NCBI GenBank assembly: GCA_017483805.1
Contig: JAFUUL010000024.1
Location: 1 to 54,874 of the forward strand
Direction: 5' to 3'
Length of the DNA: 54,874 nucleotides
Source of the DNA: Prevotella sp.
Lineage (GTDB): Bacteria > Bacteroidota > Bacteroidia > Bacteroidales > Bacteroidaceae
Shown: piece by piece, positions 1 through 54,874 of the stretch
How the letters are laid out: the number at the start of each line of letters is the position of its first letter
Numbering within the stretch: the first letter of the stretch is position 1
Position numbers and translations under genes: made by a program
The notes under the pieces: generated by a model
The model's input: only the letters and a program-made list of their open reading frames with translations
What the model was told of the DNA's origin: nothing
Databases searched by the model: none

Positions 1-1092
1 GAGACGCCGTATGTGAAACTCATCAGCCAGTTGTTTGGTGACCGTCAGATGATTGCCAACGCTACGGGTTGCTCGTCTATCTACTCTGCTTCTATTCCTT
101 CTACTCCTTACACGAAGAACGAGAAGGGTCAGGGCCCAGTCTTCAACAACTCTCTGTTCGAGGACTTCTGCGAGTTCGGTCTCGGTATGGCTCTGGGTAA
201 CAAGAAGATGAAGGAGCGCGTAGCCAAGTTGCTCGCTGAGGCATCTGAGGGTGCTCCCGCTGAGTTCAAGGCTCTCGCTGACGAGTGGATTGCCAACAAG
301 GACGATGCCGACAAGACCAAGGAGATTGCTCCAAAGCTTCGTGCTTGCATCGCCGAGAGCGCTGCTAAGGGCTGTCCTACTTGCAAGGAGCTCCAGACTC
401 TGGATCACTATCTGGTTAAGCGCAGTCAGTGGATTATCGGTGGTGACGGTGCCTCTTACGATATCGGTTACGGTGGTCTCGACCACGTAATTGCTAGCGG
501 TGAGGATGTAAATATCCTGGTACTCGATACTGAGGTTTATTCTAACACTGGTGGTCAGGCCTCTAAGGCTACCCCACTCGGTGCTATTGCACAGTTCGCT
601 GCTCAGGGTAAGCGCATCCGCAAGAAGGATCTGGGTATGATTGCTACCACTTATGGTTATGTATATGTAGCTCAGATTGCCATGGGTGCTGACCACGCTC
701 AGACCTTGAAGGCTATCCGCGAGGCCGAGGCTTGGCACGGACCTTCCATCGTCATCGCCTACGCTCCCTGTATCAACCACGGTCTGAAGGCCAAGGGCGG
801 CATGGGTAAGAGTCAGGCCGAGGAGAAGAAGGCCGTCGAGTGCGGTTACTGGCACCTGTGGCGCTACAATCCCGCTCTGGCCGAGGAAGGCAAGAACCCG
901 TTCTCGCTCGACTCGAAGGAGCCTAACTGGGCAAACTTCCACGACTTCCTGCTCGGTGAGGTCCGCTACCTCTCCGTCAAGAAGGCTTATCCCAACGAGG
1001 CCGAGGAGCTCTTCGCCGAGGCCCAGAAGATGGCTCAGCTCCGCTACAAGACCTACGTCCGCAAGACGCAGGAGAACTGGAGCAACGAGTAA
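1..1092 (+). CDS. nifJ: Pyruvate:ferredoxin (flavodoxin) oxidoreductase, C-terminal part (5' end outside window)
   Basis: The enzyme decarboxylates pyruvate to acetyl-CoA, CO2 and reduced ferredoxin in the cytoplasm. The reading frame is open from base 1, so the gene enters from the left; 363 residues of a protein usually near 1190 are visible. The thiamine-diphosphate domain is clear: GDGASYDIGYGG, then VYSNTGGQ, and the cysteines in NATGCSS and APCINHG that ligate the proximal 4Fe-4S cluster. The partner CxxC lies just beyond the window edge and is visible in the second copy. The gene ends KTQENWSNE and is followed by two hairpins. It is presumably the working copy, because a second start-less copy of the same 3' region lies at 5963-7096. 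Confidence 0.95.
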   Translation, partial: ETPYVKLISQLFGDRQMIANATGCSSIYSASIPSTPYTKNEKGQGPVFNNSLFEDFCEFGLGMALGNKKMKERVAKLLAEASEGAPAEFKALADEWIANKDDADKTKEIAPKLRACIAESAAKGCPTCKELQTLDHYLVKRSQWIIGGDGASYDIGYGGLDHVIASGEDVNILVLDTEVYSNTGGQASKATPLGAIAQFAAQGKRIRKKDLGMIATTYGYVYVAQIAMGADHAQTLKAIREAEAWHGPSIVIAYAPCINHGLKAKGGMGKSQAEEKKAVECGYWHLWRYNPALAEEGKNPFSLDSKEPNWANFHDFLLGEVRYLSVKKAYPNEAEELFAEAQKMAQLRYKTYVRKTQENWSNE

Positions 1093-1103
1093 AAACCGTG
1101 TGC

Positions 1104-1175
1104 TCAGCGGTTCCGCCGCTGACACACCCATTCATAAACAAGCGGCGCACCCCATCGGATGCGCTGCTTTAATTT
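1104..1175 (+). terminator. nifJ terminator hairpins
   Basis: Two hairpins follow the stop codon. TCAGCGG at 1104-1110 pairs with CCGCTGA at 1116-1122. AGCGGCGCA at 1141-1149 pairs with TGCGCTGCT at 1160-1168 (one G-T pair), and a T-rich stretch follows. Both have counterparts after the second nifJ copy. Confidence 0.7.
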
Positions 1176-1214
1176 TTGTCGCCGTTGAGATTTTTGCCGT
1201 CGTCTCAGATGCTG

Positions 1215-1356
1215 GTGTCAACGGCGTTGAAGGTGCTACCGGCGGCGAGGGTGTGAGTGTCAACGCCGTTGAGGGTGTCAACGGAGGCGCGAAATGGGTG
1301 TCTACGGCGTTGAGGGTCTTGGTCGCGGGGCGAAACACGGTTTCTACGGCGTTGGC
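1215..1356 (+). repeat. Degenerate interspersed repeat, core GTGTCAACGGCGTTGA
   Basis: Five related copies begin at 1215, 1257, 1275, 1298 and 1340. They share the core GTGTCWACGSCGTTGAGGGT with substitutions, and the third copy is shortened. Spacing is irregular (18-42 bp), unlike a CRISPR array. No coding function is evident. Confidence 0.6.
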
Positions 1357-1393
1357 ACTATGTTTGGCGGCGCGAGTGGCGGTTTTCAGGGCG

Positions 1394-1412
1394 CAAAAAG
1401 CCCCGCCGGGGA
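1394..1412 (-). terminator. Terminator of the island operon
   Basis: Read on the minus strand this is CCCCGGCGGGG followed by CTTTTTG, a compact GC hairpin with a T tract. It lies 39 bp past the stop of the last operon gene. Confidence 0.7.
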
Positions 1413-1450
1413 TTTCCATCGGGATTTATAGAATATGGGCAAAAAGAATG

Positions 1451-2068
1451 CTATTTCTTCGATTTTTGTAGCGGTTTTACATTCTTGCTAATTGAATCCA
1501 ATAATTGTTTTTGTTCTTTCAATTCTGATTCCACTTTTTCAATACGTCCATCCTGCTTAATCAATTCTGCTGGTACTTTTACGACTTCTTGATATGATAG
1601 AAGCCAAATTATACCGACTATGGCAACGAGCGTAGAAATAGCTGCCCACAAAAACCATTTTGGGACTTTCTTGTCAATCCTCATGCGTAGGTCTTTAATT
1701 TCATCTCTAATCCCATCTGATGATTTATCAATTTTAGCTTCAAGTTCTTTTCTGAGAGCAGTATGCTCCATGTCGTTCTTGTCACTCAAGGATGTAAATT
1801 TATCTTCTAACTTACTATAACTTTCCCAAGAAACGCCCATTGTATTTTGCTCATAACCCTCAGAAGAGCTACTTACAGCACCTCCCTGATACGAATGAGC
1901 TTTCTCCTTATCAGATTTAGTACTCTCATGCCTGTTTGATCTCCTTGAAGGTTTTGAATAAGAACTGAACTTTCGAAAGCTTTGAGGCAAATCGAAATCT
2001 TGAACAGGCTGACTTGATTGAGAATGCTGTTGAGATAGTTTGCGATTTTTATTGCTCTTGTTGCTCAT
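1451..2068 (-). CDS. Membrane-anchored coiled-coil protein of unknown function
   Basis: The product has 205 residues. Residues 1-80 are low-complexity, rich in Ser, Lys and Gln, and probably disordered. Residues 82-135 and 170-195 have heptad-like charged patterns typical of coiled coils. One hydrophobic segment at about 137-158 (WFLWAAISTLVAIVGIIWLL) should cross the inner membrane; there is no signal peptide. Its start codon shares one base with the stop of the upstream gene (TAATG), so translation is probably coupled. It is the last gene of the island operon. No family is recognised. Its position in a nuclease operon would fit a membrane sensor or effector of a defence system, which is inference only. 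Confidence 0.75.
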   Translation of the reverse strand: MSNKSNKNRKLSQQHSQSSQPVQDFDLPQSFRKFSSYSKPSRRSNRHESTKSDKEKAHSYQGGAVSSSSEGYEQNTMGVSWESYSKLEDKFTSLSDKNDMEHTALRKELEAKIDKSSDGIRDEIKDLRMRIDKKVPKWFLWAAISTLVAIVGIIWLLSYQEVVKVPAELIKQDGRIEKVESELKEQKQLLDSISKNVKPLQKSKK

Positions 2069-2793
2069 TAAAATTCTGCAAGATTAGAATATACGTCTTT
2101 TTCAACAGCCAATGACAGGTTGTACACATCTTTTATTAAACCCTTGTCATCTATATCCCGAACTTCATTTGTCAAGTAGTTGTCAGTATCTATTACAATA
2201 CCGACATGCTTTTCGCATCCATCAATATCGAACTCCTTTTGATAGAAAGGGTCGTCTTCACTGAGTGGCCCCGTAATATACATTCCGTTTTGATAGGTAA
2301 GCGTAAAGGATAAATCCTTTGTGGGATATTTATCAAAGAAGAATTTGGAGGGGAAAGCCTCTTTATAATGATTGAGAACAGACGAAAAGTCATGTGATGC
2401 TACTTTGTAACTCCCAATAATCCTACAACCAATTCTCTGAATTGTTAACGTTTTAAGAACCCCTAAAACAGCATCGTATGCTTTCCTAAAGTTTTGGAAG
2501 AAACTATCAATACTATCTATTTTGTAAGAGATATAGTTCAGCCGATTGAAGGTGACAAAAACCACATTCTTCGACTTGTCCTTGTTTTCATGATCTCTCA
2601 CAGTAACTTCTCCTGCATTTATCTCCCAGTGGAATTTCCCAAAACATTTGGAATTCTGAATAGCCTCAGCTATTTGCCCTCGCTGGTCAAGCATGGTTAC
2701 TACGGGATTAAACCGAATCTCTATGATAATCTTGCGGTTGCCTATGTGCTTATTTTCTATGTTGTCTTTCATCTCATTAACTTTAGATTGCAT
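2068..2793 (-). CDS. TIGR04255-like protein of unknown function
   Basis: The product has 241 residues. The start is the ATG at 2793, which overlaps the upstream stop by 11 bp; the frame stays open further upstream, but only as an overlap with the endonuclease gene. An ATG at 2772 is the alternative. The layout resembles the sporadically distributed TIGR04255 family: an N-terminal IIEIRFNP strand, a central FVTFNRLNYISY segment with a following helix, and a TIQRIGCRIIGS strand. That assignment is from memory of the family pattern and is tentative. The protein is soluble with no membrane segment. It is tightly coupled on both sides, so it probably acts with the endonuclease and the membrane coiled-coil protein. 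Confidence 0.6.
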   Translation of the reverse strand: MQSKVNEMKDNIENKHIGNRKIIIEIRFNPVVTMLDQRGQIAEAIQNSKCFGKFHWEINAGEVTVRDHENKDKSKNVVFVTFNRLNYISYKIDSIDSFFQNFRKAYDAVLGVLKTLTIQRIGCRIIGSYKVASHDFSSVLNHYKEAFPSKFFFDKYPTKDLSFTLTYQNGMYITGPLSEDDPFYQKEFDIDGCEKHVGIVIDTDNYLTNEVRDIDDKGLIKDVYNLSLAVEKDVYSNLAEF

Positions 2794-3454
2794 TAATAAT
2801 ATACGTCTCGCTCTCAGGGAACAGCAGAGCGCGGTCTTTCTTGCCGACCTTGAAGGAATAGGTGTCGCCGCCGGAATCTCGGCACAGCAAGAAATCGACG
2901 GTGATTTTGCCCTGCTCCAGAAGGATGTCGAACTGCGAGGGGATGGGGTTCTTGGTGTGGTCGATGGTGGTGACGCGGAAATATTCTTTGTCGCGGATGA
3001 TTCGGCTGTCAACATCTATCCAGAAAGTCTCGTGATGCTTGGTTAGAAGGCGGTCGTGCAAATCCATGAGTTGCCATACGGAAACGTCGTTCAGCTTCTT
3101 GTAGATTCCCTCGTCGTTGGCGGTCATGGCATATTCATTCGCTTCGAGCCAGTCTTTAGCGTAGTCTACGTTCAGCCCCAACCCTTGCGGATTAGGTTTT
3201 AATGCAGAAAGTGTTACGTGCAGGCATTTATGCGTATATCCATCGGGAATGTATCCGTATCTTTCGACGATGGCCTTGCCGCTCTTCAATTTACTTAGCG
3301 GCCAGTTTGTAGATTGTGTAAACAGATTGCTTCTGACATTGGCTTTTTCGCGCTTGCTTTTCAATTCTATGCCTTTATAGTCGGGTTGCTTGGAATCGTT
3401 CATTGGAATGCCGAGAACAGTTTCAACCGTGCGGCCTATGCCCGTGTCGGCCAT
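2783..3454 (-). CDS. MvaI/BcnI-family type II restriction endonuclease
   Basis: The product has 223 residues. The conserved opening TGIGRTVETVLGIP is followed by PDYKGIELKSKR, which gives the catalytic triad D25, E30 and K32 of the PD-(D/E)XK fold in the D-x4-E-x-K spacing of MvaI and BcnI. Members of that family act as monomers on CC-N-GG-type sites; the site here cannot be read from sequence. The first usable ATG sits almost on the TGIG motif, so the roughly 25 N-terminal residues seen in MvaI are missing. The codons upstream reach a TAA after nine codons. The gene lies 35 bp after the LPD28-like gene in the operon. Confidence 0.85.
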   Translation of the reverse strand: MADTGIGRTVETVLGIPMNDSKQPDYKGIELKSKREKANVRSNLFTQSTNWPLSKLKSGKAIVERYGYIPDGYTHKCLHVTLSALKPNPQGLGLNVDYAKDWLEANEYAMTANDEGIYKKLNDVSVWQLMDLHDRLLTKHHETFWIDVDSRIIRDKEYFRVTTIDHTKNPIPSQFDILLEQGKITVDFLLCRDSGGDTYSFKVGKKDRALLFPESETYIINAI

Positions 3455-3489
3455 GACTTCAGAAGGAATCTCAGACGTTACTTAAATGG

Positions 3490-3786
3490 TTAATAATAAT
3501 GGCCATATCTTACACAGAAACTCTTTGGATTTCCATTTTCGCCAAAAGGAATCTTCGTTTTGGTTACAAATGTACCAGAATGATTTACAAGGACATGTGA
3601 TTCTATACATGCAAGGTAGTTGTTCCCATCATCTGATTCGCGAAACTCATACATATTGTAACCACGGGGGCATTTTTCGTGGTTGAGACGACAATCTAAA
3701 TACCAGCCTCGTATGCAGAGTTTATGCCCATCGGCAGTTTCTATCCCGATGTAATATTTGTCGAAGTCTTTGAAAAACTGTTTCAT
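3490..3786 (-). CDS. Small LPD28-like protein
   Basis: This 98-residue product starts at the ATG at 3786, which overlaps the TGA of the upstream gene in an ATGA junction; that coupling fixes the start. The segment MYEFRESDDGNNYLAC followed by VLVNHSGTFVTK resembles the LPD28 domain, a small domain found in large polyvalent phage and mobile-element proteins and as single proteins in Bacteroidetes. No catalytic residues are apparent. It sits between the two nucleases of the island, so a role as an adaptor or inhibitor is possible, but this is inference. Confidence 0.55.
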   Translation of the reverse strand: MKQFFKDFDKYYIGIETADGHKLCIRGWYLDCRLNHEKCPRGYNMYEFRESDDGNNYLACIESHVLVNHSGTFVTKTKIPFGENGNPKSFCVRYGHYY

Positions 3787-4922
3787 TCCTTGTCGTTTAG
3801 TACATTCCATCCCCATTTGTCGAGCAAGTCGAGGATATGAGGAAAGTTGAAGCTGCCCCACTGATTGCAGACGGCAAACCTAACACCGTCCTTTGTCCTT
3901 AATAGCTTGTCTTCGTCCATCACGTAGCGAGTCAGCAGGTCTTTTAGATTGTGGTCGGAATTGTAGATGTCGTCCAAGCGCCTGACTACGCCGTATGAGC
4001 CTTGCAGCTCATCGGGAAACACCTGCTCCAATTGCACGAAGGTGATGCTGGGGTGAGCGGAGAGGTAGGCTGCGACGATTTCACGGACAAATTTACCCTT
4101 GCCGAAGTAGTTCATGCCTCCGTCGATGGAATATTTCGTGGTGTCGCGACCTTTCTTGTTCCTTCGCCCTTGCTTTTGCAGGACGTAGCGGGATACGGCT
4201 TCTGGTTGCGTCGTTTCGGGCTTGGCTTCCTCTTGGACTTCATCATTGACATTTGATGCTTGGAATCGATAGGCCTCAAAGAATCGGTTGGCTGCGGTTT
4301 CTTCGCACTTCTTATAGTTGACGAAGTAATCTATGAGCAAGGATTTGATGGCCTTATTGTCATCTTCTTTAAGATTGTCGGCAAAAGAATCAAGCGTGCT
4401 GCTGGAATGTATTTCCTTGAAGCGTTCCACGCAGAAGGCTTTGATGCGTTCGGAGGCAAACATGGAACGGGCGAAGAAGTCGATGAACTTCCAGCCGTTA
4501 GCAGCCTCGGTGTCAATGTCTATCTGCATAACGGAGGTTGGCAGAGCATCGCCGTTGTCATAGAAAAGTCGAATCTCGTCGCCGATGTATAGACCGAATA
4601 CCACTTGACGCATCCGCATGTAGGAAAGCAACTGCTCTTCCTGTCGCGTAGTTAGATTATTTGTCGGCTGCTTCACCTCGACGACGAAAACAGACTTGCC
4701 GTTAATCTTAAAGGTGATGTCCGGCTCCAGTTGGTTGCTCGCACCGACGTTGATGCGCTCCTTGGGGCAAATCTCGCCTTTCGCCTTGCTCCATCCTAAA
4801 GCTCGGAAGGCCGCTTCAGTTTTCTCCTGGTAGGGCTGTTCCAATATTTCCTTCTCCTTCGCTTCCACAAGGTCGAAAGCGAAGTCCTGCCATTTCGAGG
4901 TGTTCAGTTCATTGATGGTCAT
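3783..4922 (-). CDS. HsdR-N-like PD-(D/E)XK nuclease with C-terminal accessory domain
   Basis: The product has 379 residues. The N-terminal half looks like the nuclease domain found at the N terminus of type I restriction R subunits: E36, then EPDITF with D68, then VVEVKQP with E82 and K84. There is no helicase motif, so it is not a full HsdR. A linker rich in Glu, Pro and Lys (about 230-260) leads to a C-terminal domain with KYSIDGGMNYFGKG, HPSITFVQLEQVFP and QGSYGVV. I recall this module from other restriction-associated proteins, where it may bind DNA or another protein. The start lies 10 bp after the methyltransferase stop. The gene adds a second nuclease active site to the operon. Confidence 0.7.
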   Translation of the reverse strand: MTINELNTSKWQDFAFDLVEAKEKEILEQPYQEKTEAAFRALGWSKAKGEICPKERINVGASNQLEPDITFKINGKSVFVVEVKQPTNNLTTRQEEQLLSYMRMRQVVFGLYIGDEIRLFYDNGDALPTSVMQIDIDTEAANGWKFIDFFARSMFASERIKAFCVERFKEIHSSSTLDSFADNLKEDDNKAIKSLLIDYFVNYKKCEETAANRFFEAYRFQASNVNDEVQEEAKPETTQPEAVSRYVLQKQGRRNKKGRDTTKYSIDGGMNYFGKGKFVREIVAAYLSAHPSITFVQLEQVFPDELQGSYGVVRRLDDIYNSDHNLKDLLTRYVMDEDKLLRTKDGVRFAVCNQWGSFNFPHILDLLDKWGWNVLNDKE

Positions 4923-4932
4923 AAGATATAAT

Positions 4933-5835
4933 TTAGGCGGCTAATCTGTTAGCGGTGATATTCTCGTCGGAAATCGTAGCGAGGAATTCATTGAATTTCT
5001 CTGCGAAAAGGTCGTTGTCAATGTTCGACACCGTCTTTTCGTTGATGATGTCGGTTGTGATGCGCTCGCGCTGCTCGTTGCGGCGAAGCATATAGATGCC
5101 GTGGCGAATGGTGCTGATGTAACGGTTCGACTTGCTTGTGCGATAGTCAATCTGGCGCGTCACGTTGCGAAGCTGAGAGTCAAGCAGGTCGAAGAATTGC
5201 TCCTTGTATCCGTTGGTCTTTTCTTCGTCGCTCGTTATTTCCATCTGGAGTTTCAGCAGAAAGGCATTGGCGAGGAATGACGACGTGGATTTCTTTAGCA
5301 ATTTATCGGCAAACGACAGGAAAGTGCCCACGGCGCGGTCGTCAATGATGGAACGCATTTCGCGCATAATCTCCACCTTGAAGCGGCCATTGTCCTTTGT
5401 CAGCAGCCCCTTCACGTTCTCCATCACGAAGTATTTCGGGCGCAGGGCGCGGATGACTTTCAGGTAGTGGTTGAACAGCCCGTCGCGCTTGTCGAAACGT
5501 TTGCGGCGCCCCGAGAGACTGAACGACTGGCAGCTGGGGCCGCCCGTCACCACGTCCACCTCCTTGCCGTTGAGTGCCTTCAACAGATGCGGCAGGAAAG
5601 TCGGCGACATGATGTCCTCGGTGATGAATTTCGTGCCCAACCCCAACTGCTCATTGTAGCGCACGCGGTGGGTCAGCTCGCAGTTCTCGTTAATGTCGCT
5701 TGCCAGCACGAAGTCGTAATATTTGTGGTCGGTGTAAGCCTGCATGAATCCCTCGCTGATGCCGCCCGCCCCAGCGAACAGGTCAACGAAAGTCACAGGT
5801 TTCCTGCCTTGTATAAAGTCCTTTTTCTCAGCCAT
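4933..5835 (-). CDS. C5 cytosine-specific DNA methyltransferase, C-terminally truncated
   Basis: The product has 300 residues. Motif I (FVDLFAGAGGISEGF, residues 16-30), motif IV with the catalytic Cys102 (GGPSCQSF) and motif VI (MENVKG, E139 N140 V141) are present. After this comes a helical region like the insert seen in longer Bacteroidetes relatives, and the protein then stops at ITANRLAA. Motif VIII (QxRxR), the target-recognition domain, and motifs IX and X are all missing, and no other frame nearby supplies them; the next gene starts 10 bp on. Unless a separate subunit completes it, as in the split AquI enzyme, it should not methylate DNA. It is the first gene of the island operon. Confidence 0.8.
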   Translation of the reverse strand: MAEKKDFIQGRKPVTFVDLFAGAGGISEGFMQAYTDHKYYDFVLASDINENCELTHRVRYNEQLGLGTKFITEDIMSPTFLPHLLKALNGKEVDVVTGGPSCQSFSLSGRRKRFDKRDGLFNHYLKVIRALRPKYFVMENVKGLLTKDNGRFKVEIMREMRSIIDDRAVGTFLSFADKLLKKSTSSFLANAFLLKLQMEITSDEEKTNGYKEQFFDLLDSQLRNVTRQIDYRTSKSNRYISTIRHGIYMLRRNEQRERITTDIINEKTVSNIDNDLFAEKFNEFLATISDENITANRLAA

Positions 5836-5962
5836 TGATTATATCTTCACTTTTCGCCCGAAAATTACTCATTTTTTTGCAGAATCACTCACTTTGTGCC
5901 CACTTTATTATTCTTTTGCACAATTTCGCCCATACCAGCCCTTTATTTCCCCACATTATTCT
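5836..5962 (-). promoter_or_regulatory. Promoter/leader region of the island operon
   Basis: This AT-rich 127-bp region lies between the methyltransferase start and the nifJ-derived repeat. On the minus strand GGGCGAAA occurs twice and related GTGAGTGATT and ATGAGTAATT words occur near it, so a regulator binding here is plausible. TAATTTTC resembles a weak -7 box. No controller (C-protein) gene is present. Confidence 0.35.
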
Positions 5963-7096
5963 CTGTTCGAGTTCTCTGGCGCTTGCTCTGGCTGCGGTGA
6001 GACACCGTATGTGAAGCTGATTTCTCAGCTCTTCGGCGACCGTCAGATGATTGCCAACGCTACCGGTTGCTCGTCTATCTACTCTGCTTCTATTCCTTCT
6101 ACGCCTTACACGAAGAACGAGAAGGGTCAGGGTCCTGTCTTCAACAACTCCCTGTTCGAGGACTTCTGCGAGTTCGGTCTCGGTATGGCCCTCGGTAACA
6201 AGAAGATGAAGGAGCGCGTGGCCAAACTGCTCTGCGAGGCTTGCGAGAAGTGCGACGTCACTCCTGAATACAAGGCTCTCGCCGAGGAGTGGATTGCCAA
6301 CAAGGACGATGCCGACAAGACCAAGGAGATTGCTCCGAAGCTGCGTGCCGAAATCGCCGCCTGCGCTGCCAAGGGTTGCGAGATCTGCAAGGAACTGCAG
6401 ACCCTCGACCACTACCTGGTTAAGCGCTCACAGTGGATCATCGGTGGTGACGGTGCTTCTTACGACATCGGCTACGGCGGTCTCGACCACGTCATCGCCA
6501 GCGGTGAGGACGTAAATATCCTCGTGCTCGATACTGAGGTTTACTCCAACACTGGTGGTCAGGCCTCCAAGGCTACTCCGCTCGGTGCCATCGCTCAGTT
6601 CGCTGCCCAGGGCAAGCGCATCCGCAAGAAGGACCTCGGCATGATTGCCACCACTTATGGCTACGTCTATGTCGCCCAGATTGCCATGGGTGCTGACCAC
6701 GCTCAGACCCTGAAGGCCATCCGCGAGGCCGAGGCATGGCACGGACCTTCCATCGTCATCGCCTACGCTCCCTGTATCAACCACGGTCTGAAGGCCAAGG
6801 GCGGTATGGGCAAGAGCCAGGCCGAGGAAAAGAAGGCTGTGGAGTGCGGCTACTGGCACCTCTGGCGCTACAACCCCGCTCTGGCAGAGGAAGGCAAGAA
6901 TCCGTTCTCCCTCGACTCTAAGGAGCCGAACTGGGCAAACTTCCACGACTTCCTGCTCGGCGAGGTCCGCTACCTCTCCGTCAAGAAGGCCTACCCCAAC
7001 GAGGCCGAGGAACTCTTCGCCGAGGCCCAGAAGATGGCCCAACTCCGCTACAAGACCTACGTTCGCAAGCAGGCCGAGGACTGGAGCAACGAGTAA
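5963..7096 (+). pseudogene. nifJ: Duplicated nifJ 3' fragment without start
   Basis: Similarity to the nifJ product starts at LFEFSGACSGCGETPY and runs to the stop (KQAEDWSNE). About 377 codons are open with no frameshift, but there is no start codon, promoter or N-terminal two thirds, so it cannot make the enzyme. The CxxC of the proximal cluster, the GDG and VYSNTGGQ motifs are intact. It differs from copy 1 by many synonymous changes and by a patch after MKERVAKLL in which this copy has CEACEKCDVTP and is two residues longer. Intact frame plus silent divergence suggests an old host 3' end displaced by an incoming allele. Confidence 0.85.
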
Positions 7097-7105
7097 AAAC
7101 AGTAA

Positions 7106-7177
7106 GGTCAGCGGTTCTTCCGCTGACCCACCATCCATACAAAAAGGAGCACCCGACTATTCGGATGCTCCTTTTTT
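7106..7177 (+). terminator. Terminator hairpins after the second nifJ copy
   Basis: GGTCAGCGG at 7106-7114 pairs perfectly with CCGCTGACC at 7120-7128. GGAGCA at 7146-7151 pairs with TGCTCC at 7166-7171; an inner CCGA/TCGG stem lies inside, and T6 follows. Both are counterparts of the hairpins after copy 1. Confidence 0.8.
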
Positions 7178-7523
7178 CAGGATATACATCATTATAGTTC
7201 TCATTTACTATATTATTTGTAATTCGTAAAAACAACGAACAAACAGGCGATAAGAAAAGTGCTGTACTTTTACGAACAATTAACATATTCATTTGTTCGT
7301 TGTCCAATGCTTGTTGGTTTTCTATCTTCTTTAAACAACAAATTGTACAGACATTGGGATGTATATCATGGTCTCTCAGATTTCTGCCCATAATAAAGAG
7401 CAATCCCTCCGCTTTCACCTCTATTGTTTATAGTTAGAAGAACTTCATGTTATTTTTAGTGACACTCCCTATAATAACCAATATGACGAAATTACAAAGG
7501 ATTTTTTGAAAAAGATTTCTTCA
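7178..7523. other. AT-rich intergenic region, nothing recognised
   Basis: These 346 bp lie between the duplicated nifJ terminator and the stop of the next minus-strand gene. An open frame on the minus strand from 7418 runs across the terminators into nifJ and has no recognisable composition or motif. I see no gene, repeat or RNA signal here. Confidence 0.5.
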
Positions 7524-8588
7524 TTATCGCTCCCATCTGCTCAGTTTGTAGATCGTTTCTGAGTTTTCGCCGTGCGTGCGGAGTTCCATGTCGGAACTGC
7601 TGAGTTTATAGACAGTGAACTGGAAGATAATCGACGGACCTGAGGTCTCGGTGGCGTAGGTGTAGAGCCGCAGCGTGGTGTCGCCCGTCTTCTCGTCATA
7701 GCGGATGGTGTAGGTGCCGTTGGCTACCAACTTGTCCTTGCCTGCAGCGTTGTCGAAATGGCGAATGGTGAAGTGGCTGTTGTAGAAGTCGTAGCAGTAG
7801 CCGCTCTGGCTGCGGTCGTAGCGAGTGACGCCTTCGCCGATGAGGTTGGTGGCAATCAACTCCTGCTCGTCGAGGAACCACACGCCTTGCAACGCGTAGT
7901 CGGTCTGCTGGCGGTGCTCCTTCTCCACCTGCGTTTCTTCACGTTCCTCGGCAGCAGCGTACTGGGCATTGCCTTGGAAGGTGTAAACAACGGGCTGGAA
8001 GCCTTCGAGCGGCTCATTGTCTATCAGCACCTGACCGACGCAGATGTTGAACACCAACGCCTCGTTCTCCTTGACGAAGTTGCCCGTGTATGTGCCCGTG
8101 AAAAGGAGCGTCAAGCCGCTGTAGGTGACGGGCTGAGTGCGTGATTCCCGCTGACGCGCCGCCCCGTAGCCTTTCAGCGGTGTGGCCATGCGCTCATCGG
8201 CTACCATCTGAGGCTGTAGCACGAATCGGGCATCGCCGCCTTTCTCAATAGCCTCAAACTGATAGGTGGCATAGACCTCGGCATAGCCCAGCGTACGAAT
8301 CTTCTGCGCAATCGTCGCGTCCTTCACCTGCTCGGCAATCGGTTCGAGCGGCAGGCTGATGGTCAGCCCCTCGGCCGAGCGGGCGGTGTAGCCTTTGAGG
8401 GTCTGGCGGTCTGCCTTGTCCTTCTGACCGTAACGGAGTTCGCCGCTGTAGTTGTTCTTCATTTCGAAGAGGGCGCGCTGGACATCTCTGCCCGAAACCG
8501 TCTCTTCATCGTCGTCGCTGCTGCAAGAGGCGAGGGAGAAGGCAGCAAGCGTCATCAACATGATTCTCCAAATCTTCATTGTTTTCAT
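7524..8588 (-). CDS. Lipoprotein, DUF4840-like, with C-terminal lipocalin-like domain
   Basis: The product has about 354 residues. The start MKTMKIWR at 8588 gives a lipoprotein signal peptide with lipobox LASC followed by acidic residues (SSDDDEE), a known outer-membrane and surface export signal in Bacteroidetes. The longer open frame upstream adds a non-signal extension and is rejected. The N-terminal domain (VQRALFEMKNNYSGELRY onward) resembles DUF4840, tentatively. The C-terminal 120 residues (LQGVWFLDEQELIATN to YKLSRWER) look like a small beta-barrel lipocalin-like domain. It starts 19 bp after the thioredoxin-like gene and is probably co-transcribed with it. The function is unknown. 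Confidence 0.75.
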   Translation of the reverse strand: MKTMKIWRIMLMTLAAFSLASCSSDDDEETVSGRDVQRALFEMKNNYSGELRYGQKDKADRQTLKGYTARSAEGLTISLPLEPIAEQVKDATIAQKIRTLGYAEVYATYQFEAIEKGGDARFVLQPQMVADERMATPLKGYGAARQRESRTQPVTYSGLTLLFTGTYTGNFVKENEALVFNICVGQVLIDNEPLEGFQPVVYTFQGNAQYAAAEEREETQVEKEHRQQTDYALQGVWFLDEQELIATNLIGEGVTRYDRSQSGYCYDFYNSHFTIRHFDNAAGKDKLVANGTYTIRYDEKTGDTTLRLYTYATETSGPSIIFQFTVYKLSSSDMELRTHGENSETIYKLSRWER

Positions 8589-8607
8589 TTGCGGTATATT
8601 TTTGATG

Positions 8608-9381
8608 TTATTCTGCGTCTGCCTCCTTAATCTTTGCCAGCAGTTCAGCACGTTTATCCTCACTCGTGCCGTGGACGGCGTAGCGGACGATGCCCTGCTT
8701 ATCGACCACGACGGTGAAGGGGAAACCCTCGGTGCCTATCCACGACATCATGTCCTTGGCCTCGACGAGATGCGTCCATGTGAAGTGGTGCTTGTCGGTT
8801 ATACGCTTGGTCAGTTCGGCATCGTGGTAGGTGGCAGAGAAGAACATCACATTGGGCAACTGCTCCTTCCACGTGGAGAGTTCGGGCATTTCGGCACGGC
8901 AGGGGCCGCAGCCGGAGTACCACAGGTTGAGCACCATCACACGGCCTCGGACGCTGTCGTTCGTCCATACTTGCCCGTCAATATCCTTCTCGCTGAACTG
9001 AGGGAACGGCTCACCGGCCTTTGGCGAGTAGAATGTGCCGTCGGCTTTCACGTTTGCTCTTGTCAGTTCGCCCATCTCATGCATCATGTTCAGGCCGTTC
9101 AGGAACTGGTCGGCATTGTGGACTTGCTCACGCGGGATAGCCTGACGGATAAGGGACTTGGGCAGCGTGGCATTGACATTGATGACGACGAGGCTGTTGC
9201 CCTCCTTGTCTTTCAGTCGCATGATGGACTTCTCACCGTCTGGCAATTTAGGCATTTTACGGAAGAAATAGCCGTTGGAGAGAAACTTAGGGATAACCGT
9301 GTCGATTCTTTCTTCTTGTGCCGTCGCTCCGAGTGACACGATGGCTGCGAGGGCGAAGGCTGTAATTCTTAATTTCTTCAT
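8608..9381 (-). CDS. TlpA-like periplasmic thioredoxin-fold protein
   Basis: The product has 257 residues. A cleavable signal peptide (ending GATAQ) is followed by an N-terminal domain of about 110 residues and then a thioredoxin-like domain with the redox pair in WYSGCGPCRAEMP and the cis-proline region GFPFTVVVD. It should act as a thiol-disulfide oxidoreductase in the periplasm. The N-terminal domain is not recognised; AhpC/TSA-type Bacteroidetes proteins often carry such extensions. A promoter box lies 29 bp upstream, and the downstream lipoprotein may be its partner or substrate. Confidence 0.88.
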   Translation of the reverse strand: MKKLRITAFALAAIVSLGATAQEERIDTVIPKFLSNGYFFRKMPKLPDGEKSIMRLKDKEGNSLVVINVNATLPKSLIRQAIPREQVHNADQFLNGLNMMHEMGELTRANVKADGTFYSPKAGEPFPQFSEKDIDGQVWTNDSVRGRVMVLNLWYSGCGPCRAEMPELSTWKEQLPNVMFFSATYHDAELTKRITDKHHFTWTHLVEAKDMMSWIGTEGFPFTVVVDKQGIVRYAVHGTSEDKRAELLAKIKEADAE

Positions 9382-9409
9382 TACCTTTCCTTGTTACAAT
9401 TTGCGGATG

Positions 9410-9417
9410 CAAAGTTA
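9410..9417 (-). promoter_or_regulatory. -7 promoter box TAACTTTG
   Basis: The minus strand reads TAACTTTG, matching the Bacteroidetes -7 consensus, 29 bp upstream of the start of the TlpA-like gene. No clear -33 element is seen. Confidence 0.6.
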
Positions 9418-9545
9418 GGTAAAATCGCAATAAGAGAAGGTTTGGAAATGCAAATAATTTGTTAAGAGGAACGGCAAATCGGGGGCAAACGGTACTTTTT
9501 CCGTTTGCCACACAACGACTTACAAAAACTTTAAATCAAAATAAA

Positions 9546-11294
9546 TCAAACGCGGTTTTGGAGGCGGAGCAGGTTGGATTTCAGCGAATGAGCCTCTTTC
9601 TGACCAAATAGTTTCTCGTTGGCACGGGTCTTGGCGGTGGTGACGGCCTGGGGCGATTTCTCCGTCATCTTAACGATGATGTTCTCTGGATAGCCGAGTA
9701 TCAGGAGAATGCAGGTGCGCAGTTCCAGAGGCGAGAGTTTGCGCCCGGCGCAGAATTGCTCGTAGGTGGCGGGCATATCCTTGCAGAACTGCGACTCCAG
9801 CAACCGCCACTCGGCTTCCGTTGGGACGGGTCGCTCGGTCTTGTCTTCCGACTTTCGCTTGAACAACTCGGCTATCTTGCTATCGGCGAAGGCTTCGAGG
9901 TTGTCTGTCGGTTGGCGGTTGTTGCCGCTCTGTAGTGAGGCTATCATCTGCTCCAATTCCTGCTCGCGGCGTTCCTTTTCGGCAATCAGCCCTTCATAGT
10001 CCTGCGCTTTGAGGCGGGTCAGCTCGTGCAAGATGCCCTCACGCTCGGCCTTGGCATCGGATAGGGCTTTGTCGAGTCGAAGTATTTCCCTGCGACGCCT
10101 GGCCTGACCGCGGCGATAGTAATAGACGATGATCGCAACGATAAGCGTGGCGAGGACGATGATGGCGACCGCCCAGGTACGGGCTGTACGTGCCTTCTGC
10201 GCCTCGCGCTCTGCCTGCTGCTGGCTTCGAGTGTAGTCGTAGAGGGCCGACATCTGGTGGACGGCATCGGTGCGCATCTGGTTGTGTAGCGAGTCTTGCG
10301 CTGTCTCAAACAACAGGGCATAGTGTATCACGGAGTCAGCATTGTGGCGCTCCTGATAGACGGTCATCAGTCCCTTGTAACAGTCGGAGGCATGGCCATA
10401 GCGAAGTGCCTTGCGAAAATGATATTCCGCCGAGTCCGTATGATAGCAGGCCAGATCGTAGAAGCCTCGGATGACATAATGAAACTCCCTGCCAATGGCA
10501 ATGTTTCCCTGCTCGTCAAATAGGTTTGATTCGTTTTCGAAGATATCCTTCATCTGGCGGGCTTGCTCCAGTTCACCCCGCTCCAGATAGAGATAGATGG
10601 AAGGGCCGACCCAATCGGCTGCATCATGGCGGTTGCCAAGTTTCAGCAGTGACTTGTAGGTGTCGTTGATGATTTGCAGTACGCTGTCTTTCTCACCAAG
10701 CAGATAGTAAGGCCTTATCCGTTGGCTTCGTGCCTCAATGACTTCTATTTCACTGCCAAACCGGCTGATGCAGTCGGCATAGTGGTTGATGGCCCGTATC
10801 TCGTCGTGGGGCAGATTCTGCTGATGAAAAATCATTGCCATCTGGCCATAAACACCCATCAGCGTGTTGTAGTCGCAGTCGGTGGCTGTAGTGTCGGCCT
10901 GTTCTATAGCATCAAAATAGGTTTGCAAAGCCATCGGAGCATCGCCCATGTTCTGATAGGCTCGCCCGAGCAGATAACGGGTGAGCAGTCGGTCGTTGCG
11001 TGAGCCGTGACTGTCGAAGTAGCCGGTGAGCGTCTTGGCGAGCGAGTCGGAAGAAAAAAGTACGCCGGCCTTGTTCTGCGCCTTCAGCCGCAGCAGGTCA
11101 TAGCGCATACGAACGTCTTTATTCCAGGTTGCCTTTTTAACCTCCATGCTGTCGAGCAACACAAGGGCAGAGTCAGGATGGTCGTTGATAATCTCGCTGA
11201 CCGCCTGCAATTCCCTTGGCATCTGTCCGCCTCCGCATCCCGTCAAGATGGTGAGCAGACACAACGTCACATATAAGTATATCGCTTTCTTCAT
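9546..11294 (-). CDS. TPR regulator with membrane segment and C-terminal LuxR-like HTH
   Basis: The product has 582 residues from MKKAIYLY at 11294, chosen because it gives a signal sequence with lipobox LTGC (Cys20). Residues of about 25-370 form tetratricopeptide-like helical repeats. One membrane helix follows at about 375-395 (WAVAIIVLATLIVAIIVYYY), then a charged coiled coil, then a C-terminal helix-turn-helix (LSPLELRTCILLILGYPENIIV). This architecture is common in Bacteroidetes, where such proteins are thought to sense periplasmic signals and regulate transcription. The target is unknown; nearby candidates are the thioredoxin/lipoprotein pair and the TonB receptor. Confidence 0.85.
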   Translation of the reverse strand: MKKAIYLYVTLCLLTILTGCGGGQMPRELQAVSEIINDHPDSALVLLDSMEVKKATWNKDVRMRYDLLRLKAQNKAGVLFSSDSLAKTLTGYFDSHGSRNDRLLTRYLLGRAYQNMGDAPMALQTYFDAIEQADTTATDCDYNTLMGVYGQMAMIFHQQNLPHDEIRAINHYADCISRFGSEIEVIEARSQRIRPYYLLGEKDSVLQIINDTYKSLLKLGNRHDAADWVGPSIYLYLERGELEQARQMKDIFENESNLFDEQGNIAIGREFHYVIRGFYDLACYHTDSAEYHFRKALRYGHASDCYKGLMTVYQERHNADSVIHYALLFETAQDSLHNQMRTDAVHQMSALYDYTRSQQQAEREAQKARTARTWAVAIIVLATLIVAIIVYYYRRGQARRRREILRLDKALSDAKAEREGILHELTRLKAQDYEGLIAEKERREQELEQMIASLQSGNNRQPTDNLEAFADSKIAELFKRKSEDKTERPVPTEAEWRLLESQFCKDMPATYEQFCAGRKLSPLELRTCILLILGYPENIIVKMTEKSPQAVTTAKTRANEKLFGQKEAHSLKSNLLRLQNRV

Positions 11295-11321
11295 TTCGTT
11301 CCACTTCTTAAAATGCGTGTG

Positions 11322-11329
11322 CAAAGGTA
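11322..11329 (-). promoter_or_regulatory. -7 promoter box TACCTTTG
   Basis: The minus strand reads TACCTTTG, 28 bp upstream of the TPR/HTH regulator start. Confidence 0.65.
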
Positions 11330-11372
11330 CGAAAAATTAGGGAGAAAAGCGAAAATGGTAATATAGATTAAC

Positions 11373-11480
11373 ACCTTCTTCCTCATCCTCTACGAAGTGG
11401 GCATGGAAGACAGGGATGTGCGCCGCATCATGGGCATCACCCAAGAGGCCATCAGCATGATGCCGACGACTGCCCTTCAA
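11373..11480 (+). pseudogene. Remnant of an HTH regulator C terminus
   Basis: In this spacer the plus strand has an uninterrupted frame coding TFFLILYEVGMEDRDVRRIM followed by GITQEAISMM. It resembles the helix-turn-helix end of TPR/HTH regulators such as the neighbouring gene. It has no start, no upstream domain and runs into the tail of the receptor gene. It looks like a fragment left after deletion of a second regulator. Confidence 0.4.
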
Positions 11481-11493
11481 AACGAGAGAGATT

Positions 11494-14064
11494 CTACAAT
11501 CGGTTCTTTTCTGCATTACCGGCACCAGTGCCTTTGTACTTCGAACGGGTGGTGTTGAAGTTATACGTTACTTGCAGGCGGATGCCGTGTGTCATACTGT
11601 AGTTGTTGCAGTCTTTGCTGATTTCAACGTCGTGGGTGCGCATCTTCCATCGCTCCATACTGGTATTGAAGATGTCGTTGATGGAGAGATTGAAGGCCAA
11701 GGCACCATTCAGGAAACTCTTGTAGGCCTGAGCGCTGACATACCAAAAGCCGTCTATTTCCTGCGTCGTGTTGTCGTGGCTGGTGACATATCGTCCTCTT
11801 ACTCCAAGCCAGCAAGTTTTGTTGACGACAAACTTATTGTTGAGAACGAAATAAAAGGCTGGTCGTCGTAGATTGGTGACAAAGCCGTATTTCTTGGCAT
11901 CGAAGAATTGATGGACATAGCCTGTTTCTAATTGTGGCTGATACCATCCGAACTTGGGTTGTAGCACAAGTGAAGATACGACCTCCTGCTTGTGGTCGAT
12001 ATTAATCCAGTGGGCGTAGGCAATTTCTTGGTTACCATAGAGGTCATTCTTCCACAGCATAAAGTCTTTCATGTAACTGTAACTCAGGCTAAAGTTCAGC
12101 CACTGCCAGTTCAGCATCCCTTCTACCGTGTGATTGATGGCGGGCTGCAGTCCCGGACTTCCACCTTCGTAGGCAAAGCGGTTGTCATACTGCTGGTAAC
12201 TGCGCAACTGGCCATAGGCTGGGCGGCGCGTCTTCTTGGTATATCCCAATTGTAGCCCCCACTTGCCTTTGTTCCACGAGGCAGACAGATTGGGGAACAG
12301 CCCGCTATAACGGCGACTGACGTCATCGTCTCTCATGCCGTAACTATAGTAGTCTGAGTGTACGTATTCATAGCGAACGCCTGCTTCGAGTGTCCAATGG
12401 CCCAGGGGCAGATTGTAGGAGGCAAAGCCTGCATAGTTGCTTTCCTTGATTTCGTTGTTCGACTCTTCAATATATCCTTCTGGGTTGTGATTGTCTGCAT
12501 TTACATGTGAATAAGTCAACTCCGTGCCAAACGAAAGTTCGCCCTTGGGCAGTTTATAGGAGGCTATTATCTTGCCTGCATAAAGACGGCTGTCCTGGGT
12601 GGATGACGTGTTGACGGTACGGCCCTCAAACTCTTGGCTGGCCTCTGTGATGTGCTGTCCTCTGTCTATAGTCGAATGTACAAAAGAACCGTCGGCATTG
12701 AGGTCCCACTTGCCTATTTTGCCTGTGTAGTAGGCATTGGCATTATGATAGAGCACGTTAAAGTCGTGAATGGCGTTTTGGCCTACAATGCCTTGCAGCG
12801 CATCATTGTGGTGGACGGTATAGTCGGATTGGAGTTCGCCATTGTATTTTACGGTCTTCTGAAATCTGTAGGAGGCACCGACGGAGTGGTTGGCGTCGAA
12901 GTCGTAACTGAGTTTGAAGTCTGGTACAATGGTCTGAGTCCGGTCAGTGAACAGGCCGGTCTGCATCGTTTTCATATTGTAGTCGGCCAAGTGGAGTGTG
13001 CTCCCGAAATGGTTGTCCTCACCTGAGAATTTGTTGACGAAGTAGGGATAGAAGTTCATCTCCAGTCCGCTCTTCCTGTAGGTCATTGATACGCCTGCTG
13101 CATTGCCGAACTCATGGAAGTAGGTTACCCTTGCCATGCTATAGAGGCTGAATCCATCGCCACGTCGCTTGATGGTGTTGATGCGGATGACGGAGCCAAG
13201 TTGGGCGTCATACTTCGCACCTGGCATCGTGATGACTTCTACCGACTTAATATCTTTCGAGGTCATTTGCTCCAGTTCACCTTTATTACGCATCTTCTTG
13301 CCGTTGATGTATATCTGCGGCGCACCTTTGCCAAATACCTCAATAGAGCCATTGGTCGTGACGTTGACGCGAGGTAATTGTGAGAGCACATCGAAGGCCG
13401 AGCCAGCCTCTGAGAGAAGTGTGCCTTGCACGTCGATCTCCATACCGCCGGAAATCATCTTCATCGTTGGCTTGTAGCCCTTAACTGTCACGTCTTTCAA
13501 TGTATAGTTGCTTGGCTGTATTCGTATTGTCCCAACTTCTGGCTGGTCGCAAATCTTGTAGACGGTTTTATAACCTACGTATGAGATGCGGGCGAGAACC
13601 GTGGGCTGTTCGTAAGGAACAGCAAAGTAACCACTCTCATTGCTGACACCGCCACTAAGCAGCGTGGAGTCGGCGGGATTGAGAATGGCGATGTTGGCGT
13701 ATGCCACGGGTTGCCCCTGTTCGTCTATGATAGTACCAGTCAGATGGCGGTCGGTCTTGTGGGTACACTCCACGAAGATTTTCTTTCCCTCTGGGGTGCT
13801 TTCGTCAACAGTCATGCGGATGGGATAGAAGCCTATCATCTGCTGGATGGCATCGGGTAGCGTCTTGTGACGGACTGTCGTTGTAATGCGGAAGTCCTCC
13901 AGTTCATCGTAAAGGAAATATAGGGTATAGTTACCAGACTGCTGACTAAGTTCACGAAGAGCATCTGAGAACGATACGTTATCATAAGTGTGCGTAATGC
14001 GCTGGGCTTGTAGACCGATGGTTAGTAGACAAGCGGTGAGGATCATCAAAAAACGTCTCATCAT
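11494..14064 (-). CDS. TonB-dependent outer-membrane receptor with STN signalling domain
   Basis: The product has 856 residues. A signal peptide (ending GLQAQ) is followed by an STN domain (about 25-90), a carboxypeptidase-regulatory-like domain (about 107-190), a plug domain (PRVNVTTNGSIEVFGKGAPQIYINGKK) and an outer-membrane beta barrel of the Omp_b-brl_3 kind. The STN domain and the adjacent anti-sigma and sigma genes suggest that it both transports a substrate and signals its presence. No SusD-like partner is next to it, so it is not a classic glycan-uptake pair; the substrate is unknown. The gene starts 3 bp after the anti-sigma stop. Confidence 0.88.
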   Translation of the reverse strand: MMRRFLMILTACLLTIGLQAQRITHTYDNVSFSDALRELSQQSGNYTLYFLYDELEDFRITTTVRHKTLPDAIQQMIGFYPIRMTVDESTPEGKKIFVECTHKTDRHLTGTIIDEQGQPVAYANIAILNPADSTLLSGGVSNESGYFAVPYEQPTVLARISYVGYKTVYKICDQPEVGTIRIQPSNYTLKDVTVKGYKPTMKMISGGMEIDVQGTLLSEAGSAFDVLSQLPRVNVTTNGSIEVFGKGAPQIYINGKKMRNKGELEQMTSKDIKSVEVITMPGAKYDAQLGSVIRINTIKRRGDGFSLYSMARVTYFHEFGNAAGVSMTYRKSGLEMNFYPYFVNKFSGEDNHFGSTLHLADYNMKTMQTGLFTDRTQTIVPDFKLSYDFDANHSVGASYRFQKTVKYNGELQSDYTVHHNDALQGIVGQNAIHDFNVLYHNANAYYTGKIGKWDLNADGSFVHSTIDRGQHITEASQEFEGRTVNTSSTQDSRLYAGKIIASYKLPKGELSFGTELTYSHVNADNHNPEGYIEESNNEIKESNYAGFASYNLPLGHWTLEAGVRYEYVHSDYYSYGMRDDDVSRRYSGLFPNLSASWNKGKWGLQLGYTKKTRRPAYGQLRSYQQYDNRFAYEGGSPGLQPAINHTVEGMLNWQWLNFSLSYSYMKDFMLWKNDLYGNQEIAYAHWINIDHKQEVVSSLVLQPKFGWYQPQLETGYVHQFFDAKKYGFVTNLRRPAFYFVLNNKFVVNKTCWLGVRGRYVTSHDNTTQEIDGFWYVSAQAYKSFLNGALAFNLSINDIFNTSMERWKMRTHDVEISKDCNNYSMTHGIRLQVTYNFNTTRSKYKGTGAGNAEKNRL

Positions 14065-14067
14065 CGT

Positions 14068-14709
14068 TTACTCCACAATTAGTTGATGATCCTTTAGAGT
14101 TGCGTGTAGATGTTCAAAACGATTGAGGTCATTGACAACGCCCGCTATATCCTGCTCAGGATTCCAAACGAAATGGAAACGGAGACTGCGGACTGCTTCG
14201 TTGGCAAACGTGATCTCCACATTGTAATGAGCGGCTATCTCTGGCAGCATCTTCTCCAGCGGGATGTTGTCGTAGACGACAGGCTGCACGGTGGTGGTAT
14301 CTTCTGAAAGTGGAGAGTGAAGAGTGAAGAATGAAGAATCTGCTACCGCTGTAATGTCTGCTGCTTGTGGAGCCTCTGTTTTCTGAAACTGACGGACGAT
14401 GTGGATGGCTGCAAAAGCAATGCCTGAAACAAGAAGTATGCCGATGAATGATGCTGCTATCTTTAGCCAGCCAAAGTCATGCTGTTTAGGTTGAAGTTGC
14501 TGGTTGAGTCTCTGCCATGCTGCATCCACATCGACAGGCTTCTGGTGCTGACGATGGCGACTGCTACGCTTGGCTTCTATCGTGAGGCGGTAGGTCTCGC
14601 GAGTATCTTCATCACGGTTGATGATGTCCTGGATTTCCTGCTCGGTGTATGCATCGGGATTGTCGAGCATTTCCAGCAACTGGCGAATGTTTTCTTCTGA
14701 AGTTCTCAT
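14068..14709 (-). CDS. FecR-like anti-sigma factor with DUF4974 domain
   Basis: The product has 213 residues. A cytoplasmic N-terminal region is followed by one membrane helix (about 84-105, KIAASFIGILLVSGIAFAAI), a short periplasmic linker and a C-terminal DUF4974-type domain (DNIPLEKMLPEIAAHYNVEI). The middle FecR domain of full-size relatives is absent. It should hold the adjacent sigma factor until the receptor STN domain signals. The linker DSSFFTLHSPLSED is encoded by a 7-bp tandem repeat (14306-14340), suggesting that part of the gene was replaced or expanded by the repeat. Confidence 0.85.
   Translation of the reverse strand: MRTSEENIRQLLEMLDNPDAYTEQEIQDIINRDEDTRETYRLTIEAKRSSRHRQHQKPVDVDAAWQRLNQQLQPKQHDFGWLKIAASFIGILLVSGIAFAAIHIVRQFQKTEAPQAADITAVADSSFFTLHSPLSEDTTTVQPVVYDNIPLEKMLPEIAAHYNVEITFANEAVRSLRFHFVWNPEQDIAGVVNDLNRFEHLHATLKDHQLIVE
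14306..14340 (-). repeat. 7-bp tandem repeat array inside the anti-sigma gene
   Basis: Five degenerate units of 7 bp, for example GAGAGTG, AAGAGTG and AAGAATG on the plus strand. The coding strand is pyrimidine-rich. The array encodes the periplasmic linker and is currently in frame. Confidence 0.75.
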
Positions 14710-14722
14710 TGCTGTTGTCGTT

Positions 14723-15205
14723 TTAATGTTTGTCGAAGTGATGTCTGATTTGCTGAATACTTTGCATGAGATACTTGTAGGCGGTGTTCGGGTTCAGACC
14801 GAGCCGACGGGCAATCTCGCCCACGGTCAGATCTTCGTCGAAACGAAGATGGAAGATGCTGCGGTGCGGTTCTTCAAATTGCTCATCCACGTAGGCGGCA
14901 ATGGCGTCGAGCCGTTCCAGCCGTTTGTCAATGGGTTGCAGGTCCACTTCATTCTCAATGGGCATCAACCCCTTCACTCTGTCGTGAAGTTGCATCTGTC
15001 GGATTCTGTTCAGACAGGCGTTGCGCACGGCAGTCAGCAGATAGCGGTCATCCTTGGGTGGCATGTCGCTGCGGGCCACGCGTAAAAAAATGTCCTGCAC
15101 CACGTCCTCAGCCTCTTCGTCATTGCCCAGCAATACACTGGCCAGATGAATCATCTCGCTGTAGTTCTGGCGGAAAAGCCTCTCAAGTATTCTCTGATCA
15201 AGCAT
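14723..15205 (-). CDS. ECF-type RNA polymerase sigma factor (FecI-like)
   Basis: The product has 160 residues with region 2 (FRQNYSEMIHLASVLLGNDE, EEAEDVVQDIFLRV) and region 4 (LRFDEDLTVGEIARRLGLNP, NTAYKYLMQSIQQIR) separated by a short linker, which is the size and layout of ECF sigma factors. It should transcribe the receptor operon when released by the FecR-like protein encoded 13 bp downstream. No -7 box of the housekeeping type is obvious just upstream. Confidence 0.92.
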   Translation of the reverse strand: MLDQRILERLFRQNYSEMIHLASVLLGNDEEAEDVVQDIFLRVARSDMPPKDDRYLLTAVRNACLNRIRQMQLHDRVKGLMPIENEVDLQPIDKRLERLDAIAAYVDEQFEEPHRSIFHLRFDEDLTVGEIARRLGLNPNTAYKYLMQSIQQIRHHFDKH

Positions 15206-15338
15206 CTCAGTCTATTCATATTTGCACCTCGTTTTTGAGGCACTTCTATATATAAGACACTTCAGACCCATCGTGTTTTTATGGAAACGCCAACTTTTTT
15301 CATTTTTTCTTCATTTTTCTTGTTTTGAAATAGATGTT

Positions 15339-16156
15339 TCATTCTACTTCGTATCCTTTCACGATAATCAGCGGACAACCAGGGATTTTCTTCATTCTGC
15401 CTTTTACTTTGTGGCGTGCATAACTGCTCTTGAAGTTGGCGGGGAAAGAGAGACTTCCATTGCCCTTCATGTCAACCACGCTGATAGTGACGCAGTATTT
15501 CTTCTCGCCTTTCAGCACGACGGACTCCGCCGGGCTGACGCTGAGTTGTTTGCCGTTGTCGGCTGGAGTGACACGCTGGTAGATAGGCTTGTCAGTACAT
15601 TGACAAACTTCTTGTCCCGAACCTCGTAGCAGTTGAAACTCAACAGACATTCCTCGTACTCGCATTTGTCGATGAAAACCATGATGTCTGTCAACAGATA
15701 ATCTTTACTGTTCTTGAAGATTGGTCCCCATTCTATATCGCCTTTGCAGTTGCCACGAAAACCTGCCGTGCTTGTCCTTATCCACGACTTGCCAGACAGC
15801 GTGTGCGGTTTGTTCTTTTTGCCAACCATGACCTCGGCCAGTTCGATTACTTTGTCTTTCAGTGTCACGATCAGTTCGTGCCCGTCGGCGCATATCGTGT
15901 AGGGGATTGTCGCCGTCTGATAGGAAACGTGCGTGAAGGTCAGTTCGTCCCTGCGTCCAGCGGGTATTGTCAGCGTGAAGTGCCCCTGTGCGTCGGAGAT
16001 AACGCCCACGCTATCCTCTTCGATTCCGATGCTGACATACTCAATTGACTCACCCCGCTCGTTGACGACGTGGCCTTTTACGTTGGTCTGTGCAAATCCC
16101 TTTGTTATTACGACTACAGCAAGAACTACTAATACTAATTTTAGCCGTTTCATCAT
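15339..16156 (-). pseudogene. Carboxypeptidase-regulatory-domain protein, frameshifted
   Basis: The N-terminal frame (start 16156) gives a signal peptide (ending KGFAQ), a CarboxypepD-reg-like domain (VKGHVVNERGESIEYVSIGI) and a unique region to DKKFVNVLT. The remainder (TDKPIYQRVTP to KGYEVE) lies in another frame and ends at 15339. The break is near 15590-15600, where CTGACAAG fits a 4-base loss from a sequence coding LTDK. Both halves are otherwise clean. The intact protein would have about 270 residues and sit in the periplasm or outer membrane. A sequencing or assembly error is possible. Confidence 0.7.
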
Positions 16157-16232
16157 GTTAACTATTGTTTAATAAAAAAGACTTTCTCTACCTTGTTTCG
16201 AAGGTTTCTTCTTTTGTCGCTGGATTAAGGTG

Positions 16233-17033
16233 CTACTCCTCGATGTTGGTCAGGGAGCGGGCAAACGACGAGAAGAGTTGCGACAGACTCTCTCGGGGAG
16301 AATAAGTAAAGAAACGCACCGAACGACGGGCATTCCAGACCATAGCCGAGGCATTGTCTGTGTGAACGAAGATGTGCTTGCCCTGCTGAAACGCCCATTG
16401 TTCGCGCCCATGGGGTATGGCCGAGGCAATGGCGTCGACCTGTGGAACCAGCGCATCGCTGCGGCGCGGCATCAGCATGGGCAGTTCATCCGCCTGCACT
16501 CCCATCAGGCGCACCAGCATCGTGCCCTCCAACTGGGCCATGCGCGTCAGTCCCATCTGTCGCACCCACTTCTGCAGTTGCTCGCGGTTCACCTGCCGCC
16601 CCGTCTCGCGCACCATCTCACCCAGCACAAGCAACTGCCGCAGCCAGTAGTCATCGGTCAGCAGCGCGTAGGCCAGACGGGCCATCGTCTCCAGCATCTG
16701 GCCGTCCACCTTCGCCTCAGGATTCTTTTCTGCAATCTGCTCCAGCCGTTTAGCCAACCGCGGCGGCAGTTCCGTGGCATTGTCTGCACCACGCCTGCGG
16801 GACTCGCCGGCACTCTCAGCCCACTGCGTGCGCAGGTCGTCGGGCACCAGTTGTGCAAAGTACTGGTCGCTCACCACCTCCAGCCCCTCGTAGGCCTCGG
16901 CATCCACGCCATGAGCCACAGCCAGTTGGTGGGTTTTCCGCCATTTCCAGGCCGACATGGGTTCTACCTTGTCCTGTTGGCCGAAGGCACCTGCGCGAAG
17001 CAAGAGAAAGAGATTGCGAGTGGTGATGTCCAT
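16233..17033 (-). CDS. Uncharacterised protein, weakly like nucleotidyltransferase-family proteins
   Basis: The product has 266 residues, soluble and helical. The opening NLFLLLRAGAFG and the WKWRKTHQLAVAHGV segment recall the uncharacterised nucleotidyltransferase family (PF14907), but I see no GSxxxD-type catalytic motif, so enzymatic activity is doubtful. It starts only 28 bp after the antiporter stop, and a 7-bp repeat array lies immediately before its start codon. The two genes are probably one operon. The function is unknown. Confidence 0.65.
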   Translation of the reverse strand: MDITTRNLFLLLRAGAFGQQDKVEPMSAWKWRKTHQLAVAHGVDAEAYEGLEVVSDQYFAQLVPDDLRTQWAESAGESRRRGADNATELPPRLAKRLEQIAEKNPEAKVDGQMLETMARLAYALLTDDYWLRQLLVLGEMVRETGRQVNREQLQKWVRQMGLTRMAQLEGTMLVRLMGVQADELPMLMPRRSDALVPQVDAIASAIPHGREQWAFQQGKHIFVHTDNASAMVWNARRSVRFFTYSPRESLSQLFSSFARSLTNIEE

Positions 17034-17036
17034 TTT

Positions 17037-17064
17037 GAAGTGATGAGTGATAAGTGATGAGTTA
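17037..17064 (-). repeat. 7-bp tandem repeat array at a stop-start junction
   Basis: Four units (GAAGTGA, TGAGTGA, TAAGTGA, TGAGTTA on the plus strand). The array contains the stop codon of the antiporter gene and ends 3 bp before the next start codon. The mRNA strand is pyrimidine-rich. Confidence 0.75.
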
Positions 17065-18333
17065 AGAGTAGCGGCGGGGATAGCGCAGCATGATGGCGAT
17101 GAGGGCCGAGAGGCCGATGGCCATGGGATAGTAGAGACGCGGCACGATCATTACAGGATTGACTGCGGCCAGGCCGGCTGCCATCAGCACCTGGGCACCA
17201 TAAGGAATGAGGCCCTGCACGGTGCAGGAGAAGGTGTCGAGCAGCGAGGCGCACTTGCGAGGATCCAGTCCGTACTTCTCGCCTATCTTGCGGGCAATGC
17301 CGCCCACGGTGATGATGGCCACCGTGTTGTTGGCCGTACACAGGTTGACAATGCTCACCAGTCCCGCTATGGCCAGTTCGCCACCCCGCTTGCCACTGAT
17401 GCGGCGCGTCAGCCGGGTGATGATGAAGTCGATGCCGCCATTGTGCTTGATGACCTCCAACAGTCCGCCCGCCAGCATCGTGATGATGATCAGTTCGCCC
17501 ATCGACACGATGCCGCCGCCCATGGCCCCCAGCCAGTCGTAGAAGCCGAAAGAGCCGTCCAGCAGTCCGATAATGCCAGTCAGCACGATGCCTACGGTGA
17601 GCACCACCATCACGTTGACGCCGAAGATGGCGGTGATCAGCACCACCAGATAAGGCACCACCTTCCAGACGTTAACCTCAGGGATGGTGGCTGGCGCAGC
17701 GACGTCGAGCCCCATATAGACATAGATGCACAGGATGAGCACGGCGGCCGGTGCCACGATGAACGAGTTCACGCGGAACTTGTCGCTCGTCTTGCACCCC
17801 TGCGTCTGCGTGGCAATGATCGTGGTATCGCTGATAAACGACAGGTTATCGCCAAAGAACGAACCGCCCACAACGACAGCCACCACCATCGCAATGTCGG
17901 CCCCCGTCTGCTGTGCCACGCCCGCTGCGATGGGCGTCAGGGCCACAATCGTACCCACACTGGTGCCTATGCTGAGCGAGATGAAGCAGGCCGCGATGAA
18001 GAGCCCTGCCAGCAGCATCTCACTGGGCAGCAGCCAGAGCGTCAGGTTGACCGTCGCGTCGATGGCCCCCATCTGCTTGGCCGAATTGGCGAAGGCGCCC
18101 GCCAGGATGAAAATCCATATCATGAGCATCATCTCCGGCGTGCCAGCCCCACGGCTGAACACATTGATGCGCCGACGCAGTTTGCCCCGCGTGATGGCCA
18201 CGGCATAGATACTGGCCGTCAGAAACGCCACCGTGATGGGCACCTTATAGAAGTCGCCCGCCACGATACTTGTGACCAGATAGAGCACCACGAACACCAA
18301 CAACGGGCTCAGTGCCAGCAATCCTTTCTTCAT
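17062..18333 (-). CDS. NhaC-family Na+/H+ antiporter
   Basis: The product has 423 residues with about eleven membrane segments. SLSIGTSVGTIVALTPIA and the following GGSFFGDNLSFISDTTIIAT are the conserved core of the Na_H_antiporter (NhaC) family, as is the repeat-related NLCTANNTVAIITVGGIARK. It should exchange Na+ or another small ion or substrate for protons at the inner membrane; some family members carry organic substrates, so the ligand is not certain. A -7 box lies 33 bp upstream in a region shared with the divergent kdsB. Confidence 0.88.
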   Translation of the reverse strand: MKKGLLALSPLLVFVVLYLVTSIVAGDFYKVPITVAFLTASIYAVAITRGKLRRRINVFSRGAGTPEMMLMIWIFILAGAFANSAKQMGAIDATVNLTLWLLPSEMLLAGLFIAACFISLSIGTSVGTIVALTPIAAGVAQQTGADIAMVVAVVVGGSFFGDNLSFISDTTIIATQTQGCKTSDKFRVNSFIVAPAAVLILCIYVYMGLDVAAPATIPEVNVWKVVPYLVVLITAIFGVNVMVVLTVGIVLTGIIGLLDGSFGFYDWLGAMGGGIVSMGELIIITMLAGGLLEVIKHNGGIDFIITRLTRRISGKRGGELAIAGLVSIVNLCTANNTVAIITVGGIARKIGEKYGLDPRKCASLLDTFSCTVQGLIPYGAQVLMAAGLAAVNPVMIVPRLYYPMAIGLSALIAIMLRYPRRYS

Positions 18334-18365
18334 CTTCTAAGTCTGTTTACCTTGTAATGTGCGTG

Positions 18366-18373
18366 CAAAGTTA
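18366..18373 (-). promoter_or_regulatory. -7 promoter box TAACTTTG
   Basis: The minus strand reads TAACTTTG, 33 bp upstream of the antiporter start. Confidence 0.6.
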
Positions 18374-18436
18374 CAAAATAGCGGCTAAATCACAAAAGAT
18401 CGTGGTCTTTTTCTTTTGCCCTTCACTTTTTTTTCG

Positions 18437-18444
18437 TACCTTTG
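18437..18444 (+). promoter_or_regulatory. -7 promoter box TACCTTTG for kdsB
   Basis: TACCTTTG with TTTG 18 bp upstream (18415-18418), 27 bp before the kdsB start. Confidence 0.7.
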
Positions 18445-18471
18445 CCCTCAGAAACATCAGACTAACACGCT

Positions 18472-19209
18472 ATGAAGTTTATTGGAATCATACCTGCGCG
18501 CTATGCATCGACGCGCTTTCCGGGCAAGCCGCTGGCCATGCTGGGCGGCAAGCCGGTCATTCAGAGAGTCTACGAACAGGTGGTCAGCGAATTGGGCGAG
18601 GCCTACGTGGCCACCGACGACGAACGCATCCGCCAGGCCGTGGAGCAGTTCGGCGGTCAGGCAATAATGACGCGCTCCGACCACAAGAGCGGCACCGACC
18701 GCATACAGGAGGCTGCCACGCTGATCAAGACCACGGCCGACGTGATTATCAACGTGCAGGGCGACGAGCCCTTCATCCAGCGCTCGCAGTTGGAGACAGT
18801 GAAGGGGCTCTTCGACGATGAGCAGGTGCAGATAGGCACCCTTGGGAAGCCTTTCGAAACGATGGAAGCCGTGGAGAACCCCAACTCCCCCAAGATCATC
18901 ACCGACCTGCAGGGCTATGCCATGTACTTCAGCCGTTCGGTGATTCCCTTCATTCGCGGCCGCGAGCGACAGGAGTGGCTGGGCCACTTCCCCTTCCTGA
19001 AGCATATCGGGCTCTACGCCTATCGCCGCGAGGTGCTGGCAGAAATCACAAAACTGCCCCAGAGCCCTCTGGAACTGGCCGAGAGCCTGGAGCAGTTGCG
19101 CTGGTTGCAAAACGGCTACCGCATCAAGGTGGGACTGACCGACGTGGAGACGGTAGGCATTGACACGCCCGAGGATCTCCAGCGGGCCGAGGCGCTATTA
19201 GCCCCCTAA
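18472..19209 (+). CDS. kdsB: 3-deoxy-manno-octulosonate cytidylyltransferase (CMP-KDO synthetase)
   Basis: The product has 245 residues, the normal length. It activates KDO with CTP for lipid A core assembly in the cytoplasm. IIPARYASTRFPGKPLA is the nucleotide-binding signature, and VATDDERI, MTRSDHKSGTDRIQE and NVQGDEPFI are the other family motifs. It has its own promoter and converges on the DnaJ-like gene, with a 41-bp spacer rich in CCCCC/GGGGG that may form a terminator. Confidence 0.97.
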   Translation: MKFIGIIPARYASTRFPGKPLAMLGGKPVIQRVYEQVVSELGEAYVATDDERIRQAVEQFGGQAIMTRSDHKSGTDRIQEAATLIKTTADVIINVQGDEPFIQRSQLETVKGLFDDEQVQIGTLGKPFETMEAVENPNSPKIITDLQGYAMYFSRSVIPFIRGRERQEWLGHFPFLKHIGLYAYRREVLAEITKLPQSPLELAESLEQLRWLQNGYRIKVGLTDVETVGIDTPEDLQRAEALLAP

Positions 19210-19250
19210 GTTAGGTGGCTGGGGGTCTGAACAAGCGCAGGGCTAGCCCC

Positions 19251-19946
19251 CTATCCCTGCTGCATTTGGCGGAGCAGGTCTTGCTGGCGAGGACTGAGCG
19301 TGGTGGGCAGGGTGACCTGAAAGGTAATGATCAGGTCGGCGCCCTGCTGCCCCTTGCCGCGCAGACGGACCTTGGTGCCGGGCTGAGTGCCGGGCTTGAC
19401 CTTCAGCCGCAACTTGCGGCCGTCGCCTACGGCCACGATGATGTCGCCACCCAACAGGGCCGTATACATATCGATGCTGACGCTGGCCTGGGTGTCCTGA
19501 GGCTGCTGACGGCCAAAACCGCCAGAGAAGCCACTGCCACCCGACGAGAAGCCACCATGGGCACCCTGACCGAAGAGACTCTCGAAGAAGGAAGAGAAGC
19601 CTCCCCCACCCCCGCCTTTGGTAAAGGCCGAGAAGTCAAAGCCCTCGAAGGGCGAGCCGCCGCCCTGCGAGAAACCGCCGAAGCCGCCGCCAGGCCCACC
19701 GGCACCGCCAAAGGCATCGGCCTGTTTCCATTGTTCGCCATACTGGTCGTACTTCTTGCGCTTCTCGGGGTCACCAATCACGTCGTATGCTTCGTTCAAG
19801 GCCTGGAATTTGGCCTTGGCCTTGGGGTCGTCAGGATGCAGGTCAGGATGGAACTGCTTGGCCCGCTTCAAGTAAGCCTTCTTCACATCCTTCTGCGGAA
19901 TGCTCTTGTCGACGCCCAGAATCTTGTAATAATCAATGAATGCCAT
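19251..19946 (-). CDS. DnaJ/CbpA-like co-chaperone, short form
   Basis: The product has 231 residues. The J domain (1-70) carries the HPD motif (FHPDLHPDD) that stimulates DnaK. A Gly/Phe-rich region follows (about 78-150). Only one C-terminal substrate-binding domain is present ([29 protein letters not shown]). There is no zinc-finger domain, and compared with CbpA (about 300 residues) one beta domain is missing. It would act as a cytoplasmic DnaK partner with a narrower client range, which is inference. Confidence 0.9.
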
Positions 19947-20022
19947 ATCTCAATTCTCCTTTCTTTTTTCAAAACTGACAGCAATTTCTGTGCCGAAACG
20001 CACGAATATGAAATATTTTTAG

Positions 20023-20030
20023 TATCTTTG
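20023..20030 (+). promoter_or_regulatory. -7 promoter box TATCTTTG
   Basis: TATCTTTG, 17 bp before the start of the 5'-nucleotidase-like gene. Confidence 0.6.
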
Positions 20031-20047
20031 CCCCAAAATTACGACCT

Positions 20048-21790
20048 ATGACAAACAAACGACTTATCTTTGGCATACTTTCGCTATGCCTGACAGTACT
20101 ACCTGCTATGGGAGAGAAAAAAAACATCCGACTGAGAGTGATTGAGACCAGCGACGTGCACGGCCACTTCTTCCCCTACGACTTCGTGGAACGCAAGCCG
20201 CTCGGTGGCACGATGGTCAGGGTGAACACCTACGTCAGCCGACTGCGACAGGAGTATGGCGACAACCTGCTGCTGATAGACAACGGCGACATACTGCAGG
20301 GACAGCCCACGTGCTACTGGTCGAACTACATCGCCATGGACGAGGAGAACATAGCCGCTTCGGTGGTGAACTACATGGGCTACGATGCCGAGACCGTGGG
20401 CAACCACGATGTGGAGACAGGCCACGGGGTGTACGACAAGTGGATACGCGAAGTGCGCTGTCCGATGCTAGGCGCCAACATTGTGGACACCAAGACGGGC
20501 CGCCCCTACGTCAGGCCATACCAGATATTTGTGCGCGACGGCGTGAAGATAGCCGTCATAGGCATGCTGACGCCCACTATCTCCAGTTGGCTGAACGAGA
20601 GCGTGTGGCAGGGGCTGGACTTCCAGGAGATGGTCGGCTGTGCCAAGCATTGGGTCAAATATATTAAAGAGGTGGAGCACGCCGACCTGGTGTTCGGTCT
20701 GTTCCACAGCGGCATGGAGGGCGGCATCTGCTATCCCGACGGCCGCATGGAGGACGCCTCGGCACGGGTGGCCCGTGAGGTGCCTGGCTTCGACATCATC
20801 TTCTTCGGCCACGACCACATTCAGCACAACGAATGGGTGGAAGGGCCCGACGGACGTCAGGTGCTGATGCTCGACCCGTCGTGCTGGGCTCTGAACGTGT
20901 CGGACGCACAGATAGAACTGACCTATGAGAACGGTCGGCTGACGAAGAAGGACATCCGCGGCGACATTGTCAGCATCAAGGACGAGGCCATCGACCAGCA
21001 GATGGTCAGCCACTTCCGGCCTCAGACTGAGCGCATCAAACACTATGTGGACCGCCGCATCGGACGCTTTGAGACGTCGGCCAGGACACGCGACAGTTAC
21101 TTCGGCCCGTCGGCCTTCACCGACTTCATCCACAATCTGCAACTGCAGATCTCCGAGGCCGATATCTCATTCAATGCCCCTCTGTCGTTCGACAGCGAGA
21201 TCAAGGCAGGCGAGGTGACGGTGGCCGATATGTTCAAACTCTACCGCTTTGAGAACCAACTCTACATACTGAACATGACTGGGCGCGAGATACGGGGACA
21301 CCTGGAGGAAAGTTATGCCCGCTGGATCAACACGATGAAGAGTGCCGATGACCATCTGCTGCTGCTCAACAACGAGTCGAGAGGTGACCAGCAGCGCATG
21401 GGCTTCCTCAACTATACGTTCAACTTCGACTCGGCCGCAGGCATCGACTACGAGGTGGATGTCACCAAGCCCGAGGGCCAGAAGGTGCGCATACTGAGAA
21501 TGTCCAGCGGTGAGCCCTTCGACGAGCAAAAGACCTACCGCGTGGTGATGAACAGTTACCGCGGCAACGGCGGCGGCGACCTGCTGATCAAGGGGGCCGG
21601 CATCGACAAGAAGGATATTAACGGGCGCATCGTCTACCAGTCGCCCCTCGACCTGCGCTACTACCTGATGCAGGAGATTGAACGACAGGGCAGCGTGACT
21701 CCTCAGGCCAACAGCAACTGGAAGTTCGTGCCCGAGGAATGGACCAAGCCCGCTGCCGAGCGCGACCGTAAACTGATATTTGGAGAATAA
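20048..21790 (+). CDS. Exported 5'-nucleotidase/2',3'-cyclic phosphodiesterase-type metallophosphatase
   Basis: The product has 580 residues. A signal peptide (ending LPAMG) places it in the periplasm. The metallophosphatase domain has the metal ligands in SDVHGHFFP, DNGDILQG, GNHDVETG, FHSGMEGG and GHDH. The C-terminal 5'-nucleotidase domain contains SYRGNGGGDLL. It should release phosphate and nucleosides from extracellular nucleotides. The gene shares one base with the following nudC (TAATG), so the two are translationally coupled and together form a nucleotide-degrading pair, one periplasmic and one cytoplasmic. Confidence 0.92.
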   Translation: MTNKRLIFGILSLCLTVLPAMGEKKNIRLRVIETSDVHGHFFPYDFVERKPLGGTMVRVNTYVSRLRQEYGDNLLLIDNGDILQGQPTCYWSNYIAMDEENIAASVVNYMGYDAETVGNHDVETGHGVYDKWIREVRCPMLGANIVDTKTGRPYVRPYQIFVRDGVKIAVIGMLTPTISSWLNESVWQGLDFQEMVGCAKHWVKYIKEVEHADLVFGLFHSGMEGGICYPDGRMEDASARVAREVPGFDIIFFGHDHIQHNEWVEGPDGRQVLMLDPSCWALNVSDAQIELTYENGRLTKKDIRGDIVSIKDEAIDQQMVSHFRPQTERIKHYVDRRIGRFETSARTRDSYFGPSAFTDFIHNLQLQISEADISFNAPLSFDSEIKAGEVTVADMFKLYRFENQLYILNMTGREIRGHLEESYARWINTMKSADDHLLLLNNESRGDQQRMGFLNYTFNFDSAAGIDYEVDVTKPEGQKVRILRMSSGEPFDEQKTYRVVMNSYRGNGGGDLLIKGAGIDKKDINGRIVYQSPLDLRYYLMQEIERQGSVTPQANSNWKFVPEEWTKPAAERDRKLIFGE

Positions 21791-22584
21791 TGGATCAGAG
21801 GACGAAGCGATACTATTTTGTGTTCTGTAAGGACGACCTGCTGCTGGAACGACAGAGCGACGGCACCTACACCATACCTTTGCAGGAGGAGCCTCCAACA
21901 GAACTGAAGCCCTGGACAACCATGCTCAACGTCACACCACTGGACGGCACCGAGGTGAAAGCCTACAGCATCGACAGCCCTGTCACCGCCTCTGAGGCTG
22001 AGGGCTACGAGATGTGCCCCTTGCGACAGAGTTACTACAAACTGACAGAGGCACTCTATCTGAAGGCCGGCAAATGTGCCGAACTGCTCTACTGGGACCG
22101 TAACACGAAATTTTGCGGCGTGTGCGGCGGACAGATGCACTTCCATACCGACATATCCAAGCGGTGCGAGATGTGTGGCAAGGAGGTGTGGCCCTCGCTG
22201 GCCACGGCCATCATCGTCAGGATAACCCGTGGCGACGAGATACTGCTGGCACGGGGGCGCAACTTCCGGAGCGACTTCTATGGGCTGATAGCCGGTTTCG
22301 TGGAGACAGGCGAAACGCTGGAGCAGGCCGTGAGCCGCGAAGTGAAAGAGGAGACGGGCCTGAGCGTCAAGAACATACGCTACTTCGACTCGCAGCCCTG
22401 GCCCTACCCCAGCGGTCTGATGGTGGGCTTCACGGCCGACTACGACAGCGGCGAACTGCACCTGCAGCGCGAGGAACTGAAAAAGGCAGGATGGTTCAAG
22501 CGCACCAACCTGCCCAATCTCCCTGAAAAACTCTCCATCGCCCGCCGCCTGATAGACGACTGGGTGGAAAATGCGCCCGATTAG
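21790..22584 (+). CDS. nudC: NAD+ diphosphatase (NudC-type Nudix hydrolase)
   Basis: The product has 264 residues, the usual size. It hydrolyses NAD(H) to NMN(H) and AMP, and NudC enzymes can remove NAD caps from RNA. The zinc ribbon (FCGVCGGQ and CEMCGKE), the Nudix box (GFVETGETLEQAVSREVKEE then TGL) and the NADH-pyrophosphatase signature SQPWPYPSGLMVGF are all present. It is coupled to the upstream nucleotidase by a one-base overlap. Confidence 0.95.
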   Translation: MDQRTKRYYFVFCKDDLLLERQSDGTYTIPLQEEPPTELKPWTTMLNVTPLDGTEVKAYSIDSPVTASEAEGYEMCPLRQSYYKLTEALYLKAGKCAELLYWDRNTKFCGVCGGQMHFHTDISKRCEMCGKEVWPSLATAIIVRITRGDEILLARGRNFRSDFYGLIAGFVETGETLEQAVSREVKEETGLSVKNIRYFDSQPWPYPSGLMVGFTADYDSGELHLQREELKKAGWFKRTNLPNLPEKLSIARRLIDDWVENAPD

Positions 22585-22600
22585 TTATTTTTAACGCGAT

Positions 22601-22608
22601 GGGGGGGG
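22601..22608 (+). repeat. G8 homopolymer in a promoter region
   Basis: Eight consecutive G lie 18 bp upstream of the -7 box at 22627, at the place normally held by the -33 element. Length change here would alter promoter spacing. Confidence 0.8.
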
Positions 22609-22626
22609 TAGTTCGGGAATTATTGC

Positions 22627-22634
22627 TAACTTTG
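22627..22634 (+). promoter_or_regulatory. -7 promoter box TAACTTTG
   Basis: TAACTTTG, 28 bp upstream of the first gene of the lipoprotein operon. The -33 position is occupied by the G8 tract. Confidence 0.6.
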
Positions 22635-22662
22635 CAATCGATATTCCAATAATATTTATAGA

Positions 22663-23364
22663 ATGATGAAAACTGTAAATTTACTTTTGGCAGGCCTCAC
22701 CGTGTGCAGCCTGCTGGCATGTAATAGTAACGGTGGCTCAGCGAGCCATAGTGACGAATTCCATTCGGCCGACCTCTCGTCGTTCTTTCTGCAGGGGCCT
22801 GTGAAGACCGTAGACAATGGTGATGGCACCCACTTGACCTTCGACGAGCAGGGCCGATTAATAGAGGCAGTCACAGGCTTCTCTGATGCAGAATCGGGAC
22901 AGCCTCTGGTGTTTAAGGTTGTCTACGACAAGATCCCGGACGGCACGGTGCTAGGCGGCAGCATCGTCAGGCGCGATGGCGAGGGACGGCTGCTGTGGGT
23001 AGGCTATAATGGCAATGGCTGTTCCGGTGAAGAAGGATATCACTTTGAGTATGCTGCGGAAGGCATGCAATACTGGTATGACACTGGCGAATGCACCGGA
23101 ATGACCATCAACGAAGTGCTCAAGACCGACAGCGACGGCAAACCACTACAGGAGAAGGCTACTTATGGCGACGAGTTGGGCGAGGCAGTCACGACTATTG
23201 ACTACGACTATGTGTCCGTAGACAACCACGGCAACTGGACAGAACGCAAACTCAGTGCTCAAGAGACGGAAACCTCCTACGACTATGAGGATGGCGGCGA
23301 GGAACAGGTTTCAACCTCTACATGGGAGAGAACTCAAAAACGAACCATCACCTACTATGAATAG
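22663..23364 (+). CDS. Lipoprotein of unknown function
   Basis: The product has 233 residues with a lipoprotein signal (LLAC, Cys20). The rest is beta-rich with repeated YD-type strands (DYDYVSVDNHGNWTERKL and RTITYYE), a pattern I know from Bacteroidetes surface or periplasmic lipoproteins with YD- or WD-like strand repeats. No catalytic motif is seen. It overlaps the next gene by 8 bp and opens a four-gene lipoprotein operon. Confidence 0.7.
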   Translation: MMKTVNLLLAGLTVCSLLACNSNGGSASHSDEFHSADLSSFFLQGPVKTVDNGDGTHLTFDEQGRLIEAVTGFSDAESGQPLVFKVVYDKIPDGTVLGGSIVRRDGEGRLLWVGYNGNGCSGEEGYHFEYAAEGMQYWYDTGECTGMTINEVLKTDSDGKPLQEKATYGDELGEAVTTIDYDYVSVDNHGNWTERKLSAQETETSYDYEDGGEEQVSTSTWERTQKRTITYYE

Positions 23365-24166
23365 CAGAACACTGAGCCGATTGCCATTCTTCGTGGTTAC
23401 AGCACTCCTGTTTCTGGCCAGTTGTGGCCAGAGAAAGAATCAAGCACAGGCAGAGCAGCCAAAGCCTCTCGACCCTGTCATCCAGCAACTCATCAGCAAC
23501 ATGGTCACCATTGAGGGCGGCTCGTTTATGATGGGTGCCCGCACATTTGAAGAGAAGAGCATTGGTGGCAATAACGAACCACTTCACTATGTGACACTCT
23601 CCACTTTCCTGTTGGGCCGCTATGAGGTGACACAGGCAGAGTGGGCTGCCGTGATGGAATCGAACCCTTCCTATCATCAGGGCGACATGCTGCCCGTGGA
23701 GCGTGTGACTCACAGGCAGGTGCTGGAATTCATCGACCGACTGAACGAGATGACGGGGATGCAGTTTCGCTTGCCCACAGAGGCAGAGTGGGAGTTTGCC
23801 GCCCGTGGCGGCAACAAGTCGATGGGCTACCTCTATGCAGGCAGCAATCGTGCGGAAGATGTGGCATGGTGTGGCAGTGATGCCGACTATCAGCCACACA
23901 TCGTGGGTACTAAGCAGCCCAACGAACTGGGACTCTACGACATGAGCGGCAACGTAAGAGAAATGTGTCATGACCTCTACAACTACTACACGACTGAAAA
24001 CCAGACGGATCCCCATGGCCCGACCATGAGCATCGGTGCACTGACAAAAAACTATGTGACTAGAGGCGGTAACTATATGAACGCCAGCAATTGTCGCGTA
24101 GCCATCAGAACACATAGCGAAATAGACTTTTTTGACGAGATGCTGGGCTTCCGCCTGGCTATGTGA
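23357..24166 (+). CDS. SUMF1/formylglycine-generating-enzyme-fold lipoprotein
   Basis: The product has 269 residues from the ATG at 23357, which gives a lipoprotein signal (FLASC); the longer upstream frame is an overlap with the previous gene. The FGE-sulfatase fold is clear: MVTIEGGSFMMGA, LLGRYEVTQAEWAAVM, FRLPTEAEWEFAARGG, NELGLYDMSGNVREM and RGGNYMNASNCRVAIRT. The copper-binding cysteines needed for sulfatase activation cannot be confirmed; many such lipoproteins, like GldJ/GldK relatives, are not enzymes. It probably has a structural or binding role in the envelope. Confidence 0.85.
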   Translation: MNSRTLSRLPFFVVTALLFLASCGQRKNQAQAEQPKPLDPVIQQLISNMVTIEGGSFMMGARTFEEKSIGGNNEPLHYVTLSTFLLGRYEVTQAEWAAVMESNPSYHQGDMLPVERVTHRQVLEFIDRLNEMTGMQFRLPTEAEWEFAARGGNKSMGYLYAGSNRAEDVAWCGSDADYQPHIVGTKQPNELGLYDMSGNVREMCHDLYNYYTTENQTDPHGPTMSIGALTKNYVTRGGNYMNASNCRVAIRTHSEIDFFDEMLGFRLAM

Positions 24167-24185
24167 AACAATAAAAACAGCAGAG

Positions 24186-25118
24186 ATGAAAAACATTAAA
24201 TTGAGAGATTTCCTGGCATTGACATTGCTGCTTATTGCTGTTTCCTGCGGTCACAAGACTGTAGAGGAGTGGAAGGCTGTGTGCCAAGAAGTCAGTGAGT
24301 TTAAGGAGGGCTTTGCCCTTTGCAACATGGACGGGAAATGGTTCTTTATCGATGAGAATGGCCGAAAGATTTCAGGCGATTATGACGGAGCAACCCAGTT
24401 TGCCAATGGCTACGCCTTGGTCTTTCAAGATGTTCCCAATGGATGTTGGATAGCAATAGACAAGGAAGGAAATGAAGTGTGCAAAAACATTGCCACGTAT
24501 GTCGGTCCAATAACGCCCAAAGGCCATCTGTGGATTCACAGAGAAGATATCCACAAGCCAATAGCCGAAGTGACTGATTTCTCCAGAAGTAATAGTAGGA
24601 AAGTCATTTATGCCAACTATAGACTTGTTGACCTTAAGACCGACAAGTATCTGACTGAGGCGTATAATTTGGAGAATGTTGCAGACGAAGGTGTTGCAGT
24701 CGTGTCTAGACCAATGGAGGAAAAGATTGTGGGATTGTCCCAGCCTTGGAAGAGCGCTATGGCATATGCCATTATAGATGATGACGGGCGTGTGATTGTA
24801 CCATACGGCACCTATACCTATATAGGGAATTTTGAAAACGGAATGGCATGCTATTCCACCACGGGCTATTATGAATATTCCATACAATCAAGGGAGGACG
24901 GAGGCAGATGCATGCTGAACGACCGCATAGATTTTCGCACCAAGTGGCTTATAGGCTATATTGACACCAAAGGCACCATTGCTATTCCCGAACAATTTCA
25001 CGTTGCCTGTCATTTCGATAGTTCTGGCCATGCCAAAGCATATAAGTACCGCTACTACGATTCGCCATTTCCCGACGAGTACATCATCGACAAAGAAGGA
25101 AACATCATAACAGAATGA
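24186..25118 (+). CDS. WG-repeat lipoprotein (310 residues)
   Basis: The lipoprotein signal ends in VSCG. The body consists of WG-like beta repeats: GFALCNMDGKWFFIDENGRK, NGYALVFQDVP, GYIDTKGTIAIPEQF and IIDKEGNII. Such repeats form beta-propeller or solenoid folds of unknown ligand. The start is the ATG at 24186, 19 bp after the SUMF1-like gene. It overlaps the next gene by ATGA. The two WG proteins share the mature N terminus SCGHKTxEEW, so they are tandem duplicates. Confidence 0.8.
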   Translation: MKNIKLRDFLALTLLLIAVSCGHKTVEEWKAVCQEVSEFKEGFALCNMDGKWFFIDENGRKISGDYDGATQFANGYALVFQDVPNGCWIAIDKEGNEVCKNIATYVGPITPKGHLWIHREDIHKPIAEVTDFSRSNSRKVIYANYRLVDLKTDKYLTEAYNLENVADEGVAVVSRPMEEKIVGLSQPWKSAMAYAIIDDDGRVIVPYGTYTYIGNFENGMACYSTTGYYEYSIQSREDGGRCMLNDRIDFRTKWLIGYIDTKGTIAIPEQFHVACHFDSSGHAKAYKYRYYDSPFPDEYIIDKEGNIITE

Positions 25119-26413
25119 CCAGCATGAGGACTAACATACTTTATACGAAAATAGCAATAGTATTGATATGGGTGTTATTGTCCTGCGGTCATAAAACTAT
25201 GGAGGAATGGAGGGCTGAGTGTGACTACATAGGCGACTTCCATGATGGTTACGCTCTCTGCATGAAAGACAAAATATGGTTTTTCATAGACGAGGAAGGC
25301 AAAAAATGCACCCGTGAGTTTGATGAGGCACAGGAGTTCGCCAATGGCTATGCCATAGCCAGATACTACCACGACGGCCAGTCAGATGTCGTATTTCTGA
25401 ATAAGGACTGCAAAGAAAAGAAATATCCCGTATCCAAGACATTTGGTAATGTCAACGCAATGGGGAATGTCTGGGTATCAGTCAATGGAAATGATGCCAT
25501 TCTGATGAATGTTGAGACGGGCTCTTTCAGATTGAATCTCGACAGTGGCGAATATCTTCAGCAAGTACTGGATAATGGGAATGCCGTGGTTATGCGCAAC
25601 CCAGAGAAAGAAAAGGACGAGTACTATAGAAATCAGGCATGGCTCCAGTTTGCCATATATGATGCTGACGGTGAAATTCTGGTACCCTATGGGAAATACT
25701 CCTATATTGGCCTTTTCAAAAATGGGCTGGCCAAATACTCTACGACGGGCTACGTGACCAGAATCTTCATCAATGGTGGAATGGAGAGCATCAACTATAT
25801 CCTCAATGCCGACCCTGATGACATCATCTATGGTCGCAACTACGGGCGTCTGGGATTTATCAACGAGGACGGCGAGATCGCCGTTCCAGAGCGCTATCGT
25901 TTGGCCATGGACTTTACTCCTGCAGGCTATGCCAAGGTGAATCCTGACAATTATCCAGAATTAGGCGTCTATGGAACAATTATAGACCGCCAAGGGCACG
26001 AACTCTCGGGCCGCAGTAAGATTGTTGCTTCTGCTACTTATCTGGAAGATGGGAAATGGAGTTCTGGCAAGGATGAAGAGGGTAACTACCTGTCAGCCAA
26101 CAACAAGGGAGTTGTCAAGGTATGGGGCCCGGGCGTAAAGGTGGCATCAGTCAATGATGTCATAGCAACCAAGGAGGGCTCGTTGTATTCATTCTATCGC
26201 ACGACAGAAGATAGTCTGGAACCAATGTTCGCGCTGAATGGCACAGGTCAGGCTAATGAAGTGATCTGCTACAGGAATGGCAATGTCTTTGAAGTGTATT
26301 CAGGCCCCCAAAACCGTTATTGCGAGAGATATGACCCGGCAGGACATCGATTCGCGGCGGAATATGTGCAGATTGGGCCACGCGACAGGTATTGCGCATT
26401 CATCTTTGAATAA
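25115..26413 (+). CDS. WG-repeat lipoprotein (432 residues)
   Basis: A paralogue of the preceding gene with lipobox LLSC and the same SCGHKTMEEW start of the mature protein. The WG-like repeats continue (IWFFIDEEGKK, GRLGFINEDGEIAVPERY), and about 110 extra residues at the C terminus have further beta repeats ending RDRYCAFIFE. It starts in the stop of its neighbour (ATGA), so the two are co-translated. An alternative start at 25124 would shorten the signal region by three residues. The function is unknown. Confidence 0.8.
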   Translation: MTSMRTNILYTKIAIVLIWVLLSCGHKTMEEWRAECDYIGDFHDGYALCMKDKIWFFIDEEGKKCTREFDEAQEFANGYAIARYYHDGQSDVVFLNKDCKEKKYPVSKTFGNVNAMGNVWVSVNGNDAILMNVETGSFRLNLDSGEYLQQVLDNGNAVVMRNPEKEKDEYYRNQAWLQFAIYDADGEILVPYGKYSYIGLFKNGLAKYSTTGYVTRIFINGGMESINYILNADPDDIIYGRNYGRLGFINEDGEIAVPERYRLAMDFTPAGYAKVNPDNYPELGVYGTIIDRQGHELSGRSKIVASATYLEDGKWSSGKDEEGNYLSANNKGVVKVWGPGVKVASVNDVIATKEGSLYSFYRTTEDSLEPMFALNGTGQANEVICYRNGNVFEVYSGPQNRYCERYDPAGHRFAAEYVQIGPRDRYCAFIFE

Positions 26414-26418
26414 GAGGC

Positions 26419-27219
26419 TCAGTATTCCAGCAGTTTCATCGTCATCTGCCCATCGAAACTGATGAGCGTCTCCACCAGATAGCAACTGGCGCCGTCGGGT
26501 ATGCAGAGCGTGGCATCGAAATGGACGCCTCGGGCATCGATGTGGTCGTACTGCATATTGCCCAGTATGGCCTGGTCGAGAAACTCCTGAGGCACATCCG
26601 CGGCATACATCTGCTTATTGAAATCGCGCGAATAGAGACAGTCGGCCCCTCGATAGAGGCTGATGTGGATGATGTTGTCATAGTAGACATTCTCCACGCC
26701 CAAGCCCTCGCTGTTGTAGGTGGTTTTGACGACCTTGTACTTGGTGGGATTGACGGCCACATACCAGTGATAGCGTTCGCCGCCAAAGAAGACCACAGAG
26801 TCCATCTTGATGACCTCGGTCACTGTCAGTATCTCCGGCTGACGATGGACGAATGCGATGGTATCGTCCTCCGTCTCGCTCTTGACGAACTTGCGCAGGT
26901 CGCCCGTCTGGTTCTGAAACCAGAACACATAGGCACTCTGCTTGACAATGGGATAGCGGTTCGGCCCCAGACAGAGCGAATCGTCGACGATGCGGAAGTA
27001 GGCCGGCTGGCTGGTGGAGTCAGGATAATAGATGGTGTCGCCCTCGGCACGGAAGGCCACCTCCTGCGTCTCGTCCTCAATCCAGATGCCCTGCAGCAGG
27101 GCCTTGGCCTCGGCACTCTCCACCTCATCAGCACGCACCTCCGTGGTGTTGCTCTGCTGCTTGCAGGAAGCCAGCAGGAGCAGACAGACAACGGTGAATA
27201 TAATGTTGCGAATCCTCAT
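26419..27219 (-). CDS. DUF4738-like lipoprotein
   Basis: The product has 266 residues with lipobox LASC. The C-terminal region (VVKTTYNSEGLGVENVYYDN, then LYSRDFNK) resembles DUF4738, a Bacteroidetes-only domain without known function. The N-terminal region (LLQGIWIEDETQEVAFRAEG) looks like a small lipocalin-like strand module. It starts directly after the ugd stop with no spacer, so it is likely read from the ugd transcript. It converges on the WG-repeat operon with only 5 bp between stops. Confidence 0.75.
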   Translation of the reverse strand: MRIRNIIFTVVCLLLLASCKQQSNTTEVRADEVESAEAKALLQGIWIEDETQEVAFRAEGDTIYYPDSTSQPAYFRIVDDSLCLGPNRYPIVKQSAYVFWFQNQTGDLRKFVKSETEDDTIAFVHRQPEILTVTEVIKMDSVVFFGGERYHWYVAVNPTKYKVVKTTYNSEGLGVENVYYDNIIHISLYRGADCLYSRDFNKQMYAADVPQEFLDQAILGNMQYDHIDARGVHFDATLCIPDGASCYLVETLISFDGQMTMKLLEY

Positions 27220-28536
27220 TTATTTTCCTATGCAGTGATACTCAAAGCCGTTCTCCTCGATCTCCTCGATGTCGAAGATGTTGCGGCCGTCGATGACCAG
27301 CGGACGGCGCATGGCTTTCTTGATGACGCCCCAGGTGGGCAGACGGAACTCCTTCCACTCGGTGAGCAGCAGCATGGCGTCGGCATCGAGCACGGCATCG
27401 TACATATCGCGGCAGTAGACCACCTGATCGCCGATGCGGCGCTTGCATTCGTCCATAGCAATGGGGTCGAACACTCGAATCTTGCAACCTGCGCCCAGCA
27501 GTTTGTCAATCATCACCAGAGCCGTAGACTCTCGCATATCGTCGGTCTCCGGCTTGAACGACAGTCCCCAGATGGCAATCGTCTTGCCCTCAAGTGACTC
27601 GCCGCCGAATGCCTTCTGCAACTTATCGAAGAGGATGGACTTCTGGCGCTCGTTCACACGCTCCACAGCCTTGAGCACCTCCATCGAATAGCCGTTCTGG
27701 TCGGCCGTCTTGATGAGGGCCTTCACATCCTTGGGGAAGCAGGAGCCACCATAGCCGCAACCGGCATAGAGGAACTTGCGGCCGATGCGGGTGTCGCTGC
27801 CGATACCGGCACGAACCATGTTGACATCGGCCCCAACCCGTTCACACAGGTTGGCAATGTCATTCATGAACGAGATGCGGGTGGCCAGCATCGAATTGGC
27901 AGCATACTTGGTCATCTCGGCCGACGGGATATCCATGAAAATGACACGGAAGTTGTTGATCAGGAAAGGCTTGTAGAGTTTGGTCAGCGTCTTCTTGGCC
28001 TTCTCGCTCTCCACGCCTACAACCACACGGTCCGGACTCATAAAGTCCTTGATGGCGTTGCCTTCCTTGAGGAACTCAGGATTGGAAGCCACATCGAAAG
28101 GTACATCCACGCCACGCTTGCGGAGTTCTTCCTCTATGGTGTGGCGCACCTTGCGGGCCGTACCCACAGGAACGGTCGACTTGGTGACTACCACCAGATA
28201 GCGGTTCAGATTTTCGCCGATGGTCTTGGCCACCTGCAGCACATACTTCAAGTCGGCCGAGCCATCCTCGTCAGGGGGCGTACCCACAGCGGAGAACACG
28301 ATCTCCTGGTCGTTCAAGACTGACGCCAGATCGGTGGTGAACTTCAGTCGGCCAGCCTTCACATTCTTCTGCACCAACTGATCCAGGCCCGGCTCGTAGA
28401 TGGGTATCTCACCATTCTTCAGCCGTTCCACCTTTTTCTCGTCCACATCCACACAAGTCACATTGACACCCGTCTCGGCAAAACATGCTCCAGACACCAG
28501 ACCAACATAACCCGTACCTACAATTGCTATATTCAT
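27220..28536 (-). CDS. ugd: UDP-glucose 6-dehydrogenase
   Basis: The product has 438 residues, the normal length. It oxidises UDP-glucose to UDP-glucuronate, a sugar donor for surface polysaccharides. The NAD-binding VGTGYVGLVSGACFAETG, the catalytic-cysteine motif CGYGGSCFPKDV, and the C-terminal GLSFKPETDDMRES are present. It lies downstream of rfbC with 36 bp between them and 5 kb from the exopolysaccharide locus it could supply. Confidence 0.96.
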   Translation of the reverse strand: MNIAIVGTGYVGLVSGACFAETGVNVTCVDVDEKKVERLKNGEIPIYEPGLDQLVQKNVKAGRLKFTTDLASVLNDQEIVFSAVGTPPDEDGSADLKYVLQVAKTIGENLNRYLVVVTKSTVPVGTARKVRHTIEEELRKRGVDVPFDVASNPEFLKEGNAIKDFMSPDRVVVGVESEKAKKTLTKLYKPFLINNFRVIFMDIPSAEMTKYAANSMLATRISFMNDIANLCERVGADVNMVRAGIGSDTRIGRKFLYAGCGYGGSCFPKDVKALIKTADQNGYSMEVLKAVERVNERQKSILFDKLQKAFGGESLEGKTIAIWGLSFKPETDDMRESTALVMIDKLLGAGCKIRVFDPIAMDECKRRIGDQVVYCRDMYDAVLDADAMLLLTEWKEFRLPTWGVIKKAMRRPLVIDGRNIFDIEEIEENGFEYHCIGK

Positions 28537-28572
28537 ATCATAGAAATGTATTACACCTTATTAATATATAGT

Positions 28573-29121
28573 CTAATCGAAACACTCGGCCTCACTCAGC
28601 AGGGGCTGGCGCAAATCTTTATCGCTGGTCAGCACATCCTTGGGGTCAATGGGCCACTCGATGCCCAGCGCAGGATCGTTCCAACGAATGCCGGCCTCGG
28701 CCTGTGGGGCATAGACATTGTCCACCTTATAAGCGAAGATAGCCTCCTGACTCAACACCAGAAAGCCGTGGGCAAAGCCGCGGGGGATGAAGAACTGCCG
28801 CTTGTTGTCCTCGGTCAGTTCCACCATCGCATGCTGTCCGAAGGTGGGCGAAGAGCGACGGATGTCCACAGCGACATCGAGCACACGTCCCTTGATGACC
28901 CTAACCAGTTTGGCCTGCGAGAATTCACCTTTCTGATAGTGCAATCCACGAAGCACGCCATAGGAAGACTTCGACTCATTGTCCTGAATGAAATCAACCT
29001 GGCCCACATGCTCATTGAATTCGGCCTGTTTCCAGGTCTCAACAAAGTAGCCACGCGCATCATTAAACACCCGAGGCTCAATCACATACACCCCTTTGAT
29101 GGAGGTTTCCTTGTATTCCAT
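28573..29121 (-). CDS. rfbC: dTDP-4-dehydrorhamnose 3,5-epimerase
   Basis: The product has 182 residues, normal length. It performs the epimerisation step from dTDP-4-keto-6-deoxyglucose to the L-rhamnose precursor. The family start IKGVYVIEPRVFNDARGYF, the active-site GLHYQKGEFSQAKLVRV and IPRGFAHGFLVLS are all present. rfbA, rfbB and rfbD are not in the window, so the rest of the dTDP-rhamnose pathway must be elsewhere. Confidence 0.96.
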   Translation of the reverse strand: MEYKETSIKGVYVIEPRVFNDARGYFVETWKQAEFNEHVGQVDFIQDNESKSSYGVLRGLHYQKGEFSQAKLVRVIKGRVLDVAVDIRRSSPTFGQHAMVELTEDNKRQFFIPRGFAHGFLVLSQEAIFAYKVDNVYAPQAEAGIRWNDPALGIEWPIDPKDVLTSDKDLRQPLLSEAECFD

Positions 29122-29150
29122 ACCTTATTTCATCACGAGTTTTCAGGGTG

Positions 29151-29158
29151 CAAAAGTA
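29151..29158 (-). promoter_or_regulatory. -7 promoter box TACTTTTG for rfbC-ugd
   Basis: The minus strand reads TACTTTTG, 29 bp upstream of the rfbC start. Confidence 0.55.
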
Positions 29159-29224
29159 AGAAATATATTCGTAAATAGAGAACTTTTTTCTCGTTTTTTA
29201 TTTGCTCATCTCAGAAAAAAGCCG

Positions 29225-29232
29225 TACCTTTG
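29225..29232 (+). promoter_or_regulatory. -7 promoter box TACCTTTG with TTTG at -33
   Basis: TACCTTTG with TTTG at 29201-29204 (20 bp spacing), a strong match. It ends only 4 bp before the GTG start at 29237, so the transcript would be leaderless or nearly so. Confidence 0.7.
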
Positions 29233-29236
29233 CATC

Positions 29237-30205
29237 GTGATTGAACTAAGCAGACATATAGAAATACTGTTATTGAGCAACGACTGTGTCATCGTGCCCG
29301 ACTTGGGCGGCTTTATGGCACACCACATCGATGCCCGATACGACGAGCGGGAGCAGATGTTCCTGCCCCCTCTGCGTACACTGGGTTTCAATCCCCAGTT
29401 GAAGATGAACGACTCGCTGCTGGTTCAGTCATACATCGAAGCCTACGACATCAGTTACCCTGAGGCGCTGCGCCGCATCCAGTCGGAGGTAGTAGAACTC
29501 AAGCAGCACCTGGAGACGGAGGGGATGTTCGAACTGAACGACATCGGCATACTGAGCATCAACGGAGAAGGTAACTTGCAGTTTGCCCCCTGCGAGGCAG
29601 GTATCCTGACGCCCAGCCTCTACGGCCTAGGGGCCTTCGAGATGAAGCCACTTCGCAGCAAAGCAATTGAGGTACCCGTAAAAGCCGACCTGAAGGACGA
29701 GAACACCATCACCATCAAGATGTCATGGCTGCGCAATATGGCTGCTGCCGCCGCTGCCGTGGTTGCCTTCCTGATGATTAGTTCGCCGATTTCCAACAGC
29801 CAGATGCCAGCGACTGTGCAGCAGAGTGCCTTCCTTTCGATTAGCAACACCCAGCAACAGCCTGTCAGCACCGATGACACTTTAGTCACTGCCCCCCAGC
29901 AGGCCTCAACAGAAGAACCCGCTATTGAGCAGGCAGAGGAAATGCCTGCCGCAGAGCCTGCCATCACCGAGTCTGCCCCCCGCTACTGCATCGTGATGGC
30001 CAGTCAGGTGAGCAAGCGCAATGCAGAGGACTTTGTCGAGCGGCTGGGCAAGAAGGGCTTCAACAACGCCTACATCCTCGAAACGAAATTCCGTCGCGTG
30101 GTCTATGGCTCGTTTGCATCAGACGATGAGGCAAATGCTGAGTTGAAAAGCCTGCGCTCTCAGAGCAGTCTGTTCAACGAGAGTTGGGTGATGGAAATAA
30201 AATAA
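29237..30205 (+). CDS. HU-CCDC81 / SPOR-domain protein
   Basis: The product has about 322 residues. The start is the GTG at 29237: family members begin with the IELSRHIEILLLSNDCVIVP segment and no ATG lies between it and the rfbC promoter. Residues 1-150 form the two HU-like domains of the bacterial CCDC81 type (VPDLGGFMAHHIDARYD, FNPQLKMNDSLLVQSYI). One membrane helix follows at about 160-178 (MAAAAAAVVAFLMISS), then a Ser/Thr/Gln/Glu-rich linker, and a C-terminal SPOR domain (YCIVMASQVSKRNAEDFVER) that binds denuded peptidoglycan. The layout suggests a link between DNA or a cytoplasmic partner and the division-site wall. Confidence 0.9.
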   Translation: MIELSRHIEILLLSNDCVIVPDLGGFMAHHIDARYDEREQMFLPPLRTLGFNPQLKMNDSLLVQSYIEAYDISYPEALRRIQSEVVELKQHLETEGMFELNDIGILSINGEGNLQFAPCEAGILTPSLYGLGAFEMKPLRSKAIEVPVKADLKDENTITIKMSWLRNMAAAAAAVVAFLMISSPISNSQMPATVQQSAFLSISNTQQQPVSTDDTLVTAPQQASTEEPAIEQAEEMPAAEPAITESAPRYCIVMASQVSKRNAEDFVERLGKKGFNNAYILETKFRRVVYGSFASDDEANAELKSLRSQSSLFNESWVMEIK

Positions 30206-30210
30206 GGTCT

Positions 30211-30750
30211 ATGAAGCGAGTACGCTGTCCGAAGTGCGAGAATCACATTACTTTTGACGAAACGAAATATGCGGCTGGCCAGTCGTTGGTATTCCAATGC
30301 CCTGACTGTGGCAAACAGTTCGGTATCCGCATCGGTGTGTCGAAACTGCGCAACACGCAAAAGGAAGAGAACGAAGCCGACACCCAGCAGCAGATAGCCG
30401 ATTCGGCATACGGCAGCATTGTGGTCATAGAGAACGTGTTCCACTACAAGCAGGTCATCCCCCTGCAGATGGGCGACAACGTGATCGGCCGCCACCAGAA
30501 AGGCAATCCCGTCAACACACCCTTTGAGACCGTAGACCCCAGCGTGGACCTAAACCACTGTACCATCACCGTCGGCCGTGACAAGAAAGGGAACCTTCGC
30601 TACACCCTTCGCGACAACAACAGTAACACCGGCACCTTCGTAGACAATGTGGAACTGGCCCAGGGCGAACGGCGCATCATAGAAGACAGCACCCTGTTCA
30701 CCATCGGTGCCACCAGCATTATCCTGAAACTCTCGGAACAAGAACAATAA
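30211..30750 (+). CDS. Zinc-ribbon FHA-domain protein
   Basis: The product has 179 residues. An N-terminal zinc ribbon with two CxxC pairs (VRCPKCENHITF and FQCPDCGKQF) leads to a forkhead-associated domain: VIGRHQKGNP, DLNHCTITV and RDNNSNTGTFVDN contain the Arg, His and Asn that contact phosphothreonine. It should bind phosphorylated partners in the cytoplasm. The start at 30211 is 5 bp after the SPOR gene stop, so the two are an operon, possibly for cell division or envelope assembly. Confidence 0.88.
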   Translation: MKRVRCPKCENHITFDETKYAAGQSLVFQCPDCGKQFGIRIGVSKLRNTQKEENEADTQQQIADSAYGSIVVIENVFHYKQVIPLQMGDNVIGRHQKGNPVNTPFETVDPSVDLNHCTITVGRDKKGNLRYTLRDNNSNTGTFVDNVELAQGERRIIEDSTLFTIGATSIILKLSEQEQ

Positions 30751-30754
30751 CAAA

Positions 30755-30786
30755 AAGAGTCGTTCGCTGCATGGCGAACGACTCTT
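30755..30786. terminator. Bidirectional terminator
   Basis: A perfect 13-bp stem (30755-30767 with 30774-30786, AAGAGTCGTTCGC arm) and a 6-base loop lie between the convergent FHA and xylA genes, 4 bp after the FHA stop. A-rich and T-rich flanks allow use in both directions. Confidence 0.9.
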
Positions 30787-30807
30787 CTTCATATCCAATA
30801 TGGCGTC

Positions 30808-32127
30808 TTACTTTGCATAAAGAGCCACGATGGTCTCGTACTTCTCCTGTTTGCCACTGGTCTGCTTAGGTTCTTCCACCTTCTTGCCATACTCATAGGC
30901 ATCCTCAAGAGTCAGTTTGCCGTCCTCAAAGTCTTTGCCGATGCCCTGGTCGAAGGATGCATAGCGAGCCTTCTTCATGGCGGGCAGTTCTGAGTTTTCC
31001 AGAATGTCGGCGGCATTCAGCAGTGCACGTGCCATAGCATCCATACCACTGATATGGGCGATGAAGAGATCCTCCAGATCTGTCGAGTTACGACGAATCT
31101 TGGCATCGAAGTTGGTACCGCCATTGCCCAGACCACCATTACGGATAATCTCAAGCATGGCCTGCGTCAGTTCGTAGTTGTCGATGGGGAACTGGTCGGT
31201 ATCCCAGCCATTCTGGGCATCACCGCGGTTGGCATCGATACTGCCCAGCATACCGGCATCGACGGCGCAAGCCAGTTCATGCTCGAAGGTGTGACCTGCC
31301 AGTGTGGCGTGGTTCACCTCGATGTTCACCTTGAAGTCCTTATCCAGATTATGGGCACGGAGGAAGCCGATGACCGTCTCCGTGTCAACGTCATACTGGT
31401 GCTTCGACGGTTCCATGGGCTTGGGCTCGATGAGGAAGGTGCCCTTGAAGCCCTGCTTGCGGGCATAGTCGCGGGCCATGGTCAGCATGGTGGCCATGTG
31501 CTCTTTCTCACGCTTCTGGTCGGTGTTCAGCAGGCTCATATAACCCTCGCGGCCACCCCAGAACACATAGTTCTGTCCGCCCAGTTTGATCGTAGCATCG
31601 ATAGCATTCTTGATCTGCACAATGGCTCGGGCTACCACGTCAAAGTCGGGATTGGTGCTGGCACCATTAGCATAACGCTTATTGCCGAACACGTTAGCCG
31701 TACCCCACAGCAGTTTGATGTTGGGATACTGCTGCATCTTCAGCAGAGCATAGTCGGTAATCTCCTTCATGCGACACTCGTACTCAGCGATAGTCTCACC
31801 CTCCTCAACGAGGTCCACATCGTGGAAGCAGAAATACTCTATGCCCAACTTATCCATAATCTCGAAGCCGGCATCCATCTTGTCCTTGGCACGCTGAACA
31901 GCATCAGCGGCCTTGTCCCACTCGTAACTGCGGGTCTGACCACCGAACTGGTCGCTGGAGGCTCCACCCAGTGTGTGCCACCAAGCCATGGCGAACTTCA
32001 GCCAGTCCTTCATCTTCTTGCCCATCACCACACGCTCCGGCTCATAATAGTGGAAGGCCATCACGTTCTTGCTGTCTTTTCCCTCGAAAGGAATCTTGCC
32101 TGTAAAGGCGAAATACTCTTTAGCCAT
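30808..32127 (-). CDS. xylA: Xylose isomerase
   Basis: The product has 439 residues, normal for the long class. It converts D-xylose to D-xylulose in the cytoplasm. Active-site and metal motifs are present: FCFHDVDLVEEG (catalytic His), KPMEPSKHQYD, EVNHATLAGHTFEHE and GMLGSIDANRGD. It starts 9 bp after the xylB stop and is the second gene of the operon. No xylose transporter or XylR regulator is in the window. Confidence 0.98.
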   Translation of the reverse strand: MAKEYFAFTGKIPFEGKDSKNVMAFHYYEPERVVMGKKMKDWLKFAMAWWHTLGGASSDQFGGQTRSYEWDKAADAVQRAKDKMDAGFEIMDKLGIEYFCFHDVDLVEEGETIAEYECRMKEITDYALLKMQQYPNIKLLWGTANVFGNKRYANGASTNPDFDVVARAIVQIKNAIDATIKLGGQNYVFWGGREGYMSLLNTDQKREKEHMATMLTMARDYARKQGFKGTFLIEPKPMEPSKHQYDVDTETVIGFLRAHNLDKDFKVNIEVNHATLAGHTFEHELACAVDAGMLGSIDANRGDAQNGWDTDQFPIDNYELTQAMLEIIRNGGLGNGGTNFDAKIRRNSTDLEDLFIAHISGMDAMARALLNAADILENSELPAMKKARYASFDQGIGKDFEDGKLTLEDAYEYGKKVEEPKQTSGKQEKYETIVALYAK

Positions 32128-32136
32128 AACTTTTAC

Positions 32137-33630
32137 TTAATTTTTGATATTGGTATTTAGAATTTCTTTCCACTGCTGATAGGCTTCCTGATAGGCCTGA
32201 CGACTGGCCTCCTCTGGCTCAATGACCTGCAACTTCTCAAGCGTTGCAAAGGCCTCGTCGTGATCCTTGTAGATGCCTGCTCCGATACCGGCACCCTTGG
32301 CAGCGCCCACAGATCCGTCGGTATCGTAGAGTTCGATCGTCGCCCCGCTGACTCCCGCAAGGGTATTGCGGAACAACGGACTGAGGAACATATTGGCCTT
32401 GCCAGCATGTATCTTCTGGATGTCCATGCCCATCTGCTGCATTACCTCCATACCATAGCAGAAGGAGAACACGATGCCCTCCTGGGCGGCTCGCACCAAG
32501 TGGGCACGGCTGTGCTTGTTGAAGTTAAGCCCATGGATGGAGCATCCCAATTCCTTATTCTCCAGAACGCGCTCAGCACCATTACCAAACGGCATGATGC
32601 ACACGCCGTCGCTGCCAATGGGAGCCTGTGCGGCCAGGTCGTTCATCTCAGCATAGCCCATGTCGAAAGTCACGTTGCGATGCATCCAGGCATTGAGGAT
32701 GCCTGTTCCGTTGACACAGAGGAGAACGCCCAGGCGTGGATTCTCTGCCGAATGGTTCACATGGGCAAAGGTGTTCACCCTCGACTTGGGGTCGTAGCCC
32801 ACTTCGCCCAGCACGCCATAGACCACACCTGACGTACCAGCCGTAGCGGCAATCTCGCCAGGATTGAACACATTGAGCGACAGGGCGTTGTTGGGCTGAT
32901 CGCCACCACGATAAGTAATGGGCGTGCCAGCCTTCAGTCCCAGTTCTGCGGCAGCCTGCTCCGAGACGACACTCTGCTCTGAGAATGTCGGCACGATGTC
33001 GGCAATCAGCGCAGAATCAAAACCATAATAGTCCAGTAGGAACTTGGCCACCTCATTATTCTTAAAGTCCCAGAACATACCTTCCGACAATCCGCTCACG
33101 GTCGTGTTGACCGTACCAGACAGACGCAAGGCCAGATAATCTCCAGGCAACATCACCTTATATATATTATGGTAAAGTTCTGGCTCATTCTCACGCACCC
33201 AAGCCAACTTGGCGGCTGTGAAATTGCCGGGCGAATTCAGCAGATGCGACAGGCACTGCTCACTGCCCAGATCCTTGAAGGCCTTCTCACCGTAAGGCAC
33301 GGCACGAGAGTCGCACCAGATAATCGAGGGGCGCAAAGGCCTCAAGTCCTTGTCTACACATACCAAACCATGCATCTGGTAAGAAATGCCGATGGCGGCG
33401 ATTTCCTCGCCCTTCACCCCACTGTCAGCCATAATCTTCTGCAGCGACTGCTTTGCATACTTCCACCACGACTCGGGGTCTTGTTCGGCCCAGCCTGCCT
33501 TGACAGCCATTATCGGGGCCTCCTTCTCTGGGAAGAAAGCCGATGCCACACACTTACCACTCTCCGAATTCACGAGTGATGCCTTCACGGAAGAACTTCC
33601 GACATCGAAACCTAATAGATATCTTGCCAT
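32137..33630 (-). CDS. xylB: Xylulokinase (FGGY family)
   Basis: The product has 497 residues. It phosphorylates D-xylulose to xylulose 5-phosphate for the pentose phosphate pathway. The FGGY N-terminal phosphate loop (LLGFDVGSSSVKASLVN), the substrate region (GISYQMHGLVCVD), the central GDQPNNALSLNV and the C-terminal ADP-binding GAAKGAGIGAG are seen. It is the first gene of a xylB-xylA operon, with a TAATTTTG box 54 bp upstream. Confidence 0.96.
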   Translation of the reverse strand: MARYLLGFDVGSSSVKASLVNSESGKCVASAFFPEKEAPIMAVKAGWAEQDPESWWKYAKQSLQKIMADSGVKGEEIAAIGISYQMHGLVCVDKDLRPLRPSIIWCDSRAVPYGEKAFKDLGSEQCLSHLLNSPGNFTAAKLAWVRENEPELYHNIYKVMLPGDYLALRLSGTVNTTVSGLSEGMFWDFKNNEVAKFLLDYYGFDSALIADIVPTFSEQSVVSEQAAAELGLKAGTPITYRGGDQPNNALSLNVFNPGEIAATAGTSGVVYGVLGEVGYDPKSRVNTFAHVNHSAENPRLGVLLCVNGTGILNAWMHRNVTFDMGYAEMNDLAAQAPIGSDGVCIMPFGNGAERVLENKELGCSIHGLNFNKHSRAHLVRAAQEGIVFSFCYGMEVMQQMGMDIQKIHAGKANMFLSPLFRNTLAGVSGATIELYDTDGSVGAAKGAGIGAGIYKDHDEAFATLEKLQVIEPEEASRQAYQEAYQQWKEILNTNIKN

Positions 33631-33683
33631 AGTTTTATTGAAATAATTAATTCCCGATTTAAATATTTAATACGAATTGGCCA

Positions 33684-33691
33684 CAAAATTA
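33684..33691 (-). promoter_or_regulatory. -7 promoter box TAATTTTG for xylBA
   Basis: The minus strand reads TAATTTTG, 54 bp upstream of xylB. The match is weaker than others here, as expected for a regulated operon. Confidence 0.45.
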
Positions 33692-33785
33692 CCTATTTTT
33701 TTTCTTAAGAAGAAACAATCACCAAATAATTCGCCCAAAAACTCATTTTTTCCACATTTTCCTTGCTGCTTACAAAAATTTTTAA

Positions 33786-33793
33786 TACCTTTG
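33786..33793 (+). promoter_or_regulatory. -7 promoter box TACCTTTG for the exopolysaccharide locus
   Basis: TACCTTTG with TTG at 33763-33765 (20 bp spacing), 43 bp upstream of the receiver gene. No inverted repeats of an invertible promoter are visible around it. Confidence 0.7.
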
Positions 33794-33836
33794 CAGGTAG
33801 TTTGCAAACCTTATAAACTGAAAAGAGATCTCACAT

Positions 33837-34202
33837 ATGAAAAAGAAAATTCTGATTTTGGACGACAAAGAGACCATAGCAAAGGTACTCACCATCTATC
33901 TTATGAGTGATTACGATGTGGAATGGTTGCCCGATGGACTGGAAGGCGTCAAGTGGCTCCAGGCCGGCAACACCCCCGATCTGATCATTTCTGACATCCG
34001 TATGCCAGGTATGCGCGGCGACGACTTCCTGGAGTGGATTAAGCAGAACGAACTGTTCCGCCATATCCCCGTCATCATGCTCTCCAGCGAAGATTCTACC
34101 AGTGAGCGCATCCGCCTGCTGGAAATCGGTGCCGAGGACTACATCGTGAAGCCGTTCAATCCTATGGAACTTAAAGTCAGAGTCAAGAAGATACTGAACT
34201 GA
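33837..34202 (+). CDS. Stand-alone response-regulator receiver domain
   Basis: The product has 121 residues and consists only of a receiver domain: the acidic pair in LILDDKE, the phospho-acceptor Asp in LIISDIRMPG, Ser in MLSSED and the Lys in VKPFNPMEL. It has no output domain, so it should act through protein contact. It is the first gene of the polysaccharide locus, 16 bp before a phosphoglycosyl transferase that itself has a receiver-like N-terminal domain, which is the obvious candidate partner. No histidine kinase is in the window. Confidence 0.92.
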   Translation: MKKKILILDDKETIAKVLTIYLMSDYDVEWLPDGLEGVKWLQAGNTPDLIISDIRMPGMRGDDFLEWIKQNELFRHIPVIMLSSEDSTSERIRLLEIGAEDYIVKPFNPMELKVRVKKILN

Positions 34203-34218
34203 TTCCTCGTAACAGAAT

Positions 34219-35418
34219 ATGATAGGTATTGTTTATTTAGGAAACAATCCTGAAACCGAAGAGCGTTTAAAATACTTGCCAGGAAGACAAGTGGTTTTCG
34301 CCAAGAACTATAAAGAGGCTGCTGAAGCCTGCAAATCGCAGAACTCCAGCAACCACTTTATCCTGTTCTTCGAGAAGCACGTCCTGGCCGAGGACGTCAC
34401 CGCCATTACCTATCTGAGAAAGACTTGCAAAGATCTATATATCATTCTGTTGACAAGACACCTGACAAACGATGAGCGTCTTGTCTATTTAGGGTGTGGC
34501 ATCAGCGACACACTCGACTTGAACGCATCGGTGACAACGCTCAACAAGAAGTTGGAGTTTATCAACAAGCGCGAGGCCAAACTTTTTGGAAGCAAAGTAT
34601 CCAAGAAGAGAATCCTTCGCTTCCAGATCCCCCTTTGGAAACGCACATTCGATGTCGTATTTTCATTACTGGCACTCATCATCCTCTCCCCCATCATGCT
34701 GGCAACGGTACTGGCCATCAAGATCGAGAGTCCAGGGCCGGCCCTGTTCAAATCAAAACGTATTGGTACGAACTACAGGGTTTTCGACTTCCTGAAGTTC
34801 CGTTCCATGTACACCGACGCTGAAAAGCGCCTCAAGGAACTGAGCAAGACGGAGAACCAGTATGCCCACCATGACGACGAGCCGAAGACCGCAATCACCT
34901 CTCCGCTCGGCGAGGAAGCCGAGAAGCAGATGCAAGATCAGGGCGTAGAATCCGAGATGCTTATCAGCGACGAGGAAGTGGTGTTGATTGGCGACAACTT
35001 TGTGGTGGCAGAGAGCGACTTCAGCAAACAGAAGGAAGACGAAATCAACAATGCCTTTGTCAAGATTGAGAACGACCCGCGAGTCACCAAGGTGGGACGA
35101 TTCATCCGCAAATACAGCATTGACGAACTGCCTCAACTCATCAACATACTGAAAGGTGACATGTCCATCGTCGGCAATCGTCCTCTCCCACTCTACGAGG
35201 CAGAGAAACTGACCGCCGACAACAGCATTGACCGCTTCATGGCACCTGCCGGTCTCACCGGACTTTGGCAGGTGGAAGAACGCGGCAAGGGTGGCAACAT
35301 GTCGGCAGAAGAGCGAAAGCAACTGGACATCGAGTATGGCAAGACCTATAGTTTTGCCCTCGACATGAAGATTATCTTCCGCACGCTCTTTGCATTTAAA
35401 CAAGAAGAAAACGTATAA
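34219..35418 (+). CDS. Phosphoglycosyl transferase (initiating sugar transferase) with N-terminal pseudo-receiver domain
   Basis: The product has 399 residues. Residues 1-120 follow the receiver fold (VYLGNNPETEERLKYLPG, FILFFEKH, IILLTRHLTNDERLVYLG) but lack the phospho-acceptor Asp. The rest is a bacterial sugar transferase: one membrane-inserted helix (FDVVFSLLALIILSPIML), the catalytic region KFRSMYTDAEKRL, then NDPRVTKVGRFIRK, SIDELPQLINILKGDMSIVG and AGLTGLWQVEERGK. It should load the first sugar phosphate onto undecaprenyl phosphate. About 70 acidic residues (about 208-275) are inserted between the catalytic segment and NDPRVT, which most relatives lack. Confidence 0.88.
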   Translation: MIGIVYLGNNPETEERLKYLPGRQVVFAKNYKEAAEACKSQNSSNHFILFFEKHVLAEDVTAITYLRKTCKDLYIILLTRHLTNDERLVYLGCGISDTLDLNASVTTLNKKLEFINKREAKLFGSKVSKKRILRFQIPLWKRTFDVVFSLLALIILSPIMLATVLAIKIESPGPALFKSKRIGTNYRVFDFLKFRSMYTDAEKRLKELSKTENQYAHHDDEPKTAITSPLGEEAEKQMQDQGVESEMLISDEEVVLIGDNFVVAESDFSKQKEDEINNAFVKIENDPRVTKVGRFIRKYSIDELPQLINILKGDMSIVGNRPLPLYEAEKLTADNSIDRFMAPAGLTGLWQVEERGKGGNMSAEERKQLDIEYGKTYSFALDMKIIFRTLFAFKQEENV

Positions 35419-35435
35419 GATTCAAATATAACGCA

Positions 35436-36455
35436 ATGATTAAGAAGATTTTATACACGATTGCCTTGTCTGTTGTCAGCAGCACACTATGTGCACAGAC
35501 CGCCGATGACAGTGGCATCAGTGCCGGATTCTTTGATTCCAGCAAGGAAAAGGACATCAACTTTTCCGAGTTCAAATTGCCGCCTTTGGCCGTCCTGTTC
35601 GAGAATGCCAAGAGCAACCCCAATATTTTGCTGCTGGCCAAACGCCAGGAAATTGCAGAAGCAGAAGTCGCCAAGCAGAAAAAGCATATTTTCTCCTATG
35701 TCAACGGAAATGCTGCGTACAGTTATGGTAAGTCTGACATTTGGGATGGCTCTACCGGTTACGGCAGTGGCATGATTTGGCAGCCTCATTCTTCAGAACA
35801 AAGTTACTGGAATATTGGCGTCAACCTGAGGGTTCCCCTGGAGGACATCCTCGACTTGGGTCCTTCCGTCAAACGCAAGCGCCTGCTCGTCGAAGATGCA
35901 CAGATTCAAAAAGATATTGCATACGATGAACTGAAGCAACAAATCGTTGCTTTGTATATCAAGATTACGAATGACTTGGTAGCCTTGAAAACTGCAGGTG
36001 AGAACGCCGCTGCCTACCAAGGTGCCAGCGCCTTGAACGAGGTTGAGTTCCATCACGACAATATGGAGATAGAAGACTACGCCTACACTGGTTTGCATGG
36101 CCAAGAAGCCATCAACACTTACCAGAATCTTCTCACCCAGATTACAACCAATATTGCGACGTTAGAGATTCTGACACATACACCGATTATTACCAATACG
36201 ACTACCGAAATCACCCTTGATAAGGCTGTTGAAAAAACTGCCAAGCAGTTAGCCAAGGAGAACAAGGCTGTAGAGAAGCGCATCCAGAAAGCGGCTGAAG
36301 AAGAAGAAAAAATGGAGAAAGAACTGGAAAAGAAAGAAGCCAAAGAAGCCAAGGATGCAGAAAAAGCAGCAGAGAAAGCAGCCAAGGATGCCGAGAAAGC
36401 AACCCAAAAAGCAGCCAAGGAAGTTCAGAAAGCAACCAAGAATGCCTCAAAATAA
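35436..36455 (+). CDS. TolC-like outer-membrane protein with Lys/Ala/Glu-rich tail
   Basis: The product has 339 residues. A signal peptide (ending LCAQ) is followed by one TolC-like half: a long helix (LAVLFENAKSNPNILLLAKR, EIAEAEVAKQKK), a beta region (SYWNIGVNLRVPL) and a second helical pair (LKQQIVALYIKITNDLVAL). Full-size TolC has two such repeats. The last 75 residues, from about 265, are a repetitive Lys/Glu/Ala helix (KAAEKAAKDAEKATQKAAK) without parallel in TolC. Position between the initiating transferase and the Wzc-like protein suggests a role in polysaccharide export through the outer membrane. Confidence 0.7.
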   Translation: MIKKILYTIALSVVSSTLCAQTADDSGISAGFFDSSKEKDINFSEFKLPPLAVLFENAKSNPNILLLAKRQEIAEAEVAKQKKHIFSYVNGNAAYSYGKSDIWDGSTGYGSGMIWQPHSSEQSYWNIGVNLRVPLEDILDLGPSVKRKRLLVEDAQIQKDIAYDELKQQIVALYIKITNDLVALKTAGENAAAYQGASALNEVEFHHDNMEIEDYAYTGLHGQEAINTYQNLLTQITTNIATLEILTHTPIITNTTTEITLDKAVEKTAKQLAKENKAVEKRIQKAAEEEEKMEKELEKKEAKEAKDAEKAAEKAAKDAEKATQKAAKEVQKATKNASK

Positions 36456-36473
36456 CATCTAAAAACTAAGACT

Positions 36474-38645
36474 ATGGATATTTTCAGATATTTAGTAAGG
36501 TTCTTATACAAGATTCGCTGGTATCTCGTTATTCTGCCACTCATTGCATTGGTAGTTGCATGGTTTATGACCCGCAACATGGAGCGTATCTACGATGCAA
36601 ATACGACTATCTATACCGGTATGATAACAGGCTACACCATAGAAGGCAATAGTTCCATGGGTAATCCCCAAACCAATATCACCAACCTGATGTTGATCAT
36701 CCAGACAGACAATACCATCCACGAAGTGTCCCTCCGTCTGTTTGCACGCTGCATGATGTATGGCAACCCCAACAAGGACAACAACTACATCTCGGCAGAG
36801 CACTTCCGCCAATTAAGTGCAAGCGTGCCTGCCGATGTCAAGGCACTCATCAACCATAACGATGAGCAAGAGACTTACCGCAATCTGAAAGCCTACGAAA
36901 AGCCTTCACAGGATAACTACCTCTTTGGCATGCTCAACTATCACCCCTACTTTGGTATCAACAACATCACCAGCCGTTTGAAAGTGCTGCAACTTAACAA
37001 TAGTGACATCATTGACATCGCCTATTCAGCTAACGATGCTGGTATCTGCTATAATACACTTGATATTCTCAACGAGGTATTTGCCAATAAGTATCAGGAG
37101 TTGCGTTATGGCGAGACGCTCAATGTCATCAAATTTTTCGAGAAAGAGGTTGCCCGCCTCTACAAGGTGCTGACTCATGCCGAGAACGACCTTATTAAAT
37201 TTAATGTCAAGCATCGCATCATCAACTATGAAGAACAGACTAAACAGTTGACCATATTGGAAATGCAACAGCAAAACAAGGATAACGAATTGCGCATGAA
37301 CATGGCAACTACCGAAGCACTGATTGCCTATTTGAAGCGTCAATTGGGCGACCGTGCTAAGATTATCGAGTCTAATCAGGAATTCACGATACTGGTTCGC
37401 GATATTACTCGCCTACAGTCACGCATTGCCAACCTGAAACTGATGAGCAGTGAAAATGGTGGCAGCAACAATGAGGCACAGATTGAGTTATCCAAGGCTG
37501 AACGTCAACTGAACGAAACGACCAAAAAGGTCAAGGAACTGACAGAATCCATCGAGGCTGCCAACTATAACACAGATACTGGCGTCAAAGCCAGAGACCT
37601 CATCAACAAATGGCTGGAACAGGTCATTCTGTTAGAGCAAACCAAGGCGGAACTGGGTGCACAAGATATCATGCGCTCCAGCCTTGACCGCCAGTTCATT
37701 TTCTATTCACCCATAGGAGCAACCTTGGATCGCAAGGATCGTCACATCGGATTCATTGAGGCCAACTATATTGAAATGCTCAAGGCCCTGAATGCCGCCC
37801 GTCTTCGCCAGCGCAACCTTCAGATGTCTACGGCTGTACTGCGCATTCTCAATCCACCAATGTTCCCCATGAATGCCCAGCCCACCAACCGTATGATGAT
37901 ACTTTTGGGTGCATTCATGCTGACGTTTGCATTGACGGCTCTCTACTTCTTGATTATCGAAATGCTCGACCGCACCCTTCGCGACCGTATGCGCTCCGAG
38001 AAGATTACAGAGATTCCTGTTTTGGGCTGCTACCCCAAGGAGAGCACCTTGCGCTATCGCCGCTTCAACAAGACCATAAACGACATGGCATTGCGACAGT
38101 TGAGCAAGTCTCTTCTCCCCCACTTCAAGGAGGGACAGCAGAATGTGCTCAACCTGCTCTCTACCGATGCTGCCAATGGCAAGAGTTACATTTCCCAGGA
38201 ACTGGAGAACTATTGGCTCAGCATTGGTCTGCAGGTCCGTCGCTTCACATACGACGAGGACTTCTTGGCCGAAGACAGCCGCTATCTCTTGGCAAAGGAC
38301 ATCAAAGACATCTGTCCAGACCTGATGCCCAATGAAATAGCCATCATCGAATATCCTAACCTGGATGAGAACACCATTCCCACATCCCTGCTGAATATGG
38401 GAACTGTCAATCTGATGATCACTCGCGCCAACCGCACCTGGAAGGATATAGACCAGAAGGCGTTGAAAGAACTGGAGTCACGTCTGGAAAATAAGGAAAC
38501 GCTCTTCATGTATCTGACGGAAGCAAGTCGTTATGCTGTAGAGGAGTTTGTCGGCCAGTTGCCGCCTTACACAAGGTTCAACAACTTCGTTTATCGCATC
38601 TCTCAACTTGGCCTGACGGCTTCAGAGAACGACCCCTCAAGATAA
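36474..38645 (+). CDS. Wzc/GumC-like polysaccharide co-polymerase with degenerate ATPase domain
   Basis: The product has 723 residues. Two membrane helices (about 16-32 and 480-498) flank a long periplasmic region with coiled coils, as in chain-length determinants. A C-terminal cytoplasmic domain has a P-loop-like STDAANGKS (about residues 563-571) and AIIEYPNLDE, where BY-kinases have Walker A and B. The DxD Walker A' motif and the C-terminal tyrosine cluster are missing, so kinase activity is unlikely. It should control export or chain length of the polysaccharide. The start is 18 bp after the TolC-like gene. Confidence 0.85.
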   Translation: MDIFRYLVRFLYKIRWYLVILPLIALVVAWFMTRNMERIYDANTTIYTGMITGYTIEGNSSMGNPQTNITNLMLIIQTDNTIHEVSLRLFARCMMYGNPNKDNNYISAEHFRQLSASVPADVKALINHNDEQETYRNLKAYEKPSQDNYLFGMLNYHPYFGINNITSRLKVLQLNNSDIIDIAYSANDAGICYNTLDILNEVFANKYQELRYGETLNVIKFFEKEVARLYKVLTHAENDLIKFNVKHRIINYEEQTKQLTILEMQQQNKDNELRMNMATTEALIAYLKRQLGDRAKIIESNQEFTILVRDITRLQSRIANLKLMSSENGGSNNEAQIELSKAERQLNETTKKVKELTESIEAANYNTDTGVKARDLINKWLEQVILLEQTKAELGAQDIMRSSLDRQFIFYSPIGATLDRKDRHIGFIEANYIEMLKALNAARLRQRNLQMSTAVLRILNPPMFPMNAQPTNRMMILLGAFMLTFALTALYFLIIEMLDRTLRDRMRSEKITEIPVLGCYPKESTLRYRRFNKTINDMALRQLSKSLLPHFKEGQQNVLNLLSTDAANGKSYISQELENYWLSIGLQVRRFTYDEDFLAEDSRYLLAKDIKDICPDLMPNEIAIIEYPNLDENTIPTSLLNMGTVNLMITRANRTWKDIDQKALKELESRLENKETLFMYLTEASRYAVEEFVGQLPPYTRFNNFVYRISQLGLTASENDPSR

Positions 38646-38651
38646 ACACTA

Positions 38652-40187
38652 ATGGCAAGCACGTTCAGGACATACGCAAAGAATAATGGAGGAAGAGCAT
38701 TATTACTCATCCTCCTCTTTGTGCTTGCCATTTATGAATTTATCAACGCAGGTTTCACTCCTTTTGCTATAGTTTGCGCATTACCGATAATCACATTAGG
38801 CGCCATTTTAGTTTTACGCTATAGAATTTCTGTATTTTGGGCGTTGATTATTTTAAACTATCTCATCATGTGGCAGGGAATGGTTCTCCCCCCAGGAATT
38901 CCTGTCTCATTCTACAATGAGATATTAGAAATTATTCTCATCATCTTTGTCATCATAGACATAAAAGACACAAAATTTGACAGATTAGGCAACATAATGC
39001 TTTTCACCCTTTTGGTCTGGTGTGCTTTTTGCACATTAGAGGTACTTAACGATTCTTGCGGACTTGGCCTAGATGTCGCATCGTGGTACCAAGGTGTTCG
39101 ACTAATGTCATTTCAGTTAATGTATACATTCATCATCTTCACCCTCTACATTTCCAACCCGAGAATCCTCACAAAATATATCTACGTATGGGGCGCATTG
39201 GCTTTATTTGCAGTCTTCTGGGTTTGGAAACAGAAATATATTGGATTAACGCCAGGAGAAAGTGCTTGGTTACATGGTCCACATGGACGTCAACACCTTA
39301 TCGCTGGTGGCACGCTCACCAGATACTGGTCTATTTATTCAGACGCTGCTAATTTTGGCGTGGGTATGGCTTCGACCGCTATTGCCTTTATTATCTTTGG
39401 TATTACCGCTAAAATAAAAAAACTACGGATATTCTACTTAGTTGTTGGTTTTGGGTGTGCATGGGCTATGTTCCCAACTGGTACACGAACTGCTATTTTC
39501 TGCTTTATCGCAGGTTTCATGACCTATATCTTTTTGTCGAAATCATTTAAAATCGCAATACCTGTTTCAATAGTATTTGCACTATTTGTATTTATACTCG
39601 CATTTACAAACATTGGCCAGGGGAATCAGCAAATACGTCGAATGCGTTCAGCATTTGACAAAGAAGACGCATCATCCAATGCACGTTCCATTAATCAGGA
39701 AGCCATGAGACGGTATTTAAAAGAGGCACCATGGGGACTTGGACTTGGGAACAAGAATGTGCCTGCTAACAACAAATTTAATTATGTATACAACCTTCCT
39801 GCAGACTCTGAATATGTTTATATTTGGATGCGAACAGGTGTTATAGGAATTACAGTATTCCTGATTTGCACAGGTATCATGATTCTGGGTGCCTGCTGGA
39901 TAGTATTCTTTACGTTAAGAAGCCCGTCTCTCAGGGGTATTGGAGCGGGATTATGCTGTGCGATGGTTTCACAGCAACTAGGGGGATATGGTAACCAGGT
40001 ACTCATGCAGTTCCCCAACTGCCTAACATTTTACGGCGGCCTTGCCATTGTGTACATTCTCCCATTTATTGAAAACGAATGGATTGCATACGAAAAAGAT
40101 GAACTAGAAAAGCAAGAAGAGAAAAGACGTCTTAAACTCGAAAAAAGAAAGCAGTCACGTGTAACAACATGGCTTAAATGGATATAG
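38652..40187 (+). CDS. O-antigen polymerase/ligase-like membrane protein (Wzy candidate)
   Basis: The product has 511 residues with about eleven membrane helices and a large periplasmic loop that includes QHLIAGGTLTRYWSIYSDAA. The FPTGTRTAIFCFIAGF segment matches the conserved region of the O-antigen ligase family (PF04932). The C-terminal tail is Lys/Glu-rich. In this locus it should polymerise the repeat units. The DNA is more AT-rich than its neighbours, as is common for Wzy genes. It overlaps the next gene by 10 bp. Confidence 0.85.
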   Translation: MASTFRTYAKNNGGRALLLILLFVLAIYEFINAGFTPFAIVCALPIITLGAILVLRYRISVFWALIILNYLIMWQGMVLPPGIPVSFYNEILEIILIIFVIIDIKDTKFDRLGNIMLFTLLVWCAFCTLEVLNDSCGLGLDVASWYQGVRLMSFQLMYTFIIFTLYISNPRILTKYIYVWGALALFAVFWVWKQKYIGLTPGESAWLHGPHGRQHLIAGGTLTRYWSIYSDAANFGVGMASTAIAFIIFGITAKIKKLRIFYLVVGFGCAWAMFPTGTRTAIFCFIAGFMTYIFLSKSFKIAIPVSIVFALFVFILAFTNIGQGNQQIRRMRSAFDKEDASSNARSINQEAMRRYLKEAPWGLGLGNKNVPANNKFNYVYNLPADSEYVYIWMRTGVIGITVFLICTGIMILGACWIVFFTLRSPSLRGIGAGLCCAMVSQQLGGYGNQVLMQFPNCLTFYGGLAIVYILPFIENEWIAYEKDELEKQEEKRRLKLEKRKQSRVTTWLKWI

Positions 40188-41083
40188 TTCTATCTATTAT
40201 CACCATCAATTACAACGGGTTAAAGGACACCTGTGAGTTAATTGAGACATTACCTTTATACGACTCATCCATAGAGGTAATAGTAGTCGATAATGCTTCC
40301 CGTGAGGATGAAGCCAGTGAGATTGAGCGTCGCTATCCAGCAGTCAAGGTTATTCGCAGCGACAGGAACCTTGGGTTCGCCGGAGGCAACAATCTGGGTA
40401 TCAAAGCGGCACGTGGTCAATACATCTTCCTGATCAACAACGACACCGTTTTTAAAGAAGACGGCCATATGGATACTCTCATTCAAAGACTGAACACATC
40501 TGAGAAGATTGGGGCAGTATGTCCCAAGATACGTTTTGCCTGGGGCAACCATTCCATCCAGTTCGCTGGTTTCACACCTCTCTCTACTATCACGCTGCGC
40601 AACCGAAGCATTGGCTACGGCGAAGAAGACCAGGGCCAACATGACACCGCCCATCCAACCCCCTACGCTCATGGTGCAGCCATGATGCTAAAGCGTGAAG
40701 TCATCGACCAGGTAGGCCTGATGCCTGAATGCTATTTCCTCTATTATGAAGAACTCGACTGGTCGATGATGCTGACCCGTGCCGGTTATGACATTTGGTA
40801 CGAGCCAGCCTGCACCATCTATCACAAAGAGAGTCAGGCCACTGGACAGGACAGCCCGCTCAAGACTTACTATCTGACCCGCAATCGACTATTGCTGGTC
40901 AAGCGAAACTTCCACGGTCTGAAGAAGTATCTCTCTTATTGCTATCTCATGGGGCCAGTTGCCCTGAGAGACATCATCAAGTATACACTCAAAGGGCCGA
41001 AGAGCCTCCTACGAGCCACACTTACCGGACTTCGCGATTTCCGTAATTCTCATTTTTCAATTCTCAACACTCAACTATCATGA
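40178..41083 (+). CDS. GT2-family glycosyltransferase (rhamnosyltransferase-like)
   Basis: The product has 301 residues with a GT-A fold: VLSIITINYNGLKDT, VVDNASREDEASEIE, LGFAGGNNLGIKAA, and INNDT as the metal-binding DxD equivalent; YFLYYEELDWSMMLTRAGY is the usual acceptor-side motif. It adds a sugar to the lipid-linked repeat unit in the cytoplasm. The last 14 residues (FRNSHFSILNTQLS) are encoded by a 7-bp repeat array that also reaches the next start codon. Confidence 0.9.
   Translation: MDIVLSIITINYNGLKDTCELIETLPLYDSSIEVIVVDNASREDEASEIERRYPAVKVIRSDRNLGFAGGNNLGIKAARGQYIFLINNDTVFKEDGHMDTLIQRLNTSEKIGAVCPKIRFAWGNHSIQFAGFTPLSTITLRNRSIGYGEEDQGQHDTAHPTPYAHGAAMMLKREVIDQVGLMPECYFLYYEELDWSMMLTRAGYDIWYEPACTIYHKESQATGQDSPLKTYYLTRNRLLLVKRNFHGLKKYLSYCYLMGPVALRDIIKYTLKGPKSLLRATLTGLRDFRNSHFSILNTQLS
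41045..41079 (+). repeat. 7-bp tandem repeat array at a stop-start junction
   Basis: Five units (AATTCTC, ATTTTTC, AATTCTC, AACACTC, AACTATC). The array codes the C terminus of one glycosyltransferase and ends exactly at the ATG of the next (41080). Confidence 0.8.
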
Positions 41084-42297
41084 ATTTCTGGTGGATACTC
41101 TATACGATTGACATCGTGCTGTTTGTTCCCGTGGGGCTGACAGTACTCTATCTCTTGATCTTTTCCATCACAGCCATGTTCTGGCATCGGGACACTCCAA
41201 GTAAAGCCAAACAGAACAGACGTTTCATCGTTTTGATTCCGGCCTACAAAAGTGACGATATCATCATGGACACCATCAACTCTGCCCTTGGACAGACCTA
41301 CACACAGCGCAATTTCGACATAGTGGTAGTCTCCGACCACCTGAATGAGATGACCAATATGCGCTTGGCACAAATGCCCATCACCCTGCTGACGCCCAAC
41401 TTCGTCCAAAGTTCAAAAGTGAAGTCTCTCCAATACGGCATTCTCAACCTGCCCCAATTCAAAATTTACGATGCAGTGGTCATCCTCGATGCTGGCAATG
41501 TGGTAGAGCCGGAATTCCTGGACCAGGTCAACGACGCCTTCGAATCGGCAGGCACCAAGGCTATTCAGTGCCATCGCCTGGCCCGCAACAACGATTCGCC
41601 CATCGCACGACTGGATGCCATCTTCGAAGAAATCAACAACTCCATCTTCCGTCTCGGACATTTGGCCATAGGATTATCGTCTTCACTCAACAGTTCCGGC
41701 ATGGTCTTCGACTTCCAGTGGTTCAAGCAGAACATTATGAAGGTGCGTGTCAGTGTTGGAGAAGACAAGGAACTGGAAAGTTTGCTCGTTCATGAAGGCA
41801 TCTACATCGACTATTTCGACAACATTCATGTCTACGACATCAAGACCAGTAAGGTAAAAGACTTCAACGACCAGCGTGGCCGTTGGACCTACACCCAACT
41901 TCATTCCCTGCTCAACAACATTCGTTACCTGCCCGGTGCTTTGATGAATAGTCACTACGACCATGTGGACAAGATTATCCAGTGGATGCTGATTCCCCGA
42001 ACCATCATGATGGGCATCATCATGGTGATGAGCATAGCCCTGCCTTTCATCTACCTGACCTTAGCCATCAAATGGTGGGCCTTGGCTGCCATCGTATTGT
42101 TGGCCTATTCCTTTGCCACGCCCGACGAACTAGTGGACAAGAACTGGGACAAAGACTTCCTTCGTGCCCCTTTGGTCACCTTGGGCGGCCTCCTCAATAT
42201 CTTCCGTGCCGGAAGGGATGAGGCAGGCAACCGATTGGATGCCTTCAGCCACCTCATCAACAAATTCAAACCCAAGAAAAAGTGGCGTAAGAAGTGA
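41080..42297 (+). CDS. Membrane-anchored GT2-family glycosyltransferase
   Basis: The product has 405 residues. It has an N-terminal membrane helix (about 8-30), a GT2 domain (RRFIVLIPAYKSDDIIMDTI, VVSDHLNE, VVILDAGNVVEPEFL as the metal site, SNSSGMVFDF-type acceptor region) and two C-terminal membrane helices (MGIIMVMSIALPFIYL and WWALAAIVLLAYSFA). It belongs with the processive or membrane-bound GT2 enzymes. The start overlaps the previous stop (ATGA). It is a tandem paralogue of the next gene. Confidence 0.9.
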   Translation: MNFWWILYTIDIVLFVPVGLTVLYLLIFSITAMFWHRDTPSKAKQNRRFIVLIPAYKSDDIIMDTINSALGQTYTQRNFDIVVVSDHLNEMTNMRLAQMPITLLTPNFVQSSKVKSLQYGILNLPQFKIYDAVVILDAGNVVEPEFLDQVNDAFESAGTKAIQCHRLARNNDSPIARLDAIFEEINNSIFRLGHLAIGLSSSLNSSGMVFDFQWFKQNIMKVRVSVGEDKELESLLVHEGIYIDYFDNIHVYDIKTSKVKDFNDQRGRWTYTQLHSLLNNIRYLPGALMNSHYDHVDKIIQWMLIPRTIMMGIIMVMSIALPFIYLTLAIKWWALAAIVLLAYSFATPDELVDKNWDKDFLRAPLVTLGGLLNIFRAGRDEAGNRLDAFSHLINKFKPKKKWRKK

Positions 42298-43388
42298 ATG
42301 TCCATTTGATCATAGACATTGTAGACATCCTGCTATGGATCATCCTGGCAGCAAACGTCCTGTATGTGTTCTTCTTTGCTTTGGCCTCTCTTCTTCCGAA
42401 ATACGAGAAGCGAGAAGCGAGAAGCGAGGCGTCATTCCTCGTACTTTTCCCTGCCTACCACGAGGACTCTGTCATTTTAAACTCTGTCAAGACATTCCTT
42501 CAACAGGACTATCCGAAGGAGCATTATCAAGTGGCAGTCATCTCAGACCACATGAGCGATGAGACCAATGCCCAATTAGCCGCACTCCCCATCACCCTGC
42601 TCCAGCCTGCATTTGAGAAAAGCAGCAAGGCCAAGGCCCTGCAATATGCCATTCAGAATCTTCACCCATCGCTCATCACTCATCACACCTATGTCGTCAT
42701 TCTCGATGCCGACAATGTTGTCGCACCTGACTTTCTCACCCGATTGTCACTCATTGCCAACCGTCAAGAAGCCATCCAGTGCCACCGCACCGCCAAGAAT
42801 GCCGACAACGACATTGCCGCTCTCGACGGCATCAGTGAGGAGATTAACAACAGCATCTTCCGCCGCGGCCACAACCGCATTGGTATGTCGTCAGCCCTCA
42901 TTGGCTCCGGCATGTGCTTTGACTACGAATGGTTTCGTGAAAATGTCAACCATCTTGATTCTGCTGTTGAAGACCGTGAACTGGAAGCACTACTCATGAA
43001 GCAGCGCATCTTTATCCGCTATGCCGAGGACATCTACGTGATGGACGAAAAGGTGAGCAACAGTGACAACTTCCAGCGTCAGCGTCTCCGCTGGATGACC
43101 GGTCAGGTGCAGGCCCTTTTCCGTATGTTGCCTTACATCCCCAAAGCCATCGTCACCCTGAACATCAACTACATCGACAAGACCATCCAGCAGGCCCTCA
43201 TCCCCCGCTCCATCCTTCTGGTGCTCACCACCCTCTTCACCCTCCTATCCACTCTAATCTCACTATTCACTATTAACTATTCACTTTTCACTTTTCACTC
43301 TCAAATGGTGGTTCCTCTTGGCCAGCCTCATCCTCGCCCTCCTCATCGCCATTCCTCGTTCGCTGCGCACCAAAGCCATCTTTGGTAA
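42294..43388 (+). CDS. Membrane-anchored GT2-family glycosyltransferase, C terminus out of frame
   Basis: The 364-residue product is a paralogue of its neighbour: SFLVLFPAYHEDSVILNSV, VISDHMSDETNA, VVILDADNVVAPDFL, SALIGSGMCFDYEWF and QRQRLRWMTGQ are intact. After FTINYSLFTFHS the frame runs into QMVVPLGQPHP and stops at 43388. The correct end lies in the next frame (KWWFLLASLILALLIAIP to 43488), matching IKWWALAAIVLL of the paralogue. The break falls in a 7-bp repeat array; losing one unit restores the frame. Two more arrays of the same kind lie within this gene. The catalytic domain is whole, so the truncated form may retain some activity. Confidence 0.85.
   Translation: MNVHLIIDIVDILLWIILAANVLYVFFFALASLLPKYEKREARSEASFLVLFPAYHEDSVILNSVKTFLQQDYPKEHYQVAVISDHMSDETNAQLAALPITLLQPAFEKSSKAKALQYAIQNLHPSLITHHTYVVILDADNVVAPDFLTRLSLIANRQEAIQCHRTAKNADNDIAALDGISEEINNSIFRRGHNRIGMSSALIGSGMCFDYEWFRENVNHLDSAVEDRELEALLMKQRIFIRYAEDIYVMDEKVSNSDNFQRQRLRWMTGQVQALFRMLPYIPKAIVTLNINYIDKTIQQALIPRSILLVLTTLFTLLSTLISLFTINYSLFTFHSQMVVPLGQPHPRPPHRHSSFAAHQSHLW
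42403..42430 (+). repeat. 7-bp tandem repeat array in a glycosyltransferase gene
   Basis: Four units (ACGAGAA, GCGAGAA twice, GCGAGGC), coding YEKREARSE between the first membrane helix and the GT2 domain. Unlike the other arrays it is purine-rich on the coding strand. Confidence 0.75.
42668..42688 (+). repeat. 7-bp tandem repeat array in a glycosyltransferase gene
   Basis: Three units (ATCGCTC, ATCACTC, ATCACAC) coding part of HPSLITHHTYVV, just before the metal-binding strand of the GT2 domain. Confidence 0.65.
43257..43298 (+). repeat. 7-bp tandem repeat array at the frameshift of a glycosyltransferase
   Basis: Six units: ATCTCAC, TATTCAC, TATTAAC, TATTCAC and TTTTCAC twice. It codes a hydrophobic stretch preceding the last membrane helix and is the place where the reading frame is lost. 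Confidence 0.85.
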
Positions 43389-43488
43389 AGTCCTGGCTCT
43401 GCCAAAACTCGTTTGGCGTATGCTGACCAACATCCTACATATCAAGCCCCAGAACAAAGAATTCATTCACACGACACACCATCAATAG
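43306..43488 (+). other. Out-of-frame C-terminal codons of the GT2 glycosyltransferase
   Basis: An open stretch of 60 codons plus stop beginning TGG TGG at 43306 encodes WWFLLASLILALLIAIPRSL, then a basic tail ending HTTHHQ. It aligns with the last membrane helix and tail of the tandem paralogue and has no start of its own. Its frame is +1 relative to the main frame. Confidence 0.8.
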
Positions 43489-43495
43489 CGGAAAC

Positions 43496-43516
43496 TATTA
43501 TCTATTAACTATTAAC
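43496..43516 (+). repeat. 7-bp tandem repeat array upstream of the flippase gene
   Basis: Three units (TATTATC and TATTAAC twice), 7 bp before the flippase start and 7 bp after the restored stop of the preceding glycosyltransferase. Confidence 0.75.
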
Positions 43517-43523
43517 TTCGACA

Positions 43524-45086
43524 ATGGGAGAAAGGGTACACAGAAGCGTCATGAATATCAAGGTGGGTATGTTGTTCTACATACTCTCCCTCATTCTGGC
43601 CTTTTTCTCACGTAAGATTTTTCTCGACTGTTTAGGTGCCGAGTTTATCGGCCTGACGGGCATGCTGATGAACATCATGTCGTTTCTCAGCGTTGCAGAA
43701 TTGGGCATAGGCACCAGCATCGTCTACTTCCTCTACAAGCCGCTGCAAGAAGACAACCACGAGAAGATCAACGAGGTCATGTCGATCCTGGCCTACCTCT
43801 ATCGTTGCATCGGATTCATCATCGGTGCCGGCGGCCTGGTGGTCAGTCTGTTCTTCCCTTGGTGGTTCGACAATCTGTCTACCGGCCTGCCGCTGGTCTA
43901 TTTTGCCTTCTTTTCCTTCCTGGCCTCCAGCATGGCGGGCTACATCTTTAATTATAAGCAGTTGCTGGTCTCTGCCAATCAGAAGCAGTATCTGGTGAAC
44001 GCTTATTTCCAGACCATCGCCATCGTGCAGAGCCTTACCCAGATCCTACTGGCCTACTATTATCGCAACCTATGGCTATGGGTGGCTGTGGGATTAGTGT
44101 TCACTATCATCGGCATCATTGTCTTCAACATCCGCATCCGTCAACTCTATCCCTGGCTTGACATTAGCCTGAAAAATGGCCGCCAGAATCTGAAGCAGTA
44201 TCCCGAGGTGCTACGTAAGACGCGCCAGATCTTCATACAGAAGATGAAAGACCTCATTCTCTATCATAGTGACGAGATTCTGGTGGGTATGTTTGTGTCT
44301 GTTGTCAAGGTAGCCTACTATGGCAGTTACATGATTATTGTCAACAAACTCAACTTTCTTGTCAACATCCTATCAGATGGATTAAGCGCTGGCGTGGGTA
44401 ACCTACTGGCAGAGGGCAATGAGAAAAATATCATGAAAGTCTATTGGGAGATGACCGCTGCCCGCTTCTTCGTCATGGGAATCATCATTTTCTCTCTTCT
44501 TATGCTCCTTCAGCCTTTCATTGGATGCTGGTTAGGTGAGCAATATCAGTTAGAAGATATCATAGTCTATCTATTGATTTTCAATCTCTTCATTCGCTAT
44601 CAGAGTGCGGCAGTCTATATCTACTTAGGATCAGCAGGAATGTTTTCCGATGTATGGGCAAACTGGACCGAACTGTTTCTCAACCTCGCTATCACCCTGT
44701 TGCTGGCTCCCACCTATGGCATCGTTGGCATTCTGTTGGGGAAAATTATTAGTTTCTCGCTCATCAGCGTGTTGTGGAAACCGTATTACCTTTTCTCTCG
44801 AGTTTTCCATAAGAGCGTGTGGGAATACTGGCGAGGCATGACTCCCTATTACATCATCTTTGCACTCTTTACAGTACTTTCGCTGTGGCTCGGTCACCTC
44901 ATCATCTACAAACACGCTAGTTCATTTCTTTCGCTGACCATTTACGGCGCGGCTGTCACGATTCCACTGCTAGCACTCTTTTTTATAATGCTCTTCCTCT
45001 TCACCACTGGCATGAAATACTTCGTTGCACGTAAACCTGCTGTCTATCATATACTCCAACACTTCACTTTTAATAAGAACATATGA
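43524..45086 (+). CDS. Wzx-type polysaccharide flippase (MOP superfamily)
   Basis: The product has 520 residues with about fourteen membrane helices. The N-terminal motif (FFSRKIFLDCLGAEFIGLTG and SVAELGIGTSIVYFLY) is that of the polysaccharide-transport branch of the MOP superfamily. It should move the lipid-linked repeat unit across the inner membrane for the Wzy-like polymerase. An alternative start at 43551 (MNIKVGML) would remove nine residues. It overlaps the next gene by 4 bp. Confidence 0.92.
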   Translation: MGERVHRSVMNIKVGMLFYILSLILAFFSRKIFLDCLGAEFIGLTGMLMNIMSFLSVAELGIGTSIVYFLYKPLQEDNHEKINEVMSILAYLYRCIGFIIGAGGLVVSLFFPWWFDNLSTGLPLVYFAFFSFLASSMAGYIFNYKQLLVSANQKQYLVNAYFQTIAIVQSLTQILLAYYYRNLWLWVAVGLVFTIIGIIVFNIRIRQLYPWLDISLKNGRQNLKQYPEVLRKTRQIFIQKMKDLILYHSDEILVGMFVSVVKVAYYGSYMIIVNKLNFLVNILSDGLSAGVGNLLAEGNEKNIMKVYWEMTAARFFVMGIIIFSLLMLLQPFIGCWLGEQYQLEDIIVYLLIFNLFIRYQSAAVYIYLGSAGMFSDVWANWTELFLNLAITLLLAPTYGIVGILLGKIISFSLISVLWKPYYLFSRVFHKSVWEYWRGMTPYYIIFALFTVLSLWLGHLIIYKHASSFLSLTIYGAAVTIPLLALFFIMLFLFTTGMKYFVARKPAVYHILQHFTFNKNI

Positions 45087-46006
45087 AATCTATTGTCATC
45101 ATATTCCCCTATTTCGGTACGTTACCCGTGCAATATAAGATGTGGCGCGTATCTGCCCTACAAAATCCATCCATTGACTTCATGTTCTTTACTGATACAG
45201 ATGTTGAACCGGCCAAGAACATCATCGTGCACAAGATGCAGTTTGCAGACTTTCAGCAGATTGTTCAAAAAGCGTTCGACTTTCCGATAGTTCTTGATCG
45301 TCCCTATAAGTTATGTGAGTACAAGCAGGCATACGGTCATATCTTGAAAGATTACATCAAGGGCTACGATTTCTGGGGATTTGGAGATCTGGATCTTGTC
45401 TATGGCGACCTACGCACATTCTTCACTGAGGAAGCACTATTACATAAATTCTTGTTAGGCTGGGGGCATCTTACACTACTAAGGAACGATGACGATGCTG
45501 TCGGATACTTCATGCAGCACATTGACGGCTATCAAGACTACAAGAATGCTTTCACCACCAGCAAGATAACCTTCTTTGACGAGTATGGTTATAACGGCTG
45601 TAGCGACAAATGGCGCGACCAGCGCCCACAGGACTGCTGGCTGGAGTGGCCCTTCGACAACGCGTCGAAGCCCAAGCAGTCGTACCACTTCAACAGTTTG
45701 ACTCGTGGATGGAAACAGGTTGTTTTTGAACATATTGACAACAAATTATATATGTTGCGCTTCCATCACGGGAATTTGGAAAGGAAAGAGTCCCTCTATG
45801 CCCATTTCCAGCATCGAGGTTTCATGAAGGATAAAGTTACGAATTACAGTCACTTTTTGGTTACCCCCAATGCTATCATCGACTATCCGAAACATTTCGT
45901 CAGCCTTTGCCTTCGTTGGCATTGCCGCAACCGCTCGCTGATGACGAAATACTACCAGTGGAAAGACCGCATCATCTGGAAATTGGTGCTAAGTAAAACC
46001 AAATAA
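45083..46006 (+). CDS. DUF6625-family putative glycosyltransferase
   Basis: The product has 307 residues. The start (IVIIFPYFGTLPVQYKMWRV, PSIDFMFFTDTD) and the central WGFGDLDLVYGDLR match the DUF6625 family as I know it; the latter carries a DxD-like pair typical of GT-A glycosyltransferases. No membrane segment is seen. It starts inside the flippase stop (ATGA), so it belongs to the polysaccharide operon. Its sugar is unknown. Confidence 0.75.
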   Translation: MKSIVIIFPYFGTLPVQYKMWRVSALQNPSIDFMFFTDTDVEPAKNIIVHKMQFADFQQIVQKAFDFPIVLDRPYKLCEYKQAYGHILKDYIKGYDFWGFGDLDLVYGDLRTFFTEEALLHKFLLGWGHLTLLRNDDDAVGYFMQHIDGYQDYKNAFTTSKITFFDEYGYNGCSDKWRDQRPQDCWLEWPFDNASKPKQSYHFNSLTRGWKQVVFEHIDNKLYMLRFHHGNLERKESLYAHFQHRGFMKDKVTNYSHFLVTPNAIIDYPKHFVSLCLRWHCRNRSLMTKYYQWKDRIIWKLVLSKTK

Positions 46007-46017
46007 TCAACACTGCA

Positions 46018-47217
46018 ATGAAACTTGCCATTTTAACCTGCGGCATGCTGCCTATTCCTGCTGTACAGGGGGGAGCGGTGGAGAATCTGATTGATTTCTA
46101 TTTAGAATACAACAATCGGAAGAAGTTACACGATATCACTGTCTATAGTCCCTGGGATCCGAGGGTTTCCAGCCACCCAGCATTGACCTCCAATGTGAAT
46201 CACTATCATTTCATTGATGTCACCAGTCTAAAAGCACGGCTGGCACGCCGCATCGGTAAATTCTTCCACAGCCCTGAAGATTACTACAATCATTACATCG
46301 AATTTTACTTTGAACAGGCTTATCGGCACCTCAAGAAACAGCAATACGACTACATAATACTGGAAAATGGTGCAGGACTTGCATATAAGTTGTCGCAGCG
46401 TGGCCATAAGAATCTCATACTGCACCTGCATAATGATCTGCTGAATTCCTCTTCACGATATCATGACATCATCTTCACAAGCCTCGTAAAGATTATCACC
46501 GTATCTGACTTTATCAAGGAGCGAGTCTCTACCATCGAGCCATCAGATAAGATACTAACCGTACATAACGGCATCGACTTGGCCAAATTTACCCCCCCAT
46601 CTCAAGGAGAAAACAATTTACGAAATCACACTATAAAACGAAAGGAAATAGGTTTTAATGAAGATGACTTCGTTTTGGTATATAGTGGCCGGATTAATAG
46701 AGACAAAGGAATTTCTGAATTCATTGATGCTATGCACCAACTCAAGAAATTCCCACAAATTAAACTCATGGTGCTTGGCAGTTCATTCTTTGAGGATGCG
46801 ACCAGCGAGAACGAGTTTATTAGTAACCTCAAACAGAAATCTGAGGATATAAAGAAAAACATCATTTTCACAGGTTTCATCCCATACCAGCAAGTACCCG
46901 CCTATCTACATTTGGCCGACATTGCCGTACTTCCTTCCATGTGGGACGAACCTTTTGGGCTGACCATTGTCGAGGCAATGGCAGTTGGTCTGCCCTTGAT
47001 TACCACACGCAGCGGTGGTATACCGGAAATCTGCGAAGGTGTGGCTACTATTGTCGACAGAGATGATGTTGTCAACAATCTGACAACTGCAATAACAGAT
47101 CTCTATCTGCATCCCGAGAAGCGCAAGCAGATGTCTGCAGCCTCTCTTGAACGCGCCAAACTATTCGACAAGGAAACTTTCGCGAAAAATTTCTTTGCTG
47201 CATTAGAAGGTCTTTGA
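46018..47217 (+). CDS. GT4-family glycosyltransferase
   Basis: The product has 399 residues with a GT-B fold: the N-terminal loop PAVQGGAVENLIDFYLEYN, HLHNDLLNSS, TVHNGIDLAKF, YSGRINRDKGISEFIDAM, and the donor-binding PSMWDEPFGLTIVEAMAVGL with the E-x7-E pair. A C7 tract lies in the codons for KFTPPS (46592-46598). A close paralogue lies at 53426-54589. Its stop overlaps the end of the convergent ATP-grasp gene by 15 bp. Confidence 0.92.
   Translation: MKLAILTCGMLPIPAVQGGAVENLIDFYLEYNNRKKLHDITVYSPWDPRVSSHPALTSNVNHYHFIDVTSLKARLARRIGKFFHSPEDYYNHYIEFYFEQAYRHLKKQQYDYIILENGAGLAYKLSQRGHKNLILHLHNDLLNSSSRYHDIIFTSLVKIITVSDFIKERVSTIEPSDKILTVHNGIDLAKFTPPSQGENNLRNHTIKRKEIGFNEDDFVLVYSGRINRDKGISEFIDAMHQLKKFPQIKLMVLGSSFFEDATSENEFISNLKQKSEDIKKNIIFTGFIPYQQVPAYLHLADIAVLPSMWDEPFGLTIVEAMAVGLPLITTRSGGIPEICEGVATIVDRDDVVNNLTTAITDLYLHPEKRKQMSAASLERAKLFDKETFAKNFFAALEGL
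46592..46598 (+). repeat. C7 homopolymer in a glycosyltransferase gene
   Basis: Seven C in the codons for Thr-Pro-Pro after NGIDLAKF. Possible slippage site, weaker than the G8 tract of the paralogue. Confidence 0.7.
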
Positions 47218-48201
47218 CGGCTTCGGCAACTGGATACTATCTCCTATCATCCGCTGGAACTCCTTGGTGAAATGGTTGTTCATGCCTGAGAAGGCATAGA
47301 AGGTCATCTCTCCGAAATAGATTTTCCCCTTTACGTTATATAGGTCTACTCTCACCTGTGGGTAGCCCTGTGCTATCTTTTCTGCTATCTCTATCATCCT
47401 TTCCAGATTCTCTGGTCTGGGTACGTTCTTATACGCCACGCCCGGATCGGCCAGATACTGACGCATGGGTTGCCAGGTATGAATGTCGTACAAGTCATAA
47501 ACGGTCTTGCTGCCTCCGCTTCCACTTTCAAGGCTCCTGTCATAGCACACCATATCATATTGGGCTTTGCCATCAATACACCTGATTTTGTGGTCGACGG
47601 TAGTAGCAGAGGAAAAGTCAGAGGTATTGTCCATCTCTATCAGACTTTCGGCCATCAATCGAGGCTTGATCAACGTGTAATGCGGTTCACACGACTCATA
47701 GCCATACCGCTTAGAAACGCACTTGCCCAGAAAATCCAAGACTTCCTTCTTGTTCATCTTGCTCTTGTCGCGAACAATAACCGTACTGCCACAGTCATGG
47801 GTACACTTCAGCACGAACTTGTCGGGCAACTGGTCAAAATCAATATCCTCCACGCGGTCCCAAACGCCATAGCACTCTGTGAGGATGTCCTTCAGGCCCA
47901 GACTTTCTATGTGTTTGCGCACTTCATACTTATCCGTGTACTCCGTCCATTTCGAGGTATCCGTCATTACCTCCATCCATGTCACTTTCTCATTCAGCGT
48001 TCGAGGATTATTCCATGGGAACTTTTTCCTATAATAACGATTCCACTTTATACCTATCGCTTTCTTGGGATTTGTGTCTATCAACTTGTAGAATTTTTCA
48101 GTTCCACTCACGTACTTATCGAAATACCAAGCCTTTGCCGTCCTGATAGGATGCAGCATTGACCAGAGACGAAGTTTGGTTTTATATGACAGCTGTCTCA
48201 T
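47203..48201 (-). CDS. TupA-like ATP-grasp protein
   Basis: The product has 332 residues. PRTLNEKVTWMEVMT, YTDKYEVRKHIESLGL, DKFVLKCTHDCGSTVIV and VRVDLYNVKGKIYFGEMTF are the characteristic segments of the TupA-like ATP-grasp family, found in surface-polysaccharide loci and named for teichuronopeptide synthesis. It probably ligates an amino acid or similar group to a sugar in an ATP-dependent step. It is the only minus-strand gene in the locus, has its own -7 box, and overlaps the end of the opposing GT4 gene. Confidence 0.85.
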   Translation of the reverse strand: MRQLSYKTKLRLWSMLHPIRTAKAWYFDKYVSGTEKFYKLIDTNPKKAIGIKWNRYYRKKFPWNNPRTLNEKVTWMEVMTDTSKWTEYTDKYEVRKHIESLGLKDILTECYGVWDRVEDIDFDQLPDKFVLKCTHDCGSTVIVRDKSKMNKKEVLDFLGKCVSKRYGYESCEPHYTLIKPRLMAESLIEMDNTSDFSSATTVDHKIRCIDGKAQYDMVCYDRSLESGSGGSKTVYDLYDIHTWQPMRQYLADPGVAYKNVPRPENLERMIEIAEKIAQGYPQVRVDLYNVKGKIYFGEMTFYAFSGMNNHFTKEFQRMIGDSIQLPKPSKTF

Positions 48202-48230
48202 AATACATACTTATTTTAGCCTTGATGGTG

Positions 48231-48238
48231 CAAAGATA
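48231..48238 (-). promoter_or_regulatory. -7 promoter box TATCTTTG
   Basis: The minus strand reads TATCTTTG, 29 bp upstream of the ATP-grasp gene start. Confidence 0.6.
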
Positions 48239-48281
48239 CAACAAAAATCCCAATTCTCTTTGATTATTTCTTAAAAATCAG

Positions 48282-48289
48282 TATATTTG
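48282..48289 (+). promoter_or_regulatory. -7 promoter box TATATTTG
   Basis: TATATTTG with TTTG at 48259-48262 (19 bp spacing), 18 bp upstream of the GT2 gene. With 48231-48238 it forms a divergent promoter pair. Confidence 0.65.
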
Positions 48290-48307
48290 CAACAAAATAT
48301 TTCAATT

Positions 48308-49219
48308 ATGCCAAAAGTCAGCGTCATATTACCTATCTATAATGTTGCTCCCTATCTGGAAGAAACATTTCAGTCCATTATACACCAATCGCTTACGGAA
48401 ATTGAAATCATTGCCGTCAACGACGGTTCGACAGACAACAGCGAAGAGATCATTAAGAAGTATCAAAAGCAGGATGCAAGAATCATCCTGTTGGCCCAAG
48501 AGAACCGGGGCCAGTCTGCTGCGAGGAATCTTGCACTGAAGTATGCTACGGGACAGTATATCTATATGATGGACTCAGATGACTTGCTTATTGACAAGAA
48601 TGCGCTGCAAACCTGCTATGAATATGCAGAAAAGAATCAGGCAGACTTCATCTTTTTCGATGGAGAATCCTTTTCCGAGAAAGGAGAGTCACGCATTTCC
48701 AGAAACTCCAAGCGCACCCATCTGATAGATGAAAACCAAAAAAGTGATGGTGAGCAACTACTCAATCTGATGCTCGACACCAAAGCACACAACTGTGTTG
48801 TCTGGTTGCTTTTCATTCGCAAAGCCTTCCTCGACCGTATCAACCTCCACTTCTATGAAGGCATTATTCATGAAGACGAACTTTTCACTACCATTCTCAC
48901 CTTAAGTAGCAACAATATCTACTGTCTGAAACGCAGTCTTGTTGGTCATCGCATCAGGTCAGCCTCCACAATGGGGCTCAACTTTTCCAAACGCAACATG
49001 AACTGCTATCTTACTGTTGCAGACCAATTGCTTAACTTTCGAAAATCGCCTATCATCCACAAGTTCTTGCGCTACACGCTCAGCAAAGTTTTCTATACAG
49101 GGCACTTGATACCATTCAAAGATAAACCTGCCGTATTCTGGCGTGCGCTGCGTTCTGGTTATCTAAAATATATTGGCTGGAAATCGGCCTTGGTCTTCTG
49201 GGTAAAATCATCCAAATAA
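48308..49219 (+). CDS. GT2-family glycosyltransferase
   Basis: The product has 303 residues from the ATG at 48308, chosen because it sits directly before the family start PKVSVILPIYNVAPYLEE; an upstream in-frame ATG would lie at the promoter. VNDGSTDNSEEI, NRGQSAARNLAL and YMMDSDDLL (metal-binding DxD) define the GT-A domain. It should transfer one sugar of the repeat unit. It begins a second plus-strand transcription unit in the locus. Confidence 0.92.
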   Translation: MPKVSVILPIYNVAPYLEETFQSIIHQSLTEIEIIAVNDGSTDNSEEIIKKYQKQDARIILLAQENRGQSAARNLALKYATGQYIYMMDSDDLLIDKNALQTCYEYAEKNQADFIFFDGESFSEKGESRISRNSKRTHLIDENQKSDGEQLLNLMLDTKAHNCVVWLLFIRKAFLDRINLHFYEGIIHEDELFTTILTLSSNNIYCLKRSLVGHRIRSASTMGLNFSKRNMNCYLTVADQLLNFRKSPIIHKFLRYTLSKVFYTGHLIPFKDKPAVFWRALRSGYLKYIGWKSALVFWVKSSK

Positions 49220-49235
49220 ATCTGTTTCTAACTCT

Positions 49236-50447
49236 ATGAAAACGAAACCATTTCTCAGCATCATCATTGCCCTTATTCTTGTATCCTGCCATCAGGCATA
49301 CGAACCCAAGACCGTCATCTGCATACCCGTTTACGGACAAAGCCTGGCTTTGGGAGAAGAGGCGGAACGCATGACCGACTTCGACTCACTGGCCAACTAT
49401 GCTGACGGACGCATTGTCACGGAGAATCTGGATCACCAATTCGGCTATTTCGACAACAACGACCTGAAGGAGTTTGCTAAGAAGCGTCTCGGATACCAAA
49501 AGCGGTCCTTTGAACTGTCCATATACAATATGGCGAAGGTATTGGCCGATGCAACCGGCAGCGACACGATTATCTGCATCTTTCCTGGAGGGCAAGGCGC
49601 TACGGCCATCGCCAACCTCAGCAAAGGGACTGTTCCTTATCAGAAGTTCATGGAGAAAATTGCCATTGCTCATCAGGGGACTATTAGCAGGGGATGGGAC
49701 TTCCGGATACCGGCAATCTGCTGGATGCAAGGCGAAAGTGACATCGTCGACTATCCATCAACCGACTATCAACAGTTGCTGACAAGAATCCAGGAAGACA
49801 TGAATAACGACATCCGCCAACTGACAAGCCAGCAGGACACCATACCATTTATATGCTATCAACCTAACTCTCTGACACGAGCCGAACATTTTAAGGCCGA
49901 TGCCTACCTGTGCCGTGAGACCTCCGTTCCCATGACATTTGTCAATCTCCTAAACAGCGACGACCGCTATTGGGCCAGTGGCCCCACCTACCCCTATGCA
50001 TGTGTCAACGAAAAGATTCATATTGACGCCGCTGGCCAGCAAAGCATAGGAGCCTTGGCCGCCCGTTCTGCACTAGGCATCATCAGAGATGATAAGCGTT
50101 TCCAAGGGCTCACCCCTGCTACTGTATCGTCAAACGGCAATGAAATAGAGATTCACTTCAACAATCCCACGCTACCACTGACATTCGACACCGTACAGGT
50201 CAGCAAGGCTGACAACTATGGCTTCAGTGTCATAAGCAAAGACAACCGTTATATTGCCACGACAGTCACTATAAATGGCGATGTCGTCAATATCAGTTGT
50301 TCAGAACCTGCAGAAGGATGTAAAGTGCGCTATGCCGTCAATGGCGATTATATGAAGAGTGGTAATCTTCACGGTCCACGAGGTAACCTGCGCGACGGCA
50401 GAGGCAACTGGTGCTATCAGTTTGATATAAAAGTAAAAGATAAGTAA
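49236..50447 (+). CDS. SGNH-type sialate O-acetylesterase-like lipoprotein
   Basis: The product has 403 residues with a lipoprotein signal (LVSC). PVYGQSLALGEEAE carries the nucleophilic Ser, FPGGQGATA follows, WMQGESD is the block III motif of carbohydrate esterases of the SASA type, and NEKIHIDAAGQ supplies the His region. The C-terminal 100 residues look like a beta-sandwich. It may remove or remodel acetyl groups on the exported polysaccharide. It is 16 bp after the GT2 gene and likely co-transcribed. Confidence 0.8.
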   Translation: MKTKPFLSIIIALILVSCHQAYEPKTVICIPVYGQSLALGEEAERMTDFDSLANYADGRIVTENLDHQFGYFDNNDLKEFAKKRLGYQKRSFELSIYNMAKVLADATGSDTIICIFPGGQGATAIANLSKGTVPYQKFMEKIAIAHQGTISRGWDFRIPAICWMQGESDIVDYPSTDYQQLLTRIQEDMNNDIRQLTSQQDTIPFICYQPNSLTRAEHFKADAYLCRETSVPMTFVNLLNSDDRYWASGPTYPYACVNEKIHIDAAGQQSIGALAARSALGIIRDDKRFQGLTPATVSSNGNEIEIHFNNPTLPLTFDTVQVSKADNYGFSVISKDNRYIATTVTINGDVVNISCSEPAEGCKVRYAVNGDYMKSGNLHGPRGNLRDGRGNWCYQFDIKVKDK

Positions 50448-50478
50448 AAAACATACTTTCAAATGTGGAGAAACAAAG

Positions 50479-50520
50479 AGCGGAAACCGAGGCCGAGGAT
50501 GTCGGCGCGAGGTTCCCGCT
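50479..50520 (+). terminator. Hairpin after the esterase gene, possible terminator
   Basis: AGCGGAAACC at 50479-50488 pairs with GGTTCCCGCT at 50511-50520 with one mismatch; the 22-base loop is GC-rich and can form a further stem. No T tract follows directly, so factor-independent termination is uncertain. Confidence 0.45.
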
Positions 50521-50678
50521 ATTGTATGATTTATAAAACGCTTTTTCATTTCTAAACCGCTGCAAATTTAGTGATTTTCAGAAACAAAACCAAATGATTC
50601 TTCATACTCAATCCACAACAACAATGAAATCACAAGAAATATTTTCAGGCAAAGTTTGGCAGTTTGACAAGAATTCTG

Positions 50679-50686
50679 TAACTTTG
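50679..50686 (+). promoter_or_regulatory. -7 promoter box TAACTTTG
   Basis: TAACTTTG with TTTG at 50655-50658 (20 bp spacing), 23 bp upstream of the fucosyltransferase-like gene. Confidence 0.7.
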
Positions 50687-50709
50687 CCCCAAATAACGAA
50701 TCAAAAGCA

Positions 50710-51561
50710 ATGAGAGTAATCTGCGACGCACCAGGACAGACGTGCAACAGGCTTTGGACGTATGTTACAAGTATTGCTCAGTGTGTTGCTGAGCATAAAC
50801 GTATGGTGATTATCTTCTACGACTGGACGATTGAGGACTTCCCCAATCTACTCCACTGCTCGTTCATCTATTTCCCCCTCTGGCAGAAATGGCATCTGGA
50901 GCGGGGTAACGGCTGGAACAACTACAAGGGACTCACGTGGAAGGTGACCCACGACAAGACATGGGATAAGATCTTCCGTTTCTTGGGCTTCAAGAAAGGG
51001 TGGTACACGATGGACGACACCCGCTATATACAACAGACCAAGCCAGAACTGCAACGCATCTTCCGCCCAAGAGAGGAAATTATGGCTAAAGCAGAAGCAA
51101 TTATTTCCGAAATACGTCAGGAGGCTGACATGGTGGTGGGTGTCCACATCCGGCACAGCGACTACAAGACCTTCTACGACGGCCGCTACTACTATACGCT
51201 GGAGGAGTTTCATCAGTTCATGAGCCGCATCCAGGCTGTCTACAGCGACCGCCGCGTGGCCTTCTTCATCAGCAGCAACGAGGCATTTTCGACAGACTTG
51301 TTCGAAGGTTGCCGCTGCTATCGCTTTGGCAAGGAGCCCTCTGGCGACATTCTCGACCTCTACACTTTGTCGCTCTGCGACCTCATTCTGGGCCTCTGGA
51401 GCACCTATAGTCGCTGGGCATCGTTCATAGGTGAAGTTCCCTTATGCTTCATCGAAGACAAAGACCAGCAGTTCAGCGATGACAGTTTTTCCATTGTCAC
51501 CGACTTCTATCACTTTGCTAACGGCAAGAGTACCGAGGATTTCTGGGCTCCCATAAACTAA
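50710..51561 (+). CDS. GT11/fucosyltransferase-like glycosyltransferase
   Basis: The product has 283 residues. VVGVHIRHSDYKTFYDGRYY contains the HxRxxDY motif of alpha-1,2- and O-fucosyltransferase-type enzymes that bind GDP-sugars, and FFISSNEAFS, then LYTLSLCDLILG and STYSRWASFIG follow in the expected order. The N-terminal segment MRVICDAPGQTCNRLWTYV fits the start of the same fold. It may add fucose or a related sugar; no GDP-fucose synthesis genes are in the window. Confidence 0.8.
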   Translation: MRVICDAPGQTCNRLWTYVTSIAQCVAEHKRMVIIFYDWTIEDFPNLLHCSFIYFPLWQKWHLERGNGWNNYKGLTWKVTHDKTWDKIFRFLGFKKGWYTMDDTRYIQQTKPELQRIFRPREEIMAKAEAIISEIRQEADMVVGVHIRHSDYKTFYDGRYYYTLEEFHQFMSRIQAVYSDRRVAFFISSNEAFSTDLFEGCRCYRFGKEPSGDILDLYTLSLCDLILGLWSTYSRWASFIGEVPLCFIEDKDQQFSDDSFSIVTDFYHFANGKSTEDFWAPIN

Positions 51562-51617
51562 ATCTAGTTGTCTTTCAAAAATCAACCGAAAACAATTGTT
51601 TTTTCAGATTATTTGTG

Positions 51618-51625
51618 TACCTTTG
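51618..51625 (+). promoter_or_regulatory. -7 promoter box TACCTTTG
   Basis: TACCTTTG with TTG at 51596-51598 (19 bp spacing), 25 bp upstream of the AAA ATPase gene, giving the ATPase/DUF4276 pair its own promoter. Confidence 0.7.
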
Positions 51626-51650
51626 CACAATAATTGCATGTTATGAGAAT

Positions 51651-52724
51651 ATGAACAGAATAGAAATAGAGGGCTATAAGTCATTCAAGAAAATAGACAT
51701 CACGCTTAATCCTGTCAATCTCCTGATAGGAGCAAACGGTTCTGGCAAGAGTAATTTCTTATCATTTTTTGAGATGCTCAATAGAATCTATGAAAGGAAT
51801 TTATCTCCATACGTTGCATTGAATGGTGGAACTGCACGTTTTGTTCATAAAGGGTCGAAAGTAACAGATACCATACGTGCAAAGGCGACATTCAATAGCT
51901 ACACTTACGGATTTGAACTAAAAGAGGGCGATAATCAATTCGTGTTCATGCATGAATGGATTGGCAACACCTCCAACGATTGTTCAACGATCAACAACAC
52001 TGTTATTTCTTCTTACAAGAACGAATCAGCTATAAAAGACTATACTGACTCAACAAGCAAAGAACAAACAACAGACTATCTGCACACCATATCGAAATAC
52101 CACTTTCACGACACCGGTAAGCAGTCTCCATTCACCAGTGAGAGCAATATCCAGAACGATGTTTTCTATCTCTATGAGTCTGGGAAAAATCTGGCTGCTT
52201 TTCTTTATGGCATCCAGCAAAAGGAGCCGATGACATACAAACGTATCGTCAAGGTTATTCAAAGTGTTGCTCCTTATTTTTCCGATTTCTATTTCCACCC
52301 CAATGAGAATGGTAATATACGACTTCTTTGGCGCGACAAGTTTAGCGACACCGTTTATGGGCCAACAGACCTTTCGGATGGAACCATTCGATTCATTGCT
52401 CTGACAACATTATTTCTTCAGCCGAATCCTGCCAGATTACTCGTGATTGATGAGCCGGAACTTGGTCTCCACCCTGTAGCCATCAGTAAACTTGCCGGAA
52501 TGATCAAATCTGTGAAAGACCGAGGTGTACAGGTCATTGCTGCAACGCAAAGTGCAGACCTTATCAGCTACTTTGAGCCAGAAGATGTGATAACTGTCAA
52601 CCAAGTGGATGGAGAGACTCATCTGAATCGCTTAGATGCCAATCATCTTTCCCAATGGTTGGATGATTACACATTGGGCGACCTGTGGAAAAACAACATC
52701 ATAAAGGGAGGACAACCAAGATGA
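51651..52724 (+). CDS. AAA-type (AAA_21/OLD-like) ATPase
   Basis: The product has 357 residues from the ATG at 51651, which follows the promoter; the longer frame would begin before the -7 box. MNRIEIEGYKSFKKIDI is the usual start of SMC-like ATPases, LLIGANGSGKSNFLS is Walker A, LSDGTIRFIAL the ABC-type signature and LLVIDEPELGLHP Walker B. No TOPRIM domain is fused. It overlaps the following DUF4276 gene by ATGA. ATPases of this type paired with a small partner are frequent in phage-defence modules. Confidence 0.9.
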   Translation: MNRIEIEGYKSFKKIDITLNPVNLLIGANGSGKSNFLSFFEMLNRIYERNLSPYVALNGGTARFVHKGSKVTDTIRAKATFNSYTYGFELKEGDNQFVFMHEWIGNTSNDCSTINNTVISSYKNESAIKDYTDSTSKEQTTDYLHTISKYHFHDTGKQSPFTSESNIQNDVFYLYESGKNLAAFLYGIQQKEPMTYKRIVKVIQSVAPYFSDFYFHPNENGNIRLLWRDKFSDTVYGPTDLSDGTIRFIALTTLFLQPNPARLLVIDEPELGLHPVAISKLAGMIKSVKDRGVQVIAATQSADLISYFEPEDVITVNQVDGETHLNRLDANHLSQWLDDYTLGDLWKNNIIKGGQPR

Positions 52725-53383
52725 AGAGACTGATTATCGTATGCGAAGGAGCTACAGAGCAAGAGTTTTGTCAAACCGTCCTTACACCCTATTTTTATCA
52801 GAAGGACATTCTTGTTGAGACACCTACGATAAAGCATTCTTGTGGCGGCATTGTTGCATGGGGAACTTTAAAGAAACAACTTGTTCAACACCTGAATGAG
52901 ACAGATGTCATTGTCACTATGCTCATTGACTTCTATCGCATCAAAGACTCTTTCCGATTCCCAGGATGGATGGAGTCAAAAAAGATTGGCCCTTTACAAG
53001 CAAAGACAGAGTTCCTTTTCCGCCAGATAGCAATGGATATGCAAAGTGACTTGCAAAACCGCTTTGTTCCCTATATACAAATGCACGAATTTGAAGGGTT
53101 GCTCTTTTCTGATATTTCGGTCTTTAAAAATAATTTCCGAAAAGGGGAATGCGATTTCGAGGCTATTGAAGATGCCATTAAAGGATTTAATACGCCAGAA
53201 GAAATCAACAATGGTCCCAACACAGCCCCTTCTGTCAGACTTAAGAATGCCATCCAAGGCTACAACAAAGAACTTTATGGCAGTATCCTTGCCGATGATA
53301 TAGGCTTAGAGACTATCCGTAAGCGGTGCCCTTTGTTTAATCAATGGATTGAGCGTTTGGAGTCCGCACTATCTATAGGTTGA
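52721..53383 (+). CDS. DUF4276-family protein, partner of the AAA ATPase
   Basis: The product has 220 residues. LIIVCEGATEQEFCQTVLTP, VIVTMLIDFYRIKDSF and FVPYIQMHEFEGLLFSD are the three conserved blocks of DUF4276; the acidic residues in CEGATE, DFY and HEFEGLLFSD are arranged like a metal-binding, TOPRIM-like site. The start codon lies in the stop of the ATPase gene (ATGA), so both are made together. The biochemical activity is not known to me; a nuclease or toxin effector gated by the ATPase is the likely idea. Confidence 0.85.
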   Translation: MKRLIIVCEGATEQEFCQTVLTPYFYQKDILVETPTIKHSCGGIVAWGTLKKQLVQHLNETDVIVTMLIDFYRIKDSFRFPGWMESKKIGPLQAKTEFLFRQIAMDMQSDLQNRFVPYIQMHEFEGLLFSDISVFKNNFRKGECDFEAIEDAIKGFNTPEEINNGPNTAPSVRLKNAIQGYNKELYGSILADDIGLETIRKRCPLFNQWIERLESALSIG

Positions 53384-53425
53384 ATTCGTTACGTCCCCCA
53401 TAAAACTATCCCTATCATCACGACC

Positions 53426-54589
53426 ATGAAGATAGCCATTCTGACATCGGGCATACTGCCGGTTCCTGCCGTACAGGGGGGGGCCGTGGAGAATCTCGTG
53501 GACTTCTATCTGGAATACAACGACCAGCACCAGTTGCACGACATCACTGTGTACAGCGTGTGGCATCCTGACGTAGAGCAACATCCTGCACGGCATTCGC
53601 GCGCGAACCACTATATATATATTGAGGTGGACTCCTGGTGGGCAAAACTCAAGAAGCGGATTCTTTTGCTGACCCGCGGCAAGGGGTATTATCACTATAC
53701 TATCGAGTACTATCTGCACGAAGCCATGAAGCACCTGTGCCGACAGCATTATGACATCATCATTCTGGAAAACCGCCCGGGCTATGCCATCAGACTGAAG
53801 GACAAGACGACCGCCAAACTTGTTTTTCACTTGCATAACGACTTGCTCAACAGCACGACACGTCAAGCGACACAGATTTATGAGTCGGCCTTCCGCATCA
53901 TCACCGTCTCCGACTATATCGCCGGCAGAGTGAGAAGCATCAATCCTGCCTGCACAAAGACCATAACAGTACACAACGGCATTGACCTGCAGAAGTTCTC
54001 CGTTGGCCAACAAACGAACAATCCTGATTCCTTTACATTGCTATTCAGCGGCAGAGTGACCAAGGAGAAGGGCATCATGGAACTAATAGATGCTATGCTC
54101 CAGTTGTCTGCCTACCCAGACATCAGGCTACTGGTTGTAGGAAGTTCATTCTATGGTAATGCCAACAACGAAAACACCTTCTTCAAGACACTACAAGACA
54201 AGGCCTCAACCCTTAACGACCGCCTTACATTCACGGGCTTCATACCCTACGAGCAGATGCCCCGATATGTACAGGCGGCAGATGTCGCCGTCATTCCATC
54301 CGTCTGGGACGACCCCTTCCCTACTACTGTCCTTGAGGCGCAGGCTATGGGGAAGCCCATTATCAGCACACGTCGTGGTGGTATTCCTGAAGAAGTGACG
54401 GGGGAAAATGCCATCCTGCTGGAGACAGACGAAAACTTTGTCGACAATCTGGCAGCGGCCATCCTTGACCTCTATGAGCATCCAGAGAAACGGAAACAGA
54501 TGGCTGCAGCCTCACTGAAACATTCCAGGCTCTTCGACAAGGAGACCTACGCCAAGAACTTCCTTGCAGCCATCGAAAACATTGGTTAA
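53426..54589 (+). CDS. GT4-family glycosyltransferase with G8 tract
   Basis: The product has 387 residues, a close paralogue of the GT4 at 46018: PAVQGGAVENLVDFYLEYN, HLHNDLLNST, TVHNGIDLQKF, FSGRVTKEKGIMELIDAML and PSVWDDPFPTTVLEAQAMGK. It should act on the same or a related acceptor. The codons for Val-Gln-Gly-Gly-Ala near residue 18 contain eight consecutive G (53476-53483), where the paralogue has six. Loss or gain of one G would truncate the protein near its start. It follows the DUF4276 gene after 42 bp. Confidence 0.92.
   Translation: MKIAILTSGILPVPAVQGGAVENLVDFYLEYNDQHQLHDITVYSVWHPDVEQHPARHSRANHYIYIEVDSWWAKLKKRILLLTRGKGYYHYTIEYYLHEAMKHLCRQHYDIIILENRPGYAIRLKDKTTAKLVFHLHNDLLNSTTRQATQIYESAFRIITVSDYIAGRVRSINPACTKTITVHNGIDLQKFSVGQQTNNPDSFTLLFSGRVTKEKGIMELIDAMLQLSAYPDIRLLVVGSSFYGNANNENTFFKTLQDKASTLNDRLTFTGFIPYEQMPRYVQAADVAVIPSVWDDPFPTTVLEAQAMGKPIISTRRGGIPEEVTGENAILLETDENFVDNLAAAILDLYEHPEKRKQMAAASLKHSRLFDKETYAKNFLAAIENIG
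53476..53483 (+). repeat. G8 homopolymer near the start of a glycosyltransferase gene
   Basis: Eight G span codons for Gln-Gly-Gly-Ala about 50 bp after the start. This is the usual position and kind of a slippage-type phase-variation tract. The frame is currently ON. Confidence 0.8.
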
Positions 54590-54732
54590 ATATACGCTTA
54601 TTTGCCGAGTCTTTCGTATCTTTATCGACAAAATGATTATCAACAAAGCAAGCACCATCCTCGTAGAATTTTTACACAAAACCCTCTCATCATTCACAAT
54701 TTATCTTAAATTTTATCCAATTTCCGCATTTT

Positions 54733-54753
54733 ATCCGTAAAAAAACTACGGAT
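54733..54753 (+). promoter_or_regulatory. Perfect inverted repeat over the -33 region
   Basis: ATCCGTA (54733-54739) and TACGGAT (54747-54753) are separated by 7 bases. The repeat covers the place where the -33 element of the -7 box at 54769 would be, and no TTTG is seen there. This looks like an operator. Confidence 0.5.
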
Positions 54754-54768
54754 ATTGTTATTTATTTG

Positions 54769-54776
54769 TATCTTTG
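54769..54776 (+). promoter_or_regulatory. -7 promoter box TATCTTTG
   Basis: TATCTTTG, 25 bp upstream of the last start codon in the window. Confidence 0.6.
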
Positions 54777-54801
54777 CACCGTCATCAACATGTAAATTAT
54801 T

Positions 54802-54874
54802 ATGCTTAGAAGGTTCAAGGTTTCAAATTTCAAGTGCTTCAAGGAAGATTATTCTTTTGATTTGGCATCTGCTA
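54802..54874 (+). CDS. AAA-type ATPase, N terminus only (runs off window)
   Basis: The 24 visible residues (MLRRFKVSNFKCFKEDYSFD then LASA) are the typical first strand pair of SMC/AAA_15-type ATPases, as in the gene at 51651. The rest is outside the window. It has its own promoter and follows the last glycosyltransferase after 212 bp. Confidence 0.65.
   Translation, partial: MLRRFKVSNFKCFKEDYSFDLASA

Follow-up and report, generated by a model that had tools for sequence, protein, structure and literature searches.

A defense-gene cluster between two divergent nifJ 3' ends in a Prevotella genome, a candidate for one-sided homologous integration

Introduction

At icd in Escherichia coli, phage 21 and e14 supply the host gene with a replacement 3' end, and the original 3' end is displaced. 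Restriction-modification (R-M) systems that insert with long target duplication were reportedly described by Nobusato et al. in 2000. Such insertion is also cited in PMC3031569 and PMC4978471. Homology-facilitated illegitimate recombination (HFIR) is described as rare in PMC3240628 and PMC5361080, in which old 3' regions are displaced in the T6SS effector-immunity arrays of V. cholerae and in Rhs loci.

Here, we analyzed a stretch of 54,874 nucleotides from a Prevotella genome (the window), at the left end of which a cluster of defense genes lies between two nifJ 3' ends. As in HFIR and 3' displacement, a homologous anchor appears to be combined with an illegitimate end, the older 3' part stays behind in displaced form, and the cargo would have arrived with an alternative 3' end. 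Unlike in the T6SS and Rhs cases, the anchor here belongs to a housekeeping gene for an oxidoreductase, its two 3' ends seem equivalent in function, and a defense-gene cluster placed after a terminator makes up the cargo. The locus shares with R-M long target duplication the restriction-type genes between long direct host repeats and the lack of a transposase, but its repeats are divergent alleles and its R-M genes are broken. It also shares replacement and displaced 3' ends with phage 21 and e14 at icd, whereas here no integrase was matched, the overlap is much longer, and the crossover site is not fixed.

Structure of the locus and the contig edge

The sequence-only reading had placed a nuclease/methyltransferase cluster between two direct copies of the nifJ 3' end, each with a two-hairpin terminator, and this arrangement was borne out. 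The nifJ 3' end plus terminator is present twice in the same direction (1-1175 and 5961-7178), forming long direct host-sequence repeats around an island of six genes, all on the minus strand, as follows:

1 to 1092, plus strand: left copy of the nifJ 3' part; 363 codons up to the stop, running off the contig edge; TPP_enzyme_C match
1098 to 1181, plus strand: two-hairpin terminator, left copy, with T-rich tail; fold z -4.7
1178 to 1450, no strand: spacer; G+C 0.58; degenerate 42-nt repeats at 1214-1317
1451 to 2068, minus strand: protein of 205 aa that looks coiled-coil/membrane-like by eye; phrog_7090 weakly matched (2e-6)
2068 to 2793, minus strand: 241-aa protein; no family matched
2783 to 3454, minus strand: R', MvaI/BcnI-type endonuclease domain (PF15515, 7e-52)
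3490 to 3783, minus strand: LPD28-domain protein (PF18843, 6e-13); the frame opens to 3861
3783 to 4922, minus strand: 379-aa protein (PADLOC PDC-S57, 8e-15)
4933 to 5835, minus strand: M', a C5-cytosine methyltransferase reduced to its N-terminal half, by homology with 627-aa relatives
5836 to 5960, no strand: region upstream of M'; G+C 0.36; abuts the truncated nifJ
5961 to 7096, plus strand: right copy of the nifJ 3' part; truncated on its 5' side at codon ~817 and lacking the nifJ start
7106 to 7178, plus strand: two-hairpin terminator, right copy; fold z -9.2

Direct repeats between the nifJ copies were 89% identical for 1-249 against 5999-6247 and 86% identical for 260-559 against 6264-6563, and a gapped alignment paired 1-1162 of the left copy with 5999-7168 of the right copy. 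The two copies share ~88% of nucleotides (own-genome search) and 96% of amino acids. This repeat is far beyond chance, but two distinct alleles are clearly involved. The right copy becomes homologous to intact nifJ genes at 5961-5963, and the junction 5960/5961, which is present in the assembly, has ~1 bp of homology with nifJ; one end of the island is therefore joined without substantial homology, as in HFIR. Base 1 of the window is also base 1 of its contig (G000:C116), so the visible length of the left copy is a minimum. The sole nifJ 5' piece detected in the assembly covers family positions 1-78 at the extreme end of contig C103, and a search of the assembly for the middle of nifJ gave no match besides weak paralogue matches. 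Given the contig edge and the missing middle, the retention of a working host gene, as expected in the sequence-only reading, is no more than a possibility here.

Because the window begins at a contig edge inside nifJ, the main rival explanation is an assembly chimera, in which the left 5.96 kb would come from another organism and would have been misjoined at a nifJ tangle in the metagenome. Several observations are consistent with a chimera, including the contamination of the bin (7.2%), the resemblance of the left and right copies to different species, the many inspected contigs that end in nifJ (these were chosen since their matches looked partial), and the lack of a second copy in all 17 matched genomes that are listed with at most four contigs. 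k-mer assemblers, however, require shared words to join contigs, whereas the 5960/5961 junction shares only ~1 bp with nifJ, and a like junction with different cargo occurs in two other genomes (G095 and G246). We regard a chimera as rather unlikely.

Divergence of the two nifJ copies

The left and right copies differ at 124 positions over 363 codons, 97 of them third positions, and the changes are mostly silent (dN 0.035, dS 0.56). Their identity is 0.886, compared with a median of 0.873 over 496 pairs from 32 orthologues, defined as those more than 84% identical to the right copy. Among 50 reference rows, each of the 10 sliding windows had a best row that was closer to the left copy than the right copy is, and likewise one that was closer to the right copy than the left copy is. 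The right copy and the 270-base C103 piece have the same two nearest species, G199 and G253 (with G129 a close third for the C103 piece), while the left copy is nearest to other species. Phylogenetic analysis first placed the right copy in a supported group of 24 rows with the left copy outside it; after removal of eight long-branch rows, neither copy fell in any supported group, and an AU test did not reject the two copies as sisters (p 0.23).

The 1.2-kb target duplication proposed in the sequence-only reading fared less well in the light of these values, which are at the between-species level, although sister copies are left standing by the AU test. For this explanation, an R-M unit would have duplicated the resident nifJ segment on insertion, followed by later divergence; long direct repeats do flank a restriction-type segment, and R-M insertion with long, variable duplications is on record in PMC3031569. 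Nevertheless, the copies resemble each other no more than nifJ orthologues from different species do, their changes are mainly silent, and a start-less fragment is unlikely to have kept 98% protein identity to the G199 nifJ, as the right copy has, for so long. Duplication followed by drift was thus set aside as the leading explanation, given the substitution pattern and the sliding windows, and is in our estimate quite improbable. Judged by their sequences, the copies behave as xenologues rather than as a target duplication. The incoming anchor allele would then differ from the resident one at the between-species level, as in HFIR, with the identity of the resident copy being less sure.

Proposed one-sided homologous integration

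With copies this different, as if from separate species, the cluster probably came from a relative and entered by ordinary recombination, not by duplication of the host's own gene. More specifically, we consider it fairly probable that the island entered as in HFIR, with homology in nifJ guiding one end and a joint of ~1 bp closing the other. The incoming DNA would have come from a different species within the genus and carried a nifJ 3' part, its terminator, and a partly decayed defense cluster. At one end, homologous recombination inside nifJ may have taken place, a crossover that we only infer because it would have occurred beyond the contig edge, to its left. At the opposite end, immediately upstream of M', the joint with the resident nifJ would have formed at codon ~817. 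The left copy would accordingly consist of a resident nifJ 5' part and a foreign 3' part, and the right copy would be the displaced resident 3' end. Alternatively, the fragment may have circularized before a single crossover, which would give an identical structure. In neither case would a dedicated recombinase be necessary. Excision by recombination between the repeats, previously expected to be clean, would be possible in principle, but the arms are ~88% identical and the product would be a hybrid gene.

If real, the locus shows that homology within a core gene of metabolism can let defense genes into a genome without mobile-element machinery, with a readable scar in the form of a second 3' end, foreign or displaced. 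This would be a simple and searchable route by which defense genes turn over in Prevotella-like and other Bacteroidales. It also cautions against calling direct repeats that flank R-M genes target duplications until they have been tested for xenology.

nifJ in related genomes

In this genus, nifJ is a metabolic gene that is conserved and, for the most part, present once. Of 319 genomes searched, 212 matched the C-terminal part of nifJ, and 208 of these have the single 3' end for which the sequence-only reading looked to relatives; the remaining four, including this genome, have two. The two matches in each of G086 and G267 were contig-edge pieces on separate contigs. None of 18 loci with short nifJ frames was internally truncated: each held either a piece at a contig edge or a full-length gene interrupted by a frame change or by a stretch that did not align.

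Junctions like that of the window were observed at G095:C59, with an operon matching NsnA, NsnB, and NsnC and a nifJ truncation at aa 171, and at G246:C17, with a 67-aa open reading frame (ORF) resembling by eye the start of a HipA-like kinase and a truncation at aa 811. Both genomes are drafts with contigs ending inside nifJ. The truncation points of the window and G246 are ~18 nt apart, which would suit a site-specific integrative element that brought a replacement nifJ 3' end and has since lost its integrase, as would the geometry of a replaced 3' end and a displaced native one. However, the G095 truncation is ~1.9 kb away, and a comparison of the three junctions by eye revealed no common recombination motif. 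Moreover, the earlier observation that integrase and transposase genes are lacking held among the listed matches of the six island proteins in Pfam, NCBIfam, PADLOC, and PHROGs (with 25 of 58 PADLOC families covered for M'). Such an element is hence highly improbable.

We retrieved 130 nifJ-containing loci, with several from each genome; none of these holds an island gene, and no syntenic empty site with a single nifJ copy was found. Only one of them, G150:C56, has a relative of a right-flank gene, namely, a thioredoxin-like gene (81% aa identity) located ~2.1 kb downstream in the opposite orientation. In G174, relatives (89% identical) of the genes that follow the right copy do not adjoin nifJ in the 19.5 kb read; therefore, it is uncertain which copy is the resident one. 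This separate location, together with the varying downstream neighbors of nifJ among the listed relatives, would also fit a chromosomal rearrangement between nifJ alleles of the lineage, with the defense genes as bystanders. That alternative, which we hold to be very unlikely, leaves unexplained the defense operon (window and G095) or HipA-like ORF (G246, by eye) beside the truncated copy.

It is conceivable, though unlikely, that nifJ is a recurrent docking site in this genus for recombinase-free defense cassettes flanked by nifJ 3' segments. Cassettes would then cross species by homologous recombination in the nifJ arms, one full nifJ would be kept, and the scar would be a 5'-truncated xenologous nifJ end. 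A general defense hotspot downstream of nifJ was not apparent at 41 loci (the G095 and G246 cases included, one without an ORF), where the first larger ORFs, read by eye rather than by family scan, were mostly housekeeping or surface-like.

State of the island genes

The homology of M' to its 627-aa relatives ends at about aa 296-298 (position 4942), so that the C-terminal half is absent; other Dcm-like genes account for the matches to that half at other places in the assembly. R' lacks ~180 N-terminal residues relative to its L029 relative, and the DNA similarity that it shares with relatives stops at 3470. An unrelated S57-LPD28 gene pair occupies the gap between M' and R'. As in MvaI/BcnI-type Type II R-M systems, R' is a clear PF15515 member and M' belongs to a C5-methyltransferase family neighboring MvaI/BcnI-type domains in 63 of 80 loci; unlike in those systems, the M C-terminal half and the R N-terminal part are missing. 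R' is predicted from its sequence to carry the endonuclease catalytic domain and aligns with R.MvaI (2oa9) across a stretch with acidic and lysine residues that are presumably catalytic. With both M' and R' truncated, the island holds no complete R-M gene pair and a working R-M operon was rejected: from the predicted proteins, its restriction system is broken. Because of this decay (~296 of 627 residues in M'), the restriction-modification cassette of the sequence-only reading is unlikely to serve as a working selfish unit.

A phage or plasmid origin of the island was not favored, as the 241-aa and S57 proteins, the two searched, had no confirmed relatives in the viral contigs and plasmids covered. 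phrog_7090, weakly matched by the 205-aa protein, is a phage family of unknown function. The S57 protein itself scored below the threshold for HSDR_N (19.8 bits versus a cutoff of 25.1), and its relative in G032 scored above it.

Two divergent nifJ 3' ends in one contig

The contig G000:C116 (54,874 bases) comes from a draft assembly of 199 contigs, with an estimated completeness of 91.7% and contamination of 7.2%. The sequence-only reading had described two nifJ 3' ends with terminators around nuclease and methyltransferase genes, and this arrangement was recovered, with six island genes, all on the minus strand, between the copies:

1-1092: left nifJ copy (pyruvate:ferredoxin oxidoreductase), last 363 residues, then two strong hairpins
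Island, minus strand: 205-aa protein without useful family
Island, minus strand: 241-aa protein without useful family
Island, minus strand: MvaI/BcnI-type endonuclease domain
Island, minus strand: LPD28-domain protein (LPD28)
Island, minus strand: S57 protein (PADLOC PDC-S57 match; HSDR_N match subthreshold)
Island, minus strand: C5-cytosine methyltransferase
5961-7096: right nifJ copy, last part of the gene, two hairpins again downstream

The left copy is open at the contig edge and runs off it, while a nifJ 5' end of 84 residues lies at the extreme end of another contig, C103; the ∼730 codons between the two were not found in the assembly. The left and right copies were 88% identical over window bases 1-1162 in the own-genome search alignment, and their 363 shared codons differed at 14 first, 13 second, and 97 third positions (dN 0.035, dS 0.56; NG86). 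Their identity of 0.886 fell within the range of between-orthologue pairs (median 0.873), 68% of 496 pairs being at or below it in a set of 32 other-species orthologues picked as >84% identical to the right copy. Moreover, when both copies were compared with 50 reference rows in 10 sliding windows, every window held at least one row nearer to the left copy than its right counterpart was, and likewise at least one nearer to the right copy than its left counterpart was. Judged by these comparisons, the two copies behave as xenologues, with a dS and an identity like those of between-species pairs, which argues against the target duplication of nifJ proposed earlier.

Which copy is resident

The right copy shared 98% protein identity with nifJ of genome G199 and had G199 and G253 as nearest relatives, as did the C103 5' piece (G129 close behind), whereas the left copy was nearest to others. 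On the basis of a short stretch, these shared relatives suggest a resident right copy and a foreign left one. Counting against this assignment are an AU test in which a left-right clade was not rejected (P = 0.23) and tree support that was not repeated: the first tree placed the right copy without the left in a 24-row group (support 97/98), and a tree leaving out eight long-branch rows did not recover a supported separation. The rpoB gene of G000, nearest to G263 and G309 rather than G199 among the genomes compared, also counts against it, as does the right flank in G174, where genes 89% identical to those of the window adjoin a HipA-like gene (family assigned by eye) and nifJ was not beside them in the 19.5 kb read. 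Among 130 fetched nifJ loci (several per genome), none carried island genes, and one (G150:C56) had, ∼2.1 kb downstream of nifJ but in the opposite orientation, a gene related to the thioredoxin-like one of the right flank (81% aa identity), a faint hint that the right flank may belong to nifJ.

A thioredoxin-like gene (8608-9381) has no counterpart at the equivalent site of G174, where the alignment is interrupted at 8612 and 9408, and 94% identical copies lie elsewhere in G034 and G366, a pattern suggesting movement of this gene on its own. A ∼100-base stretch over a lipoprotein leader (8503-8612) recurred in many genomes of the genus at ∼72 to 94% identity, and a folding check found no special fold in it.

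A composite and decayed island

In a single scan of genome contigs, 425 methyltransferase relatives were obtained and the top 80 retained. An MvaI-type domain was also present in 63 of these 80 loci (weak and on the opposite strand in L099, partial in L079 and L087), and the window S57, LPD28, 241-aa, 205-aa, and nifJ proteins had no match in the 80 (E ≤ 1e-4). Close reading of 12 of the 80 loci gave methyltransferase frames of 624 to 634 aa; the match of the window protein to its relatives ends after residue 296-298, and the window endonuclease lacks ∼180 N-terminal residues of its relative in locus L029 (223 versus a 404-residue frame). The S57-LPD28 segment (∼1.47 kb) occupies the place of ∼1.5 kb of both genes in relatives. 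With a full-length methyltransferase query, the C-terminal matches in the own genome were in other Dcm-like genes only. The modification function is thus probably dead. Since G+C differs from 0.36 to 0.58 among segments between the nifJ copies, the island is composite.

The S57-LPD28 pair directly followed an N-terminal methyltransferase piece twice, in the window (3471-4941) and in locus L180 (G032:C77, 2832-4486); these same-family pieces stop at about aa 296 and at aa 62, respectively, and are 87% identical over 62 aa. This could reflect a shared composite with later deletion or a pair tending to land there. A second, diverged S57-like protein is encoded at G000:C28:44685-45632 (37% identical over residues 53-376), and degenerate 42-base tandem repeats (1214-1317) occur in the G+C-rich spacer from the left nifJ terminator to the island.

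Junction, mechanism, and other truncated nifJ genes

The assembly holds two divergent nifJ copies, an island/nifJ junction (5960/5961) with ∼1 bp of common sequence, and broken genes. Given the alternative and the displaced 3' end, the near-zero homology at one junction, and no integrase among the matches listed for the six island proteins, homology-facilitated illegitimate recombination (HFIR) is proposed, which would leave the pattern seen: an alternative 3' end, cargo, and a displaced 5'-truncated 3' end. The homologous crossover and the direction of transfer are steps that we infer, and a helper recombinase would have been absent at the time of entry. HFIR has been proposed for T6SS effector modules and called rare (PMC5361080), older 3' regions being displaced there and a 5'-truncated nifJ 3' end here; circularization with a single crossover is another fate in Escherichia coli conjugation (PMC3240628), merodiploidy through transformation is documented in pneumococcus (PMC3784515), and restriction-modification insertion with long, variable target duplication is cited (PMC3031569, PMC4978471). 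Titles and abstract openings on nifJ, genomic islands, and insertion described no such structure.

When 319 genomes of the genus were searched with a 151-aa C-terminal nifJ query (E ≤ 1e-40), 212 had matches, 208 of them one and four of them two (G000, G086, G095, and G267); in G086 and in G267 the paired matches are pieces at the edges of different contigs. Two copies were seen in none of the 17 matched genomes that are listed as consisting of four contigs or fewer. That an assembly chimera explains the structure is unlikely, yet it keeps some weight because many inspected contigs stop inside nifJ, in a sample picked for partial-looking matches.

As for HFIR, two further truncations bear comparison. 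On one 18.3-kb contig of G095, nifJ aa 934-1192 and aa 171-1047 lie at opposite ends, ∼15 kb apart with ordinary-looking genes among those between (311 of 346 overlapping positions equal), and the truncated start of the second piece adjoins a divergent three-gene operon (PADLOC NsnA, NsnB, and NsnC matches). In G246, found by inspection, the C17 copy begins at aa 811 beside an antisense 67-aa open reading frame resembling a HipA-like kinase start (by eye), and C72 carries aa 1-1090, reaching the contig end. The truncation points of the window and G246 are ∼18 nt apart, and that of G095 is ∼1.9 kb away. What most merits testing is the recurrence at nifJ beside genes of defence systems. Separately, the nifJ genes of L227 (G309:C2), L228 (G263:C4), and L253 (G246:C17, one of two copies) carry a different, longer segment replacing the counterpart of window 211-409, which is a natural variant inside the enzyme.
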